This document shows, in pieces, positions 1 through 58,176 of a stretch of 58,176 nt of DNA. The DNA is from Eggerthellales bacterium. GTDB taxonomy: Bacteria > Actinomycetota > Coriobacteriia > Coriobacteriales > Eggerthellaceae. Location: contig JAQXTF010000017.1 in assembly GCA_029219345.1 (NCBI GenBank), positions 1-58,176 of the forward strand, in the 5' to 3' direction. The translations under genes were made by a program, and so were the position numbers. The notes beneath the pieces are model-generated. The model worked only from the letters and a program-made list of their open reading frames with translations. It ran no database searches and was not told the DNA's origin. Every line of letters begins with the position of its first letter. The first letter of the stretch is position 1.

Positions 1-1
1 G

Positions 2-799
2 GAATACTACTGGAACAACATTGGCGGCACCCTGGTGCTGTGCGACGTTGCCCGCGCGCATGATTGCAAGAACATCATCTTCAGCTCTAGCGCCACCGTG
101 TATGGCGAGCCTGAGTTTATTCCCATCACCGAAGATTGCCCCAAGCACGAGGCCACCAACCCATATGGCCAAACTAAAAGCATGCTGGAGCAGGTGCTCA
201 CCGACCTCTACATTGGCGACAACGAATGGAACGTAGTGCTGCTGCGCTACTTCAACCCCATTGGCGCCCATGAAAGCGGTCTGATTGGCGAAGACCCCAA
301 GGGCATTCCCAACAACCTGGTTCCCTACGTTGCTCAGGTTGCCGTTGGCAAGTTGGCTAGCATTGGCGTGTTCGGCAACGACTACCCCACCCCCGACGGC
401 ACTGGCGTGCGCGACTACATTCACGTAGTTGACCTGGCCCGCGGCCACGCAGCCGCCCTGCGCTGGATGGCTGGCAAAATTGGCACTGGCAAACCCATAG
501 GCCTGGGCTCCATTGCGGGCGAACCGGGCGAAGACGGCAGCCGCCGTGGTGTTGGCATCTTCAACCTTGGCACCGGCAAGGGCTCCAGCGTTCTGGACAT
601 CATCCACGCCTACGAAAAGGCTTGCGGCCACGAGCTTCCCTACACCTTCAAGCCCCGCCGCGAGGGCGACATTGCCGAGAACTACGCAGCCTGCGACAAG
701 GCCCGCACCGAGCTGGGCTGGGTTGCGGAATACGACATGGAGCGCATGTGTCTGGACAGCTGGAACTGGCAGTCCCACAACCCTGACGGCTATCGCTAA
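2..799 (+). CDS. galE: UDP-glucose 4-epimerase, 5'-truncated by window edge
   Basis: This is the C-terminal part of an NAD-dependent short-chain epimerase that interconverts UDP-glucose and UDP-galactose for galactose use and sugar-nucleotide supply. The frame is open from base 2, so the N-terminal Rossmann glycine motif lies outside the window. Visible are the SSSATVYG strand with its catalytic Ser/Thr, the NPYGQTK motif carrying the YxxxK catalytic pair, the LRYFNPIGAH segment, and the family's closing WNWQS-NPDGY motif just before the TAA. About 265 residues remain of a usual 330-340. The gene converges on the LCP gene, with a bidirectional terminator between them. Assignment to GalE rather than another extended SDR rests on the C-terminal signature and is strong. 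Confidence 0.93.
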   Translation, partial: EYYWNNIGGTLVLCDVARAHDCKNIIFSSSATVYGEPEFIPITEDCPKHEATNPYGQTKSMLEQVLTDLYIGDNEWNVVLLRYFNPIGAHESGLIGEDPKGIPNNLVPYVAQVAVGKLASIGVFGNDYPTPDGTGVRDYIHVVDLARGHAAALRWMAGKIGTGKPIGLGSIAGEPGEDGSRRGVGIFNLGTGKGSSVLDIIHAYEKACGHELPYTFKPRREGDIAENYAACDKARTELGWVAEYDMERMCLDSWNWQSHNPDGYR

Positions 800-806
800 A
801 CACCCC

Positions 807-843
807 GGATGTGACAATTAACTCAGGTTTATTTGTCACATCC
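807..843. repeat. palindrome, possible degenerate GACA...TGTC repeat
   Basis: Perfect 11-bp inverted repeat (ggatgtgacaa / ttgtcacatcc is the pairing, at 807-817 and 833-843) just after the galE stop. Its ends resemble those of the elements at 18151 and 18986, but the CCCCGGG core is absent, so family membership is tentative. Confidence 0.45.
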
Positions 844-860
844 TTTGCCCTGCATCCAAA

Positions 861-887
861 AAGAGGCGGCTCACCGAGCCGCCTCTT
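861..887. terminator. bidirectional intrinsic terminator galE / LCP gene
   Basis: Perfect 12-bp GC-rich stem (861-872 with 876-887) and a 3-nt loop, placed between two convergent genes. It has short T/A runs on both sides, and the LCP stop codon begins 4 nt further on. Confidence 0.85.
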
Positions 888-890
888 CGT

Positions 891-2021
891 TTACTGTTCA
901 AGCGCCGAACCTATCTGCGATCCGTTGTAATTCTCAACGGTATTGGGATCGCCGCCCTGATCCACAATCTTCATCATCTTATCCAGCGTGCCAGTATCGG
1001 CAATAACATACGAGATGTCATCAATCATTGCCGTAGTGGAAGGCACCATGGCGGAATACATGGTAAAGCCATCCTTGAACTTCTTTGCCAGGCCAAACAG
1101 GTCAACCACCGAAAGGTCGGTTTCAACGCACTTCGCAGCGGTCATTACCACATTCATCAGGTCGGTCGGCGGAAGCGAGACGGCCTTCTTCACCAAAGCC
1201 TCAATAAGCAGACGCTGGTTAGAGGTTCGGGTAAAATCGCCGTCCGCGTAAGCACGAGAACGCGCGAAGATCAGCGCTTCCCAGCCGTTAAGCTTCTGGT
1301 GGCCCGCCTCAATAACCCACTGACCTGCATTGGGGTCGTCGATGCGAACAGGAACATCAACCTCAACACCGTCAACGGCGGTTACCAGGTCAACAAAGCC
1401 ATAGAAGTCAACAAATGCGTAGTGGGAAATATCCACGTGGCACAAATCGGATGCCGCAGAAATGGTGCCTGCCACGCCGTCGTACACAAAGGCCGCGTTG
1501 AACTTCATGGTAGAACCCTTGTAGTTAATTTTGGTGTCACGCGGAATGGAGATCATGGTAACAGTGCGCGTATTAGGATCCACGCGCGTAAGAATGTTGG
1601 TGTCGGTACGACCGTTCAAGTCATCACGAGCGTCGCCACCAATAAGCATCATATAGAACGGCTCGTTGATATTAGACTCCACCAGGGCTTCCTGAATCTG
1701 AAACTTTTCCTGCTCGGTGTAAGTGCCCGACAGACCCTCGGCAATACCGTTAACGAACAGAGCAAATGCGGTACCCGCACCCAAAACACCCACGAACAGC
1801 AAGCTCAAAACAGCAATGGCAATCTTCTTGCCGAGGCTGCCCTTCTTGGCACGCTTATGCGTGTAATTGGCGCTGTTGTTGCGGGAGTATTCAGCAAGAA
1901 TAGCGGCCTTCTTCTCGGCATACACGCCGCTGTTGCGAGAATAACGATCCATGGAATTGCCCTGCAGCACCTGATAACGCTGATGAGCCTCTTGCTCTTT
2001 GTCTTTGCGAACAAAAGCCAT
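891..2021 (-). CDS. LytR-CpsA-Psr (LCP) family cell-wall glycopolymer transferase
   Basis: Predicted to transfer lipid-linked anionic glycopolymers onto peptidoglycan at the outer face of the membrane. The 376-residue protein has a basic cytoplasmic N-terminus (about 1-64), one transmembrane helix (about 65-90) and an extracellular LCP domain from about residue 122. The pyrophosphate/metal-binding pattern is visible: LIGGDAR (D130, R132), GRTDTN (R138, D140), SIPRDT (R161, D162) and the late LIFARSRAYADGDF-TR segment. The ATG at 2021 is preceded by AAGGAG at good spacing. There is no downstream partner on the strand. Family assignment is firm; which polymer it attaches cannot be told from sequence. 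Confidence 0.9.
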   Translation of the reverse strand: MAFVRKDKEQEAHQRYQVLQGNSMDRYSRNSGVYAEKKAAILAEYSRNNSANYTHKRAKKGSLGKKIAIAVLSLLFVGVLGAGTAFALFVNGIAEGLSGTYTEQEKFQIQEALVESNINEPFYMMLIGGDARDDLNGRTDTNILTRVDPNTRTVTMISIPRDTKINYKGSTMKFNAAFVYDGVAGTISAASDLCHVDISHYAFVDFYGFVDLVTAVDGVEVDVPVRIDDPNAGQWVIEAGHQKLNGWEALIFARSRAYADGDFTRTSNQRLLIEALVKKAVSLPPTDLMNVVMTAAKCVETDLSVVDLFGLAKKFKDGFTMYSAMVPSTTAMIDDISYVIADTGTLDKMMKIVDQGGDPNTVENYNGSQIGSALEQ

Positions 2022-2392
2022 ATAGGTAACTCCTTAAACCCTTGCAAAGGGAAATCATTTAAACAAAGAAGCCATACTGGCAACCGAATTAAACATTTTA
2101 CCAGCGCTTCCCCCATCAGGCTAAATCTCAACGTCATCAACACATTTTCCCAAGTCCCAGCCCCCTCTTTCAGCATGGGCGCGCCATAAGCTTCCCGCCC
2201 TCAAAGAATCCCAAGCGCCTGGGGGATTAACGCTAAGCGGGCACGGGACGACCTATTTCTGGGGTCCTTTGAAAACTAAAAAAGGGAAGCCGTCCAAGGA
2301 CGGCTTCCCGGTGATTAAAAAATGAAAGAGCGCGCTGTTGCCGCAGGCAACAAGCAGAGCGGGGACCTCGAAAGAGGGCGTCCTGCGCCCGC
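2022..2392. other. intergenic region between LCP gene and arylacetate-CoA ligase
   Basis: About 370 bases without a convincing gene. It holds the LCP leader and ribosome site (AAGGAG at about 2030-2036), a small hairpin (gttgcc/ggcaac near 2335-2351) and the terminator listed separately. I see no RNA gene or repeat copy here. Confidence 0.6.
2284..2309 (-). terminator. intrinsic terminator downstream of arylacetate-CoA ligase
   Basis: A 12-bp stem (2284-2295 with 2298-2309), followed on the minus strand by a run of six T. It lies about 85 nt after the ligase stop. Confidence 0.8.
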
Positions 2393-3631
2393 TTAATAGC
2401 GGTTGTCGAAGATGCGCTTGGTCTTCTTCTCGGAGCGGGGCAACTCGCCAATGGCGACGCCCTTTGCCTCCGGCGTCATGCCCAGCTTGGCCTTGAACAC
2501 GGCGGCCAGCTGCTTTTGCACCTTTTCCTTTTCTTCGCCGGTAGCTTCGGTCTCAAAGAAGAAGGTCAGGATGTCGCGGCCGTTCAGGTGGTCAATCATA
2601 ATCTGGTACTCAGAAGATGCTCCATCAACGAAGGCCAGAATTTCCTCGAACTGAGCAGGGAACATGTTAACGCCCTTCACCTTCACCATATCGTCGGTGC
2701 GGCCGGTGATGATGTCAATGCGCGGATGTTCGTTGTGACCGCAGGGGCAATCGCCCTGCACGAAGCGGCTCAGGTCGTGGGTGCGGAAGCGAATCAGCGG
2801 CGCGCCTTCCTTCTGCAGGGTGGTCAGCACAATTTCGCCTTCTTCGCCATCGGGCACGGGCTCGCCGGTCTTGGGGTCCACGATTTCCACGAATACGAAG
2901 TCGCTCCAGATGTGCATGGCGCTATCGGCCTGGCAGTTGATGCCAATGCCGGGGCCGTAAATCTCAGTCAGGCCGTAGATGTCGTACAGCTCAACGCCCA
3001 GCTCGTTGGCGATGCGGGCGCGCATCTTGTCGCCCCAGCGCTCGGAGCCAATGACGCCCTTGCGCAGCTTCACCTTGTCGCCAATGCCGCGCTTGGCAAT
3101 TTCTTCAGCCAGCAGCAGCGCATAAGAGCTGGTGGCGCACAGGACGGTGGAGCCCAGGTCCTGCATCATCTGCAGCTGCTTGTCGGTATTGCCGGGGCCC
3201 ATAGGGATAGCCATAGCGCCCAGCTTCTCGCAGCCCACCTGGAAGCCGATGCCTGCGGTCCACAGGCCGTAGCCAGGGGTGATTTGCACGCGGTCTTCGG
3301 GGGTGATGCCAGCATATTCGTAGCAACGGGCGAACATGGTTGCCCAGTCGTCAACGTCCTTCTGGGTGTAGGGGATGATTACGGGAGTGCCCGTGGTGCC
3401 CGAAGAGCTGTGAATACGCACGATTTTCTCGGGAGGAACTGCGGCGATTCCCAGAGGGTATGCGTCGCGCAGGTCGCCCTTATCAGTGAAGGGAAGCTTG
3501 CGGAAGTCTTCCATTGTCTTGATTTCGGTAAGATCGAAGTCGGCGAATTTCTTCGCGTAGAAGGGAGAACGCTCCTTGAGCGTTGCGAATTGCGCAGTGA
3601 CCCGGGCCCACTGCTCCTGGGACATATCCAT
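2393..3631 (-). CDS. paaK: phenylacetate-CoA ligase (arylacetate-CoA ligase)
   Basis: An AMP-forming acyl-adenylate enzyme that joins phenylacetate or a related arylacetate to CoA. The 412-residue length is near the family's usual 430. The P-loop-like SSSGTTGTPVI motif lies at about 77-87, the adenylate motif YGLTEIYGPG at about 220, and the AMP_C region follows RTHDLSRF, with a catalytic lysine region near the C-terminus (RSEKKTKRIFD). The ATG at 3631 has AGAGG 6-7 nt upstream; a second in-frame ATG is two codons inside. Indolepyruvate:ferredoxin oxidoreductase genes lie about 2 kb away on the same strand. That enzyme makes arylacetyl-CoA from aryl pyruvates, so this ligase may run in reverse to yield ATP (inference), or may simply activate free arylacetates. 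Confidence 0.88.
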   Translation of the reverse strand: MDMSQEQWARVTAQFATLKERSPFYAKKFADFDLTEIKTMEDFRKLPFTDKGDLRDAYPLGIAAVPPEKIVRIHSSSGTTGTPVIIPYTQKDVDDWATMFARCYEYAGITPEDRVQITPGYGLWTAGIGFQVGCEKLGAMAIPMGPGNTDKQLQMMQDLGSTVLCATSSYALLLAEEIAKRGIGDKVKLRKGVIGSERWGDKMRARIANELGVELYDIYGLTEIYGPGIGINCQADSAMHIWSDFVFVEIVDPKTGEPVPDGEEGEIVLTTLQKEGAPLIRFRTHDLSRFVQGDCPCGHNEHPRIDIITGRTDDMVKVKGVNMFPAQFEEILAFVDGASSEYQIMIDHLNGRDILTFFFETEATGEEKEKVQKQLAAVFKAKLGMTPEAKGVAIGELPRSEKKTKRIFDNRY

Positions 3632-3798
3632 GTCTGGCCTCTTTTCAATCGCGGTGCGTGCGGGCGTGAGGTTGGCAACGCGCGCACCTGGGTTTCCTAC
3701 GGTTTCCTGTTAACCGTGAACATGCTCTCATTGTACGCCTTTTAGCGCTGCGCAGTAGTACAATTACGCTGTTTTGTTCTACGCGAGAAGGATTGCCC

Positions 3799-4347
3799 AT
3801 GAGCACTGTCGATTACGAAAGCTTGATTATCAGCCTGCCCAACTACCCCCAGCCGGGCATTATGTTCAAGGATGTAACTCCCGTTTTTGCCAATCCCGTC
3901 GCTTTTAAGGCGCTGGTTGATGAGATTTGCGAAGCCTTCAAAGACGCTGGCATCACCAAGGTTGTGGGTGCCGAAGCTCGCGGCTTCATTCTGGGTGCTC
4001 CCGTTGCACTGCAGATGGGCGTCGGCTTTGTACCTGCTCGCAAGCCGGGCAAGTTGCCCCGCAACACCATTTCCGAAAGCTATGGCCTGGAATACGGCAC
4101 CGACACGCTGCACATTCACGCCGACGCCCTGGGCCCCGACGACGTTGTTCTGCTGGTGGATGACCTGGTGGCATCTGGCGGCACTGCCATTGCGCAGACG
4201 CATCTGATTGAAAAGTGCGGCGCCAAGGTAGGCGGCCTGGCCTTCCTGATAGAGCTGGCTTATTGCCATCCGCGCGAGGCCATTGGCAAAGAGACCGATG
4301 CTCCCGTATACGCCGCGTTCACCGTTGAACAGGAAAACTGGGACTAA
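3799..4347 (+). CDS. apt: adenine phosphoribosyltransferase
   Basis: A purine salvage enzyme making AMP and pyrophosphate from adenine and PRPP in the cytosol. The 182 residues are the typical length. The N-terminal YPQPGIMFKDVTP motif is diagnostic of APRT, and the PRPP-binding loop VLLVDDLVASGGTA lies near residues 118-131. The ATG at 3799 has GAGAAGG 8 nt upstream; a TTG two codons earlier is less likely. The gene is divergent from the CoA ligase. A perfect palindrome (4352-4390) begins 5 nt after its stop and probably terminates it. Confidence 0.95.
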   Translation: MSTVDYESLIISLPNYPQPGIMFKDVTPVFANPVAFKALVDEICEAFKDAGITKVVGAEARGFILGAPVALQMGVGFVPARKPGKLPRNTISESYGLEYGTDTLHIHADALGPDDVVLLVDDLVASGGTAIAQTHLIEKCGAKVGGLAFLIELAYCHPREAIGKETDAPVYAAFTVEQENWD

Positions 4348-4351
4348 TCAC

Positions 4352-4390
4352 AAATGTGTCAATTGGGGACGGTTCTCAATTGACACATTT
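4352..4390. repeat. family-1 palindromic repeat (complete copy), likely also a terminator
   Basis: A perfect 14-bp inverted repeat (4352-4365 / 4377-4390) around the core GGGACGGTTCT, followed by six T on the plus strand. The same core occurs in the copies at 10918, 12997 and 14803. This copy overlaps the 3' end of nfo. Confidence 0.9.
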
Positions 4391-5222
4391 TTTGTGCCCT
4401 CAAGCGGGCGATTTCCTCTGCGTAGCCGGCCAGGGTATCGTGGGGCGTTTCCAAAAAGAAGGGCAACCCTGCCAGCTGCGGATGACGCGCAACCGCATGC
4501 AGGGCATCGAAGCCAATGTGACCCGCGCCGATGGCGGCATGGCGATCTTTGTGGGCGCCGCAGGGGTTCATGCTGTCGTTCAGATGGATAGCTCGCAAGC
4601 GATCCATGCCGATGGCCTGGTCAAACTGGCGTAGCACACCGTCCAAGTCGCTCGCAATGTCGTAGCCTGCATCCCACACATGGCAGGTGTCCAGGCACAC
4701 GCCCACTTGCTGGCGCAGGCCAGAGTCAATGCGCGCAATGATTTCCGCCAGCTCTTCAAAGCTGCGGCCCACTTCGCTTCCCTTCCCCGCCATGGTCTCC
4801 AGAAGCAGCGTGGTGGTGTGGGGCGCCTGCAGCACCTCGTTCAGGGTGGCGGCGATTTTCGCGATGCCCACTTCCGCGCCCTGACCCACGTGGCTGCCGG
4901 GATGCATGTTGTACATCTGGCCGGGAGTTGCCTCCATGCGTTGCAGGTCGTCGGCCAACACCTCGCGGGCAAAGTTGCAGGTCTGCTGCTTGTCGGAAGC
5001 CGGGTTCAGGGTATACGGCGCATGCGCCAGGAAGGTCACAATGCCACTTTCTGCCGCCAGCTGCTGAAATGCCGCCACATCAGCAGGGTCAATGGCCTTC
5101 GCTTTGCCGCCACGAGGGTTGCGTGTGAAGAACTGGAAGGTGTTGGCATCAATGGAAGCCGCCTGTTTTGCCATGGCGGCATAACCCTTTGAGCTGGACA
5201 AATGGCATCCGATAGTGAACAT
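4359..5222 (-). CDS. nfo: endonuclease IV (AP endonuclease)
   Basis: Cleaves DNA 5' of abasic sites in base-excision repair, using three zinc ions. The 287 residues match the family (about 280-285). Motifs in order: IGCHLSSSKG at the N-terminus, HAPY (about 67), NMHPGSHVG (about 105), LLLETMAG (about 141), CLDTCHVWDAGYD (about 175), HLNDS, HKDRHAAIGAGHIG and FFLETPHDT, covering the nine metal ligands. The start at 5222 is chosen because the IGCH motif follows at once and AAAGGA sits 7 nt upstream; a longer frame upstream encodes nothing family-like. The last nine or ten codons and the TGA lie inside the family-1 repeat, giving the tail KMCQLRTVPN, which is foreign to the family. Confidence 0.93.
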   Translation of the reverse strand: MFTIGCHLSSSKGYAAMAKQAASIDANTFQFFTRNPRGGKAKAIDPADVAAFQQLAAESGIVTFLAHAPYTLNPASDKQQTCNFAREVLADDLQRMEATPGQMYNMHPGSHVGQGAEVGIAKIAATLNEVLQAPHTTTLLLETMAGKGSEVGRSFEELAEIIARIDSGLRQQVGVCLDTCHVWDAGYDIASDLDGVLRQFDQAIGMDRLRAIHLNDSMNPCGAHKDRHAAIGAGHIGFDALHAVARHPQLAGLPFFLETPHDTLAGYAEEIARLRAQKMCQLRTVPN

Positions 5223-5345
5223 AGGGGATCCTTTCCCACTTTTATACTGAAGAAATTGTAGACCCATAAGCGATGGAATCCGCCGAGAAGAAGCATTAAG
5301 GTGGACGCATTCTTCCCAAAAGCGAAGCTGCAAGGCCGCTTTCTC

Positions 5346-5384
5346 TCAGATTTGCGCTGCTAGCACGACTAAGAGGGGGAAATC
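5346..5384. repeat. short inverted repeat in nfo-iorB intergenic region
   Basis: TCAGATTT (5346-5353) and AAATCTGA (5377-5384) form an 8-bp inverted pair. The ends resemble the outer bases of the 22572 element (AAATCTGA), but no core is present. The rest of 5223-5471 holds the nfo leader and the iorB terminator. Confidence 0.25.
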
Positions 5385-5410
5385 TGATTTTTTTGAAACT
5401 CCCCCTGACC

Positions 5411-5453
5411 TTAAAAAAGGGAGGGGGGCGATTCGCAAGAACCGCCCCCTCCC
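5411..5453 (-). terminator. intrinsic terminator downstream of iorB
   Basis: A GC-rich stem (5419-5430 with 5443-5453, one bulged G) whose minus-strand 3' side runs into six T. It lies 19 nt past the iorB stop. Confidence 0.8.
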
Positions 5454-5471
5454 TTGGGATGTTTGTTGTTG

Positions 5472-6056
5472 CTAGCCCTCGACCAGCGCAACAGCGCCGA
5501 AATTGAGCTCCTCGAAGCGCGGCTTCACGCACGCCTTGATGGCGGCGCGCAGCTCATCAAAATTCAAAGGAAGCTGGCTCGTTTTCACAGCACTTGCCAG
5601 CAAAATGGTGTTGAGCACCTTGATGGTGCCAACCTGTTTTACCAGGTCAGCATCGTCAACCAGCACCAGACGATCGCCCAGCAGACGCTGCATCTGCTCA
5701 ACCACACCTGCAGCCACGTAAGGCTGCTTGGACAAAGCCGCCGTCACCGGCTGCACGCCAGTGGTAGCAGTTACCACCACACCGTGGGGAGCCAGATACT
5801 TCAGCGCAGCAGCAGCCTCGGCGGGCTCAAAGGCAATCACCATGTCGGCGGTTCCGCGAGCAATCAGGGGAGAATTCACCTGCTCGCCCTTGTTGCCCAT
5901 GCGCACATGAGAGGTCACGTTGCCACCGCGCTGAGCCATGCCAATAGTCTCGGCGGTGCGCACGTGCCAACCCTTGTCCTGCGCGGCCTGGGCCAGCACT
6001 TTTGCTGCCAGAACAGTACCCTGGCCACCAACACCTGCAAGCAGAATATTAAGCAT
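5472..6056 (-). CDS. iorB: indolepyruvate:ferredoxin oxidoreductase, beta subunit
   Basis: The gamma-type subunit of a 2-oxoacid:ferredoxin oxidoreductase that decarboxylates aryl pyruvates (indole-, phenyl- and hydroxyphenylpyruvate) to arylacetyl-CoA, reducing ferredoxin. Its 194 residues are the usual size. The N-terminal LLAGVGGQGT nucleotide/CoA-binding motif and the TAETIGMAQRGG-VTSHVR signature are clear. The start ATG overlaps the end of iorA by 8 nt (ATGCTTAA), so translation is probably coupled and subunits made in equal amounts. A terminator follows. Confidence 0.92.
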   Translation of the reverse strand: MLNILLAGVGGQGTVLAAKVLAQAAQDKGWHVRTAETIGMAQRGGNVTSHVRMGNKGEQVNSPLIARGTADMVIAFEPAEAAAALKYLAPHGVVVTATTGVQPVTAALSKQPYVAAGVVEQMQRLLGDRLVLVDDADLVKQVGTIKVLNTILLASAVKTSQLPLNFDELRAAIKACVKPRFEELNFGAVALVEG

Positions 6057-7980
6057 TTGCGGCCTCCTTTGCGGGAAGAGTAATCACGCCCGAAGGGCAT
6101 ACCTGCGTGCACAGACCGCAGCCGTTGCACAAGCCAGCATCCACAAACGCCTGACCGCGCTTGCCGCTCTTAGGTCCCTCGGCAAACACGTTAAAGCCAA
6201 TGCCGGGGCAGCCAATTTCGTTGATGCACTTCTTGCATCCTGTGCAAGTTTGGGTATCAATTTGGGCGGCGGGCTTGGGCTTCTTCAGCTGAATGCAAGG
6301 CTCCACAAAAATCAGAGCCGAAGGTCCCTCGAAGTCAATGGCGCGCTGAGCGGCGACGATGCTCTCTTCCAAGTTCAGCGGATTGGCGGTTTCAATGCAC
6401 TTCACGCCCAATGTAGCCAGCGTGGCGGCAATGGAAATGGGTTCGCTCTTGGGACCCATAAGAGTCTGGCCCGTGCCCGGATGGGGCTGAGCGCCCGTCA
6501 TTGCGGTGGTGGCGTTATCCAGCACCACAATGGTGATGTCATGTTGGTTGTATACCGCGTTGGCCACACCGGTCATGCCGCTTGCGAAGAAGGTGGAGTC
6601 GCCAACAAAAGCCAGCGCCTTCTTGCCCGGGTCAACCACGGAAAAACCCTGCGCCATGGTGATGCCTGCACCCATGCACAAGCAAGTATCCACAGCATCC
6701 AGGGGCTTGGCGTTACCCAGCGTGTAGCAGCCAATATCGCCGCACAAAATGGCAGGCGTCTTGCCCAAAGCGCGCTTCACCGCGTAGAAGCTGCCGCGAT
6801 GGGGGCAACCAGCGCACAGCACCGGCGGACGCACCGGCAGCGGCGCATCGGCGGCATCGTACACCACGGCGGGCTCAACGGGGCCGCACTGGGGAATGCC
6901 CAGGTAGCAGGCCAGTCGGGCAGCAATATCGTCAACGTCATTTTCGCCTGCGGCGCGAACTTCGCCCGTCACGCGACCATGAACGTTGTAGGCCAAATGG
7001 CGCAAGCCGGCCAGACGAAGCAGCTCGTCTTCCAGCACGCCGTCCAGCTCTTCCAGCACCAGAATATCGGTGAGGCCTTCAGCGAAAGAGACCGCCAGAT
7101 CCTGAGGGAAGGGGTGCGGGGTGCCCACCTGCATGAACTTGTATGCAGGAACGGAAACTCCCAGCTCAGCGGCGCGAGCCTCCACCATTTCCAGCGCCTC
7201 GCGGGCATAGGCGGTAGATACGCCGCCAGCCACAATACCCAGCACGGCATCGGGAGCCTGGCGGTCGCCGCCGCGCATCACGGGGTTGAAAGCCGTGGCA
7301 CGGTCGCCCACGGAATACTCGGCGCCAATTTCAGGCAGGCGCTTGTTGATATCATGATGCGCAGCCAAAGCGCGCGCAGGGAAAATGACCCACTTAGAAT
7401 CGCGCACGAAGCCCTCTTCGGGAACGGGGCGAGCCACGGTGCGCTCGGCCACGTCGAAAAACGCCGACGCGTGGCAAATGCGGGTAGTGGGGCGCACGAT
7501 AACGGGAGTGCCATAGCGCTCGGACAGCTCAAAGGCCTCCTTCATCATAGCAAAGCCCTGCTCGGGGGTGGCGGGGTCAAGCACGGGCACCTTGGCGAAA
7601 GCCGCAAAACGGCGGGTGTCCTGCTCGGTTTGGGAAGAGATGGGGCCGGGATCATCGGCCACATACAGCACCATGCCGCCCTTGATGCCCACGTAGTTTA
7701 CGCACATCAGGGGGTCGCTGGCCACGTTCAGGCCCATCTGCTTGCAGGTATACAGCGTGCGGGCGCCCGCGTAAGATGCGCCGGCCAGCAGCTCAAGGGC
7801 CGCCTTCTCGTTGGTGGACCACTCAACGTGCACGCCTTCGGCAACACCCGCCGCGTGCAGTTTTGCCACCGTTTCCACCACTTCGGAGGAAGGGGTGCCC
7901 GGGTAACCAGCCACCACGTTCACGCCAGCCTCAAGAGCGGCATGAGCGAAGGCTTCGTTGCCCATCAAAAACTTCTTCAT
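6049..7980 (-). CDS. iorA: indolepyruvate:ferredoxin oxidoreductase, alpha subunit
   Basis: The catalytic thiamine-diphosphate subunit of the aryl-pyruvate:ferredoxin oxidoreductase, 643 residues. The N-terminal pyrimidine-binding domain starts with GNEAFAHAALEAGV and YPGTPSSEV. The central diphosphate-binding domain contains CAGCPHRG, GDIGCYTLG and GDSTFFASG with a downstream N-ATTAMTG. The C-terminus carries two 4Fe-4S cysteine clusters, CTGCKKC-(x6)-C-like and CNGCGLCTQVCP, for electron transfer to ferredoxin. The ATG at 7980 has AAAAGGAA about 6 nt upstream. It sits between purE and iorB on one strand; purE is metabolically unrelated, so any shared transcript would be housekeeping only. 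Confidence 0.94.
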   Translation of the reverse strand: MKKFLMGNEAFAHAALEAGVNVVAGYPGTPSSEVVETVAKLHAAGVAEGVHVEWSTNEKAALELLAGASYAGARTLYTCKQMGLNVASDPLMCVNYVGIKGGMVLYVADDPGPISSQTEQDTRRFAAFAKVPVLDPATPEQGFAMMKEAFELSERYGTPVIVRPTTRICHASAFFDVAERTVARPVPEEGFVRDSKWVIFPARALAAHHDINKRLPEIGAEYSVGDRATAFNPVMRGGDRQAPDAVLGIVAGGVSTAYAREALEMVEARAAELGVSVPAYKFMQVGTPHPFPQDLAVSFAEGLTDILVLEELDGVLEDELLRLAGLRHLAYNVHGRVTGEVRAAGENDVDDIAARLACYLGIPQCGPVEPAVVYDAADAPLPVRPPVLCAGCPHRGSFYAVKRALGKTPAILCGDIGCYTLGNAKPLDAVDTCLCMGAGITMAQGFSVVDPGKKALAFVGDSTFFASGMTGVANAVYNQHDITIVVLDNATTAMTGAQPHPGTGQTLMGPKSEPISIAATLATLGVKCIETANPLNLEESIVAAQRAIDFEGPSALIFVEPCIQLKKPKPAAQIDTQTCTGCKKCINEIGCPGIGFNVFAEGPKSGKRGQAFVDAGLCNGCGLCTQVCPSGVITLPAKEAANA

Positions 7981-8058
7981 GACACGTTCCTTTTGTTCTT
8001 CTTCAAAAGCACAACTTGTTCAATAAGGCGTTTTGGTCGAAACGAACGGCCCAAAGCC

Positions 8059-8523
8059 TTATTCGGCCATCTGAGCCTTCATGTCGATAATCTTCTGACG
8101 GCACTCATCGCAGCCGGTACCCAGCATCTGAACAGCCAAAATAGCTGCATTCTTGGCACCGTTGATGGCCACGGTGGCAACAGGCACGCCGCTGGGCATC
8201 TGCACCATGGACAGCAGAGAGTCCAGGCCGCCCAGGTCGCTGGTCTTCATGGGCACAGCGATAACGGGGCAGGGGGTGTATGCGGCAACAACGCCACCCA
8301 GATGAGCAGCCTTGCCAGCAGCGGCGATGATAACCTTCATGCCGCGCTCGTGAGCACCGGCGGCCCACTCATGCACAATCAGGGGCTTGCGGTGAGCACT
8401 GGCAACCTTCAGTTCGTAGGGAATGCCGAAAGCCTCCAGCTGATCCATGCACGGCTGCATTGCCGGCAGGTCAGACTCGCTGCCCAAAATAACGCCTACA
8501 ACAGCGGTTTTTTCTTCTGCCAT
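8059..8523 (-). CDS. purE: N5-carboxyaminoimidazole ribonucleotide mutase
   Basis: Converts N5-CAIR to CAIR in de novo purine synthesis. The 154-residue PurE shows the class signatures GSESDLPAM (phosphate binding), ASAHRKP (catalytic His region), IAAAGKAAHL and the MPSGVPVATVAING segment. The ATG at 8523 follows a strong AGGAGAAG. purK and other purine genes are not adjacent. A CAIR mutase (class I) is more likely than an AIR carboxylase (class II), but the sequence alone is not decisive here. Confidence 0.92.
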   Translation of the reverse strand: MAEEKTAVVGVILGSESDLPAMQPCMDQLEAFGIPYELKVASAHRKPLIVHEWAAGAHERGMKVIIAAAGKAAHLGGVVAAYTPCPVIAVPMKTSDLGGLDSLLSMVQMPSGVPVATVAINGAKNAAILAVQMLGTGCDECRQKIIDMKAQMAE

Positions 8524-8589
8524 AATCTTCTCCTATCAGTAGGCCCGCGCATCGCGCGCAGGCATTATTCCCATTACGCGCCGCGGCGC

Positions 8590-9099
8590 CTACAGCTTGA
8601 ACAGGTCAAGCAGCGGATTTCCCGTTGTGCCCAGCTGACCGGAAATCAGGTCTTTTGTCCATTTGTCCACCGTCTCAATGGCCTTTTGGGCAGTTCCAGC
8701 AGGAAGCCCCTCGCTGGTAGCCGAAATGCACGAACCGTCAGCATACGTGATCAGAACGCCAACCTGGCCCGCCGGAACTTCGATAGGCTCGGTGGAAAAG
8801 CTCTTCCACATGCCAACCTTCAAGCTTTCAACCAGGTCTTCTGCACTTGAAAACAGGGTTTTCTCCACCTGGATATCGTATTCTTTGTCGCCCAGCAACG
8901 CGCCAGCCGCATGGACCTTGGCTTTATCGCCTTCGCGGGTGATCTTCACGTCAAGGTTTGTCTGGCCTTGATCGTCAACTTGGGTGAAAGTAATGCTGGT
9001 CATCTCGTTCTGCGGCTGCTTAAACACTCTTTCTGACAAGAAAAAAGCGCCGGCAATCAACAGTGCCACAAGCACCACGGCGGTGATGATCTTCCTCAT
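8590..9099 (-). CDS. secreted or membrane-anchored protein of unknown function
   Basis: I do not recognise this 169-residue protein. It has a short basic start and one hydrophobic segment (about 4-21), with no cysteine lipobox, so it is probably a signal anchor or signal peptide. The rest looks like a small beta-rich extracellular domain (ITFTQVDDQGQTNLDVKI, VGVLITYADGSC) and an amphipathic C-terminal helix. The start ATG has GGGGAGGAGC upstream. It lies 66 nt upstream of purE on the same strand, so the two may be co-transcribed, but nothing suggests a shared role. Confidence 0.7.
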   Translation of the reverse strand: MRKIITAVVLVALLIAGAFFLSERVFKQPQNEMTSITFTQVDDQGQTNLDVKITREGDKAKVHAAGALLGDKEYDIQVEKTLFSSAEDLVESLKVGMWKSFSTEPIEVPAGQVGVLITYADGSCISATSEGLPAGTAQKAIETVDKWTKDLISGQLGTTGNPLLDLFKL

Positions 9100-9177
9100 A
9101 ATACGAGCTCCTCCCCTTACGGCCTGGTTTTATGTCAGGTCTATTTTACCCGCCTTTGGGAGTCGCGCAGCGGCAGA

Positions 9178-10263
9178 TTATGAAACGTGCCAGGCAATGA
9201 GGTAATCGACCCACAAACCATACGACTGCACGCCCGCATTTTCGCCGAATGCCTTCAGATATGCGTCGTTGACGGCCTGGCCGGCATCGTTGGCGGATCC
9301 CTCGTAGGCAGCGTAGTGGGCATCCATGTCCAACATGTCACACACTACCAAAACCTTGCCCTGGGTGGCGTTTTCACTAGCGAACAGCGTGTTCACCGCC
9401 TCTGGATAGTTGGCAACCAATGCGGAATAGCAAGCGATGAAGGCGCGGTAGTAGCCGGAATATTGGAAATTGGGGTCATCGCTGGCAGTGCAGGCTACGA
9501 AGGCGGCGAAGTTGGCCTCTTCCTCGGCGGCTAGCCCTAAGCGATGAGCGGCCTCGTGGCACATGTTGAACTCCTGGGTGGCAACGGCGCAGTTGGCGGG
9601 CACGTTTGCCTCGCCCGTCAAGGGAACGGAAATGCCGTCGGAGCCAATATGCAGCAAAGCGTCGCCCAGCAGGGAAAGCTCTTTCACACGCACGGTGCAA
9701 CCGCCCGCGAACACGTCATAACGGCTGGCCAGGGGCGCATACGCCGCACCGGCCTTTTCGGCCTGCTGCTGAAAGGGCTGGCGCACCAAGGTCATATCTT
9801 CGGGGTTGCGCTCCACCTGCAGGGCCGCATCCGCCGCACGCTGCCAATAGTATTCCGTTGCGTCATAAAGCTGCTGGGCGGAATATTCCTCCAGATCAAG
9901 GCCCATTTCTTCTGATAGGGGCGGCGCGTAATGGTTCAAGGCCCATCCGCACACCACCAAGGTTGCCAGCGCTGCGGCAGTCACCATCACATGGGAAAGC
10001 CACGCCAGCAGCGAATGGCCACGCACCAAGGCAACCACCAGCCCCGCCGCAGCCGCCAGCACCAACGCCACCAGCAAGAAGTCGCACAGGGAAAACGGCA
10101 CCCAACCCGTAAGGATGGCCAAAGCGCCCATCAGGGTGCGAGATGCCCATCGGTAGCCGGGAAACAGGGCCGGACCGCAGGCAGCGAACAGCGCCACGCA
10201 CGCCACCATAACCAGCAGCAATGCCGCCGCTACCACAAAGCGTATGCGCGTTGCCTTGGTCAC
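9178..10263 (-). CDS. DUF3810-like membrane metalloprotease
   Basis: A predicted integral membrane protein with a zinc-protease motif, 361 residues from the proposed GTG at 10263 (purine-rich AAGGGGAAG just upstream). A longer frame reaches an ATG at 10347, but it crosses the palindrome at 10302 and is unlikely. There are three N-terminal membrane segments (about 8-30, 45-68 and 80-105). The following domain contains HEAAHRLG, an HExxH-type site (here HEAAH), with E-NFAAFVAC 10-15 residues on providing the third ligand, as in DUF3810 proteins. The substrate is unknown. The gene is divergent from the carbonic anhydrase gene. Confidence 0.72.
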   Translation of the reverse strand: MTKATRIRFVVAAALLLVMVACVALFAACGPALFPGYRWASRTLMGALAILTGWVPFSLCDFLLVALVLAAAAGLVVALVRGHSLLAWLSHVMVTAAALATLVVCGWALNHYAPPLSEEMGLDLEEYSAQQLYDATEYYWQRAADAALQVERNPEDMTLVRQPFQQQAEKAGAAYAPLASRYDVFAGGCTVRVKELSLLGDALLHIGSDGISVPLTGEANVPANCAVATQEFNMCHEAAHRLGLAAEEEANFAAFVACTASDDPNFQYSGYYRAFIACYSALVANYPEAVNTLFASENATQGKVLVVCDMLDMDAHYAAYEGSANDAGQAVNDAYLKAFGENAGVQSYGLWVDYLIAWHVS

Positions 10264-10301
10264 CTCTTCCCCTTCCCTTCTTTTCTTTCTACGCGTATTA
10301 T

Positions 10302-10330
10302 GATGACAAATTACCCCATCATTTGTCATC
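10302..10330. repeat. short palindrome, possible degenerate family-2 repeat
   Basis: A perfect 10-bp inverted repeat, gatgacaaat / atttgtcatc, with spacer taccccatc. It lies between divergent genes, 6 nt before the carbonic-anhydrase ribosome site. It may be a shortened relative of the elements at 18151/18986 or an operator; sequence alone does not separate these. Confidence 0.5.
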
Positions 10331-10345
10331 TTTTTTGGAGGCCGC

Positions 10346-10906
10346 ATGAATTACCGCGCCGTTAAGCTGGCCGAAAGCGCCATGATTTCTCCCACCGCAT
10401 GCCTGGTAGGCGAGGTGGAAATTGGCGAAAACGTCACTGTGCTGCATGGTGCCGCCGCCCGCGGCGACTACGACGGACGCGTGGTGGTGGGCGCTAACTC
10501 CAACCTGCAGGAGCATGTGTGCATTCACGTCGACCGCAACGGGTTGTGCCAGATAGGCGAAGGCGTCACCGTGGGGCACGGGGCCATTCTTCACGGCTGC
10601 ACCATTGGCGCCGGCTGCGTGGTGGGCATGGGGTCCACCGTGCTGGATGGCGCGGAAGTGGGGCGCAGCTGCCTTATTGGCGCAGGTGCCCTGGTCACTG
10701 GCACGGCGCGCATTCCCGACGGTATGCTGGTGCTGGGTTCTCCCGCTCGGGCGACCCGCGCTCTAACCCCCGAGGAAATTCAGCGCATTACCGAAGGCGC
10801 CGGCGAATACCTGGCGATTGGCCGCGACATGACGGCCCAGGGCCTGCTGTTCAGCGGTCGCGAAGCGGTTCTGGCCCACTGCCCCCAGGTGGCACTCTGC
10901 GAATAA
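10346..10906 (+). CDS. gamma-class carbonic anhydrase-like hexapeptide protein
   Basis: A left-handed beta-helix protein of the YrdA/PaaY/gamma-carbonic-anhydrase type, 186 residues. Repeated hexapeptides (VGEVEIGENV, IGEGVTVGHGAILHGC, IGAGCVVGMG, IGAGALVTG) make the coil. The RGD, SN-Q-E-CIHV and GHGAILHGC segments supply the arginine, aspartate, glutamine and the three zinc-ligand histidines of the family. ATG 10346 follows GGAGG at 10336-10340. Real CO2 hydration activity in this branch is often weak or absent, so a transferase-like or cofactor role remains possible. A family-1 repeat begins 12 nt after the stop. Confidence 0.85.
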   Translation: MNYRAVKLAESAMISPTACLVGEVEIGENVTVLHGAAARGDYDGRVVVGANSNLQEHVCIHVDRNGLCQIGEGVTVGHGAILHGCTIGAGCVVGMGSTVLDGAEVGRSCLIGAGALVTGTARIPDGMLVLGSPARATRALTPEEIQRITEGAGEYLAIGRDMTAQGLLFSGREAVLAHCPQVALCE

Positions 10907-10917
10907 GCGCGACAAAA

Positions 10918-10952
10918 ATGTGTCAATTGAGAACCGTCCCCGAGTGACACAT
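10918..10952. repeat. family-1 palindromic repeat (complete copy, reverse orientation)
   Basis: Ends atgtgtca / tgacacat (8 bp) around gagaaccgtcccc, the reverse complement of the core at 4365. It lies between the carbonic anhydrase stop and the terminator of the next, convergent gene. Confidence 0.88.
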
Positions 10953-10956
10953 AATA

Positions 10957-10982
10957 AAAAGCCCCTCCGAAGAGGGACTTTC
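10957..10982 (-). terminator. intrinsic terminator downstream of cytidylate-kinase-like gene
   Basis: A stem with one mismatch (10957-10966 with 10973-10982) and a CGAA-type tetraloop. On the minus strand GGGGC is followed by five T. Confidence 0.75.
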
Positions 10983-11003
10983 GTTTTCGCGCAATTGCAG
11001 AAA

Positions 11004-11588
11004 TTAGGCCTGCTCGGCAGCCTTGCAAATCATATCAACAGAAGCATCAATACCCAAAGAGCCCGTGTTCAAAGACAAATCATACTCGTGCATGTCGCCC
11101 CAACGATGACCCGTGTAGCACTCGAAATAAGCATGACGGCCGGTATCAATCTTGCGCATGACGCGGCGAGCCTGCTCGGTGTCTTCCGTCTCCAGCAGCT
11201 CCTTCACGCGGGGCAGGCGAGCCTCTTCATCGGCAAACAGGAAGATGCTCATGTGATCGATTTTCACCTCGTCCAGGATGGCGTTGGCGCAACGGCCCAA
11301 GATAACGCAGGGACCCTGCAGTGCCAGCTGAATAATGGCTCGGCGCTCGTATTCGAACACGGTGTCTTTCACGTCAAAGGCCGCAGGACGAATGGCTCGC
11401 AAGATGGAGTCGCGCTTACGCATGACTTCTTCCTCCTGCATAATCTGCTCAATATCCAGGCCGCTTTCGCGGGCGGTGTTCAAAATGATGTCGCGGTCGT
11501 ACAGCTCAACGCCCAGGCGCTCAGCAACCTGGCGACCAATGGTATGTCCGCCAGCTCCGTACTCGCGGCTAATGGTAATGACCTTCAT
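11004..11588 (-). CDS. cytidylate kinase-like family protein
   Basis: A P-loop nucleotide kinase-like protein of the Cytidylate_kin2 group, 194 residues. The N-terminal ITISREYGAGGHTIGRQVA is the group's modified P-loop (GAGGHTIG in place of the usual GxGK[ST]). ELYDRDIIL, CVILGRCAN and the D-RVMRKID lid region follow. The substrate of this group is not established; cytidylate phosphorylation should not be assumed. The ATG at 11588 has GGAAAGG about 7 nt upstream. It is last in a same-strand run after the M18 aminopeptidase. Confidence 0.82.
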   Translation of the reverse strand: MKVITISREYGAGGHTIGRQVAERLGVELYDRDIILNTARESGLDIEQIMQEEEVMRKRDSILRAIRPAAFDVKDTVFEYERRAIIQLALQGPCVILGRCANAILDEVKIDHMSIFLFADEEARLPRVKELLETEDTEQARRVMRKIDTGRHAYFECYTGHRWGDMHEYDLSLNTGSLGIDASVDMICKAAEQA

Positions 11589-11649
11589 GTTTACGCCTTT
11601 CCGTTGAGTTATCAGTTGGTATCAGTGTAACGCGAAATTGTTTCAGAAA

Positions 11650-12972
11650 CTAGCAAAGAGCTGCGCGAATGTCGGCAAGAGCGCTGCCGCTGAACAGCTG
11701 GCGGGCCAAAGCCACCAAATGCGCGGTATCTGCTGCGCTGCAGGTTTCGTAGGAAGAATGCATGGCCAGCTGCGCCACGCCCACATCGGCCGTTGCCACC
11801 GCAACCTGGGCGCTGGACAGGTTGCCCAAAGTGGAGCCACCGGGCTCATCGGAGCGGTTGACAAAGTCTTGCACCGGCACGCCCGCCTGCTCCGCCAGCG
11901 TGCGCACAATGGCCTCGGAAGCCGCATCGGTGGTGTACTTCTGGTTGGCTGCATGCTTGATAAGCACGCCCCCACCCAGCACCGGGCGGTTGGTAGGATC
12001 GCATTTCTCCTGGTAGTTGGGATGCAGCGCGTGGCCGTTGTCGCCCGAAAGCATGAAGCTGGCAGCCAGCGCGCGCTTGTACTGCGCCGGCGAGCAACCC
12101 AGCGCTTCAGCCAAGCGCTCCAGGGTATCGCGCAAGAAGGTGGATGCGGCGCCCTGTTTGGTGCCCGAACCAACTTCTTCGTTGTCAAATACCACGTGCA
12201 CGGGAATAAAGGGGTCGGCGGCGTTTGCAGCCCCGGCCTCCAGGAAGCCCGTCAGCGATGCGTAGGCACACTGGACGTCATCCAGATGCGGCGCGCTGAT
12301 GAACTCTTCGCTCGCACCCCAAACGCAAGGCGCCATACGCGGATAAAGCACCAGCTCATGGGCCAGAACATCTTCTTCCGCCACGCCCACCGCTTCTGCG
12401 GCCAGCGTCAAAATACGGCCCGCCTGACCGTTACCGAACAGGGGCAGCAGGTCTTTTTGCACGTTATATTCGTAGCCGCTGTTGGACTTGCGGTTCTGAT
12501 GGATGGCCAGGCTGGGAATAACCATTAGGTCGCGATCCAGGTTCACCAGGCGCATCTGCGGACCCTCGGGCGTGCGCACCATCAGGCGGCCGGCCGCAGA
12601 AAGCGGGCGGTCAAACCAGGTGCTCAGCAGGGCGCCGCCATACAGTTCCACGTTGAGGGTGGTGTAGGCACCTGCCGTCACAATCTCAGGGTTGGTTTTG
12701 ATGCGCAGCGTGGGAGCGTCGCTGTGGGACGCCATAATCAGGAAGGGCAACGGAGCCTGGGGCTGCACCTGCACAGGCACGCGGAAGGCCACCAGCGCCG
12801 ATCCATTGCGGGTCACATAGTACTTCCCACCAGGCACGATGTTCCATTCGGCACTTTCATCCAGGCGCACGTACCCTGCCGCATCCAACTGCGCCGCCTG
12901 AGACGCGACAACAAAAAAGTTGCAGGGATTAGCCTGAATGAAGTCCATCAAGCCCTGAGTGTACTGGTCCAT
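11650..12972 (-). CDS. M18 family aminopeptidase
   Basis: A cytosolic dinuclear-zinc aminopeptidase that removes N-terminal, often acidic or neutral, residues from peptides. Its 440 residues match the family (430-470). The visible ligand and catalytic regions are MASHSD (His, Asp), PHLDD, the VFDNEEVGSG pair of glutamates, LSGDNGHALHPNY and the final AMHSSYE histidine. The ATG at 12972 has AAGGAGCGTCCT directly upstream. A half family-1 repeat lies between this gene and the Hsp70 gene. Assignment is firm; the preferred substrate cannot be read from sequence. Confidence 0.92.
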   Translation of the reverse strand: MDQYTQGLMDFIQANPCNFFVVASQAAQLDAAGYVRLDESAEWNIVPGGKYYVTRNGSALVAFRVPVQVQPQAPLPFLIMASHSDAPTLRIKTNPEIVTAGAYTTLNVELYGGALLSTWFDRPLSAAGRLMVRTPEGPQMRLVNLDRDLMVIPSLAIHQNRKSNSGYEYNVQKDLLPLFGNGQAGRILTLAAEAVGVAEEDVLAHELVLYPRMAPCVWGASEEFISAPHLDDVQCAYASLTGFLEAGAANAADPFIPVHVVFDNEEVGSGTKQGAASTFLRDTLERLAEALGCSPAQYKRALAASFMLSGDNGHALHPNYQEKCDPTNRPVLGGGVLIKHAANQKYTTDAASEAIVRTLAEQAGVPVQDFVNRSDEPGGSTLGNLSSAQVAVATADVGVAQLAMHSSYETCSAADTAHLVALARQLFSGSALADIRAALC

Positions 12973-12996
12973 AGGACGCTCCTTTTCATACAGAAC

Positions 12997-13018
12997 GTGT
13001 CACTTGGGGACGGTTCCT
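12997..13018. repeat. family-1 repeat, half copy
   Basis: GTGTCACTTGGGGACGGTTC (12997-13016) matches the left arm and core of the family. The right arm is missing, and the Hsp70 stop codon begins at 13019, directly after it. Orientation is opposite to the copy at 14803. Confidence 0.85.
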
Positions 13019-14773
13019 CTACCCCTCCAGGGAATCCAGGAACTTGCGCAGGCGCTCGCGCGCCACCTCAATCTCGTAGAAGTCCTGGCGGTTCAGCACG
13101 CGGTCGAACTCCATCATGGCACGGTCGATGATCTCGCGGCGCTCGCCCGTGGATTCCTCGTACAGACGCTCGCCACGCAACAGCTGCAGACGGTTGGCCT
13201 CGTCTTCGCGCGGGTTCTGCTTCAGGTACGCCAGACGCTCGAAACGACGGGCAACTTCCTCATCAGACAGCTTGTGCTCTTCGTTTTGCACCACCATCTT
13301 GGTGGTTTCGCCGGTAGAAACGATGGTCACCTCAACCTCAAGCAGGGAATTCAGGTCATAGGTGAACACCACGTCAATGGCTTCCGCGCCACGAGGACCC
13401 ACCGGCACCGCAGCGGTAATCTCGCCCAGCAGCAGGTTGTTAGCGGCCATGCGGCTTTCGCCCTGCAGGATTTTCACCACCACCTGGGACTGATTGTCAT
13501 GAGCGGTGCTCACACGCTGGCGGCGGCTCACAGGAATCACGGTATTGCGTTCAATGATGGGCAGGAAATGGCCGGGTTCCTCAAAGGTGCCGTTGCCAGC
13601 CACCACCTCGGTGCCCAGCGTGAAAGGGCACACGTCGGTAAGAACCACTTCGGAAATCTCAGCATCGCGCATCTTCATGCCGCACTGCAATGCGGCGCCC
13701 AGCGCAACGGCGGTATCAGGGTCAACCAGCGCCTCGGGAGCGCGATGAAACATCTTCTCCACGAAACGGCGCACCACAGGCAGACGGGTTGCGCCGCCCA
13801 CAAGGATGATGCGATCAAGCTGGTCAAGATGCACATCGGCATCGCGCAGGCTGCGTTCGATGGGCCTGCGCAGGCGCTCCAGCAGAGGCTGGCACGACTG
13901 CTCGTATTCATCCAGCGTGAAGTCTTCGGAATGCATCTGACCATTAATGGTGCAGGTCATGGTCACTTTTTCGCTTTCGCTGAACTTGCACTTGGCAATT
14001 TCGGCCGCCTTCATGAGCTCGGCCTGGGTGCGCTCGTCCAGCAGAATGCGGGCCACGCCCACGCGGGCGCAAAACATGGTGGCCAAAAGGTCGGTGAAGT
14101 CTTCGCCACCGATGAAATTGTCGCCGGCAATGGCGTGTACCTCCATAATGCAGGCGAAGAACTCAAGGATGGACACGTCGAACGTGCCGCCGCCCAGGTC
14201 AAACACCAGGCAGCGCTCATCGACGGGGTCTTCGTTGCTGGCCTCCACGCACACCACGCCCACGCCCTGAGCAGCGCCATCGGCGGTGGGGCGCGCAGCG
14301 TTGCCGCCCACGCCATGGGCGATAGCTGCGGCGGTGGGTTCATTGATGATGCGGCTCACCTTCAGGCCCGCCAGCTCGCCGGCGCGCTTGGTGGCCTTGC
14401 GCTGCAGGTCGTTGAAGTATGCGGGCACGCTGATGATAGCCTCGTCCACCGGGCAGCCCAAAAACACTTCCGCATCTTCTTTCAGGGAACGCAGAACGAA
14501 ACGAGAGAGTTCCTCGGCATCAAACTTCATGCCATCAAGCTCAAACACGCGGTCGGTGCCCATGCTGCGCTTGAACACGCTGGCTACGCTCAACGGGTGC
14601 AAAATACCGAATTCGCGGGCAGTTTCGCCCACCAAAATCATGCCGTCTTCATCGATGGCAACCACCGAAGGCGTGAGCAACTTGCCCAGTCTATTGGGTA
14701 TGACCTGGGCTTTTCCGTCACGGAAGCAAGCTACCAGACTATTTGTTGTTCCAAGGTCAATTCCAACCAGCAT
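13019..14773 (-). CDS. Hsp70 family chaperone, HscC-like
   Basis: An ATP-dependent chaperone, 584 residues. The ATPase domain is complete: GIDLGTTNS (4-12), VPAYFNDLQRKAT (about 116-128), INEPTAAA (about 143-150), FDLGGGTFDVS (191-201) and VGGATRLPVV. About 25 extra residues lie between the INEPTAAA and DLGGGTF motifs compared with DnaK. The substrate-binding beta domain is recognisable, but the helical lid is short, as in HscC rather than DnaK (about 630 residues). ATG 14773 places the phosphate-1 motif at residue 4; an earlier TTG is less likely. Upstream on the same strand is a TPR protein with a J-like N-terminus, a probable partner. Family-1 repeats flank this gene on both sides. Confidence 0.9.
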   Translation of the reverse strand: MLVGIDLGTTNSLVACFRDGKAQVIPNRLGKLLTPSVVAIDEDGMILVGETAREFGILHPLSVASVFKRSMGTDRVFELDGMKFDAEELSRFVLRSLKEDAEVFLGCPVDEAIISVPAYFNDLQRKATKRAGELAGLKVSRIINEPTAAAIAHGVGGNAARPTADGAAQGVGVVCVEASNEDPVDERCLVFDLGGGTFDVSILEFFACIMEVHAIAGDNFIGGEDFTDLLATMFCARVGVARILLDERTQAELMKAAEIAKCKFSESEKVTMTCTINGQMHSEDFTLDEYEQSCQPLLERLRRPIERSLRDADVHLDQLDRIILVGGATRLPVVRRFVEKMFHRAPEALVDPDTAVALGAALQCGMKMRDAEISEVVLTDVCPFTLGTEVVAGNGTFEEPGHFLPIIERNTVIPVSRRQRVSTAHDNQSQVVVKILQGESRMAANNLLLGEITAAVPVGPRGAEAIDVVFTYDLNSLLEVEVTIVSTGETTKMVVQNEEHKLSDEEVARRFERLAYLKQNPREDEANRLQLLRGERLYEESTGERREIIDRAMMEFDRVLNRQDFYEIEVARERLRKFLDSLEG

Positions 14774-14802
14774 ACAGATAAGACTCTTTCTCAATCATAG
14801 GG

Positions 14803-14840
14803 AATGCATCAAATGAGAACCGTCCCCAAGTGACACATTT
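14803..14840. repeat. family-1 palindromic repeat (degenerate arm)
   Basis: Contains gagaaccgtccccaagtgaca with the arm tgacacat and a decayed opposite arm (atgcatca, 6 of 8 matching). It fills most of the 65-bp gap between the TPR gene's stop and the Hsp70 start. Confidence 0.87.
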
Positions 14841-17800
14841 ATTGCAGGGCGTTGAGCAGCGACAGGAAGTCGTTCTCATCGGGCCATTTCTTTCGGAACT
14901 CCAGTGCTTTTTCCTTTGCGGCCTGCATATTACCACTGATGTATTCAATCTCGGCCTCAAAGATGTCGGCGTCTTTGCAGGCGCAGTAAATGCACTGTTC
15001 GCACAAGGGCAACGAACGCGCCTCGGCAAGATCGGCCCAGGCCTGGTCCATGTTGCCCACAATTGCGTTCATGGCAGCGCGCTTGCACAGGAACAGCGGG
15101 CGCGTTGTGGCGAAGGGCTTCAGCTCTTCCTCAATGCCTTCCAGGCACATCTGGGCATAACGGCGCGCCGTTTCGTGGTCGCCCTGGCGCCACTTCAAGC
15201 TGGCTATCCAGCTGTAGACCTGCACATTATCGCCGCCGTCGCGCTCGCGGCGCTTCATTTCCGCCAGCAGGGCCTTCTCTTCCGCCGCCAGATCATTCTT
15301 GTAAATTGCCAGAATGCGGTCGATGGCAAGACGCTGCTGCTCGGTCATGACCGAGCGCCCCGTGCGCGCGAAGTGCTTGGCCTTGCGCATGTCGCCCGCC
15401 ATGAGATAGTGCATGACCTGGGCCTCTGCCAAACCGCCCGCATCTTGGGGGTCGCTGGGGTGACGACGGTTGGCCTCCGCCCACAGACTCAAGTGCCTCT
15501 CGTTGTCTTCAATGCGTCCGAACTGGCGATAAATCTCCGCAACCTCAGCGTACGAACCCTCGAAAGGAACAGCGAAGGAGGCCTGGAAGCAGGTCTCAAC
15601 CGCCTCATCGCAGCGGCCCATGCGGCGCAGGATATGCGCCTTGCGATTGTAGTTGCTCAGCTTCACCTGATCGGCTTCTTTGGCAACCCTAATCAGCTCG
15701 TTGGCTTCCTCAAGAGCGCGCTCAAGGCGTCCCCAAGCCTCGTACACGAAGCTCAGCAGACGATAGCTATCGGTACAATCAGGCTCAATGGCCTTTTCAC
15801 GCATGAACAGGTTTTCAGCCAGCATGAAGTTGCGCACATAGTAGGCGTACAGGCCCGCGTAGTACAAAGACACCGGGTCTTCGGGCTCTTTTTCCAGCAC
15901 CATCAGGTAAAATTCCAACGCCTTGTCTGCATGGCTCCTGCTGTCCTTGGCGTACAGCTGCGCCAGATTTCGCTCAGGCTCAACGCCCGTATGCGGCAGC
16001 TTCTGCAGCTGCGTGTACGTTTCAATAGCCTCATCGTTGCGGCCCAGCTTCTTCAGCAGCCAGCCCTTGAAGTCAAGGCAGTCTTCGTTGTGCGGGTCGG
16101 TCTCCAGGCCCTTGTTCAAAACCTCCAGCTGCTTTTCCGAAACGTCTTCGCCCTCGCCCTGCAACAGCAACGCCAAGCGGAAACAAACCTCACCGGCAAA
16201 GTCCATCTCTTCGCCCTGCTGCAGATGCTCGTAAATGCGCTGATACAGCTGCAAAGCGGCCTCTTTGCCATTGGCCAGCTGGAACGGCGTGCCGTCATCC
16301 AGCTGGCCCGGCTGGGGAATCTCCTCTTCGGGGGTTTCCTCGTCAATGTAGTCGGTGGCCTCGGCGTACAAGGCCTTCATCCAAATAATGGGAAGGTACT
16401 CGCCACACTGGCTGTCCTCCAAGAAGCGCAGGTCGTCCACCGCCTCCTGCAGCGCGCCGTTGCGCAGCAATATGCGCAGGCGCAGCACGTAAACGCCCAG
16501 GTCACCACGTTCCATGCCCAGTGCCTGATTCACGTGGTAGAAAGCGTCGCGGTCGTTACGCATCTCATAGTAGTACTGCGCCAGCAGGTACTGGCCGTGG
16601 TAAGCACCCGGCAAAATCTCCGTCAGGCGCTCTGCCGCCTCTGCCGCCTCCGCCCAATGGTTCAACGACGCCATAACGCGGGAATAATGAGTCAGACGCT
16701 CGGGGTTGTCGGGGTCCACGGCGGCCGCCTCTTCATAGTACGTAAGAGCATCCTCGATGCGCTTCTGCGCATACAGGGCATCGCCGCAGCGAGCGATAAA
16801 CTCAGCGAATCGGGCCAAACGCTTCTCGGTCTTCTCGGTGCCGTCGGGTTCCATGACGCGCACCACTTCCACCAGGGCCTTCGAATCTTCGAAGGCCTCT
16901 TCAAAACGCTCAGTGGAAAGGTAAGCCTGCGAACTCAGGTTGTAGTACTCGTAGGGGTCAAGGTTGTCTTTATCCATGCGTTCAATAAGCTCAACCGACT
17001 TCTCATTGTACTCGTTTTGCAAGTAGCACCATGACAGCTCAAACAGCAACTTGTCATCGCATTCGCCCTGTTCAAGGCGCTCTTCATACTGCTTGATCAG
17101 ATTCTCGTTCCATGTTTTGCGAATGTCGGCCAGCTCCATGAGCTCCTTCTGGTCGCCGCCAGCCAGGTGCATCAAGTCGCCCAGCAGCTCCACGCCCTCG
17201 GCATAACGGCCCTGGCCCGCCAGGCTCTGCGCCAGCATCCAGATAAGCTGCCTGTTCTTGCGGTCGTCCTCGCGCAGCTCATTCACCAGCGCCTCGCACT
17301 GCTCCCACGACTCACCTTCCAGATACACATCAGCCAGCTCTGACTTCAGGAAGCGGTCATCGGGGTACTCGTTGCTCAGCTCCAGCAGCTTCACCACGCC
17401 CAAGGGGTCACCACCGGTCACCATGGCGCGATACTGCAGCGCCTGACCGTAGGGGTGGCTCTCGGATAAGGCCTCCATCTGGGCCAACAGGTCGGGCAGC
17501 TCCTCCCACTCGCAACGCCGCGCCTGCAGGTACAGGTCCAGATACGCATCGGCATCTTCGGCGTTTTCGCCAGGAGTGAAAAGCGTCAGAGGCAGAATGT
17601 GACCAAAAACGGCGCTATCAATGAGCATGCGGTCAACATAGCTGCGGGGATAGCTTTCGTACAGCTCTTCGCGGCGCTCAGGCCAGCGGAAGGTATCGTT
17701 CAGCAACTGCCACACCTCGCGAGGCAGATTGTTGAATCGCATCAGAAACATCAATAGCGCGTTTTCAATCTGAGGGCGCGTATCGAGCGCAATGGCTTCG

Positions 17801-18120
17801 TCGCGCGCAAGCAGCTCTTGCCATGCGGCAACGCTCACGCGGCGAGAAAAGCTGGCGTAAAGGGAAGCCAAGTCTTCAGCCCATTGCTGAACAGGGGTTT
17901 TAGGAGCTCGAGAATCTTGATCATCGTCCTCGCTCTGCTTAGCCGCCCACTCGCAAGCCTGCTCGTATGCCTCGCGCAGAGCCTTGAATTCCTCAGGCTT
18001 GTCCTCAGGGTTCGTCTCCTTCAGTTTTGCGCGATACGCCAGCGTGATGGCCTTTTTATCTGCAGTGGGCTCAATGCCCAAAACGGTCCAGTCCACGGGT
18101 TTTCCTTCCCTATTTTCCAT
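14839..18120 (-). CDS. large TPR protein with degenerate N-terminal J domain
   Basis: A 1,093-residue protein. Residues 9-60 align with a J domain (helix II AITLAYRAKLKE, helix III EEFKALREAYEQA), but the HPD tripeptide that stimulates Hsp70 ATPase is replaced by NPE at 37-39. The remaining thousand residues are tandem TPR-like helical pairs (for example YAEGVELLGDL, ALTYYEEAAAVDPDNPERL, ALEEANELIRVA, YQFGRIEDNERHL-type units) with no signal peptide or membrane segment, so it is cytosolic. The Hsp70 gene follows 65 nt downstream, which fits a dedicated co-chaperone or client-presenting scaffold (inference). The start ATG has only a distant GAGG (10 nt), so the start is moderately sure. Confidence 0.82.
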   Translation of the reverse strand: MENREGKPVDWTVLGIEPTADKKAITLAYRAKLKETNPEDKPEEFKALREAYEQACEWAAKQSEDDDQDSRAPKTPVQQWAEDLASLYASFSRRVSVAAWQELLARDEAIALDTRPQIENALLMFLMRFNNLPREVWQLLNDTFRWPERREELYESYPRSYVDRMLIDSAVFGHILPLTLFTPGENAEDADAYLDLYLQARRCEWEELPDLLAQMEALSESHPYGQALQYRAMVTGGDPLGVVKLLELSNEYPDDRFLKSELADVYLEGESWEQCEALVNELREDDRKNRQLIWMLAQSLAGQGRYAEGVELLGDLMHLAGGDQKELMELADIRKTWNENLIKQYEERLEQGECDDKLLFELSWCYLQNEYNEKSVELIERMDKDNLDPYEYYNLSSQAYLSTERFEEAFEDSKALVEVVRVMEPDGTEKTEKRLARFAEFIARCGDALYAQKRIEDALTYYEEAAAVDPDNPERLTHYSRVMASLNHWAEAAEAAERLTEILPGAYHGQYLLAQYYYEMRNDRDAFYHVNQALGMERGDLGVYVLRLRILLRNGALQEAVDDLRFLEDSQCGEYLPIIWMKALYAEATDYIDEETPEEEIPQPGQLDDGTPFQLANGKEAALQLYQRIYEHLQQGEEMDFAGEVCFRLALLLQGEGEDVSEKQLEVLNKGLETDPHNEDCLDFKGWLLKKLGRNDEAIETYTQLQKLPHTGVEPERNLAQLYAKDSRSHADKALEFYLMVLEKEPEDPVSLYYAGLYAYYVRNFMLAENLFMREKAIEPDCTDSYRLLSFVYEAWGRLERALEEANELIRVAKEADQVKLSNYNRKAHILRRMGRCDEAVETCFQASFAVPFEGSYAEVAEIYRQFGRIEDNERHLSLWAEANRRHPSDPQDAGGLAEAQVMHYLMAGDMRKAKHFARTGRSVMTEQQRLAIDRILAIYKNDLAAEEKALLAEMKRRERDGGDNVQVYSWIASLKWRQGDHETARRYAQMCLEGIEEELKPFATTRPLFLCKRAAMNAIVGNMDQAWADLAEARSLPLCEQCIYCACKDADIFEAEIEYISGNMQAAKEKALEFRKKWPDENDFLSLLNALQ

Positions 18121-18150
18121 GAAAGCACAGCCTCATTGTAGCAGACGCCC

Positions 18151-18187
18151 AATGAGACAATTTCGCCCGGGGCATTTTTGTCTCATT
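18151..18187. repeat. family-2 palindromic repeat
   Basis: A perfect 10-bp inverted repeat aatgagacaa / ttgtctcatt around a core whose reverse strand reads AAATGCCCCGGGCG. The same 14-nt core occurs in the copy at 18986, in opposite orientation. It ends 4 nt before the phosphatase stop. Confidence 0.88.
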
Positions 18188-18191
18188 ACCG

Positions 18192-18971
18192 TTACAACCA
18201 GCCGAAATGCTTGCAAGCATCCAGGATGCCATCGCCATCGCAGGGGCCGGTCACGTAGTTGGCGCGGGCCTTCAACTCGGGCACGGCATTTTCCATGGCA
18301 ATGCTAGTCCATTCGGGACAAAACATGCTGATATCGTTTTTGCCATCGCCGAACACCACCACATCTTCCAGCGGCGCACCGTAGTAATCCATGAGATAGC
18401 GTATGCCCACGTCCTTGCTCAGCGGCTCGATGAACAGCGTGTCGCGGCCGAAAGTCACCCAAGGCACACCATCAAGCACGCCCGTTGCCAGCAGGGCCTC
18501 CTGATCAGCGAACCTACAAGGAATATAGCCCTTGAAGGCCTGGGTCAGACCGTCGATGGTCATATCGGGATCCAAAACGGTAGGCAGGTAATAATCGTCT
18601 TCCAGTTGGAAAAATTTCTCGTTATTGGTAACGCGACAGGGTTCGTTCTTGCAGGTCACTGCCCAGGGAATGCCCATTTCATCAAGCTTGCGCAGGCATG
18701 CCTTCAGCGGCTCCATGTCAAGACCGCGCATCCACAGCAGTTGCCCATCAACAGTCACCGAATAGCCGCCGTCAGCCACAATGTTGCGAAAACCGGCGCT
18801 CTCAATGTATTCCAGTGCGTTGCACTGCAGGCGCCCCGTATTCAGCGCCAAGAAATGGCCCGCCTCTTCCAGCAGGCGCAGGGCCTCACGAGTGCTTTCG
18901 GGAATATCCTTCGTGTGCGGAATAGCCAACGTTCCGTCGTAATCAAAAAAGAAGTATTTGCGCTTTCCCAT
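18192..18971 (-). CDS. HAD-superfamily Cof-type sugar phosphatase
   Basis: A 259-residue haloacid-dehalogenase hydrolase with a C2B-type cap, predicted to dephosphorylate sugar or nucleotide phosphates in the cytosol. Motif I is FFDYDGTL (nucleophile D10 and acid D12), motif II LNTGR, and motif IV GDGKNDISMF. The start at 18971 places motif I at residues 8-15 and has AAAGGA 6-7 nt upstream. The gene is bracketed at 4 nt (3' side) and 14 nt (5' side) by two family-2 repeats in inverted orientation. Substrate unknown. Confidence 0.88.
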   Translation of the reverse strand: MGKRKYFFFDYDGTLAIPHTKDIPESTREALRLLEEAGHFLALNTGRLQCNALEYIESAGFRNIVADGGYSVTVDGQLLWMRGLDMEPLKACLRKLDEMGIPWAVTCKNEPCRVTNNEKFFQLEDDYYLPTVLDPDMTIDGLTQAFKGYIPCRFADQEALLATGVLDGVPWVTFGRDTLFIEPLSKDVGIRYLMDYYGAPLEDVVVFGDGKNDISMFCPEWTSIAMENAVPELKARANYVTGPCDGDGILDACKHFGWL

Positions 18972-18985
18972 GGGGAATCCTTTCG

Positions 18986-19020
18986 AATGTGACAGAAATG
19001 CCCCGGGCGCTTTTGTCATG
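18986..19020. repeat. family-2 palindromic repeat
   Basis: The left end aatgtgaca and right end tgtcat flank the core AAATGCCCCGGGCG. It shares this core, in reverse orientation, with the copy at 18151. It lies between the feoB stop and the phosphatase start. Confidence 0.85.
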
Positions 19021-19035
19021 GGGGAGCAGGCGGCC

Positions 19036-21531
19036 TTACGCGAAGCCCAACAGCAAGCCCACGCAGCGCACCGCAAAGGCCACTATCCAGGCCACCAGGC
19101 ACTGGCCGCACGCCACGCCAATGGCCCACTTCCAGCCCAACTCGCGGTTGATGCTGGCAATGGCTGCCACGCAGGGAGTGTACAGAAGGCAGAACACCAG
19201 CAGGCACACACCCATCAGCGGCGTAAACAGAGCCGCCAGAGTTTCCGCGCCACCATACAGCACAATCATGGTAGCCACCACGCTCTCCTTGGCAATAAAG
19301 CCAGAAACTAGAGCGGTTGCCACGCGCCAATCGCCCAAACCCAAGGGGGACAACAGGGGCGCCAGAGCACCAGCGATCTGAGCCAGCATGCTTTCGGCTG
19401 AATCATCCACAACGTTCAAGCCAAAGCTAAAGGTCTGCAAGGCCCAAATGATCAGCACCGCCAGCAAAATGACGGTGAAAGCGCGATGCAAAAAGTCGCT
19501 GCATTTATCCCACAACAGGTGCGCTACGTTCTTGGGAGCAGGTATGCGATAGTTGGGAAGCTCCATAACAAAAGGCACGGCTTCGCCCTTGAAAGCAATC
19601 TTCCTCAGCAGAAAAGCCACCAGAATGCCCACAACAATGCCCAACACGTACAACAGGCCCACAACAAGACCAGCCTGCTGAGGAAAAAGAGCTTCTCCCA
19701 AGAACACATAAATGGGCAGCTTGGCCGAGCAGCTCATGAAGGGCGTCAGCATAATAGTCAGCTTGCGATCGCGCTCAGAAGGCAGCGTACGACTGGCCAT
19801 AACGCTGGGCACACTGCAGCCAAAGCCAATAAGCATAGGCACAATGCTACGACCCGAAAGACCCAGCTTACGCAGGGGTTTATCCATCACAAAGGCCACG
19901 CGGGCCAGATATCCGCTGTCTTCAAGCAGCGACAAGAAGAAGAACAGAACCGCAATGATGGGCAGGAACGAAAGCACGCTGCCCACGCCACCAAAGATGC
20001 CATCGATGACGAACGACTCCAGCACCTCGTTCACTTCGGCGGCCTCCATGACCTGGGCGCACAAATCACTCAAGAAACCAATGCCCATCTCCAGCAACTC
20101 TTGTAGCCAGGCGCCAACAACCTCGAAGGTCAGGTAGAACACCACCAGCATAATGAGAACGAAAGAGGGCAATGCGGTGAAACGGCCCGTCAAAATGCGA
20201 TCCATCTTCTGGCTACGAGCATGTTCGCGGCTTTCCCGCGGCTTCACTACCGTGGCGCCACACACACGCTCAATGAAAGAAAAACGCATGCGGGCCAAGG
20301 CGGCCGCGCGGTCTAGACCGCTTTCAGTTTCCATTTGCTTAACCAGGTGCTCGATGGTTTCCAGCTCGTTATCATCCAGCTTAAGGACACGAGCAACCAA
20401 AGGGTCGCCCTCGGCCAGCTTGGATGCGGCAAAGCGCTGGGGTACGTCCGCGCGCTTGGCGTGATCCTCAATAAGGTGCATAATGCCATGGAGGCAGCGG
20501 TGCACAGCGCCGCCGTTTTCCGCCGCGTCGCAGAAATCCTGGCGCTTGGGAGCCTCGCGATAGTATGCCACATGCATGGCGTGGTTCACCAACTCGCTGA
20601 TGCCCTCGCCCTTGATGGCGCTAATGGGAACAACGGGAATTCCCAACTGAGATTCCAGCTCATTGACCAGCACCGATCCACCATTAGCAGACACTTCGTC
20701 CATCATATTCAGGGCCAAAACCATAGGCACGCCCAGTTCAAGCAGCTGCATGGTCAAATACAGATTGCGCTCAATATTGGTAGCATCAACGATATTGATG
20801 ATGCCGCGGGGCTTGTCCTCCAACACGAACTGGCGGGTAACAATCTCCTCTGCGGAGTAGGGGCTCATAGAGTAGATGCCCGGCAGGTCGGTGACCAGTG
20901 TGTTTTCATGACCCAGCAGAGGACCGTCTTTGCGATCCACCGTGACGCCGGGAAAATTGCCCACATGCTGGTTAGAGCCGGTAAGCTGGTTGAACAGGGT
21001 GGTTTTGCCGCAGTTCTGATTGCCCACCAAAGCGAATGTCAGCGTCTGGTCAAGAGGCAGCGGGCTCTCCGAGGCGGCGTCATGGAAACGACCGCCTTCG
21101 CCCAGGCCAGGATGCTCAACCTCGTGAGGATGCCCACCCGGGAACACGCCGTTCTTTAGAGGATTGCCCGTGTTGCGCGGATGGCTCGCAGCATTAGCTG
21201 CCTCTTCGTCCATCACGTCGCGCACGCTAATGCGCGCGGCGTCCTCCAGGCGCAGCGTCAACTCGTAACCATGAATACGCACCTGCACGGGGTCGCCCAT
21301 GGGAGCATGCTTCACCATAGTAACGGAGGCTTCGGGGATAAGCCCCATATCCAGGAAATGCTGACGCAGCGAACCTTCGCCGCCAACTTGGCAGATGACA
21401 GCATTTTTGCCAATGGGCAGGTCAGCCAAGGTCATAGCCGCATCATCAATGTGCACCGCCACGCGGCCCTCGCCCATGGAATCTATTGAAATGTCCGGCA
21501 TCTCTTTGCCGGGCTCACAGCAATTGCTCAT
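19036..21531 (-). CDS. feoB: ferrous iron transporter, FeoA-FeoB fusion
   Basis: A membrane Fe(II) importer, 831 residues. An N-terminal FeoA-like SH3 domain (about 33-105, with LPIGKNAVICQVG-EGSLRQHFLDMGLIP) is joined by a linker rich in His/Gly to the FeoB GTPase. Switch and nucleotide motifs: G1 GNQNCGKTT (170-178), VTVDRK, G3 DLPGIYS, G4 LNMMDE and G5 SAIKGEG. The membrane part contains two Gate-like regions, including GFGCSVPSVMASRT with its conserved cysteine, followed by an FeoB C-terminal segment. ATG 21531 follows TAGGAG. The gene is preceded by a terminator, so it has its own promoter; I found no clear Fur or DtxR/IdeR box. Confidence 0.94.
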   Translation of the reverse strand: MSNCCEPGKEMPDISIDSMGEGRVAVHIDDAAMTLADLPIGKNAVICQVGGEGSLRQHFLDMGLIPEASVTMVKHAPMGDPVQVRIHGYELTLRLEDAARISVRDVMDEEAANAASHPRNTGNPLKNGVFPGGHPHEVEHPGLGEGGRFHDAASESPLPLDQTLTFALVGNQNCGKTTLFNQLTGSNQHVGNFPGVTVDRKDGPLLGHENTLVTDLPGIYSMSPYSAEEIVTRQFVLEDKPRGIINIVDATNIERNLYLTMQLLELGVPMVLALNMMDEVSANGGSVLVNELESQLGIPVVPISAIKGEGISELVNHAMHVAYYREAPKRQDFCDAAENGGAVHRCLHGIMHLIEDHAKRADVPQRFAASKLAEGDPLVARVLKLDDNELETIEHLVKQMETESGLDRAAALARMRFSFIERVCGATVVKPRESREHARSQKMDRILTGRFTALPSFVLIMLVVFYLTFEVVGAWLQELLEMGIGFLSDLCAQVMEAAEVNEVLESFVIDGIFGGVGSVLSFLPIIAVLFFFLSLLEDSGYLARVAFVMDKPLRKLGLSGRSIVPMLIGFGCSVPSVMASRTLPSERDRKLTIMLTPFMSCSAKLPIYVFLGEALFPQQAGLVVGLLYVLGIVVGILVAFLLRKIAFKGEAVPFVMELPNYRIPAPKNVAHLLWDKCSDFLHRAFTVILLAVLIIWALQTFSFGLNVVDDSAESMLAQIAGALAPLLSPLGLGDWRVATALVSGFIAKESVVATMIVLYGGAETLAALFTPLMGVCLLVFCLLYTPCVAAIASINRELGWKWAIGVACGQCLVAWIVAFAVRCVGLLLGFA

Positions 21532-21582
21532 GTTTCTCCTAAGTTCATCTCAGCTAACAGTTTAGCAGAACAGGAGAAAAAA

Positions 21583-21605
21583 CGGCCCCGATATAATCGG
21601 GGCCG
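21583..21605 (-). terminator. intrinsic terminator after the frameshifted small gene
   Basis: A perfect 10-bp stem cggccccgat / atcggggccg with a 3-nt loop, and six T following on the minus strand. Confidence 0.85.
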
Positions 21606-21620
21606 AGGATAATACACAAC

Positions 21621-21973
21621 CTAAAGCGTTGCCAGCTGCGCTTTGCCGCCGAAGGGTATTGGCTGAGTGCCCGGCACCGCCGGCACGAATTCACCCGTCC
21701 ACGTGGGGTCGCCGCGGGAACGGCCTTTACCACCAGGGCGCCTCCCTCAACGGGAGAAAAGCTGTACTGACCAGCGCCGTTAGCCATCAAGACTACGCCG
21801 TTGTAGGTTACTTCCACAGCTGAAGGCTCGGAGCCCGACTCATCGACGCTGTCGTAAGGAGCCACCGTGAAGGTAACCGCCTTGTCAACGGTAAGCGCAA
21901 TAGACAGCACTTTCGTTGAAAGGCTGTAGCGGCTTGTAGATTCTTCAAGCGCCGCGTCGGTTGCGTGTTTCAT
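21621..21973 (-). pseudogene. small protein of unknown function, disrupted by a 1-nt frameshift
   Basis: The reading frame from ATG 21973 encodes a short beta-rich protein (KAVTFTVAPYDSVD, VEVTYNGVVLMANG-GQYSFSP, GALVVKAVPA), then turns into Arg/Cys-rich nonsense and reads straight through a terminator to 21554. Shifting frame by one base near 21711-21718 (the gccgcggga run) gives a sensible end: DPTWTGEFVPAVPGTQ, then PIPFGGKAQLATL and a TAG at 21621-21623, 16 nt before the terminator stem. One missing G in a GGG run would explain it. Sequencing error, a real mutation or programmed slippage are all possible. The upstream gene at 22009 is likely in the same transcript. Confidence 0.68.
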
Positions 21974-22008
21974 CTCTCACCTACTACTCTCATGCTCACA
22001 CATGCAAG

Positions 22009-22395
22009 CTAGGCCGTTTCATCAGCCAAAATATCATTCAGAATGAAAACCAGTCCCAAAAAGCTGCGAAACTTTGTCTCAATGCCTTCCTCGAGCCAGG
22101 TAACCCTGCCCTGCCAGCTGTTGTGCTGACGGAACAGAACGTCCAGACGGAAGGTTGCCACTTGTCCGGCCTGGGCGTTGGAGTATGCCCCTCGCTCAAA
22201 CGGATCAACGGGAGTGCTGCCCTCTTGGCTGTCCAGAACGTCCTCGACAGCCAAAGCCAACGAGGGAATTCCGCCAAAAGGAAGGCCTTGGGGCAGGCTG
22301 CGGTGGTAGATGGTGCCCGCCATTTGCGGATCATTGGCGTCAACGGAAACGATGAATTCATGCGCGTTAGCCGGAGCGAAAACGCTTGTTTTCAT
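22009..22395 (-). CDS. small conserved-looking protein of unknown function
   Basis: 128 residues with no signal peptide or membrane span. The C-terminal half (FRLDVLFRQHNSWQGRVTW, then LEEG-ETKFRSFLGLVFILNDIL) reads like a compact beta-hairpin and helix module that I associate with short, uncharacterised Firmicutes/Actinobacteria proteins, but I cannot name a family. The start ATG has a very strong AAAGGAGG 6 nt upstream, so it is translated. The next gene (frameshifted) begins 35 nt after its stop, which suggests a two-gene operon. Function not known. Confidence 0.65.
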   Translation of the reverse strand: MKTSVFAPANAHEFIVSVDANDPQMAGTIYHRSLPQGLPFGGIPSLALAVEDVLDSQEGSTPVDPFERGAYSNAQAGQVATFRLDVLFRQHNSWQGRVTWLEEGIETKFRSFLGLVFILNDILADETA

Positions 22396-22571
22396 AGCAG
22401 CCTCCTTTCATCTAGGCATAGAGACAGTTGTGGCTATACATGATGCCATGCATGCCCACGCGCTTCCGTTTTCGTTCCGTTTCCGCACATAAATGCGCAA
22501 TTCAGCAAATCTTTGCCCCTTGCCCGCCCCGCAAACCCAGGCCGCAAGGTATGCAACCCGCCAATAAATCT

Positions 22572-22732
22572 CAAATCTGACAAAAATTGCGTTTCGTTGC
22601 ATTTTTTCCGCCGCCGAAAAATCGCGATCTGGGCAAACGCAATCTGAACGCCCCGCGTATACCCAGCGAAGGCACAAAAAGGGCATAATAGGGGCCAAAT
22701 TTTGCAACGAAACGCAATTTTTGTCAGATTTG
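22572..22732. repeat. 161-nt element with perfect 30-bp terminal inverted repeats (copy 1)
   Basis: Positions 22572-22601 and 22703-22732 are exact reverse complements over 30 bases, separated by 101 nt. The outer bases read CAAATCTGACAAAAATTGCG inward. The spacer contains GCGATCTGGGCAAACGCA (22624-22641), matched at 16 of 18 positions in the element at 29388. The element lies in the 402-bp gap (22396-22797) between the SARP stop and the small gene's promoter; the remaining bases on either side (22396-22571 and 22733-22797) show no gene that I can support. No transposase is associated. Confidence 0.85.
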
Positions 22733-22797
22733 GGCGCGAAAACGCAGGGAAGGCCCGCCAACGCGGGCCCTCCCTCAAAAAATGCAACGATAATAGA

Positions 22798-24048
22798 CTA
22801 GCGACGCTTTGCCAAGCCGGGGTCTTCCAGGCAGTACCACTCGCACTTGATGCGCGCAGCGGAACGGGGGAAGCGCTGGGCGAAAAACGCCTTCAGACGA
22901 TCAACAATAATGCCCACGTTTTCCTCGCCAGCCTCGGGCAACAGCACCAGGAACTGCTTGGCGTTCAGGCGGGTGTACACGTCGCCGGAACGCAGGCGCT
23001 GGGACAAGACCGTTTCCACACGGCGGGCCTCCAACGCGGGGTTCTTGGAATTGCTGTAAGAAACCGCTAGCACCACAGCGCGCCTGTTGGCACGGCTGGT
23101 GTTACGGGCTTCGCGGCGCACCAACGACAGGAAGGAGTTCCAGTCGCAGCGCATGCCTTTGCCGTCAAAGGCCTGCTCATTCAGGATGTTGCGGATGGCT
23201 GCAATGGGCATAGCCTCGCCACTCATAGCCTGGCGGGCCTCTTCATATGCCAGCTGCAGCTCGGGCGAAGGCAAAACGCCCAGCTTATCGCTGAGAAGGC
23301 GGCTTGCGTTTTCGTACACGATGACCGCCTTTTCGGGACAACCCGAAGCGGTCAGCGCGCGAATGTAGCGAATGTTCAGTTCTTCCGACTCGGGGGCGAA
23401 GCGCAAGGCGCGCTCGCACACGGCGGCGATTTCGGAAACGTTTTCCTCACCGCTGAGCAGGCGTGTCAAAATGAGGCACTCGTTCACGTAGGCGGAACGG
23501 CCATAGACGCTGATGGGCGTAACCCAATTCTCGAACTCAAAGCCCGGCAGAAAATCGCCACGATAGACAGAAATGGCGCGCTTGTGCAAAGCAACGCGGT
23601 CTTCAAGTTCCTCCGCCGACTCGGCTTGCGCAATGAGTCCCTGGAAAAGCTCCAGGTCAACAACGGTATTGCGCTTAGGGTTCCATCGATAACTGCCCGG
23701 CTGCGAAACAATGAGCTCGCGGGCATTGGGCAGGCCCAGGCGCACCAGCATGTCGCGAGCGCGACTCACGTTGTGCTGCAGGGTTTTCAGCGGGTCATCG
23801 CGCTCTTCCCCTTCGCCCCAAAGCACATCGATGAGTTCCATGACGGGAACCTCGCGATCGCGATGCACCACCAGGTACGCAATAAGCGACCAAATACGGC
23901 GAGCACGGCCCGTGATGTTGATCGGGTCTTGAGTGGCTTCTTCAAAGGAAGCGTAAGAAGCGCTCAGGGAAAAGGCTCCAAAGGTGCGCACACAAATAGT
24001 GCTCTCGTTCCTTTCAGCTGCGTTTTCTACCACGGTCCCTCTTCTCAT
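22798..24048 (-). CDS. SARP/BTAD-family transcriptional regulator with GGDEF-like C-terminus
   Basis: 416 residues. The N-terminal OmpR-like winged-helix domain (about 18-125) shows VRTFGAFSL, RARRIWSLIAYLVVHRDREVP and LKTLQHNVSRARDML. A bacterial transcriptional activation (BTAD) TPR-type domain follows (about 130-290, VVDLELFQGLIAQAES to LLSDKLGVLPSPELQ). The last 110 residues resemble a degenerate nucleotide-cyclase fold (GDVYTRLNAKQFLVLLPEA), without a GGDEF signature. ATG 24048 has a weak ribosome site; GTG at 24033 follows AGAGGG closely and is an alternative. It is divergent from the transglutaminase/pilus cluster and may control it (inference). Confidence 0.82.
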   Translation of the reverse strand: MRRGTVVENAAERNESTICVRTFGAFSLSASYASFEEATQDPINITGRARRIWSLIAYLVVHRDREVPVMELIDVLWGEGEERDDPLKTLQHNVSRARDMLVRLGLPNARELIVSQPGSYRWNPKRNTVVDLELFQGLIAQAESAEELEDRVALHKRAISVYRGDFLPGFEFENWVTPISVYGRSAYVNECLILTRLLSGEENVSEIAAVCERALRFAPESEELNIRYIRALTASGCPEKAVIVYENASRLLSDKLGVLPSPELQLAYEEARQAMSGEAMPIAAIRNILNEQAFDGKGMRCDWNSFLSLVRREARNTSRANRRAVVLAVSYSNSKNPALEARRVETVLSQRLRSGDVYTRLNAKQFLVLLPEAGEENVGIIVDRLKAFFAQRFPRSAARIKCEWYCLEDPGLAKRR

Positions 24049-24109
24049 ACGGGAAAATTGGACTTGATTCGTTTTGAATCATTCTAGCGCACCAAAACAC
24101 TCTTTTCCC

Positions 24110-24215
24110 TGTTGACGGCGGAAAAGTAGCTATTTTGGCCCCTAACTTGCGGTGAAAATGCGCTTGAAGCTCCGTTTTCAGCCCTTTTTGGGGCAAATTG
24201 CATCCAAAATCGGAA
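24110..24215. repeat. possible degenerate relative of the 30-bp inverted-repeat elements
   Basis: This region contains TTTTGGCCCCTA and TTGGGGCAAATTGCATCC, resembling segments of the elements at 22572 and 29388 (TTGGCCCCTA on one strand; CTGGGCAAATGCA). It lacks long perfect arms. It lies between the divergent SARP and lipoprotein genes. The resemblance is judged by eye. Confidence 0.3.
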
Positions 24216-24280
24216 CCATCACGGAATGCCTCCCATAAAATCCCAGTTTACATGCCTCATTTTGTCTTTGAAAGGCCGCC

Positions 24281-25240
24281 GTGTTTAAATTCGCGCACAA
24301 AGAGCCCCCTGCAACCCGCAATGCGGCGCTTCTGGCATGCGCTTCGGGCATGGTGGCAGGCACCTTGGCGCTGTCTTTGGCCCTCAGCGGATGCAGCGCC
24401 GCGGGAACAGCTCCCACGGCCCAGGCCGACGAAGGCGGCTACGATGCGCCGGCTTTGCGCACGGTTTCCCTAAACAGCGGTGCGGCAACGGGCGCCCGCG
24501 GATGCCTCGTTGATTCCAGCAACGCTTCCAGCGGCTACATCATGGCCAGCGCCACCAGCTCAAGCCCCCTGAAGTTCCAGATGATCTGCGGCGACATGAG
24601 CTACAACTACGACATGCCCAACGACGGCACCGCCACGGCCTTCCCCTTGAACATGGGAAGCGGCGCCTATACCTTGCGCGTCATGCAGCGCGTTGAAGGC
24701 AACAACTACATTCAGCTGTTCAGCACCCAGGTTCAGGTAGCCCTCAATTCTGAACTGGACCCCTTCCTGAACCCCAGCGTGTACTGCGACTTTAGCGAAA
24801 ACAGCCAGTGCGTGGCCCTGGCTCGCCAGCTCATCGAAGACGCCAACAGTCAAGCGGCGGCGGCCGAGGCCATCTACACGTGGATTGTAAGCAACATTAG
24901 CTACGACAGCGCCAAGGCGCGCCAGCTCACCAACGTCACGGGCTACACGCCCAACCCTGACGAGACCCTGGCAAGCCGCCGCGGCATCTGCTTCGACTAC
25001 GCGTCGCTGGCTGCGGCTATGCTGCGCAGCGTGGGAATTCCCACCAAAATTGTCACCGGCTACGTGGCCGATGGCAGCATCTACCACGCCTGGAACATGG
25101 TGTGGCTGCAAGGACAATGGGTAAACGCCAGTTTCACCGTGCCCGCCGAGGAATGGACGCGCATTGACGTGACCTTCGCCTCCAGCGGACCTCAGATAAT
25201 TGGCGGCAAGAAAGATTACGTGGAGCGGTTCATCTACTAG
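24281..25240 (+). CDS. transglutaminase-like lipoprotein
   Basis: 319 residues from a GTG with AAAGG about 7 nt upstream. The N-terminus has a long signal peptide ending in the lipobox ALSGC (Cys about 37), so the protein should be lipid-anchored outside the membrane. A beta-rich region precedes a transglutaminase-core domain (about 190-319) with the Cys-His-Asp triad in RRGICFDYASLAAAMLR, IYHAWNMVWL and RIDVTF. Such domains act as cysteine proteases or protein cross-linkers; the substrate is not predictable. The pilus-like operon starts 77 nt downstream on the same strand. Confidence 0.87.
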   Translation: MFKFAHKEPPATRNAALLACASGMVAGTLALSLALSGCSAAGTAPTAQADEGGYDAPALRTVSLNSGAATGARGCLVDSSNASSGYIMASATSSSPLKFQMICGDMSYNYDMPNDGTATAFPLNMGSGAYTLRVMQRVEGNNYIQLFSTQVQVALNSELDPFLNPSVYCDFSENSQCVALARQLIEDANSQAAAAEAIYTWIVSNISYDSAKARQLTNVTGYTPNPDETLASRRGICFDYASLAAAMLRSVGIPTKIVTGYVADGSIYHAWNMVWLQGQWVNASFTVPAEEWTRIDVTFASSGPQIIGGKKDYVERFIY

Positions 25241-25317
25241 CCGAGCCAGAAGGTACAATGAGGGATTGACCAGCAAAAAGGGTCGCTCCCCTGTAATGAT
25301 AGGAGGAGGAGAAAAGC

Positions 25318-26370
25318 ATGGGACGAAAGATGCTTGAAAGTAGCGCCATCAGCACTTTCTGCGACAGCGTTGCCGCCATGTTTTCTGCGGGCATCCAAGT
25401 GGATGAAGCCCTAGGCATTCTGAGCGAAAGCTCCACCGATAAGCAATTCACCAGCATTTGCGCCGCAGCTCACCGCGCCGTTGCCGCGGGCTCTTCCCTT
25501 TCGGAAGCCCTGGAGCAAACGGGCGCCTTCCCCTCCCATGTGACCGGCACCCTTTCTGCCGGCGAGGAATCGGGCCGCGTAGAAGAGGTGCTGCGCGGCT
25601 TGGCGCTGTACTACAACGAGGAAGCGCGCCTGTTTACCAAGGTGCGTCAGGCCATCACCTACCCCGCCATTCTGTTTTGCATCATGGCGGTGATTATCGC
25701 TTTCACCATCGCGGTGGTTCTGCCGGTATTCGCCGACGTGTACGCCGGCTTTGCGGGGAGCCTGACCGCTGGATCCTTTGGCTCGCTGGGCATTTCCCTG
25801 GCTGTGGGCTGGGTTGCCCTGGCCGTGACCATCGTCTGCGCAGCTCTGTGCATTGCCGGCACCGTTTTGGCTCGCAGCGAAGCGGGCCGCGTGCGCCTGG
25901 TCAGGGTTTTCGAGAGCCTTCCCCTTACCCGAAACGCCATGTATCAGCTGGCCCTGAGCCGCTTTTCGTCGGCTTTTTCCACCTATCTGGCCGCCGGCAC
26001 CAACGTTGACGCGTCCATGGAAAGTTCCCTGGTGCTGGTGGAGCACAAGAGCCTGCGCGCCAAGCTGAAGCAAACCTGGCGCGACATGGTTAACCCTAAC
26101 AGCCCGCTCAGCCTGCAGCAGGCAATCTTTGAGAACAACGTGTTTGAAACGGCCTACGCGCGCATGCTGACCATCGGCGCCGCCAGCGGCAATCTGGCCG
26201 AGGTGCTGGCAAGCCTTTCCGACATCTTCTTCGACGATGCCGTCAATCAAATTGACCGCGCTATCGACAACATCGAGCCCATTATGGCCGCCTTCATGAC
26301 CGTGGCCGTAGGCGCCACCTTGGTGGCCGTCATGCTTCCGCTCATTGGCATCATGGGAACCCTGGGGTAA
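25318..26370 (+). CDS. type II secretion / type IV pilus inner-membrane platform protein (GspF/PilC-like)
   Basis: 350 residues with two T2SSF cytoplasmic helical domains (about 10-105 and 210-310) and three membrane segments (about 115-140, 160-185 and 318-345). Typical sequence includes FCDSVAAMFSAGIQVDEAL, LSAGEESGRVEEVL, RQAITYPAILF and LTIGAASGNLAEVL. It would recruit the motor ATPase and help extract pilins. The ATG at 25318 follows AGGAGGAGG. It is first of six same-strand genes ending in pilT. Slightly shorter than classical PilC (about 400). Confidence 0.9.
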   Translation: MGRKMLESSAISTFCDSVAAMFSAGIQVDEALGILSESSTDKQFTSICAAAHRAVAAGSSLSEALEQTGAFPSHVTGTLSAGEESGRVEEVLRGLALYYNEEARLFTKVRQAITYPAILFCIMAVIIAFTIAVVLPVFADVYAGFAGSLTAGSFGSLGISLAVGWVALAVTIVCAALCIAGTVLARSEAGRVRLVRVFESLPLTRNAMYQLALSRFSSAFSTYLAAGTNVDASMESSLVLVEHKSLRAKLKQTWRDMVNPNSPLSLQQAIFENNVFETAYARMLTIGAASGNLAEVLASLSDIFFDDAVNQIDRAIDNIEPIMAAFMTVAVGATLVAVMLPLIGIMGTLG

Positions 26371-26379
26371 CGCACGCGC

Positions 26380-26712
26380 ATGGCAATTTTCCACGAACAT
26401 ACCCGCGAGCAGCAAAAACGCCGTCGGCGCTTGATGAACGTATTGCCTTGGCTGGTTATCGTTGCCCTGGTACTGGGCCTTTTCGCCTATCGCATGGCCA
26501 GCGACAACTTGCGCGAACAGGGCGTTTTGTCCATTCGCTCCAGCATTCTGCACGCCGCCGAGCAGTGCTATGCCGTGGAAGGCGCCTACCCGCCCAGCCT
26601 TGATTACCTGAAGGAAAAGTACGGCATTCGCGTTAACGAAGACGACTATCTGGTGAACTACGTGGCGTTTGCCGCCAATGTTCAGCCCACAGTGATGGTG
26701 ACCCCGCGATGA
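26380..26712 (+). CDS. pilin-like small membrane protein
   Basis: 110 residues: a very basic cytoplasmic start (REQQKRRRR), one membrane helix (about 20-40) and a short outer domain with AEQCYAVEGAYPPSLDYLKEKYGI. That pattern recalls the GspG/major-pseudopilin globular start (E-x-Y-P-x-S-L-x-x-L). However, no classical prepilin peptidase site (G followed by FTLIE) is present. It overlaps the next gene by 4 nt. Inferred to be a minor pilin-like or assembly component of the operon. Confidence 0.7.
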   Translation: MAIFHEHTREQQKRRRRLMNVLPWLVIVALVLGLFAYRMASDNLREQGVLSIRSSILHAAEQCYAVEGAYPPSLDYLKEKYGIRVNEDDYLVNYVAFAANVQPTVMVTPR

Positions 26713-27251
26713 GCGACAGCAGACGCACATATCAAGTAGCTCGGTCGCAGCAGAAAAGTGTGGCCCTGGCTTCGGCGCTGAAGGCGGAGCACGTTCAGCG
26801 CGCAGGGCAGTATTTCACGCTGCTGCTGTTTGGCGCGTTTGTCATTTTGCTGCTGCTGGGCCTGTGGCTGGGAACGGTTGCCTTCCGCTCCATCACCGCC
26901 ACCCAAGCCACCACCGACAACGCTCGCCTGGCGCTGAATTCCGTGCAGAATCGCGTGCGCAGCTTTGACGCCCTGGACGCTTTCTCCGTGGGAAGCGGCC
27001 CCGAAGGGCCCTCCATGGTGTTCACCCATAAGCTGGAGGCGGGCAATTACGAAAACCGCCTGTACCTGCACGAGGGCGCGCTGGTTCAGGAGCTGGCCTT
27101 TGACACCGACCCCTACCTGCCTATGACGGCCACCACGATTGTTGATACTCAGACCTTCGCCTTCAGCTACGATGCGTCGGCCGGGCTTCTTACCGTAACC
27201 ACCGACCAGGGCACCGTTGATATTGCCCTGCGCTCAGGAGGTGCCCAATGA
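26709..27251 (+). CDS. pilus-operon membrane protein of DUF4860-like type
   Basis: 180 residues: a cytoplasmic basic start, one long hydrophobic helix (about 35-60, YFTLLLFGAFVILLLLGLWLG) and a beta-rich outer part with ENRLYLHEGALVQEL. This resembles small proteins found beside GspF/PilT-like genes in anaerobic Gram-positives (DUF4860-like, by recollection). It overlaps both neighbours by 4 nt, so translation is coupled. No recognisable enzyme motif. Confidence 0.68.
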   Translation: MSDSRRTYQVARSQQKSVALASALKAEHVQRAGQYFTLLLFGAFVILLLLGLWLGTVAFRSITATQATTDNARLALNSVQNRVRSFDALDAFSVGSGPEGPSMVFTHKLEAGNYENRLYLHEGALVQELAFDTDPYLPMTATTIVDTQTFAFSYDASAGLLTVTTDQGTVDIALRSGGAQ

Positions 27252-27706
27252 CGTATCGCAGCAGCACCGTTGAGAACATCAAGCCCCGCACCAAGACCGA
27301 CGCAAAGCGCGGAGGTTGGCACGGAACGGCGCTCGTTGTGGAGGCCCTGCTTATCTTGGTGGTTGTGGTGGCGTGCCTGGCCGTGTTTGTGCGCCTGTTC
27401 GGTTTCGCTTTTGCCACCAACTGGGAAGATCAGCACCGCGCGCAGGCCATCATCCTGGCGTCCAATCAGGCCGAACGCTTTGCCACCGATTACAGCCCCA
27501 ACCAAGAGGGCGCCTTCGTGGAAGAGACGAACGGCTACACCATCACTCGCGTAGTTACGTCGCATCCCACCGAGCGTGGCGTGCTGTATTCTGCGAGCAT
27601 TGCAGTGAACTGGGGGGACACGCCGCTTTACCAGCTGGACACCGCCCATTACGTAAGCGACGACCGCGCACTGAAGAGCTCTTCCGAAGCAAGGGCGGGT
27701 GAGTAA
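27248..27706 (+). CDS. pilin-like protein
   Basis: 152 residues. The N-terminal 26 residues are hydrophilic and basic, followed by WHG-TALVVEALLILVVVVAC. This is the nearest thing in the operon to a class III prepilin signal (Gly, then a hydrophobic stretch with Glu at about +6 instead of +5). The outer domain (about 60-152) has no known motif. Overlaps the previous gene by 4 nt. Confidence 0.68.
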   Translation: MTYRSSTVENIKPRTKTDAKRGGWHGTALVVEALLILVVVVACLAVFVRLFGFAFATNWEDQHRAQAIILASNQAERFATDYSPNQEGAFVEETNGYTITRVVTSHPTERGVLYSASIAVNWGDTPLYQLDTAHYVSDDRALKSSSEARAGE

Positions 27707-27707
27707 C

Positions 27708-28169
27708 ATGGCACGCCACATGACTCGCAACTCAGGTGTTCGCATTGGGCCCATCACCATATTGGTGTTTGTCATTACCCTTTGCATTGCTGTGCTGGCA
27801 ACCCTGGCGGTGACCACCGCTCGCGCAAACAGCGCAAGCACCCAGCGCCAAATTGCCTTCACCAACGATGTCTACGTCAACGAAACCGCAGCTCAAACCA
27901 TGCTTTCGCTGGTTGACGCCGCCGTGATAAGCGGGACTTCCAGCGTTGAAGCGGCCCTGCCCGCCATTGAAGCAGCAGCCGCGGCCACAGACGACGTTAG
28001 CGCCACCATAGAAGTGGAGGGCGACTTATTGAAGGCCACCTTCGAAACTAGCTCAGGCCGCCAGCTTTTGGTGGAGGTTCGTCTGGGCGAAGGCACCTAC
28101 CGCATTGAGAAGTGGAAAACCGCAACCAATTGGAAAGAAGACAATACGCAGCAGCTTTGGGCAGGATAG
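27708..28169 (+). CDS. pilin-like or PilX-type minor component
   Basis: 153 residues from ATG 27708 (GGTGAG upstream); a GTG nine bases earlier overlaps the previous stop and is less likely. One N-terminal helix (VRIG-PITILVFVITLCIAVLATLAV) is followed by an alanine-rich helical part and a small beta region (TFETSSGRQLLVEVRLGEG). Lacks the conserved Glu-5 of pilins. Fourth of four small single-span proteins between the platform gene and pilT. Confidence 0.65.
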   Translation: MARHMTRNSGVRIGPITILVFVITLCIAVLATLAVTTARANSASTQRQIAFTNDVYVNETAAQTMLSLVDAAVISGTSSVEAALPAIEAAAAATDDVSATIEVEGDLLKATFETSSGRQLLVEVRLGEGTYRIEKWKTATNWKEDNTQQLWAG

Positions 28170-28225
28170 CCCAGCGGCGCTTTTGAGAGACCAACCCGCG
28201 TAGCCCGATTGAACAGGAGAAACCT

Positions 28226-29299
28226 ATGGAACTGAAACCGTTTTTGCAGCAGATGATTGATATCAAGGCATCAGACGTGTTCATTGTTGCCGGCCTGCCC
28301 ATTGCATATCGATCCAACGGTCGCCAGAGCCGCATGAACACCGAGCCTTTGACTCCCGATCAAACCCAGCAGTTCATCAAGAACGTGTACGAGCTGGCTG
28401 GTCGCGATTGGGATGTTTTCATCAAGGCCGTGAATCACGATGACGACTTCTCCTTCGCGCTGGCAGGCGTGGGCCGCTTCCGCGCCAACATTTTCCGCCA
28501 GCGCGGCTCTTTGAGCGCCGTTATTCGCATCATCCCCTTTGGTCTGCCCGACCCCGCGGAGTATAACATTCCTGAAGAGGTGCTGCGCTGCAGCCGCTTC
28601 CAGAAGGGCTTGGTGCTGGTCACGGGCCCGGCAGGCGCCGGCAAGAGCACCACGCTGGCCTGCATCATCGACCGCCTGAACCACGAGCGCGTGGGCCACA
28701 TCATTACCATGGAAGACCCCATCGAGTTCGCCCACAAGCACAACACCTGCATTGTGACCCAGCGCGAGATTCCCACCGACGTGGCCACCTACGATGAGGC
28801 GCTGCGCTCTGCCCTACGCGAGGCCCCCGACATCATGCTGCTGGGCGAAATGCGCGACTACGAAACCATCAGCACTGCCATTACCGCTGCCGAAACCGCG
28901 CAGCTGTTGCTTTCCACCCTGCACACCACCAGCGCTGCAGGTACCATCGACCGCATCATTGACGTCTTCCCCGCCACTCAGCAGCGCCAGATTCGCCTGC
29001 AGCTGGCCAGCAGCCTGCAGGCCATCGTGAGCCAGCAGCTGGTGCCCACCATCGACGGCGGCGTTATGCCGGCCTTCGAGATTATGTTCATCACGCCGGC
29101 CATTCGCAACTTGATTCGCGAGGAGAAAACCTATCAGATCGACAGCGCCATTGCCGCAGGCGGCGCTTTTGGTATGCGCACCATGGATCAAAGTCTGTTT
29201 AAGCTGTGCCGCAATGGAGTCATCAGCAAAGAAACTGCCCTGCAATACAGCATTCATTACCAAGCGCTCAAGAAGCGCTTCGACGTTGAAGGCATATAA
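28226..29299 (+). CDS. pilT: PilT-like type IV pilus ATPase
   Basis: A hexameric secretion ATPase, 357 residues, the usual PilT length. Walker A GPAGAGKST lies at 134-142, the Asp box TMEDPIEF at about 161-168, Walker B region LLGEMRDYET at about 205-214, and the His box STLHT at about 228. The C-terminal region with AIRNLIRE and QID resembles the PilT AIRNLIRE motif, supporting a retraction-type rather than PilB/GspE-type motor. ATG 28226 follows AGGAG. It is the only ATPase in the operon; no PilB or prepilin peptidase gene is seen in the window. A strong terminator follows. Confidence 0.9.
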   Translation: MELKPFLQQMIDIKASDVFIVAGLPIAYRSNGRQSRMNTEPLTPDQTQQFIKNVYELAGRDWDVFIKAVNHDDDFSFALAGVGRFRANIFRQRGSLSAVIRIIPFGLPDPAEYNIPEEVLRCSRFQKGLVLVTGPAGAGKSTTLACIIDRLNHERVGHIITMEDPIEFAHKHNTCIVTQREIPTDVATYDEALRSALREAPDIMLLGEMRDYETISTAITAAETAQLLLSTLHTTSAAGTIDRIIDVFPATQQRQIRLQLASSLQAIVSQQLVPTIDGGVMPAFEIMFITPAIRNLIREEKTYQIDSAIAAGGAFGMRTMDQSLFKLCRNGVISKETALQYSIHYQALKKRFDVEGI

Positions 29300-29308
29300 A
29301 AGCGCCAA

Positions 29309-29350
29309 ACAAAAGGACGCGGACACGTAACAGCGCCCGCGTCCTTTTGT
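29309..29350 (+). terminator. intrinsic terminator after pilT
   Basis: A perfect 14-bp stem (29309-29322 with 29337-29350), with the T-rich strand CTTTTGTTAT on the plus side, 10 nt after the stop. Confidence 0.85.
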
Positions 29351-29387
29351 TATTGCTTCAATCCTGCATTTAGGCGTAAATATTTTT

Positions 29388-29537
29388 AAATCTGTACAAA
29401 AATGCACGTTTTCTACGCCTAAAATCGACATCGGCTAATTGTGCTCTGCATTTGCCCAGGTCGCAATGAGCTCACGTCCTCAAAATGGCAGGATTTATAG
29501 GGCAAGACGTAGAAAACGTGCATTTTTGTACAGATTT
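29388..29537. repeat. 150-nt element with perfect 30-bp terminal inverted repeats (copy 2)
   Basis: Positions 29388-29417 and 29508-29537 are exact reverse complements over 30 bases, separated by 90 nt. The arm begins AAATCTGTACAAAAATGCAC. The spacer, on the minus strand, has GCGACCTGGGCAAATGCA (plus-strand positions 29447-29464), the same core as copy 1 with two transitions. It occupies most of the gap between the pilT terminator and tRNA-Arg. The arms differ in sequence from copy 1 yet are perfectly paired within this copy. Confidence 0.85.
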
Positions 29538-29546
29538 GAGAAATAA

Positions 29547-29576
29547 TTGGGTTCGAATCCCCAGAAAGGCGCCCGG
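29547..29576 (+). other. tRNA 3'-end-like fragment
   Basis: TTGGGTTCGAATCCCCAGA then AAGGCGCCC looks like a T-arm (loop TTCGAAT) and acceptor 3' strand. No D-arm or anticodon arm precedes it; the inverted-repeat element ends 9 nt before. It may be a relic of element integration at a tRNA gene, or chance. Confidence 0.4.
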
Positions 29577-29587
29577 AAAATAAAAAA

Positions 29588-29601
29588 CCGCCGATTGGCG
29601 G
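29588..29601 (-). terminator. intrinsic terminator downstream of tRNA-Arg
   Basis: A 5-bp stem ccgcc/ggcgg with a GATT loop, followed on the minus strand by six T. Confidence 0.7.
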
Positions 29602-29613
29602 TGAGAATTCAAG

Positions 29614-29690
29614 TGGTGCGCCGTGAGGGATTCGAACCCCCGACGTACTGATTCGTAGTCAGTCCCTCTATCCAGCTGAGGTAACGGCGC
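29614..29690 (-). tRNA. tRNA-Arg (anticodon ACG)
   Basis: A full cloverleaf on the minus strand: acceptor GCGCCGT/ACGGCGC, D stem CCTC/GAGG, anticodon stem ACTGA/TCAGT around loop CTACGAA (ACG, read as ICG for CGU/CGC/CGA codons), variable loop ACGTC, and T loop TTCGAAT. The discriminator is A and CCA is encoded. Confidence 0.97.
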
Positions 29691-29709
29691 ATTTCAAACA
29701 GCAAACGGT

Positions 29710-29737
29710 ATTATACTCTGCTGACGTTCAGCGTCAA
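29710..29737 (-). promoter_or_regulatory. promoter of tRNA-Arg
   Basis: On the minus strand TTGACG (29737-29732), 16-bp spacer, TATAAT (29715-29710), 19 nt upstream of the mature tRNA 5' end. Confidence 0.8.
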
Positions 29738-29766
29738 GAGCTATTTGAAAAATTTTCAGCAAAAAG

Positions 29767-29788
29767 AAAGCGGCCCGAAGGCCGCTTT
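29767..29788 (-). terminator. intrinsic terminator downstream of zinc-ribbon gene
   Basis: A 9-bp stem aaagcggcc/ggccgcttt with CGAA loop, and T-rich minus-strand 3' side. Confidence 0.8.
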
Positions 29789-29796
29789 TCAATCAA

Positions 29797-29952
29797 CTAT
29801 TTCTTGGAAGAACCAATACGGCACACGGTGGTACCGCAGTCGGGGCACTTGCCCTTGGTGATGGGTTTGCCGTTCTTGGTAACGCTCTCGACGGGATCCA
29901 ACATGACTTTCTTAGCCTTGCACTTTACGCAATATCCTTCAGTTGCAGCCAT
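29797..29952 (-). CDS. DUF5679-like zinc-ribbon protein
   Basis: A 51-residue gene. The protein has two CxxC knuckles, GYCVKCKAKK and GKCPDCGTTVC, expected to bind one zinc ion, and a basic C-terminus (SSKK). Similar tiny zinc ribbons (DUF5679) are common in Actinomycetota and lie free in the cytosol; their role is unknown. The start ATG has GAGAGG 9 nt upstream, and a terminator lies 8 nt beyond the stop, so it is a self-contained unit. Confidence 0.85.
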   Translation of the reverse strand: MAATEGYCVKCKAKKVMLDPVESVTKNGKPITKGKCPDCGTTVCRIGSSKK

Positions 29953-30037
29953 AGTTTCAGCCTCTCTAGTCGGGCGCCATCAGGCGCTTCGTTATTTATG
30001 GAACGGGGCAACCCGTAAATCCTTATCAGAGTATCAC

Positions 30038-30066
30038 CTGTTGCGCACAACAAGCATGCGCAACAG
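30038..30066. other. 10-bp hairpin between M28-like gene and zinc-ribbon gene
   Basis: ctgttgcgca / tgcgcaacag, perfect, with a 9-nt loop. It begins 8 nt past the M28-like stop, without a clear T-run after it, so it could be a weak terminator or an RNA-processing site. Confidence 0.45.
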
Positions 30067-30074
30067 AAAATCCA

Positions 30075-33000
30075 TTAAATATTTTTGAGAACCTCTACAA
30101 CAAAATTAGTATTCTCGGCCAAAATCTCAGGATCGATGTTTTCAGCAACGTCGTCTGCCTGCGCATAGAACGACGGCTTCAAGCCATCCATGCCCACCAG
30201 GTGCATTGCCTGCAGACCCTTGTGAATGGCAGTGGAAGCAGCGCTTTCGCCCCACAGAATGGAAGCGGTCTCAATAGGCACACCCGAAGACTGAGATGCG
30301 CGATTGGCGTAACGGCGCATGCGAGAAGAAGCGCTTACCGGCTGCAGCGCGCCTTCCTTGGTCACCAAGCTCAGCAAGCCGGAACCCAGCGAATCAAGCT
30401 CCACGATAACAGCGCCGCGCAGCTCCTGGCGATGCTCCTCGATAAAGGCGGACATGCCTGCATGGCTATCGGTCTCAGCGCCCAGGGCCACGAACCACAC
30501 CTCGGTGTCAATGCCGCTCGCACGGAAGTTGGAGATTTGCCGCTGAACGTCATTGTTCCAATCAGCGTCCTGGTTTGCCTCAAGAGCGATTGCCTCAGCA
30601 GCGCCTTCGGCCTCTGCCTCATAGCGGCTGGCGATCATCTGATACACGCGAGCATATTCGTCGTTTTCGGAACGTCGAGCAGAGCGGCGGCTTTCGCGCT
30701 CTTCATACGCTGCACGCTGCTCATCGTAGGCCGCCTCTTCATAGGCGGGCTTTTCAGCAGCGCCACGACGGCGACCGCGACCAGCAGGCGCCTCGCCCTT
30801 GCCCTTGCCCACAGGCAACGCACCGCGCACCTTTGATGCAACGCCTGCAGCACCGTCGGCCAAGCCGGCAAACTTGTCAGAGAAGGCACCACCCTTCCAC
30901 TCGTCTTCTTCGTCATCGAAGAAGGTGGAAAAATCAGCGTCCTCATCATCGTACTCGTAGACGAAATCGTCTTCGTAATCGTCATCGTCGTAGTCGTCCT
31001 GGAAGTCTTCCTCGAACTCCTCGTACTCGTCATCGTCGGGCCAGGTGCTCTGGGGACGATAATCATCCTCATCGTCGGACCAGGCCACAGGAGCATCGTC
31101 CTTGTCCTTGCGGTTGAACAGCTTGTCAAAGATGCCAAAGCCGCGCTTCTTGGGCATGTCCACATACTCAGGACCCGCAAAAGCACCCGACTCAGTGTGA
31201 GTTTCCTCATAGCCAGAGTCATCGGCGTCATCGATAAACAAGTCTTCTTCATCATCGGCCCCAAGAACCAAAGCCTCGGTCACCGGAGCAAAAGACCCCG
31301 TAGCGCCCGCGATAGGCTCAAACTGCTGAGACAGAGAGGGCGAATTGGGGGAAGGCACGCGCACAAAGGCGCCAGAAAGCGACGGCAAGGTGGAACGCAG
31401 GTCGATCTGCTCAGGTGCAGCAGGATCGATGGCGGGCAGCATGGTGAGCAGGCCCCTTGCCACGCCTTGGCCTGATTCGGCCTCAGCCAGCGGAGCGCGC
31501 TGTTTCTGCACGTCAATAACGGGAATGGTGCCCGTGGCGCTCAAGTCAGGCAGCGTGAGAGGCTGGCGCTCTTCAGAAGCGTCCACCGGCTGCATCATAA
31601 CCGTATCACCTGCAGCGGCACCCACCGCGGCAGCCATGAAGTAATCCATGGAAATGGGCGCAGGCTCCACAACCGTGGGCTCCACTACAACAGGCTCCAG
31701 CTCAAATTCGGCTTCTTCCTCAATTTCGGGAACGTCCACAGAAGCAGGAGCGGGCTCAGCAGGAAGCTCGATGTCGGAGAACGCCGGAGCAACCACAACA
31801 TCGGCCACGCGCACGGGTTCGGGCTCAGGAGCGGAAACCGGCTCTTCTACAGGAGCGGCTTCAGACTCAGGCTCGGGCTCGGGCTCAGGAGCGGCTTCCA
31901 CCAGGGGAGATGCCGCAAAATCAACCATCTCAGGGCGAGGGGCGGCTTCAGCAACGGGCTCTTCAGCCTCAGAAGCAGATTCGGGCTGATCAGCAACCAG
32001 CTCGCGATCGTATTGAGGAGCCTGAACGCTCTGAGCAGCCTCTTGCAGCTGCTGCAAGCGCTCCTCCATGCTGGGAGCAACGACAGCAGATTCTGCCTCT
32101 GCGTAAGCCATGGCGTTCAGACGTTGCTCGGCTGCCTCAAGAGCCGCAGCATGAGAGCTGCGCTTGATGGGAGCAACCTCCTGGTCTTCCCTATGGCGAG
32201 CAGCGGCACGACCAGCAGTAAACCAGCTGGGAATCTCATTCTTCACGGGAGCAGCCACCGGAACCTCAACAGCTGCAGGCTCTTCGGGTTCTTCCTGAAT
32301 GCGGCCCGACTCAACCAAGTTGTCCAAGCCAGAAGCAGTGTTCACAATTTCACCAGCAGCGGCATCCAGAGCAAAACCAGCGGCAGCACCTGCAGCAACG
32401 GCTGCGGGCACGGCGGCAGCAACAGCCGCGGGCTCAGCCACGGGAGCCTTTTCCTGAGCTGCAGGCTGGCTCAAGTCAATGGAAACGGTATCGCTCACCG
32501 GGCGACCGGTCATAGCAGCAATAGCGGCCTTGGCTGCCAGCAGACGATCAGCCTCGGTCTCTTCAGCAACGGGTTCCTGAACAGCAGGTTCGGCCACAAC
32601 GGGTTCCTGGGCTGCAGGCTCTTCCTGCGAAGCGTCATCCACAGCAGCGGCGGCCGCTACTGCAACTGCCGCGGCACCAGCTGCCACAGGGGCAACGTCT
32701 TCGTACACCAGCTGAGCGCCCTCGGGAACTGCATCTGCCTCGTAAGCGGCTTGCGCGCCGCGAATGACGGGCTGCACCTCAACATTGCCGCCGTTCACGC
32801 GACGAGCAACCTCCAGCATAACGGCAACGCCCGAAGCGCTGCTGTTGGCGCCGTCGGTCAGGCCGCTGGCCTTGGAAAGGGCGAATGCAATGGCGGGCAG
32901 GGCTGCGCACAGGCAAACCAGAATCAGCAAGACGGTGGTAATAACAAAAACCACGCCAGTGGAATGCAGGAAGAAAAGCGCCTTGACCAGCAGCAACACG

Positions 33001-33515
33001 GGCAGGGCAATCATGCCAATGCGGGAGGCCTTCGCCAGAATAGGCATGGCGGAAAGCAGGGCGCCGTTCAGCTCAGGCTGCACATGGCCGCTGTCGGTGC
33101 GTGCGACCAGAATGACCTTACGGCGGCGAGAGTTGCCGTTTTGCGCGGAAGCGGGCACATAACGTGCCACAACGTTTTGGCTAATGCCCTTGTCCAGGAA
33201 CTTCGACAGGATGGGCTTGCCCAGTTCCTCGGCGGCAAACAAACCGGCGCAGATAAGGGCAACAATGACAGCAGGCAGGACCAGCACAGGCAAAAACAGG
33301 GAAACCAGCGCCATGACAACTGCTACAGTAGAGCAGATCAAACGCGTCTTCTTGTTGGAGATTGCTCCCTGAAATTCTTCTATTTCCGCAGGTAAACCTG
33401 CAGCTTCCAACTGATCGGCAATGTAGAGAGCGGCCTGCTGCTCTTCTTCCGTTGCAGCCGGGCGCGGACCAATTTCCGTTGCCAAGTGTTCAATAGTTTC
33501 TAACATTTCAGCCAT
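30075..33515 (-). CDS. M28-peptidase-like membrane protein with long acidic insert, ligands degenerate
   Basis: 1,146 residues from ATG 33515 (GAAAGG 7 nt upstream; a longer frame is less likely). The first 240 residues look like an M28 peptidase start interrupted by hydrophobic stretches (about 58-92 and 163-212, two or more membrane spans). Where active M28 enzymes have a His-x-Asp and a GADDNASG aspartate, this protein has ARTDSG (139-142) and GANSSASG (222-229). Residues about 250-900 are Ala/Glu/Pro-rich, then intensely acidic (runs of D/E near 790-840), probably disordered. The last 150 residues (WFVALGAETDSHAG, VELDSLGSG, ADDVAENIDPEIL) complete the M28 fold, without the usual paired Glu and final His. 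Probably a non-catalytic relative. It precedes tRNA-Arg/zinc-ribbon genes and follows a coiled-coil membrane protein gene. Confidence 0.75.
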   Translation of the reverse strand: MAEMLETIEHLATEIGPRPAATEEEQQAALYIADQLEAAGLPAEIEEFQGAISNKKTRLICSTVAVVMALVSLFLPVLVLPAVIVALICAGLFAAEELGKPILSKFLDKGISQNVVARYVPASAQNGNSRRRKVILVARTDSGHVQPELNGALLSAMPILAKASRIGMIALPVLLLVKALFFLHSTGVVFVITTVLLILVCLCAALPAIAFALSKASGLTDGANSSASGVAVMLEVARRVNGGNVEVQPVIRGAQAAYEADAVPEGAQLVYEDVAPVAAGAAAVAVAAAAAVDDASQEEPAAQEPVVAEPAVQEPVAEETEADRLLAAKAAIAAMTGRPVSDTVSIDLSQPAAQEKAPVAEPAAVAAAVPAAVAAGAAAGFALDAAAGEIVNTASGLDNLVESGRIQEEPEEPAAVEVPVAAPVKNEIPSWFTAGRAAARHREDQEVAPIKRSSHAAALEAAEQRLNAMAYAEAESAVVAPSMEERLQQLQEAAQSVQAPQYDRELVADQPESASEAEEPVAEAAPRPEMVDFAASPLVEAAPEPEPEPESEAAPVEEPVSAPEPEPVRVADVVVAPAFSDIELPAEPAPASVDVPEIEEEAEFELEPVVVEPTVVEPAPISMDYFMAAAVGAAAGDTVMMQPVDASEERQPLTLPDLSATGTIPVIDVQKQRAPLAEAESGQGVARGLLTMLPAIDPAAPEQIDLRSTLPSLSGAFVRVPSPNSPSLSQQFEPIAGATGSFAPVTEALVLGADDEEDLFIDDADDSGYEETHTESGAFAGPEYVDMPKKRGFGIFDKLFNRKDKDDAPVAWSDDEDDYRPQSTWPDDDEYEEFEEDFQDDYDDDDYEDDFVYEYDDEDADFSTFFDDEEDEWKGGAFSDKFAGLADGAAGVASKVRGALPVGKGKGEAPAGRGRRRGAAEKPAYEEAAYDEQRAAYEERESRRSARRSENDEYARVYQMIASRYEAEAEGAAEAIALEANQDADWNNDVQRQISNFRASGIDTEVWFVALGAETDSHAGMSAFIEEHRQELRGAVIVELDSLGSGLLSLVTKEGALQPVSASSRMRRYANRASQSSGVPIETASILWGESAASTAIHKGLQAMHLVGMDGLKPSFYAQADDVAENIDPEILAENTNFVVEVLKNI

Positions 33516-33595
33516 AAGAAACCTTTCGCGTGTCAAAAACCCGCATTCATATGGGTATATTCTGAATAATTATACGTCAAGAGCGAGGATTTTGG

Positions 33596-34969
33596 CTACT
33601 TTGAAGAAGTTGTGCGTAAGTATTCACGAAGGGACGTATCCAAGGCGGCGGCTTTGCTTGCTGCATCGCCGTATTCGGCGGCAAATGCATCCACGCGCGC
33701 GAAGTATGCATCGGTGGCCAACGTAGAGATGTCGTCGACAAAGCTGCTGGCCAGCTGGGTGGCACGAGCATCGTATTCGTTGTAGCGAGCCGTTTCAGCC
33801 GTTGCGGTGGGAATGTCCTCTGCGGTGATGGCTTCGCACGACGAAATCAAAGCACGCAGGGCCTCTTGACGCAGCTGCAAATAAGCCTTATACGAGGAAA
33901 GATCCAGGTCATCATAGGTATTTTCAAGCGACGAGAACTTCTTCTCAAGGCCTTGCAGCGTAGTGACTGCCTCGGCGGCCTGGGTTGCCGTCTTATCCAC
34001 CGTTGCAGCATCCAAGGGCTGCAAACCCGCAACAATAACGCGCACCTGAGTGTCAGCCTGCAACAGATTGTTCCACGCCTCTTTCAAATCTTGCGCCTTC
34101 TGGTGCACCTCCAAAGTGTCTTCAATGAACGCGGTGCCCTTTGCCAACATGGTGCGGCGCAGCGCAATGGTATCCAGGGCGTCTTCGGCGGCCTTCAGGT
34201 CTTTCTGATCAGACATAGCCGTCTGAGCGTGCAACGCCAAGGCCTGAGCCTTATCAAGCTGGCCGGGAACATTGCGCAGCTTGTCCTGCACGGCTTCCAT
34301 TGCCTCAATAGATTCGTCGCTGAGCAGATTTTCGAAGGAGCGGTCCATCTCTGAAAGCACTTCGTCGGCCTCAACCACATCTGAAAGGGATGACGCCAAA
34401 ATTTGCTGATACGACTGATTGGTCAGATAGTCTTCGTAATAGCCGCGGGCCACGCTGTAAGCACTATAAGCGCAGAAAGCAACCAGGGCGCACGCCACTG
34501 CAACAATACCCACGCGGCGGGTATTGCGCATCACGGCGCTCTTTTGCTCAGGGGACATCTCGCGGGCAGGGGCCGATTCTTTGATGGAGCCAGAGAGGAT
34601 TGCCTTCTTGCTTGGTTTAGCGGTAGACCCCGAAACGCCCTCAGAGAAGCCGCTTTGGCGCGTACCGCCGGAAATGGCGTTGCTGCCCAACGTGGTGGTT
34701 CCCATGGGGTCGTGCTCAACGGCACTCGCGGCGAAATCGCCATTGGAAAGGGGCAAACCCTCTTCACGCTTGGGAGCGCCCTTCACCTTCTTGGTGCCAG
34801 GCAGCGAGAAAAGCGCCACCTTTCCCAAGGGATTAGCAGCTTTGGCGTGCTTTGGGTTGGCGCTCTCTTGCTTCTTTGCGTCAAGAACGCTGAAGGAAAT
34901 CTCGTTGGAGGTACCAACGGTGTGATTTTTCACATGCAAGCTGTGCATGCCGTTTTTCTTTGCCGCCAT
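33596..34969 (-). CDS. single-span membrane protein with long extracytoplasmic coiled-coil region
   Basis: 457 residues, not recognised. A hydrophilic, Ser/Lys/Gly-rich N-terminal 145 residues is followed by one membrane helix (about 153-172, VGIVAVACALVAFCAYSAYS) and about 285 residues of heptad-like, Ala/Leu/Glu/Asp-rich helix (SDVVEADEVLSEMDRSFENLL and onward). Topology is predicted as inside-N. The start ATG is 3 nt past the helicase stop (AGGAGTAGGCCATG), so its ribosome site lies in the end of that gene and translation is coupled. The M28-like gene follows 80 nt downstream. Confidence 0.72.
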   Translation of the reverse strand: MAAKKNGMHSLHVKNHTVGTSNEISFSVLDAKKQESANPKHAKAANPLGKVALFSLPGTKKVKGAPKREEGLPLSNGDFAASAVEHDPMGTTTLGSNAISGGTRQSGFSEGVSGSTAKPSKKAILSGSIKESAPAREMSPEQKSAVMRNTRRVGIVAVACALVAFCAYSAYSVARGYYEDYLTNQSYQQILASSLSDVVEADEVLSEMDRSFENLLSDESIEAMEAVQDKLRNVPGQLDKAQALALHAQTAMSDQKDLKAAEDALDTIALRRTMLAKGTAFIEDTLEVHQKAQDLKEAWNNLLQADTQVRVIVAGLQPLDAATVDKTATQAAEAVTTLQGLEKKFSSLENTYDDLDLSSYKAYLQLRQEALRALISSCEAITAEDIPTATAETARYNEYDARATQLASSFVDDISTLATDAYFARVDAFAAEYGDAASKAAALDTSLREYLRTTSSK

Positions 34970-34972
34970 GGC

Positions 34973-37945
34973 CTACTCCTGATTCCTTCGAATGTCAGCC
35001 ACAATATCTGCGCAGGTCATCACCTTGATGGTGGTGCTAGGCATTGACTTCAGGAAGGTCTTACCATAGCTCTTAGAAATCAGGCGATGGTCTGCCAGAA
35101 TAAGAATTCCCTGGTCAGAGTGGGTTCGAATAAGCCTGCCTGCAGCCTGCTTCATCTCAATAACAGCAGCAGGAAGCACGTAATGGCGCCAGGCATCTGC
35201 GTCGCGAGCGGCGCGTTCGCACGACAACGGGTCGGTGGGCTTGGAAAACGGCAGCTTGGGAACAATCACGCCACGCAAGGTTGAACCGGGGGCATCGAAG
35301 CCTTCCCAGAAACTCTTCAGGGCAAACAGCGAAAGCTGCTTGTTGGTAAGGAATTCATCGCGCAGGCCCTTCACCGAAACGCCCCACTTTTGACAAACAA
35401 GACGCAAATCAGCAGCCTTGAGCTGGGGATTCACCGCGTCATAGCACGATTCCATCTCGCGGCGGTTGGTAAACAGCGTAAGCATGGAGCCGTTTTGCGC
35501 CAAATGGGCCTGCACCAGCAGGTTTTGCAAGTGGTGCAAATAGCTGGGCATGTTGGGCTCAGGAATATCGCTGGGCACGTAGATGGTCATGTTCTTGTCA
35601 AAATCGAAGCTTGAATTGAGCTTCAAGGTCTTGGCCTGGGAAAACTCGCTTTTGTTCAGGCCCAAAGCATTTTGGAAAGAGTCAAAGCTCTCCCCCACCG
35701 CCAGGGTTGCCGAAGCATAAATCACCGAGTGTGTGCGCTGGTACAGGCTGTCTTCCAGCATGGCGCCCATGAACATAGGCAGCGCTTCCAGACGGTCAAC
35801 GTAGCGATCTTTCTTGTGGGAAAGGGTGGCGGAATAAGCGAAAAGCTCTGAGGGTTGCTCGAAAATGGTGCCTATCACATCTACCACTTCTCGCAGCGAC
35901 ATGGCAACAACGGCCACCTCGCGCTGCAGTTCTGCGGCACCGGCATCTTCTTCCAGCAGCGCAACCAGCTCCTGACATGCGGAAATAAGCTTCTCTGAGG
36001 TGTCGCGAACAACAACGGCCTTTTCCTTCAAACCCTCAAAGCGCGAGCCGGTACGAATTTCGTCATTGAGCCAAAGGTCAACGAATTCGTAGCTCTTATT
36101 GCGGTTGACATCGTAGAACAGCAGGTCTTTCACCTGGGGCACGAAATCATCAACAGCCTGGGCAAAAGCCTGGCCTGCTGTCATGGCCTTGCCCGTCATT
36201 GCGTACATGAGGTCTTCGCCGCTATCGTCAAAAACGGCAGCTACGCGACGCTGCACGCGAGAAAACACATTCCTGCCTTCGCCGGCGGAAACCTTATGGG
36301 CAATGTTCAGCAGCTCTTCAGACGACAGCTTCTGGGAGAAAGCGTTGCGCGCTTCCTGCTCGGCGCCATGGGCTTCATCAATCACCCAGTGGCGAATAGG
36401 CGGCAGCAGACCGCCATCGGCAGCCAAATCGCAGAAAAGCAAGCTGTGATTGGTGACCACAATATCGGCGCCTTCGGCAAAGCGGCGGGAGCCGTGCACA
36501 AAGCACGTGCTGCCATAGAAGGGGCACTTACGGCGCAAGCATTCCTGGCTGTTGCAGGTAATGGACCAGCGCGGAAGAACGCGGTAGTCAATTTTCAGCG
36601 TGTCAATGTCATCGAATTCGCTTTGCTCAATGTAAGAAAGCAAGCCCGCCAAAGCAGCGGCGCAGGTCACTTCCCTATCACCAATCATGCGCTTGAAATC
36701 GCCCTCGGCCACCAGGCGTTCAATCTTGCGCAGGCAGGGATAATGGGTGTAGCCCTTCAAGGCCGCATAGGTCAAACCACCCAGTGCTTTTTCCAGCGCC
36801 GGCAGCTCGTGATACATGAGCTGATCCAGCAGAGCATTGGTTTTTGTAGCCACACCCACCGTGATTTTGTTCTTTTTCGCCATCAGCGCAGAGGGAAGTA
36901 GATATGCCATAGACTTGCCAACGCCCGTTCCTGCTTCAACCACCAGGTTCTCAGACTGAGCATAGGCATTACCCACGGCGCAGGCCATCTGAACCTGCTC
37001 TTCGCGGCGCTCAAACTGCTGGTACAAGCCTCCCACCAGTCCGTCTTCTTCAAAGGCGGCGGCAATTTCTTCTTGCGTGGGGGCCTTCAAGCCCAGCAGC
37101 GGGTCGGCAGCCAGTTCATCGGCATCATGCTTCGGCTGCAACTTCAAATCGCTCAAAGCCTGCTTGCGCAAACCACGCAGCGACAAATAGGGCACGCTTT
37201 CGCCCTTTTGGGCCACAGCTGCCTCGTTTTGTTCGTTGATATAGGCAAAAACCACCTGGGTGGACCACTCCTCCGGCGTGGCGAATTCCGCAATGGCCTT
37301 CACCAATTCGGCGGGCATTGCGGCAACGGCGCACAGCAAGATGGGCAAAATGGCGCAGGTGGCTTCCACGTCGGCATCGGCGCGGTGAGTGGAAAGGGGC
37401 GCATCGAAAGCACGCACCAAATCCAGCAGGCGATGCGACTTCAAGCGGGGCAGCGCAATGCGCGCCAGATCAAGGGAGTCAATCCAAGTGTTCTCAAGCA
37501 GCGGATAACCACCGGGATGCTTCGTGCAAAACGTACGGTCAAAATCTGCATTGTGAGCCACACACACCGCATCACCCACAAATTCCGCCAGCTGAGCCAG
37601 GGCTTCATTGGGCGTAGGGGCGTTAGCCACATCCTCTTGGGTGATATGGGTCAGATGCACAATTTCTTCGGGAATTTCCTTGCCAGGGTTCACGAAAGTG
37701 TTGAACCAGGCCACAATCTTTCCACCCTCCATGCGGGCAGCAGCAATCTGGGTCAGATCATCGTGGTTGTATGAAAGGCCGGTGGTCTCGGTGTCAATAA
37801 CCACCACATTGTTGCTAAATACACCAAAATCAGCCGCTTCAGCAGCCTTTTTCAGTTCTCCATAGCGCCGACAAACCCTTTCGGGTGTTCCGTCGCTGAT
37901 AAATTGTTGCAGGGAAGGCGTAATTCCCGTACTGTATCTTTCCAT
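34973..37945 (-). CDS. dinG: DnaQ-type exonuclease fused to DinG-family helicase
   Basis: A DNA repair or replication-restart helicase, about 990 residues. The N-terminal DEDD exonuclease domain (about 46-215) has VIDTETTG, CVAHNADFD and HRADADVEAT. The helicase part has Walker A VEAGTGVGKS, a cysteine set CLRRKCPFYGSTC likely to hold a 4Fe-4S cluster, VIDEAHGAE (DEAH box), and the C-terminal AAGRLIRTHSDQG motif. It resembles Gram-positive DinG/YpvA. The start is uncertain: ATG 37945 (used), ATG 37963 and one at 38002 all lack a strong ribosome site; leaderless translation is possible. Divergent from the unknown gene at 38019. Confidence 0.9.
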   Translation of the reverse strand: MERYSTGITPSLQQFISDGTPERVCRRYGELKKAAEAADFGVFSNNVVVIDTETTGLSYNHDDLTQIAAARMEGGKIVAWFNTFVNPGKEIPEEIVHLTHITQEDVANAPTPNEALAQLAEFVGDAVCVAHNADFDRTFCTKHPGGYPLLENTWIDSLDLARIALPRLKSHRLLDLVRAFDAPLSTHRADADVEATCAILPILLCAVAAMPAELVKAIAEFATPEEWSTQVVFAYINEQNEAAVAQKGESVPYLSLRGLRKQALSDLKLQPKHDADELAADPLLGLKAPTQEEIAAAFEEDGLVGGLYQQFERREEQVQMACAVGNAYAQSENLVVEAGTGVGKSMAYLLPSALMAKKNKITVGVATKTNALLDQLMYHELPALEKALGGLTYAALKGYTHYPCLRKIERLVAEGDFKRMIGDREVTCAAALAGLLSYIEQSEFDDIDTLKIDYRVLPRWSITCNSQECLRRKCPFYGSTCFVHGSRRFAEGADIVVTNHSLLFCDLAADGGLLPPIRHWVIDEAHGAEQEARNAFSQKLSSEELLNIAHKVSAGEGRNVFSRVQRRVAAVFDDSGEDLMYAMTGKAMTAGQAFAQAVDDFVPQVKDLLFYDVNRNKSYEFVDLWLNDEIRTGSRFEGLKEKAVVVRDTSEKLISACQELVALLEEDAGAAELQREVAVVAMSLREVVDVIGTIFEQPSELFAYSATLSHKKDRYVDRLEALPMFMGAMLEDSLYQRTHSVIYASATLAVGESFDSFQNALGLNKSEFSQAKTLKLNSSFDFDKNMTIYVPSDIPEPNMPSYLHHLQNLLVQAHLAQNGSMLTLFTNRREMESCYDAVNPQLKAADLRLVCQKWGVSVKGLRDEFLTNKQLSLFALKSFWEGFDAPGSTLRGVIVPKLPFSKPTDPLSCERAARDADAWRHYVLPAAVIEMKQAAGRLIRTHSDQGILILADHRLISKSYGKTFLKSMPSTTIKVMTCADIVADIRRNQE

Positions 37946-38018
37946 AACGTAAAAGCGTACCATCTCTGAAGGGTTCGCACAAACACAAACTAAGAAAACC
38001 ATTTATCAGGAGTTTTTG

Positions 38019-38666
38019 ATGCTTAACGATTATTGTTTCAGCACCTATGCCCGCTACACCACCCTCTCGCGCAGCGATGGCGCTGTTTTGATGGGCGCTG
38101 ACAATCTTGTGGGCGACATTTACACCATTGAGCCGGAATTGCAGGAAGACCGTTCCTATCGCCTGTGGCTGGTGAATCGCTTTGGGGCCAAAGTAGCCAT
38201 CTTGGACCAAAGCCATGAGCATCGCGTTCAAACGCTGCTGGCACGCGGCTGGACCTTGCGCGCCCTGCTCTCTTTTGTTGCCTTGAGCGACGGCGATGAG
38301 GGCACCTATTGGGGGGAGGTTATTTTACTGGGCAACGACCCCCATTATGATGAGGCTTTCAAGACCTTTGCACTGAATTTGCGCGAGCTTTTGTCGGAGG
38401 GCGTACGTCCCCAGGTTGAATTTACCGAACAAGCTGCACGCCAGATTATCAACTCAAATGGCAGCTGGATGCCCACCGACCGCATAAGCGCTCCCAAGCT
38501 CGGAAAGGGATCGGCGCTGGTGAAGAGCCGCCGCAGCGCTTCCGAGAAGCTGGTGGAAGCAGGACGCAGCGGAAAAGGTGGCTGCTGGGCTATTACCATC
38601 GCCCTGTGGATTGCTATTGGCGCCCTGGTCCTTGCCGGTGTTGCAAAGCTTTTGGGTCTTTTCTAA
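38019..38666 (+). CDS. unknown protein with C-terminal membrane anchor
   Basis: 215 residues, not recognised. A soluble domain (about 1-150; WLVNRFGAKVAILD, QTLLARGWTLRALLSFVAL, YWGEVILLGND) is followed by a basic linker with RRSASEKLVEAGRSGKGG and a C-terminal helix (about 190-213), so it is probably tail-anchored facing the cytosol. ATG 38019 follows AGGAG with 6-nt spacing; a TTG one codon earlier is ignored. Divergent from dinG and followed by a strong terminator. Function unknown. Confidence 0.72.
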   Translation: MLNDYCFSTYARYTTLSRSDGAVLMGADNLVGDIYTIEPELQEDRSYRLWLVNRFGAKVAILDQSHEHRVQTLLARGWTLRALLSFVALSDGDEGTYWGEVILLGNDPHYDEAFKTFALNLRELLSEGVRPQVEFTEQAARQIINSNGSWMPTDRISAPKLGKGSALVKSRRSASEKLVEAGRSGKGGCWAITIALWIAIGALVLAGVAKLLGLF

Positions 38667-38694
38667 ACCACTTCGCAAATACAGGTTGAAAACT

Positions 38695-38725
38695 AATGAG
38701 GCAGGGTCCAAAACCCTGCCTCATT
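38695..38725. terminator. bidirectional intrinsic terminator
   Basis: A perfect 13-bp stem (38695-38707 with 38713-38725), loop CCAAA, and a T-run on the plus strand. It separates two convergent genes. Confidence 0.88.
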
Positions 38726-38732
38726 TTTTCTA

Positions 38733-39686
38733 CTACTTTTGATGCTTTTCAAAGGCCAAATCAATCAATCGCTTGGCCAACTCTGCGAAAGTGTAGCCTT
38801 TTGCTCGTGCCGCATCGGGCAACAGCGATGTTTTGGTCATGCCTGGAATGGTATTAGTTTCCAAAATCCAGGCGTTACCCTGACTGTCAACAATGAAGTC
38901 GGAGCGTGAAACACCCGAACAGCCTAAAGCCTTATGGGCACGCACCGCTAGATCTTGCAGGCGAGCCGTCAATTCCTCAGAAATAGGCGCAGGGCACAGG
39001 TGCTTTGATCCGCCGGGCGCATACTTTGCCTCGTAGTCATAGTAGTCAGAAGCAGGGACAATCTGAATAACCGGCAGCGACTCAATTTCTTTATTTCCCA
39101 CAACAGCAACGGTATATTCATCGCCTGCGACGTATTGCTCAATCAGCACTTCCCCATCAAGGTCCAAAGCACTTTTTACCGCTTCCTCCAGAGAAGCTCG
39201 ATCTTCTATCATGTAGATGCCATTGGAGCTGCCTTCAAAGCAAGCTTTAACCACACAATGCATACCCACGCGCTGGATAATTTCATCAAAATCAACTTCG
39301 GTAAGGTCGGTATAAGCAGCCGAAGCCGGCGTAGGAATACCTGCAGAAACGTATACCATCTTGGCTTTTGCCTTATTGATGGCCAAGGAACTAGCAGCAA
39401 CATCGGAGCCAATATAGGGAATGCCCAGAATTTCCAGCATGCCCTGAATGGTGCCATCTTCACCACCTGCACCGTGCAGTGCCAGGAAGGCGATATCAAA
39501 ATGCTCGCGCAGCAAAACCATCAAGTCACTCTTGTTGGCGGTATCAAGCATGGTCACATCAAAACCTGCTTCCAGCAGTGCTTCTTGCGCGCCCTTACCC
39601 GAATTCAACGACACTTCACGCTCGCCACTGGTACCACCGCACAGCAGAGCGACCTTGCACTGTGACGGGTCAGTATATGCAGACAT
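38733..39686 (-). CDS. ddl: D-alanine--D-alanine ligase
   Basis: Makes the D-Ala-D-Ala dipeptide for peptidoglycan precursors. The 317-residue ATP-grasp enzyme has the N-terminal GGTSGEREVSLNSG (ligase signature and catalytic Ser/Glu), LALHGAGGEDGTIQGMLE, KACFEGSSNGIYMIED (ATP lid), VSRSDFIVD and LETNTIPGMT (metal and substrate loop). The start at 39686 is chosen for its AAGGAGC 5 nt upstream and its position just ahead of the fold; the frame is open for 36 bases more. A standard Ser-type enzyme, with no sign of the D-Ala-D-Lac signature, although specificity cannot be fully read. Confidence 0.94.
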   Translation of the reverse strand: MSAYTDPSQCKVALLCGGTSGEREVSLNSGKGAQEALLEAGFDVTMLDTANKSDLMVLLREHFDIAFLALHGAGGEDGTIQGMLEILGIPYIGSDVAASSLAINKAKAKMVYVSAGIPTPASAAYTDLTEVDFDEIIQRVGMHCVVKACFEGSSNGIYMIEDRASLEEAVKSALDLDGEVLIEQYVAGDEYTVAVVGNKEIESLPVIQIVPASDYYDYEAKYAPGGSKHLCPAPISEELTARLQDLAVRAHKALGCSGVSRSDFIVDSQGNAWILETNTIPGMTKTSLLPDAARAKGYTFAELAKRLIDLAFEKHQK

Positions 39687-39741
39687 GAAAGCTCCTTCAA
39701 TCATTAGCAAAACAGTTCTCAAAGTATAGCAAAGTCTCCCC

Positions 39742-39747
39742 TATAAT
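39742..39747 (+). promoter_or_regulatory. -10 element of rlmN, likely leaderless
   Basis: A perfect TATAAT ends 7 nt before the ATG at 39755, so transcription would begin at or next to the start codon. No convincing -35 box and no ribosome site are seen. Leaderless mRNAs are common in Actinomycetota. Confidence 0.65.
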
Positions 39748-39754
39748 ACGGTCT

Positions 39755-40792
39755 ATGAAAACGAGCCTTAACACCCTTTCACGAAATCAGCTTCTTTTTC
39801 TGGTAAAAGAGGCCGGTCAACCTGCATTTCGTGGCAAGCAGCTATACGAATGGGTTTTTGTGCGTCAAGTTGATTCCATTGATGAAATGACCAACTTACC
39901 CAAGGCTTTTCGCCAAGCTCTTGAAGAGAACTATTGCATTGCCAAGCCTTCCATTTACCATCGCGCGGTTTCTAAAGATGGCACCCGCAAATACATCTTC
40001 CAATTACAGGATGGCGCCCTTATTGAATCGGTGGGTATACCCTCTGGAAAGAAAAATGAGCGCCTTACCGTATGTTTTTCCACTCAGGTTGGCTGCGCCA
40101 TGCAGTGCCAATTCTGTGCAACAGCCAAAGAAGGTCTCACCCGTAATTTGACCATTGGCGAAATTGTATGTCAGGTTCTTTTGGTTCAGGAAGATTTTGG
40201 CCAACGCGTAACCAACATTGTAGGCATGGGACAAGGCGAGCCCTTCGCGAACTATGACAACGTGCTGGAGGCCATTCGCATTTTGAATGACCCTAAAGGC
40301 ATTGCTATTGGAGCGCGCCACATCACCCTTTCAACTTGCGGCATTTTGCAGGGCATTCAGCGCTTTGGAACCGAGCCTGAGCAGTTTACCTTGGCTATTT
40401 CTTTACATACAGCTATTCAAAGCAAGCGCGATAAGCTTATGCCGCGCGTTTCTGGGATGCCTCTTCCGGCGCTGAAAAAGACTTTACAAGAATATACACT
40501 CGCCACAAATCGCCGCGTAACCTTGGAATATCTGCTCATTAAGGGCGTCAATGATGGCGAAGAAGATCTGAAGGCGTTAGTTGATTTTTGCTCAGGGTTG
40601 CTCTGTCACGTGAACCTTCTTCCCCTTAATGACATCTCTGATTCCCCTTGGAAGCCTTCTGGCCAAGCGGTGGCAAACCATTGGATTTCAACCTTGATGA
40701 ACAATGACACCGAAGCCAGCATGAGACAATCGCGCGGTTCTGATATTGACGCCGCTTGTGGTCAGTTAAAGAATTCCATTCAAAAGAAGTGA
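39755..40792 (+). CDS. rlmN: 23S rRNA (A2503-C2)/tRNA (A37-C2) methyltransferase, radical SAM
   Basis: Methylates adenosine 2503 of 23S rRNA and A37 of some tRNAs at C2, tuning decoding fidelity. 345 residues. The radical-SAM cluster motif CAMQCQFC lies at 114-121, the SAM-binding GGE-like VGMGQGEPFAN at about 155-165, and the catalytic C-terminal cysteine in RGSDIDAACGQL (C about 334) is present, along with the methyl-carrying Cys in the radical-SAM region. The ATG sits 7 nt after a TATAAT with no leader. A near-perfect terminator follows. Distinction from Cfr is supported by context and by the RlmN-type end. Confidence 0.93.
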   Translation: MKTSLNTLSRNQLLFLVKEAGQPAFRGKQLYEWVFVRQVDSIDEMTNLPKAFRQALEENYCIAKPSIYHRAVSKDGTRKYIFQLQDGALIESVGIPSGKKNERLTVCFSTQVGCAMQCQFCATAKEGLTRNLTIGEIVCQVLLVQEDFGQRVTNIVGMGQGEPFANYDNVLEAIRILNDPKGIAIGARHITLSTCGILQGIQRFGTEPEQFTLAISLHTAIQSKRDKLMPRVSGMPLPALKKTLQEYTLATNRRVTLEYLLIKGVNDGEEDLKALVDFCSGLLCHVNLLPLNDISDSPWKPSGQAVANHWISTLMNNDTEASMRQSRGSDIDAACGQLKNSIQKK

Positions 40793-40807
40793 ATTTTCAC
40801 TGGGTAT

Positions 40808-40841
40808 AAAAGAAAGGCGCCTCGTAAGGCGCCTTTCTTTT
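40808..40841. terminator. bidirectional terminator between rlmN and parB
   Basis: A perfect 15-bp stem (40808-40822 with 40827-40841), loop CGTA, with A/T runs on both sides. Confidence 0.88.
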
Positions 40842-40846
40842 TACAA

Positions 40847-40862
40847 TGTTTCACGTGAAACA
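40847..40862. promoter_or_regulatory. parS site
   Basis: A perfect 16-bp TGTTTCACGTGAAACA, the ParB binding consensus, 13 nt before the parB stop. Confidence 0.95.
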
Positions 40863-40874
40863 CGTCAGCTGTTT

Positions 40875-42002
40875 TTATTCCTGTTCATCACTTTCGGAAG
40901 CGGCCTCGGCAGGCTGTACTGCAGCCGGCTTTCCCTGCGCAAACATTGCAGCAAACAGACGCTGCAAATCTTCTTCGTCCTTGAATTCAATCTCAATACG
41001 ATTACGGCCCTGAGAAGATTTAATCTTTACGCCCGTTTCCAAGCGATCACGCAGGGTACGAGCAACTTTCTTGTAGCTCTTGGGCATAGGTTCACGAGAA
41101 GACTCCTTCTTCGGCTGAGCATTCATAGTAAGCAAGCGTGCAAAGGATTCTGCCTCGCGCACCGACATCTTGGAATCAATCAGCTTTTGAGTCAGCTTTG
41201 CGCGACCTTCAGCGGTGGGTATAGACAAAATTGCACGAGCATGACCAGCAGTGATCTTTTCCTCGTACAGGAGCTTCTGAGCGTCTTCAGGAAGATCCAA
41301 CAGGCGCAATGCATTGGCAATAGTAGAACGGCCCTTAGAAACCATTTGAGCTACCTCAGACTGGGTCAAATTCTTCTTTTCCATAAGCCGCTTGTAGCCA
41401 TATGCCTCTTCAATGGGATTCAAATCAGAGCGCTGAATATTTTCAATAAGGGCAAGCTCCAGCGTCTCTTCATCATCCACTATTTTGACACGCACCGGCA
41501 CTTTTTCTAAGCCAGCCAGTTTAGAAGCGCGATAACGACGCTCACCAGCGATAATTTCATATTTACCGCCCTTGGGACGCACCAGAATGGGCTGCAGCAG
41601 GCCATCTTTCTTAATGGAAGCAGAAAGCTCTTCCAGTTCTTCTTTTTTGAAGTTGATACGAGGCTGATCAAGATTCGGCTCAATCATTTCCAGGGGAAGT
41701 TCCTCGGGAACCTTCTCTTCCTGAGGCTCTTCTACAACAGGAACAACTTCAACCGGCTTCTCCTCAACCACAACAGGAGCAGGTGTCTCAACACGGGGAG
41801 TGTCTTCAATAATTTCTCCCGTAGCTGCATTAATGTGTCCCATATTGATGCGTTCACGTACCGGAGTAGCAGGGGCAGGAGAAGCATAAGAAGATTGGTA
41901 CGTAGGAGCAACCTGATGTTGTACAGCAGGTTGCGGGGCAGATTCCTCATAGGAGCCACCCAATAGAGACCCAAGGCCTCTACCCAGTGCGTTCTTAGCC
42001 AC
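40875..42002 (-). CDS. parB: chromosome partitioning protein ParB
   Basis: A CTP-dependent sliding clamp that loads at parS and spreads. 375 residues from GTG 42002, which overlaps the end of parA by 8 nt; an upstream in-frame TTG (42008) is an alternative. The N-terminal segment with ALGRGLGSLLGG contacts ParA, then a long low-complexity, Glu/Val/Pro-rich region (about 20-105) separates it from the CTPase domain (IRPNLDQPR-like IEPNLDQPRINF, GERRYRAS, ENIQRSDLNPIEEA). The HTH segment is LTQSEVAQMVSKGRSTIANALRLL; the C-terminal dimerisation part ends with an acidic tail. Operon with parA. Confidence 0.94.
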   Translation of the reverse strand: MAKNALGRGLGSLLGGSYEESAPQPAVQHQVAPTYQSSYASPAPATPVRERINMGHINAATGEIIEDTPRVETPAPVVVEEKPVEVVPVVEEPQEEKVPEELPLEMIEPNLDQPRINFKKEELEELSASIKKDGLLQPILVRPKGGKYEIIAGERRYRASKLAGLEKVPVRVKIVDDEETLELALIENIQRSDLNPIEEAYGYKRLMEKKNLTQSEVAQMVSKGRSTIANALRLLDLPEDAQKLLYEEKITAGHARAILSIPTAEGRAKLTQKLIDSKMSVREAESFARLLTMNAQPKKESSREPMPKSYKKVARTLRDRLETGVKIKSSQGRNRIEIEFKDEEDLQRLFAAMFAQGKPAAVQPAEAASESDEQE

Positions 42003-43026
42003 GAGCAATCACTTCTTTCGCAAGAGCGGCGTAAGACTGAGCGCCTTTACCGCTAGGATCGTACTGATTAATGGGAAGGCCAAAACTAGGCGCTTCAGAA
42101 AGCTTGACCGTACGAGGAATCATGACATTGAAAACAATGCGACCAAAGTAGTTGCGAACCTCTTCAGCCACCTGCTTAGCCAGGGTAGTGCGGCCATCAT
42201 ACATGGTCAAAAGAACACCATAAATATCCAAAGTGGGGTTCAAACGATTCTTGACACGTTTCATTGAATCAAGAAGTTTTGTCACACCTTCCAGTGCGTA
42301 GAACTCACACTGAATAGGAATAAGCAGCTTATCAGCGGCTACAAGGGCGTTTACAGTCAGCAAACCAAGGGAAGGAGGACAATCAATAAAGATGTAGTCA
42401 TAACGGCCCCTGAGGCGTCCTAGAGCATCTTTCAGGCGGTTTTCACGGGCCATTTCCGAAACCAATTCAACTTCAGCACCTGCCAAGTTGATAGTTGCAG
42501 GAAGCACGTCCAAACCAGCACATATATCAGGAATGATGGCCTGTTCCACCGGTACATCGTTGATCAAAACATCGTAGACGCAGTTTTTAACCAAATTCTT
42601 CTCAATACCAAGGCCACTGGAAGCATTGCCCTGAGGATCAAGGTCGACCAGCAAAACTTGCCTACCCAATTCACCAATGCAAGCAGAAAGATTGATAGCG
42701 GTGGTAGATTTGCCAACACCGCCCTTTTGGTTGATGATAGCGATAATCTTAGTCTGTCCAACTACATGAGTGACAGGAGCTTTTTCTGCATATGATTTCA
42801 GTTCGCGATGAACAACTTCAGGTTCAGCAGGTTTCTGGGCCCGGGGAGCACGCTCAATCACCTCTGGCTGATACTGCACAGGTTCAGCAACCTGATGTAC
42901 CGACTCCTCAACTACTGGAGCAACCTCTTGTACTACAGTCTCCACTTGCTTCGGTGTTTCTTCTTGATGCTTTTTGATAGTCCCTGCTGCGTTTTTATCT
43001 CTTCTTAGACCATCGAAAAATCCCAC
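41995..43026 (-). CDS. parA: chromosome partitioning ATPase ParA (Soj)
   Basis: A DNA-binding Walker ATPase that moves ParB-parS complexes. 343 residues from GTG 43026, chosen over an upstream ATG because AAAGGAGG lies 6 nt before it. An 85-residue acidic and Val/Glu/Gln-rich extension precedes the ATPase, which has the deviant Walker A KGGVGKSTT (conserved first Lys), DLDPQGNASSGLG, Walker B FIDCPPSLG and PIQCEFYALEG. Most Soj proteins lack so long a front extension. parB follows with overlapping stop/start codons. Confidence 0.93.
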   Translation of the reverse strand: MGFFDGLRRDKNAAGTIKKHQEETPKQVETVVQEVAPVVEESVHQVAEPVQYQPEVIERAPRAQKPAEPEVVHRELKSYAEKAPVTHVVGQTKIIAIINQKGGVGKSTTAINLSACIGELGRQVLLVDLDPQGNASSGLGIEKNLVKNCVYDVLINDVPVEQAIIPDICAGLDVLPATINLAGAEVELVSEMARENRLKDALGRLRGRYDYIFIDCPPSLGLLTVNALVAADKLLIPIQCEFYALEGVTKLLDSMKRVKNRLNPTLDIYGVLLTMYDGRTTLAKQVAEEVRNYFGRIVFNVMIPRTVKLSEAPSFGLPINQYDPSGKGAQSYAALAKEVIARG

Positions 43027-43115
43027 ATGGGCCTCCTTTCGTTGGGTTGACGGGTACAAAAATCCCGTAACAACTTAATTTGGCAGTATAAATTGTATAA
43101 AGTTCCGCTTCAATA

Positions 43116-43131
43116 CGTTTCACGTGAAACA
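43116..43131. promoter_or_regulatory. parS-like site, 15 of 16 match
   Basis: CGTTTCACGTGAAACA, one mismatch to the consensus at the first base. It lies 90 nt upstream of parA. Confidence 0.85.
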
Positions 43132-43160
43132 TAAAGAGAAGTAGATAAACGTCAGTTTTT

Positions 43161-43176
43161 TGTTTCACGTGAAACA
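43161..43176. promoter_or_regulatory. parS site
   Basis: A perfect TGTTTCACGTGAAACA upstream of parA, 29 bp beyond the previous site. Confidence 0.95.
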
Positions 43177-43245
43177 TAACTAAACGCTTGAAAAACATAA
43201 AAATGACCTGGGAAAACTCCTTGAGAGCCATTCTAAGGCCCTATT

Positions 43246-43281
43246 TTGAATTTTCATGAGTACATGTTCATGAAAATTCAA
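43246..43281. other. 14-bp inverted repeat between rsmG and parA
   Basis: ttgaattttcatga / tcatgaaaattcaa, perfect arms, 8-nt loop. It is AT-rich, without a clean T-tract after it. Possibly an rsmG 3' hairpin or a binding site. Confidence 0.5.
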
Positions 43282-43305
43282 TCAAAAATCGATCACTATT
43301 TTTCT

Positions 43306-43953
43306 CTAAAGAGGATTTCTCTGAGCCATTCCATTTCTACGAGGAAGTTTTATGGAAGCGTTTTTGAACTTTTCAAAAACCAAAATTCGACGATACGTTT
43401 CTCCATCGCTTAAAAGAAAATTTCTATCAGAAACCAACTTCAAGCCAAGCTTGTTCTCCAAGGAGCAAGCATGTTTTAATTCTTCATCTTCAATACGGGC
43501 TTTATAACAAATGAATTGGCCGCCAACTTTCAGAAGGGGAGACCCCAATTCCAAAAGAGATCCTAGCTGAGAAAGTGCACGGGCAGAAAGAACAGCAAAC
43601 TGTTCTTTACGTTCCAAAGCCAATTCTTCAGCGCGACCCGGAAATACTGAAACATTTGCCAAACCAAGCTCAGAGACAAATGATTCCAACAAAGAAGCTT
43701 TTTTCTTTACCGATTCAACCAAAATAGTTTCTCGTCCTGTTTCAATAGCAATAGGTAAACCAGGAAAACCCGCTCCTGACCCCAGATCTCCATAGAGACC
43801 GGCAGGCGCTTTTTCAAATTCAGGAAGGGCAGAAAGAGAATCTTCAATATGAAGTACTTCTGCTGTTTCACGTGAAACAATACGCGTGATGTTGGTGGTT
43901 TCATTAGCCTTAATAACTAAATCAAGGTGTTTTTCTAGCAGCTCAGTATTCAT
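43306..43953 (-). CDS. rsmG: 16S rRNA (guanine-527-N7) methyltransferase
   Basis: Methylates G527 in 16S rRNA of the small subunit. 215 residues, the usual size. SAM-binding motifs YGDLGSGAGFPGLPIAI (about 54-70), VESVKKKASLLESF and VLSARALSQLGSLLEL are those of GidB/RsmG. The start ATG has AGAAAGG 5-6 nt upstream. A perfect parS site lies within the coding sequence (43864-43879, encoding the VSRET region). The usual neighbour in the jag-rsmG-parA series. Confidence 0.94.
   Translation of the reverse strand: MNTELLEKHLDLVIKANETTNITRIVSRETAEVLHIEDSLSALPEFEKAPAGLYGDLGSGAGFPGLPIAIETGRETILVESVKKKASLLESFVSELGLANVSVFPGRAEELALERKEQFAVLSARALSQLGSLLELGSPLLKVGGQFICYKARIEDEELKHACSLENKLGLKLVSDRNFLLSDGETYRRILVFEKFKNASIKLPRRNGMAQRNPL
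43864..43879. promoter_or_regulatory. parS site within rsmG
   Basis: A perfect 16-bp TGTTTCACGTGAAACA lying in the rsmG coding region. Confidence 0.92.
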
Positions 43954-43993
43954 AAAGGCCTTTCTCTTGAACTTCTTCTATTATGCCAAAAAA

Positions 43994-44020
43994 GAAGGGC
44001 CTGGATGAACCAGGCCCTTC
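43994..44020 (-). terminator. intrinsic terminator between jag and rsmG
   Basis: An 11-bp perfect stem gaagggcctgg/ccaggcccttc, with a T-rich minus-strand 3' side (cttcttttttgg). Confidence 0.85.
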
Positions 44021-44041
44021 AAAAAGATTAGTTAATCTCTA

Positions 44042-44560
44042 TTAGCAGGGATAAATCACTACGTGACGTGCAGCACCCTCATCCTCAGATTCAGTTTCAA
44101 CGCGCTTATCATCACGCAGAGCCATATGAACAATACGACGCTCATAGGGGGTCATAGGACGAAGCTTTACACTACGGTGTTCCTTAGCAGCACGATTTGC
44201 GGAAGAACGAGCAATTGCTTCAATTTTTGCACGCTGTCGAGACTTGTAGCTCTCAACGTCAATAACAACCGGGTAGCGGAAGCCAATCTTGCGAACAACA
44301 ATAGCAGAAACCAGGAATTGAATACTTTCCAGGGTCTTACCATGACGACCAATCAAAACAGCGGTATCTTCACCGGTAATATCAAGGATCAGTTCCCCTT
44401 CATCACCCTCATATTCATCGATGGTAATATCGCCAACATTGAAGAACTGCAAAATGTCCTTGATTACTGCAATGGCAGTATCAGCAACGTAATCCAGTTC
44501 CTCATCAGTAATTTCAGCAGGCTCTTTCAGAGTATCTGCCTTCAAAACTTCTTCAGACAT
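44042..44560 (-). CDS. jag: Jag/KhpB RNA-binding protein
   Basis: An RNA-binding protein with a KH domain (about 55-110, GRHGKTLESIQ carries the GxxG loop) and an R3H domain (about 115-165, NRAAKEHRSVKLRPMTPYERRIVH), 172 residues. The short N-terminal part stands in for the Jag-N region of the Bacillus protein. It is thought to work with a second KH protein in cell division and wall control. The ATG follows AAGGAG. Stop is 21 nt upstream of a terminator; its gene follows yidC by 20 nt. Confidence 0.93.
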   Translation of the reverse strand: MSEEVLKADTLKEPAEITDEELDYVADTAIAVIKDILQFFNVGDITIDEYEGDEGELILDITGEDTAVLIGRHGKTLESIQFLVSAIVVRKIGFRYPVVIDVESYKSRQRAKIEAIARSSANRAAKEHRSVKLRPMTPYERRIVHMALRDDKRVETESEDEGAARHVVIYPC

Positions 44561-44580
44561 TTAAACTCCTTAACCTGAAA

Positions 44581-45354
44581 TTAGCGCTTCTTGGAGGAAC
44601 GCTTTTTCCTTACCTTACGATCAACATTGATCTTGCTATTCTCAATTACGTAAGCAGGAATTTCGGCTTCTTCATCCTTCTTCTTAACAATATGCAGAGA
44701 AATCTGCTGCTGAGCAATAGCCAGCAAGGAAGAAGCACCCCAGAACAGCAGAACACCTGCGGGAGAGCTCCAACCAATCCAGATCATCATGATAGACATG
44801 ATTACAACCATGATAAGAGTCTGATTTTTTTGGCTGGGATCCTGCTGATTCATGGTAAGCAGAGTGGGAATGAAGGTACACAGTGCAAAGATTGCCAGCA
44901 AAATAACATACGGAATAAAGACAGAGCCACCAATTTCCCATGCACCAGAAGGAGACTGAGTCAGGTCAGGCACAATATTGTAGAACATATAATTGGAGGT
45001 ATCGCTCACACGGTCTGCCATCTCACGAAGTACCTGGAACAGGGCAATAAAAATAGGCATCTGAATGAGCATAGGTACGCAACCAGCCAGAGGATTGAAC
45101 TTGGCCTCTGCATACAGCTTCTGAGTTTCCTGGTTCTGACGAACCGGGTCATCAGCAAAACGCTCTTTAATCTGATTGATAAGGGGCTGAATCTTGCGCA
45201 TCTGATACGAAGACTTGGACTGCTTATACATAAGAGGAGTAATGGCAGCACGGAAAATCAACGTAATGATGATGATTGCAAGACCCCAGTCACCAAATAC
45301 ACTATGAAGTGCTTCGATGACCCAGAAGATGAAGTCTTTAAACGCTTCCCACAT
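44581..45354 (-). CDS. yidC: membrane protein insertase YidC/Oxa1
   Basis: Inserts and folds membrane proteins. 257 residues, Gram-positive-type without the large periplasmic domain. Five or so hydrophobic segments; the first hydrophilic groove residue R is in TLIFRAAITPLMYKQS (R about 35). NPLAGCVPMLIQMPIFIALFQVL is the conserved core, and the C-terminal tail is basic (KVRKKRSSKKR), fitting ribosome binding. ATG follows AGGAAAG. No lipobox cysteine is seen at the N-terminus. Confidence 0.95.
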   Translation of the reverse strand: MWEAFKDFIFWVIEALHSVFGDWGLAIIIITLIFRAAITPLMYKQSKSSYQMRKIQPLINQIKERFADDPVRQNQETQKLYAEAKFNPLAGCVPMLIQMPIFIALFQVLREMADRVSDTSNYMFYNIVPDLTQSPSGAWEIGGSVFIPYVILLAIFALCTFIPTLLTMNQQDPSQKNQTLIMVVIMSIMMIWIGWSSPAGVLLFWGASSLLAIAQQQISLHIVKKKDEEAEIPAYVIENSKINVDRKVRKKRSSKKR

Positions 45355-45402
45355 TTTCTTTTCTTTCCTTTCTTGTATATACCAAAGAGGAAACTAGACT
45401 AC

Positions 45403-45648
45403 TTAGGGAACTGGATCGTAGCCATAGTCGCCCCCCGGACGACAACGGGCAATGCGCTTCACGGTAAGAACGAAACCTTTGCAAAAGCCATACTTTTTAA
45501 AAGCCTCAAGTCCGTACTGCGAGCACGTAGGGACAAACCTGCAACACGGCGGGAAAAGGGGAGAAATAATAATGCGATAGAACATGATGATACCAATAGC
45601 AATCTTGGTAGGAATGCTTTTGATAAATGCCACTACCTTTTCTTTCAT
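45403..45648 (-). CDS. yidD: membrane protein insertion efficiency factor YidD
   Basis: 81 residues with the family signature [27 protein letters not shown] and the tail [13 protein letters not shown]. An amphipathic helix at the N-terminus associates with the membrane. The expected place between rnpA and yidC. The ribosome site is close (AAGGGA, short spacing). Confidence 0.94.
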
Positions 45649-45663
45649 ATTCCCTTACTCATT

Positions 45664-45990
45664 TCAAATACGCGAGGAAACAGCTTGTACATCTTCAAAA
45701 ACTTTAGTAAAGGGAGCTTTCAAAATTCCGGGCTTGGCAAGAAAAACAATGTCCACACCCTTTTCATCAAGCTGAAGTTGACGACAAATTTCACGCATAC
45801 GGCGCTTCGCACCATTACGCCAAACAGCATTTCCGTTCTTTTTTCCCGCAACAAAAGCAACACGGCCGCTGGTAGAGTCCAGTCGACCGTATTCTTTTGA
45901 TGAAACTATAAGCGTGATGTTAGGAGTATGTATACGCCTACCACGTGAAAAGAGATCTGAAATATCTGTGCTGGATTTAATAATATCCAA
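45664..45990 (-). CDS. rnpA: ribonuclease P protein component
   Basis: The protein subunit of RNase P that helps tRNA 5' maturation. 108 residues; the RNR-like motif region GKKNGNAVWRNGAKRRMREI is diagnostic. The start appears to be TTG at 45990, with AGAGG 6 nt upstream and rpmH ending 13 nt before; no ATG lies nearby in frame. Sequence is AT-richer than the left half of the window. Confidence 0.93.
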   Translation of the reverse strand: MDIIKSSTDISDLFSRGRRIHTPNITLIVSSKEYGRLDSTSGRVAFVAGKKNGNAVWRNGAKRRMREICRQLQLDEKGVDIVFLAKPGILKAPFTKVFEDVQAVSSRI

Positions 45991-46003
45991 CGCAAACCTC
46001 TAT

Positions 46004-46138
46004 TTACACGCAGAGATGCTTACGGCCCTTGGCGCGACGAGCAGCCAGCACAGCACGACCACCCTTGGTAGCCATACGAGCACGGAAACCGTGAGTCTTA
46101 GCACGCTTACGCTTATTCGGTTGATAAGTGCGCTTCAT
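46004..46138 (-). CDS. rpmH: 50S ribosomal protein L34
   Basis: 44 residues, beginning [18 protein letters not shown], with the conserved [20 protein letters not shown]. The gene was found by translating the minus strand. ATG 46138 has AGAAGGG 8 nt upstream. It is the first gene of the rpmH-rnpA-yidD-yidC-jag run, read away from the origin region, with a near-consensus promoter 38 nt upstream. Confidence 0.98.
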
Positions 46139-46175
46139 TTTTTAATCCCTTCTACCTTTACAGAATAGCCATAAA

Positions 46176-46203
46176 ATTATATATCGCCACCATCTATTGT
46201 CAA
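46176..46203 (-). promoter_or_regulatory. promoter of rpmH operon
   Basis: On the minus strand TTGACA (46203-46198), 16-bp spacer and TATAAT (46181-46176). Both boxes match consensus. Confidence 0.88.
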
Positions 46204-46922
46204 TAGATTTTTTATTATTGTTTTTAACAAAAGCGCACTTCAGCGGCTATTTTTTCCATTGAAAAACAGAGCTTTCAGCCTATCAACAACATATCGCTAT
46301 AAGCAAAGATTAAATCACTACATATAGGTTTGTTTCCCTTATTGGAATCTTTTAATTCATAGTTTTTCACTCAACACTTTTTCATGAAAAAGTGGAAAGA
46401 AAAAATAGTTTTCAACAAGTTTTTTCCATTTCTTTGAAAACTTCTGAAAAAATAACTGCCATTTTGTTGAAAACTTGAAAAACATGAAAATCTCTTTTTA
46501 GAACAATACAAAACCCCATATGAAACTCACTTTTTCATGAGACATCAAAATATAACTCTACTGATTTTTCAAAATAACCATGAGCAGGGAAAATACTAAT
46601 TACATCCTATCTGAACTGGGCTTTTACCGCTGTTAATAACTTTTTCACTTACGATCTTCCTATGAAAAAGTAGGAAAACTAACTTTTGTTCGATAATTGG
46701 TGAAAACCATTTAAAGCCAACTGGGGAAACGTATTTTTTTCCTATGTCAAGAGCTATTTTTCAACATACCCTAAATTTTTTCTTCCCAATATTTCAGTTT
46801 TTTTCCTAAGTTTTCAACAAGTTTCGAATATTTGGTGGAAAACTTCGAAAAACCAATGTCAGAGCCGAAAAAAAGATACTCTATGAAAAAAGTTTTAGAC
46901 GGTTCTCCAGGAGTCACATCGG

Positions 46923-46950
46923 TTGAAACATACCCTCGCACTCCTATAAT
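46923..46950 (+). promoter_or_regulatory. promoter of the GHKL-wHTH gene
   Basis: TTGAAA (46923-46928), 16-bp spacer, perfect TATAAT (46945-46950), 44 nt upstream of the TTG start. Confidence 0.8.
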
Positions 46951-46993
46951 GAGACAGTGGGTTTTTACGTGATAAAAGAGGAATGAGTTTTCA

Positions 46994-47767
46994 TTGGAAG
47001 ACGCAACAACACAACATACTTATGCTGGTGAAAACGAGCCCTTTGATTTCAGCTATGTTCAAACGCCGGCGCGCGTTGCCTGCTATGACAACTTAATGAC
47101 GGCACCGCGCATCACTGAAATCAAGCCTGGTCCAACCGCTGAATACATTGAATTACTTACTACTACCGTGTATGAGCAGTCTCACATGGCTGGCGGAAGC
47201 ATTCCTTATACCACTATTCGCGAGGTGTCTGAAAATTTCATTCATGCGCGCTTCTCGGAAATCATCGTTTCCATCCTTGATCAGGGAAACACCATTCGCT
47301 TCGCTGATCAGGGTCCTGGCATTCCTCAAAAGGACAAGGCTCAAATGCCTGGTTATTCAAGCGCAATTGAACCCATGAAACGCTATATTCGCGGCGTTGG
47401 TTCAGGATTACCCCTGGTGCGTGAGTTCCTTAATTCTGCTCATGGCTCCATTACCATAGAAGACAACATCAAAACAGGAGCCGTTGTAACCATCAGTTTG
47501 AATCAAAAGCAAGAAGAAAAGCCTGTTCAAACCAAGGAAACTCCTTCCTTTAGTGCGCCGGCACTCACTGATCGCCAGCGTACCATCATTAAACTACTTG
47601 CCAGCGAAGGTCTTTCCGGTGTTTCCAACATCAGCAAGTTCACCGGCATTCCCTTATCGTCTGTAAGCAATGAACTTACCAAACTGCAAGAAGCAAACAT
47701 GGTAGAAACGGTGGGGAAGAAGCGCCAGCTTACCGATTACGGCAAAAAAGTTTCCCACACCCTTTAA
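46994..47767 (+). CDS. GHKL ATPase fused to winged-helix domain, beside oriC
   Basis: 257 residues from a TTG (AGAGGAA upstream). A HATPase_c-like domain (about 60-175) has the N box VSENFIHA, G1-like FADQGPGIP and G2-like RYIRGVGSGLPLVREFL, as in anti-sigma-type kinases and histidine kinases without a His dimerisation domain. A C-terminal winged helix (about 190-257; LTDRQRTIIKLLASEG, SNISKFTGIPLSSVSNELTKL) resembles MarR/Rrf2-type DNA binding. No membrane span. It lies between the origin and dnaA, 39 nt before the dnaA start. A role in dnaA or origin control is possible (inference); no such role is established that I can cite. Confidence 0.75.
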   Translation: MEDATTQHTYAGENEPFDFSYVQTPARVACYDNLMTAPRITEIKPGPTAEYIELLTTTVYEQSHMAGGSIPYTTIREVSENFIHARFSEIIVSILDQGNTIRFADQGPGIPQKDKAQMPGYSSAIEPMKRYIRGVGSGLPLVREFLNSAHGSITIEDNIKTGAVVTISLNQKQEEKPVQTKETPSFSAPALTDRQRTIIKLLASEGLSGVSNISKFTGIPLSSVSNELTKLQEANMVETVGKKRQLTDYGKKVSHTL

Positions 47768-47806
47768 TGGCACTCTTTTATTGATTATCTATAAAAGGCA
47801 TTCACG

Positions 47807-49252
47807 ATGAACACAGAAGAACAGTTTGAAAAAATATGGGAAAGCGTTTGTTCCATGGTCAGCAGCTACAGCGAAGTAGCTCCTTCCCAGGTGAACGCCT
47901 TTTTCTCCCGCGTTCACATTCAAGCCATGAGCGGCAATTTCATTGCTATCACCGCGGAAACCGATTTCATCAAGGAATGGGTGGAGAAGTACTACTTCCA
48001 CTTCATTCAACGCGCCTTGAAAGAGATGTTTGGCGAAGATTTCACCATTCTTTTCGAAACCTCTGCCGTTTCGGGAACCTCCAAATCGGCTGCCGCGGTA
48101 CCGGTCATTGAAAAGACACCGGTACCGGCTCCCAAGGAAGAAACTCCCCTTATTGAGCAGACACCCGCCGAGGAACCAACCGAAGAAGAGCTTATTCGCA
48201 GCATTTCTCCTTTGACCTTTGAGAACTTTGTCATTGGCAACTCCAACCAAATGGCTTACAAAATGGCACTGGCTGTTGCTGAAGCTCCCGGTAAAAAGGT
48301 TGGCCTGAATCCACTTTTCATTCATGGCAGAAGCGGTCTGGGCAAAACCCATCTTCTACGTGCTATTGAAAACCACGTGCGCGACACATATCCCCAGCTT
48401 AAGGTAGTGTACGTAGACTCCTCTGAATTCTTGGACGAATACACTGAGGCAAGCGCCGCCCACGACAAGAACAAGCGCAGCTTCAATAACTTCAAGAAAC
48501 GTTACGAAGAAGCCGATGTTCTGCTCATTGACGATGTGCAGTTCTTCCAAGGCAAAAAGGGCACGCTGGACAACATGTTCCAAATCTTCAATAAACTTAC
48601 CAACAAGGGTAAGCAGGTTGTTCTTTCCGCCGACCGCGCACCCAAGAACATCGACATTGATGAGCGCTACCGTAGCCGTTTTCAAAGCGGTTGCACCTAT
48701 GATATTCAGCCGCCAGAAATTGAAACCAAGCTAAGCATCATCAAAAGCTACATTGAGGAATATAAGGCCTCCGACCCCAACGCCAATTTCAATATCAGCC
48801 CTGAGGTGCAGCAATACATTGTTGAGACCTCTTCTTCCAATATTCGCGAGCTGAAAGGCGCTGTTACCGTCATCATCACTTCCATGATGCACAACAACTA
48901 CCTAACTATGGAAGAAATCAAGCAGCTGCTACAAAACCACTTTGACGGCAGCAATATTAAGCGCTTGGGTATTGGCGATATTCAAGCTGCCGTAGAGAAG
49001 TTTTTCCAGGTCAGCCACAGCGATCTTGTTGGAAAGAAGCGTTCCCAAAACATTGCTTACCCGCGACAAATTTGCATTTACCTGTGCCGCGAAATGTTGG
49101 ATGACATTCCTTTTAAACAGATTGGCGAAGCATTCGGCCGCGATCACTCAACCGCTGTGTATGCCCACAACAACATTAAGGAGAAGAGGAAGGAAAACAG
49201 GCAAACCCAGGAAGAAATTGAAGCACTACAAAAGATCATCACTGACAGGTAA
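47807..49252 (+). CDS. dnaA: chromosomal replication initiator DnaA
   Basis: Binds DnaA boxes and opens the origin. 481 residues. Domain I (1-80), a linker with acidic and Pro-rich stretches (about 90-135), AAA+ domain III with Walker A GRSGLGKT (174-181) and Walker B LLIDDVQFF, and the arginine/sensor II region. Domain IV has the DnaA signature CREMLDDIPFKQIGEAFGRDHSTAVYAHNNI. ATG 47807 follows AAAGG at 8-nt spacing. dnaN follows after 307 nt. Confidence 0.97.
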   Translation: MNTEEQFEKIWESVCSMVSSYSEVAPSQVNAFFSRVHIQAMSGNFIAITAETDFIKEWVEKYYFHFIQRALKEMFGEDFTILFETSAVSGTSKSAAAVPVIEKTPVPAPKEETPLIEQTPAEEPTEEELIRSISPLTFENFVIGNSNQMAYKMALAVAEAPGKKVGLNPLFIHGRSGLGKTHLLRAIENHVRDTYPQLKVVYVDSSEFLDEYTEASAAHDKNKRSFNNFKKRYEEADVLLIDDVQFFQGKKGTLDNMFQIFNKLTNKGKQVVLSADRAPKNIDIDERYRSRFQSGCTYDIQPPEIETKLSIIKSYIEEYKASDPNANFNISPEVQQYIVETSSSNIRELKGAVTVIITSMMHNNYLTMEEIKQLLQNHFDGSNIKRLGIGDIQAAVEKFFQVSHSDLVGKKRSQNIAYPRQICIYLCREMLDDIPFKQIGEAFGRDHSTAVYAHNNIKEKRKENRQTQEEIEALQKIITDR

Positions 49253-49559
49253 GTTTGATAGATTTTTGATAGCTTTTTGTTTAAAACCTGTGGACGTAGT
49301 GACTAATCTTTGTGGACATTTTTGATAGCTTCATAGTACATACTACTTCACCAGGGGAAAAGATTCGCGTTTTCCTTAATTTATAGCCAAGCCAAAAGCA
49401 AGCTATAACGTGGGAAAACCAATTATTTGCCCCATTTAAACAGTGCTTATTATTATGATTATTCTTAATCTTTCGTTACATCAAGCACGTTTGTAGGTAC
49501 AGACATAAATGTTGATAAAATAGGTTCAGCATGCCACATACAAGAAAGAAGAGAACATC
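49253..49559. other. putative oriC, right part: dnaA-dnaN intergenic region
   Basis: 307 bp without a gene. TGTGGACGT (49289-49297) and TGTGGACAT (49311-49319) each match the actinobacterial DnaA box (TTGTCCACA in reverse complement) at seven or eight of nine bases. TTTTTGATAGCTT recurs at about 49263-49276 and 49319-49331, with another TTTGATAG at 49254. Such A/T-rich tandem repeats can be unwinding elements. The dnaN leader lies at the right end. Confidence 0.65.
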
Positions 49560-50654
49560 GTGAAATTTAGTATCAATCAATCTGAATTGCAAAATGCACT
49601 CGGTACCGTTCTTAAGGGTACTTCTTCTAAGTCAACGCTTCCTATTCTTTCAGGCATTTATATTGAAACTAAGGAAGATTCCTTGGTTTTCCAAGCAACT
49701 AATCTTGATCTGTCCATTCAATACCAGGCTAAAGCCCTTATTGAAGAGCCTGGCCGTACGGTAGTTCCTGGCAAATTGTTCTTTGACATTATCAAGAACA
49801 TGAACGATGCAGCCGTTCATATCTCCACCAATGACGACAACGCGTCTATTGTTTGCGATTCTTCTTCTTTCATTATTCGCACCCTTGACCCGGACGATTT
49901 CCCCTCCTTCCCGAAGGTTGAAATTCTCCAGAAGATTAGTGTTCCCTTTGAGACCTTTGCCAATATGGTGAAAAAAGTTTCCCGTGCTGCATCCAAAGAT
50001 GAGTCCAAGCCTGCTTTGACCGGTATTAATGTCACCTTGGAAGACGGCACCCTGAGCATGGTTACCACTGACTCGTATCGTCTAGCTCTGGCTTCTGCCC
50101 CCGTAGAAAACGACAACGCTGAAAACTTCCAGGCTGTTATCTCTTCGGTGTTCATGGCTGATATTGTGTCTCTGCCTAAATCTGAGGAAAATCTGACGCT
50201 GGCACTCACCGAAAACCAGATTGTTGTTACCTACCAAGATACTGTCTTCATCAATCGCAAAATTGAAGGCTCTTTCCCGGCCTATAAGCGCATCATTCCT
50301 ACCAGCTATGTCACCCGCATTGCAGTTTCTCGCCAGCAGCTTATTGCTGCTGTGCGTCGCGCAAGCTTGCTGGGAAGCGCCGGTTGCTCGGTTAAATTTG
50401 AAATTGACATGCCTTCTAAGACCTTGATGCTTTCCTCGAGCCAAGACAGCGGTTCCCTGAAGGAAACTCTGCCTTTCAACGGTGAAGGTGAGAACATTGA
50501 GATTGGTTTTAACTGCGCCTACGTAATGGATGGTCTCTCTTCTACTGATAGCGATCAGATTTATTTGGAGCTGACTTCTTCTACCAAGGCAGGCGTATTC
50601 AAAACCACCAGCGAGAGCAGCTTCCTTTACCTTGTTATGCCCATGCGCATTTAA
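49560..50654 (+). CDS. dnaN: DNA polymerase III beta clamp
   Basis: A ring-shaped sliding clamp. 364 residues from GTG 49560, with AAGAAGAGAA upstream. Three clamp domains; typical segments are KGTSSKSTLPILSGIYIET, GRTVVPGKLFFDIIKNM and the end YLVMPMRI. The dnaA-dnaN-recF order is as expected. Codons are richer in T-ending forms than the genes left of 38 kb. Confidence 0.96.
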   Translation: MKFSINQSELQNALGTVLKGTSSKSTLPILSGIYIETKEDSLVFQATNLDLSIQYQAKALIEEPGRTVVPGKLFFDIIKNMNDAAVHISTNDDNASIVCDSSSFIIRTLDPDDFPSFPKVEILQKISVPFETFANMVKKVSRAASKDESKPALTGINVTLEDGTLSMVTTDSYRLALASAPVENDNAENFQAVISSVFMADIVSLPKSEENLTLALTENQIVVTYQDTVFINRKIEGSFPAYKRIIPTSYVTRIAVSRQQLIAAVRRASLLGSAGCSVKFEIDMPSKTLMLSSSQDSGSLKETLPFNGEGENIEIGFNCAYVMDGLSSTDSDQIYLELTSSTKAGVFKTTSESSFLYLVMPMRI

Positions 50655-50669
50655 TCAGGTGTTTTTGAA

Positions 50670-51806
50670 ATGTCGTTGCAAATCAAACGGCTTACCCTGC
50701 ACAACTTCAGAAATTACCAAGACTTTTGCTGCGACAATTTGTCTCGGTTGAATATCTTTGTGGGTCCCAACGCGGTGGGGAAGACCAATATTGTTGAAAG
50801 TATTGACCTTCTTACCAGCATTTCCTCCTTCAGAAATCCCCGTATTTCTGAATTGGTGGGACCGTATGAAAATTTTGTCCGAGTGAAAACCCTCGTTGAA
50901 GATGATCATCGTTCTTTGACTTTTGAAATGCGCATCGTCGATGGTAAAAAGACCTACCTTCTAAATGATAAAGAAAAGAGAGGAACACAACTGAAGGGCA
51001 TGATACCTTCAGTTGTGTTTACCCCCGACGATTTGACTATGATTAAAGGGTCAAATACCAATCGAAGAAGGGCTTTGGATTCTCTTGGTTCGCAATTGAG
51101 TCCCAACTATCCGGTGATTAAGAAAGATTTTGAGCAGATTCTTCGACAGAAGAATAATTTGCTCAAAGACAATCCTTCTGTAGCCTTTCTCAGCAGTATT
51201 GATGATGTGTTTGTAACCTATGCAACACAACTTTACTGTTATCGCGTGAGCTTATTTGAAAAGCTCACGCCCTATATTAGTGAGTATTATCGAGATATTT
51301 CCCATCGTGGGGAAACGGTGACGGCTGAATATATTCCATCTTGGGTGGAAGAAAATGTTTCATGTGAAACACTCGCCGAAAACGCACCTGATCCGCATGA
51401 CAAGGATCAGGTGCGCCAGCTCATGTACAACGCCGTTGAAAAGGCCAGGTTTAAAGAGCTTGCGGCCAAACATGCAATGATTGGCCCCCATAAGGATGCG
51501 ATTCGCTTTTACATTGACGGTCGCGACGCTGCTATATACGGAAGCCAGGGACAACAACGGTCGTTGGTGTTAGCTTGGAAGTTGGCAGAGGTACGTTTAA
51601 TTGAAGAGATGTTTGATATTAAACCTATCTTGCTTTTGGATGACGTTATGAGTGAGCTTGATGAAGTGCGTCGTAATGAACTCACCAAATATGTATTGGA
51701 AAGTACTCAAACGTTTATAACTACAACCAACATTAGTTACTTCACGCAGGAGATGCTTAATCAAGCTCATATCGTGCATTTGGACTACCGGGAGGACAGT
51801 GAATAA
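50670..51806 (+). CDS. recF: DNA replication and repair protein RecF
   Basis: An SMC-like ATPase that helps load RecA at gaps. 378 residues. Walker A GPNAVGKTN (about 32-40), signature YGSQGQQRSLVLAWKLAE and Walker B ILLLDDVMSELDE. ATG 50670 starts 15 nt after dnaN, and the stop overlaps the next gene's ATG (TAATG). A near-parS site lies inside. Confidence 0.95.
   Translation: MSLQIKRLTLHNFRNYQDFCCDNLSRLNIFVGPNAVGKTNIVESIDLLTSISSFRNPRISELVGPYENFVRVKTLVEDDHRSLTFEMRIVDGKKTYLLNDKEKRGTQLKGMIPSVVFTPDDLTMIKGSNTNRRRALDSLGSQLSPNYPVIKKDFEQILRQKNNLLKDNPSVAFLSSIDDVFVTYATQLYCYRVSLFEKLTPYISEYYRDISHRGETVTAEYIPSWVEENVSCETLAENAPDPHDKDQVRQLMYNAVEKARFKELAAKHAMIGPHKDAIRFYIDGRDAAIYGSQGQQRSLVLAWKLAEVRLIEEMFDIKPILLLDDVMSELDEVRRNELTKYVLESTQTFITTTNISYFTQEMLNQAHIVHLDYREDSE
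51356..51371. promoter_or_regulatory. parS-like site within recF, 15 of 16 match
   Basis: TGTTTCATGTGAAACA differs from parS only at one central base (C to T). Central CpG changes can weaken ParB binding. Confidence 0.55.
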
Positions 51807-52318
51807 TGTCGTTAAAACTGTCCCAAGGCCTTTATCCCGCTCTTGAGGAAATTTTGGGCTCGGCTGAAGAAGCACGCAGACAAGTACGTGCTGCTCAGGT
51901 AGAAGATGCTTATCAAACTGCTGTTGTGGATGTGTTTAAAAAGGCCGCTCCGCTGGTTTTGAAGCATACCAACGCTGTCTATTGTTTTGAGGAAAAGGGT
52001 GTAATGCAGTTTGTCATTTATACAGATGACAGCAGCATTCGCTCTTCTCTTGATGCGCGTCAAGAATGGATGAAAATAGCCCTCTATAAACAGGGTTTGA
52101 CTTTTTCGCTTTTTAAAGTGCTTCCAGCTCAAAAGAGCATTAAGACTAGACATCCGTTCGAAAATGCTCAAATTTTGCCTCAGAAGCCCGTTTTTCGTGA
52201 AATTTCGGCTTCAGAGATGGCAGAAATAGAAGAATTTGTGGCTCCAATTGAGGATGAAATAGTAAAAGAGGCCTTTAAACAGGCTCTTATCAGCGATTTA
52301 AAAACGCGTGAAATATAA
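51806..52318 (+). CDS. DUF721/DciA-like protein
   Basis: 170 residues. This position right after recF is typical of DUF721 proteins, some of which (DciA) help load the replicative helicase. The central part (TNAVYCFEEKGVMQFVIYTDDSSIRSSLDARQ) fits the KH-like fold of that family. Overlaps recF by 1 nt, so coupled. The ends are divergent, so the loader role is an inference from position and fold. Confidence 0.75.
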   Translation: MSLKLSQGLYPALEEILGSAEEARRQVRAAQVEDAYQTAVVDVFKKAAPLVLKHTNAVYCFEEKGVMQFVIYTDDSSIRSSLDARQEWMKIALYKQGLTFSLFKVLPAQKSIKTRHPFENAQILPQKPVFREISASEMAEIEEFVAPIEDEIVKEAFKQALISDLKTREI

Positions 52319-52362
52319 AAGACGTATTGAATAGCCATTTACGTTAAAAACTACCCTATATG

Positions 52363-52386
52363 AGCCTTAGAAACGCTCCTAAGGCT
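52363..52386 (+). terminator. weak hairpin after DUF721 gene
   Basis: An 8-bp stem agccttag/ctaaggct, with an 8-nt loop and short T-rich sequence after it (acattttg). A possible terminator of the dnaN-recF operon. Confidence 0.45.
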
Positions 52387-52405
52387 ACATTTTGTATTCT
52401 GATGG

Positions 52406-52414
52406 TGCTATAAT
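52406..52414 (+). promoter_or_regulatory. extended -10 promoter of gyrB
   Basis: TGCTATAAT, an extended -10 (TGn then TATAAT), 46 nt before the gyrB GTG. No clear -35 is seen, typical for extended -10 promoters. Confidence 0.6.
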
Positions 52415-52451
52415 TAGTCGATTAAATATATTGGTTTCTAAACGAGGTTAG

Positions 52452-54413
<1,962 letters not shown>

Positions 54414-54425
54414 GGAGGGTGAGAA

Positions 54426-57056
54426 ATGGCAGATGAAATGAAAGATCCCGAAACCGAACTGGTTGAGGAAGAAAACAACTTTGAACAGCAGAATCTGAGA
54501 ATTCTCACCACTGAGCTGAGCAATGAGATGCGCACTTCGTTCCTGGAGTACTCCATGAGCGTTATTGTTTCTCGTGCTTTGCCTGATGTTCGCGACGGCT
54601 TGAAGCCGGTTCATCGCCGCATTCTGTACGCAATGTATGAAAGTGGCAATACTCCCAACAAACCTCACGTGAAGTCAGCCCGCCCGGTTGGCGACTGCAT
54701 GGGTAAGTATCATCCTCATGGTGACGCGGCAATTTATGACACCATGGTTCGCTTGGCTCAAGATTTCTCCATGCGCGTGCCCCTGGTTGATGGTCACGGC
54801 AACTTTGGTTCTATTGACGGCGATAGTGCCGCCGCAATGCGTTATACCGAAGCTCGTCTGAACAAGGCAGCCATGGAATTGTTGCGTGATCTGGACAAAG
54901 AAACTGTTGACTTCCAGCCCAACTATGATGAGAGTCTGCAAGAACCTAAGGTCTTGCCGGCCCGTTTCCCCAACTTGCTGGTAAATGGCTCTAACGGCAT
55001 TGCTGTTGGTATGGCAACCAACATTCCGCCCCATAACTTGGGTGAGACCATCGATGCTGCTTGCATGGTGCTGGACAACCCCGATGTGACTACTGAGCAG
55101 CTGATGGAAGTGCTGCCTGGTCCTGACTTTCCCACGGGCGGCACCATCATGGGTCGCAAGGGTATCGTAGATGCTTATGAAACAGGCCGCGGCTCTCTAA
55201 CCGTTCGCGCTAAGTGCGATATTGTTGAGGGAAAGAACGGCAAGTGTTCCATTGTTGTGAAGGAAATTCCTTATCAGGTGAATCGTAAGCGCCTGCTGGA
55301 AAAGCTGGGCGAACTAGTTCGCGATAAGAAACTGCCTGAGATTAGCAACATTCATGATGCTGCAGACCGTCATGGCATTGATATTATCATCGACCTGAAG
55401 CAAAACGCTATTCCCCAGGTTGTTTTGAACAAGCTTTACAAGACCACTCAGCTGCAGGTTGGCTTTGGTGTCATTATGTTGGCCCTGGTAGATGGTGTGC
55501 CCAAGGTTCTTTCCCTGAAGGAAACCCTGGTACATTACTGCAATCATCAGCGCGATGTTATTGTGCGCCGTACCCGTTATGACCTAGCCCGTGCCGAAGA
55601 GCGTGCTCATATTTTGGAAGGCTATGTCATTGCTCTGGATAACATCGACGAAGTTATCCAGATTATTCGCAGCTCTGAAACTGATAAGCAAGCCGCTGAA
55701 GAGCTGATGGCTCGCTTTGGTCTGAGCAAGCGTCAATGCGATGCAATTCTGGAAATGAAACTGCGCCGTCTAACCGGTTTGGAACGCGAAAAGATTGAAA
55801 ATGAGCTGCGTGAACTGCGCGAGAAAATTGATTACTACAAGCGCGTTCTGGAAGATGACTCCTTGGTGCGTGACATCATCAAGGAAGAAATGGCTGATAT
55901 CAAGAAGCGTTTCGGTACGGGTCGCCGCACCAAGATTACGGGTGTTGCCAAGGATATTAATGTTGAAGACCTGGTTCCCGATAACAATGTTGCCATCACT
56001 ATGACTCAAACGGGTTATATCAAGCGCATGCCGGTAGACCTGTATAGACAGCAAAAGCGCGGTGGTAAGGGCACTCAAGGTGCAAATCTGAAAGAGAATG
56101 ATTTTGTAGAGCACCTGTTTATTGCCACAAATCACTCGTACATGTTGTTTTTCACCAGCGCAGGCAAGGTTTATCGCCTGAAGGCGTACGATATTCCCGA
56201 AACTTCGCGCCACGCTCGCGGCACCGCCATTGTGAACCTGTTGCACCTGGCAAAGGGCGAAACTGTTCAAGCCATCATTGCCACCAAGGATTTCCCCGAA
56301 GATGAGTATCTGATCTTTGGTACTAAGGACGGCATTGTTAAGAAAACCTCCATGGACCAGTACGATCGCACGCGCAAGGAAGGCCTCATTGCCATCAATC
56401 TGCGCGAAGGTGACGAGCTCATTAGCGTTAAGCGCGTAAAGTCCGGCGATAACATTGTGATGGTATCTGATGCTGGCAAGGCAATTATGTTCCCCGAGGC
56501 GGAAATTCGCGCCATGGGCCGTGATACTTCTGGCGTTCGTGGCATGACGGTACCCAATAATACCAAGGTCATTGGTATGGAAATTGCCAAGCAGGGTGCT
56601 GAATTGCTGGTTATCACTGACAAGGGCTACGGCAAACGTACCTCTGTTGTTGATTACCCGCTGCACCATCGCGGTGCTCAGGGCGTGTTCACCATTACCA
56701 TGACCGCCAAGAAGGGTCAGCTGGTGGCCATGAAGGTGGTTGAACCTGATGATGAAATCATGATTTCCACTCAAGAAGGCGTCATTGTTCGAACTACCGT
56801 TAAGGGTATCTCCAAGCTGGGCCGTCCGGCACAAGGCGTTCATATTATGGATGTTTCCGCAGGTGACGCCGTTGTTGCTTTGGCAATTGCCACCGATAGG
56901 CGTGATCCTTCCGCCGTTTCCAGCGAGAAAGATGATGATGAAGCGATTGTGGCCGATGTAAACCTCACCGAAAAGGAATTTATCGAAGATGATGAATTTC
57001 TTGAGGAAGAGGAGCTTGGCGAAGAGCTTCTGGAAGATGAAGACTTCGATGAATAA
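54426..57056 (+). CDS. gyrA: DNA gyrase subunit A
   Basis: The DNA-cutting subunit of gyrase. 876 residues; ATG 54426 is 12 nt after gyrB and follows AAGGAGG. Catalytic Tyr140 in AAMRYTEAR; the GyrA box KRGGKGT appears in the C-terminal wheel. In the quinolone region [10 protein letters not shown], the position of E. coli Ser83 is Ala101 and of Asp87 is Asp105. The protein ends with an unusually long acidic tail (about 835-876, rich in E/D). Confidence 0.97.
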
Positions 57057-57080
57057 TCAAGTTGGATCTCTTCAAAAATA

Positions 57081-57118
57081 GAGGGGCTCCGTCCTGTCAT
57101 GTTAGGACGGAGCCCCTC
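57081..57118. terminator. bidirectional terminator between gyrA and BFN gene
   Basis: A perfect 15-bp stem (57081-57095 with 57104-57118), 8-nt loop. Best T-run is on the minus side (tattttt). Confidence 0.88.
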
Positions 57119-57124
57119 TTGCAT

Positions 57125-57631
57125 CTACAGGGAAAAATCTTCAGGTGCAACATTTTCCAAAAATTCATGGAAAGCCGCCATAGCTTCTTCCTCATCAGTG
57201 GGATTATTTACGAGATAGGGGAAAGAAGCCTGGTCAAATACATCTTTTGTGATGTATATTGGCGCATCTTCACGAAGGGCAAGCGCTACTGCATCAGAAG
57301 GGCGCGCATCAAGATCAATGATGCGTCCGTACTGTTCAAGATAGAGTGTTGCAGAAAAGAGAGCTTTCTCAACGCGATCAATGACAACTTTTGAAATATG
57401 TGCATCAAGAGAGGTGATTGCATCAATAAAAATATCATGGGTGAGAGGCCGAGCTGACTTGTGGCGTTCAATGGCGTGACCCAGGTTGAGAGCATCGTGA
57501 TAGGCAACCCAAATAGGAAGGATGCGGTACGTGCCTGGTTGCGTACGATTTTCTCCTAAAGGAGCAAGAACCAACGCCGATGGCGCCGGCGGTGCGAACA
57601 TGATAAGAGTTTCAACTTCAACAGGAATCAT
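57125..57631 (-). CDS. bifunctional nuclease (BFN/DUF151) family protein
   Basis: 168 residues with the BFN signature ILPIWVAYHDALNLGHAIE and RPSDAVALALREDAPIYIT. Some plant and bacterial members have shown DNase/RNase activity; that of this one is untested. ATG 57631 has AAAGAAGAG upstream. It converges on gyrA and is divergent from the tRNA genes. Confidence 0.85.
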   Translation of the reverse strand: MIPVEVETLIMFAPPAPSALVLAPLGENRTQPGTYRILPIWVAYHDALNLGHAIERHKSARPLTHDIFIDAITSLDAHISKVVIDRVEKALFSATLYLEQYGRIIDLDARPSDAVALALREDAPIYITKDVFDQASFPYLVNNPTDEEEAMAAFHEFLENVAPEDFSL

Positions 57632-57716
57632 AGGCTCTTCTTTTCATTCCATAGGGCTTTCTTTTATTGTAATTGAAGTATGATGAGAAAAAATTTCAAA
57701 ATGTCTTGAAAAGTTC

Positions 57717-57745
57717 TTGACCAAATATACTCGTAGTAGTAAATT
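57717..57745 (+). promoter_or_regulatory. promoter of the tRNA-Ile/tRNA-Ala pair
   Basis: TTGACC (57717-57722), 17-bp spacer, TAAATT (57740-57745), 17 nt before the tRNA-Ile 5' end. Confidence 0.65.
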
Positions 57746-57762
57746 ATTCAAGCACTTTGCAA

Positions 57763-57839
<77 letters not shown>

Positions 57840-57852
57840 TTTTTTCCTTGCG

Positions 57853-57896
57853 ATAAACGCTCCATCGTGAGCCGAGTTAGCCGGTGGAGCGTTTAT
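57853..57896. other. 12-bp hairpin between the two tRNA genes
   Basis: ataaacgctcca / tggagcgtttat, perfect, with a 20-nt loop, filling much of the 68-bp gap. The A/T content at its base and no T-run downstream argue against a strong terminator; it may be a processing stem. Confidence 0.6.
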
Positions 57897-57907
57897 TAAA
57901 GAAACAT

Positions 57908-57983
57908 GGGGCATTAGCTCAGCTGGTAGAGCGTCGGCTTTGCAAGCCGAATGTCAGGGGTTCGAGCCCCCTATGCTCCACCA
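57908..57983 (+). tRNA. tRNA-Ala (anticodon TGC)
   Basis: Acceptor GGGGCAT/ATGCTCC (one G-T pair), anticodon stem TCGGC/GCCGA around TTTGCAA, T loop TTCGAGC, discriminator A, CCA encoded. Confidence 0.97.
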
Positions 57984-57993
57984 TGATGAATCA

Positions 57994-58020
57994 CAGGCCG
58001 AGTGATCGGCCTGTTTTTTT
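57994..58020 (+). terminator. terminator after tRNA-Ala
   Basis: An 8-bp stem caggccga/tcggcctg with loop GTGA, and a run of seven T. Confidence 0.88.
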
Positions 58021-58061
58021 ATGTCTACATTTAGAAAGAGGGGGCTTGAACCCCGAGAGAG

Positions 58062-58108
58062 GATTTTCCGTTAAGAAAACGTGCCAGTGGCACGTTTTTA
58101 GGAAAATC
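58062..58108. other. nested hairpin downstream of tRNA-Ala
   Basis: An inner perfect 10-bp stem aaaacgtgcc/ggcacgtttt (58076-58085 with 58089-58098) is enclosed by an outer 8-bp stem gattttcc/ggaaaatc (58062-58069 with 58101-58108). Another small hairpin (gcgtc-ttc-gacgc) follows near 58116. No gene seen here. Confidence 0.6.
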
Positions 58109-58161
58109 TGAGGAGCGTCTTCGACGCGACGTACACAAGCGCGAGCGAAGCGAAGCGATTG

Positions 58162-58176
58162 TTCGAGCCCCCTATG
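58162..58176 (+). repeat. duplicate of tRNA-Ala 3' region, possible attachment site
   Basis: TTCGAGCCCCCTATG, identical to 57961-57975 within tRNA-Ala, runs to the window end, so its full length is unknown. An inverted, one-mismatch version of the T-arm (gggggcttgaacccc) lies at about 58039-58053. No tRNA structure precedes either. Confidence 0.65.

Follow-up and report, generated by a model that had tools for sequence, protein, structure and literature searches.

A gene for a GHKL ATPase with a winged-helix tail, here called ghkl, lies between the putative replication origin and dnaA in the window, the whole 58,176-nucleotide stretch of DNA that was analysed. Because this place is kept in nearly all relatives and in several classes of the phylum, ghkl is probably a regulator, not previously described, of when these bacteria start DNA copying.

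The ghkl gene lies next to the putative origin region and probably shares a promoter with dnaA

The locus contains the following elements.

46004–46138, − strand: rpmH, the divergent neighbour on the far side of the origin region
46139–46993: AT-rich putative origin region with DnaA-box-like TTTTC[AC]AC sites
46375–46394: perfect 20-bp palindrome CACTTTTTCATGAAAAAGTG, a candidate operator
46811–46842: inverted pair of DnaA-box-like sites 5' of the promoter, a weak local form of a pair conserved phylum-wide before ghkl or dnaA
46923–46950, + strand: sigma-70-like promoter TTGAAA-16-TATAAT, probably serving ghkl and dnaA
46994–47767, + strand: ghkl, 257 aa, TTG start, with homologs class-wide and phylum-wide
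47807–49252, + strand: dnaA (TIGR00362, 409 bits), the next gene 3' of ghkl

The ghkl reading frame is present as the first-pass annotation had given it, 39 nt before dnaA. The gap between rpmH and ghkl is 855 nt long with 31% GC, and the cumulative GC-skew minimum of the window, near 50 kb, is close to it. The annotated placement of ghkl between oriC and dnaA is supported by these sequence features, namely the AT-rich gap with its DnaA-box-like sites and the nearby skew minimum.

The same annotation had given ghkl a strong promoter of its own. The site matches the consensus at 11 of 12 positions, a score that was reached on the + strand in only 6 of 400 dinucleotide shuffles. Between this site and dnaA, neither a second + strand promoter-like site nor a terminator-like site was found. 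Therefore, the site probably drives a ghkl-dnaA operon and is not private to ghkl, so that the strength of the promoter stood as a consensus match and its exclusive ownership probably did not. Judged from the DNA, ghkl and dnaA probably form one operon.

Several other features of the window were recorded. A perfect 12/12 sigma-70 consensus promoter, TTGACA-16-TATAAT, is located at 46203–46176 (− strand) and faces rpmH. The GC content is about 0.55–0.60 over 1–36 kb and goes down to 0.42–0.49 from about 40 kb around the origin. A 170-aa ORF at 51806–52318, between recF and gyrB, has no Pfam match at E ≤ 0.001; dciA usually lies between these two genes (PMC5109545).

The conserved palindrome upstream of ghkl consists of DnaA boxes

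An EM motif search across relatives identified a strongly conserved palindrome 5' of ghkl, and its half-sites are DnaA boxes. The inverted DnaA-box pair was present in 82 of 127 loci with ghkl, versus 11 of 18 loci before dnaA in Actinomycetota without ghkl. Because the pair precedes dnaA in these 11 genomes that do not have the gene, the palindrome was ruled out as a ghkl operator. It is best read as a presumptive ancestral site of dnaA autoregulation, and on this reading ghkl would therefore sit between a DnaA-controlled promoter and dnaA. Direct autoregulation by DnaA is documented in Streptomyces and mycobacteria (PMC8203912), where DnaA boxes are likewise found at the promoter leading to dnaA, but without ghkl in between.

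Comparing the motifs of loci with and without the gene did not reveal any ghkl-specific operator. With up to 2 mismatches allowed, the genome contains no second copy of the perfect palindrome CACTTTTTCATGAAAAAGTG. The half-site of the palindrome, ACTTTTTCA, was counted 5 times in the 58-kb window against 0.8 expected; every copy, including those at 46529, 46639 and 46663, is between 46376 and 46671, inside a 300-nt part of the origin region. The ACTTTTTCA palindrome was not seen in relatives and was rejected as an operator of the family; it is a candidate for this genome only.

ghkl encodes an ATP-binding domain joined to a winged helix

The fusion of a GHKL ATPase to a winged helix, already named in the first-pass annotation, was borne out by the PF02518 match, by the helix-turn-helix matches of homologs and by the AlphaFold model. 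The protein contains the following parts.

47069–47506, + strand: GHKL (Bergerat) ATP-binding domain, residues about 26–171, PF02518
Motifs of this domain: N-box E77-x-x-x-N81; G1 box D105-x-G107-x-G109; G2 box G134-x-G136-x-G138
47561–47764, + strand: C-terminal winged helix, residues about 190–257, from the AlphaFold model and from HTH_IclR, TrmB and MarR matches in homologs

PF02518 (HATPase_c) matched residues 73–171 with an E-value of 6.8e-10 and 39.8 bits (cut-off 26.4), and this match, the N, G1 and G2 motifs and the fold matches together place ghkl in the GHKL ATPase superfamily. Among 161 homologs, N81, H84, D105, G107, G109, G134, G138 and G162 are invariant, G136 is kept in 160 and the N-box glutamate E77 in 156. 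Since the residues of the ATP site are invariant or nearly so, selection almost certainly acts on ATP binding. From these residues, hydrolysis or phosphotransfer is predicted as likely, though perhaps not universal.

In the Pfam search of the window's protein, several winged-helix models matched its tail slightly under their cut-offs. HTH_IclR was matched by 51 of 65 homologs at E ≤ 0.01, with a best value of 6.5e-11. The consensus of homologs has the recognition helix STxxRxLxxLE and the wing KRxLTxxG; position 226 is Arg in 121 of the 161 homologs and Asn in the window's protein. The AlphaFold model has a mean pLDDT of 92.2, with high confidence for both domains, a flexible linker at about 175–190, and a winged helix made of helices 193–205, 210–217 and 221–233 plus wing strands. 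A winged-helix fold with a conserved recognition helix is thus found in the homologs and in the model. With a pTM of 0.71, how the two domains sit relative to each other is predicted less reliably than either domain by itself.

The architecture resembles known proteins, none of which corresponds fully. The top Foldseek match was DIP2311 of Corynebacterium diphtheriae (PDB 3LMM; E 2e-7, TM-score on query 0.48), in an alignment of a length sufficient to cover both domains. DIP2311 also has a GHKL-like domain followed by a winged helix, but the identity is only 12–13% and the target chains are larger (477–556 residues). We take DIP2311 to be a COG2865 protein of the AlbA_2-HATPase_c_4-winged helix kind. 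The domain order of this kind was found for ghkl by Foldseek and in the AlphaFold model, but its models were not, as neither HATPase_c_4 nor AlbA_2 matched the window's protein at E ≤ 1.

Sensor histidine kinases share the HATPase_c (PF02518) family and fold with ghkl. Unlike them, ghkl has an N-box glutamate, no DHp helix pair with a phospho-acceptor His in the model, and no sensor or membrane region; its N-terminal 70 residues form two strands and one helix with no conserved His. In CapK/CapS, likewise, a GHKL domain is linked to the control of an adjacent operon by a winged helix, but this system consists of two proteins with STAS domains, controls immune operons and has an N-terminal HTH in CapK (PMC13373217), whereas ghkl carries its winged helix at the C-terminus of one chain and is encoded beside dnaA.

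ghkl is kept beside dnaA and the DnaA-box region

A ghkl match was found in 269 of 298 Coriobacteriia genomes and dnaA in 277; 266 of the 277 dnaA-positive genomes have a ghkl homolog. Most absences in the class are attributable to assembly gaps and not to real loss, because dnaA is missing from the same assemblies. Eleven genomes have dnaA without a homolog. In two of these, G095 and G145, dnaA is at the end of a contig; they were left out as unassessable, which leaves nine assessable dnaA-positive genomes of the class without ghkl. These absences arose by several independent events. As the nine genomes keep dnaA, ghkl is not universally needed, and it is dispensable in some lineages. Within the Slackia genus group g10, L121 (G162) and L122 (G229) retain dnaA and the origin gap and lack ghkl, while other members of the group have it; G162 and G229 are a natural deletion experiment.

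In a phylum sample, 119 of 296 genomes matched at E ≤ 1e-15, 93 of them outside Coriobacteriia. No relative of ghkl was found in phage records or IMG/VR contigs. Plasmid matches were weak, partial and below 60% identity, and the annotated ones were sensor histidine kinases. A mobile or phage origin of ghkl was rejected on these results.

ghkl adjoins dnaA in all 145 loci holding both genes, co-directionally in 142 and divergently in 3; L001, from Slackia isoflavoniconvertens (Eggerthellaceae), is one of the loci where the two genes adjoin. The canonical order (rpmH, DnaA boxes, ghkl>, dnaA>) was found in 127 of the 145 loci. In 13 loci the block of boxes, ghkl and dnaA is inverted between rpmH and dnaN, and in 2 the far neighbours are outside the fetched stretch. 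The three divergent loci, L041 (G102), L051 (G191) and L067 (G267), have the order rpmH, <ghkl, boxes, dnaA>, with the DnaA-box region shared between ghkl and dnaA. For other classes, 35 of 40 fetched loci have ghkl directly beside dnaA, and in the remaining 5 ghkl is beside rpmH with a contig or chromosome end right after it. The linkage that the first-pass annotation had proposed to check across Coriobacteriia is therefore near-universal there, and it is also seen in other classes of the phylum. The distribution that it had named as contrary to its proposal, with ghkl scattered and unlinked to dnaA in most relatives, was not observed.

At least 7 changes of arrangement were counted on a DnaA+DnaN tree, and through all of them the DnaA-box region, ghkl and dnaA remained linked. 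The presence of ghkl changes 6 times on this tree, a count that includes L117, where the absence is a contig-end artefact. DnaA-box-like sites occur at 4.8 per kb 5' of ghkl versus 1.8–2.2 per kb in other gaps. The linkage patterns and this density indicate that ghkl is tied not only to dnaA but also to the origin region. ghkl has diverged in step with DnaA and DnaN, the distance correlations being 0.73 for ghkl-DnaA and 0.84 for ghkl-DnaN; common descent alone would account for the ghkl-DnaA value, since DnaA and DnaN themselves correlate at 0.69. A conserved neighbourhood by itself is no proof of function.

Possible roles of ghkl

ghkl could be a GHKL-fold protein kinase, like SpoIIAB/RsbW or BCKDK/PDK, that phosphorylates DnaA or another replication protein and uses its winged helix only as a tether to DNA or to a partner. 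The sequence profile of ghkl reaches BCKDK, sporulation kinase B, MutL, CheA and many winged-helix regulators, and the first three of these, together with the catalytic-type glutamate of the nearly constant E-x-x-x-N box, are consistent with a kinase; CapK, a GHKL kinase phosphorylating a winged-helix repressor, shows that such control exists (PMC13373217). A kinase is nevertheless unlikely, given that HATPase_c_2, the anti-sigma kinase (RsbW/SpoIIAB) model, does not match the window's protein at E ≤ 1 and is outside the 25 most-matched families of 65 homologs, and that an unsystematic look at the locus noticed no conserved partner gene such as STAS. An ATP-driven clamp or architectural protein, dimerising with ATP as MutL or gyrase does and shaping or blocking oriC without regulating transcription, would account for the profile similarity to the N-box region of MutL and for a ghkl that keeps its place next to the DnaA-box region in the loci where it is divergent from dnaA. 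Such a role is very unlikely for a protein that is small and has no transducer-type domain after the ATPase domain in the AlphaFold model.

It is also conceivable, if improbable, that ghkl is a transcription factor of the ordinary kind that acts on targets elsewhere, held beside dnaA by the inertia of the origin cluster and a convenient promoter. The whole rpmH-dnaA-dnaN cluster is conserved, the locus has no shared operator, and ghkl is missing while dnaA stays in several lineages, all of which suit this view. However, from inertia one would not readily expect the DnaA-box region, ghkl and dnaA to remain together while rpmH and dnaN repeatedly switch sides.

As the best explanation, ghkl may well be a regulator that is dedicated to the replication origin and inherited vertically, with ATP-switched DNA binding at the origin/dnaA region. 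A promoter within the origin region would express the protein jointly with DnaA, and DnaA itself would control this ghkl-dnaA promoter through the inverted DnaA boxes. ATP or a partner would switch the GHKL domain between states, and DNA binding by the winged helix at the origin or the dnaA promoter would differ between these states. The initiator level or origin firing would be adjusted as a result. The link from an ATP-bound state to initiator expression that the first-pass annotation had suggested is partly supported. Since the three divergent ghkl genes still abut the DnaA-box region, an action at the origin itself is no less likely than one on dnaA expression alone.

Implications for replication initiation in Actinomycetota

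No published description of the ghkl family was found in open-licence PMC papers. The domain architecture is already known from DIP2311. What is apparently undescribed, judging from these papers, is that such a gene stays fixed at oriC/dnaA in several classes. Control of initiation has been well studied in a few model bacteria, with SeqA, Hda, YabA, SirA and others as regulators. To our knowledge, these regulators are not common to all phyla. Tentatively, ghkl may represent a deeply conserved class of regulator, encoded in the origin cluster and expressed along with DnaA under the control of DnaA, that reads the state of a nucleotide or partner and gates the firing of the origin in several classes of Actinomycetota. 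Culturable carriers such as Slackia isoflavoniconvertens make the question of ghkl directly testable. Kept as a single copy between the origin and dnaA across classes despite local rearrangements, ghkl is a strong candidate for lineage-wide control of initiation.
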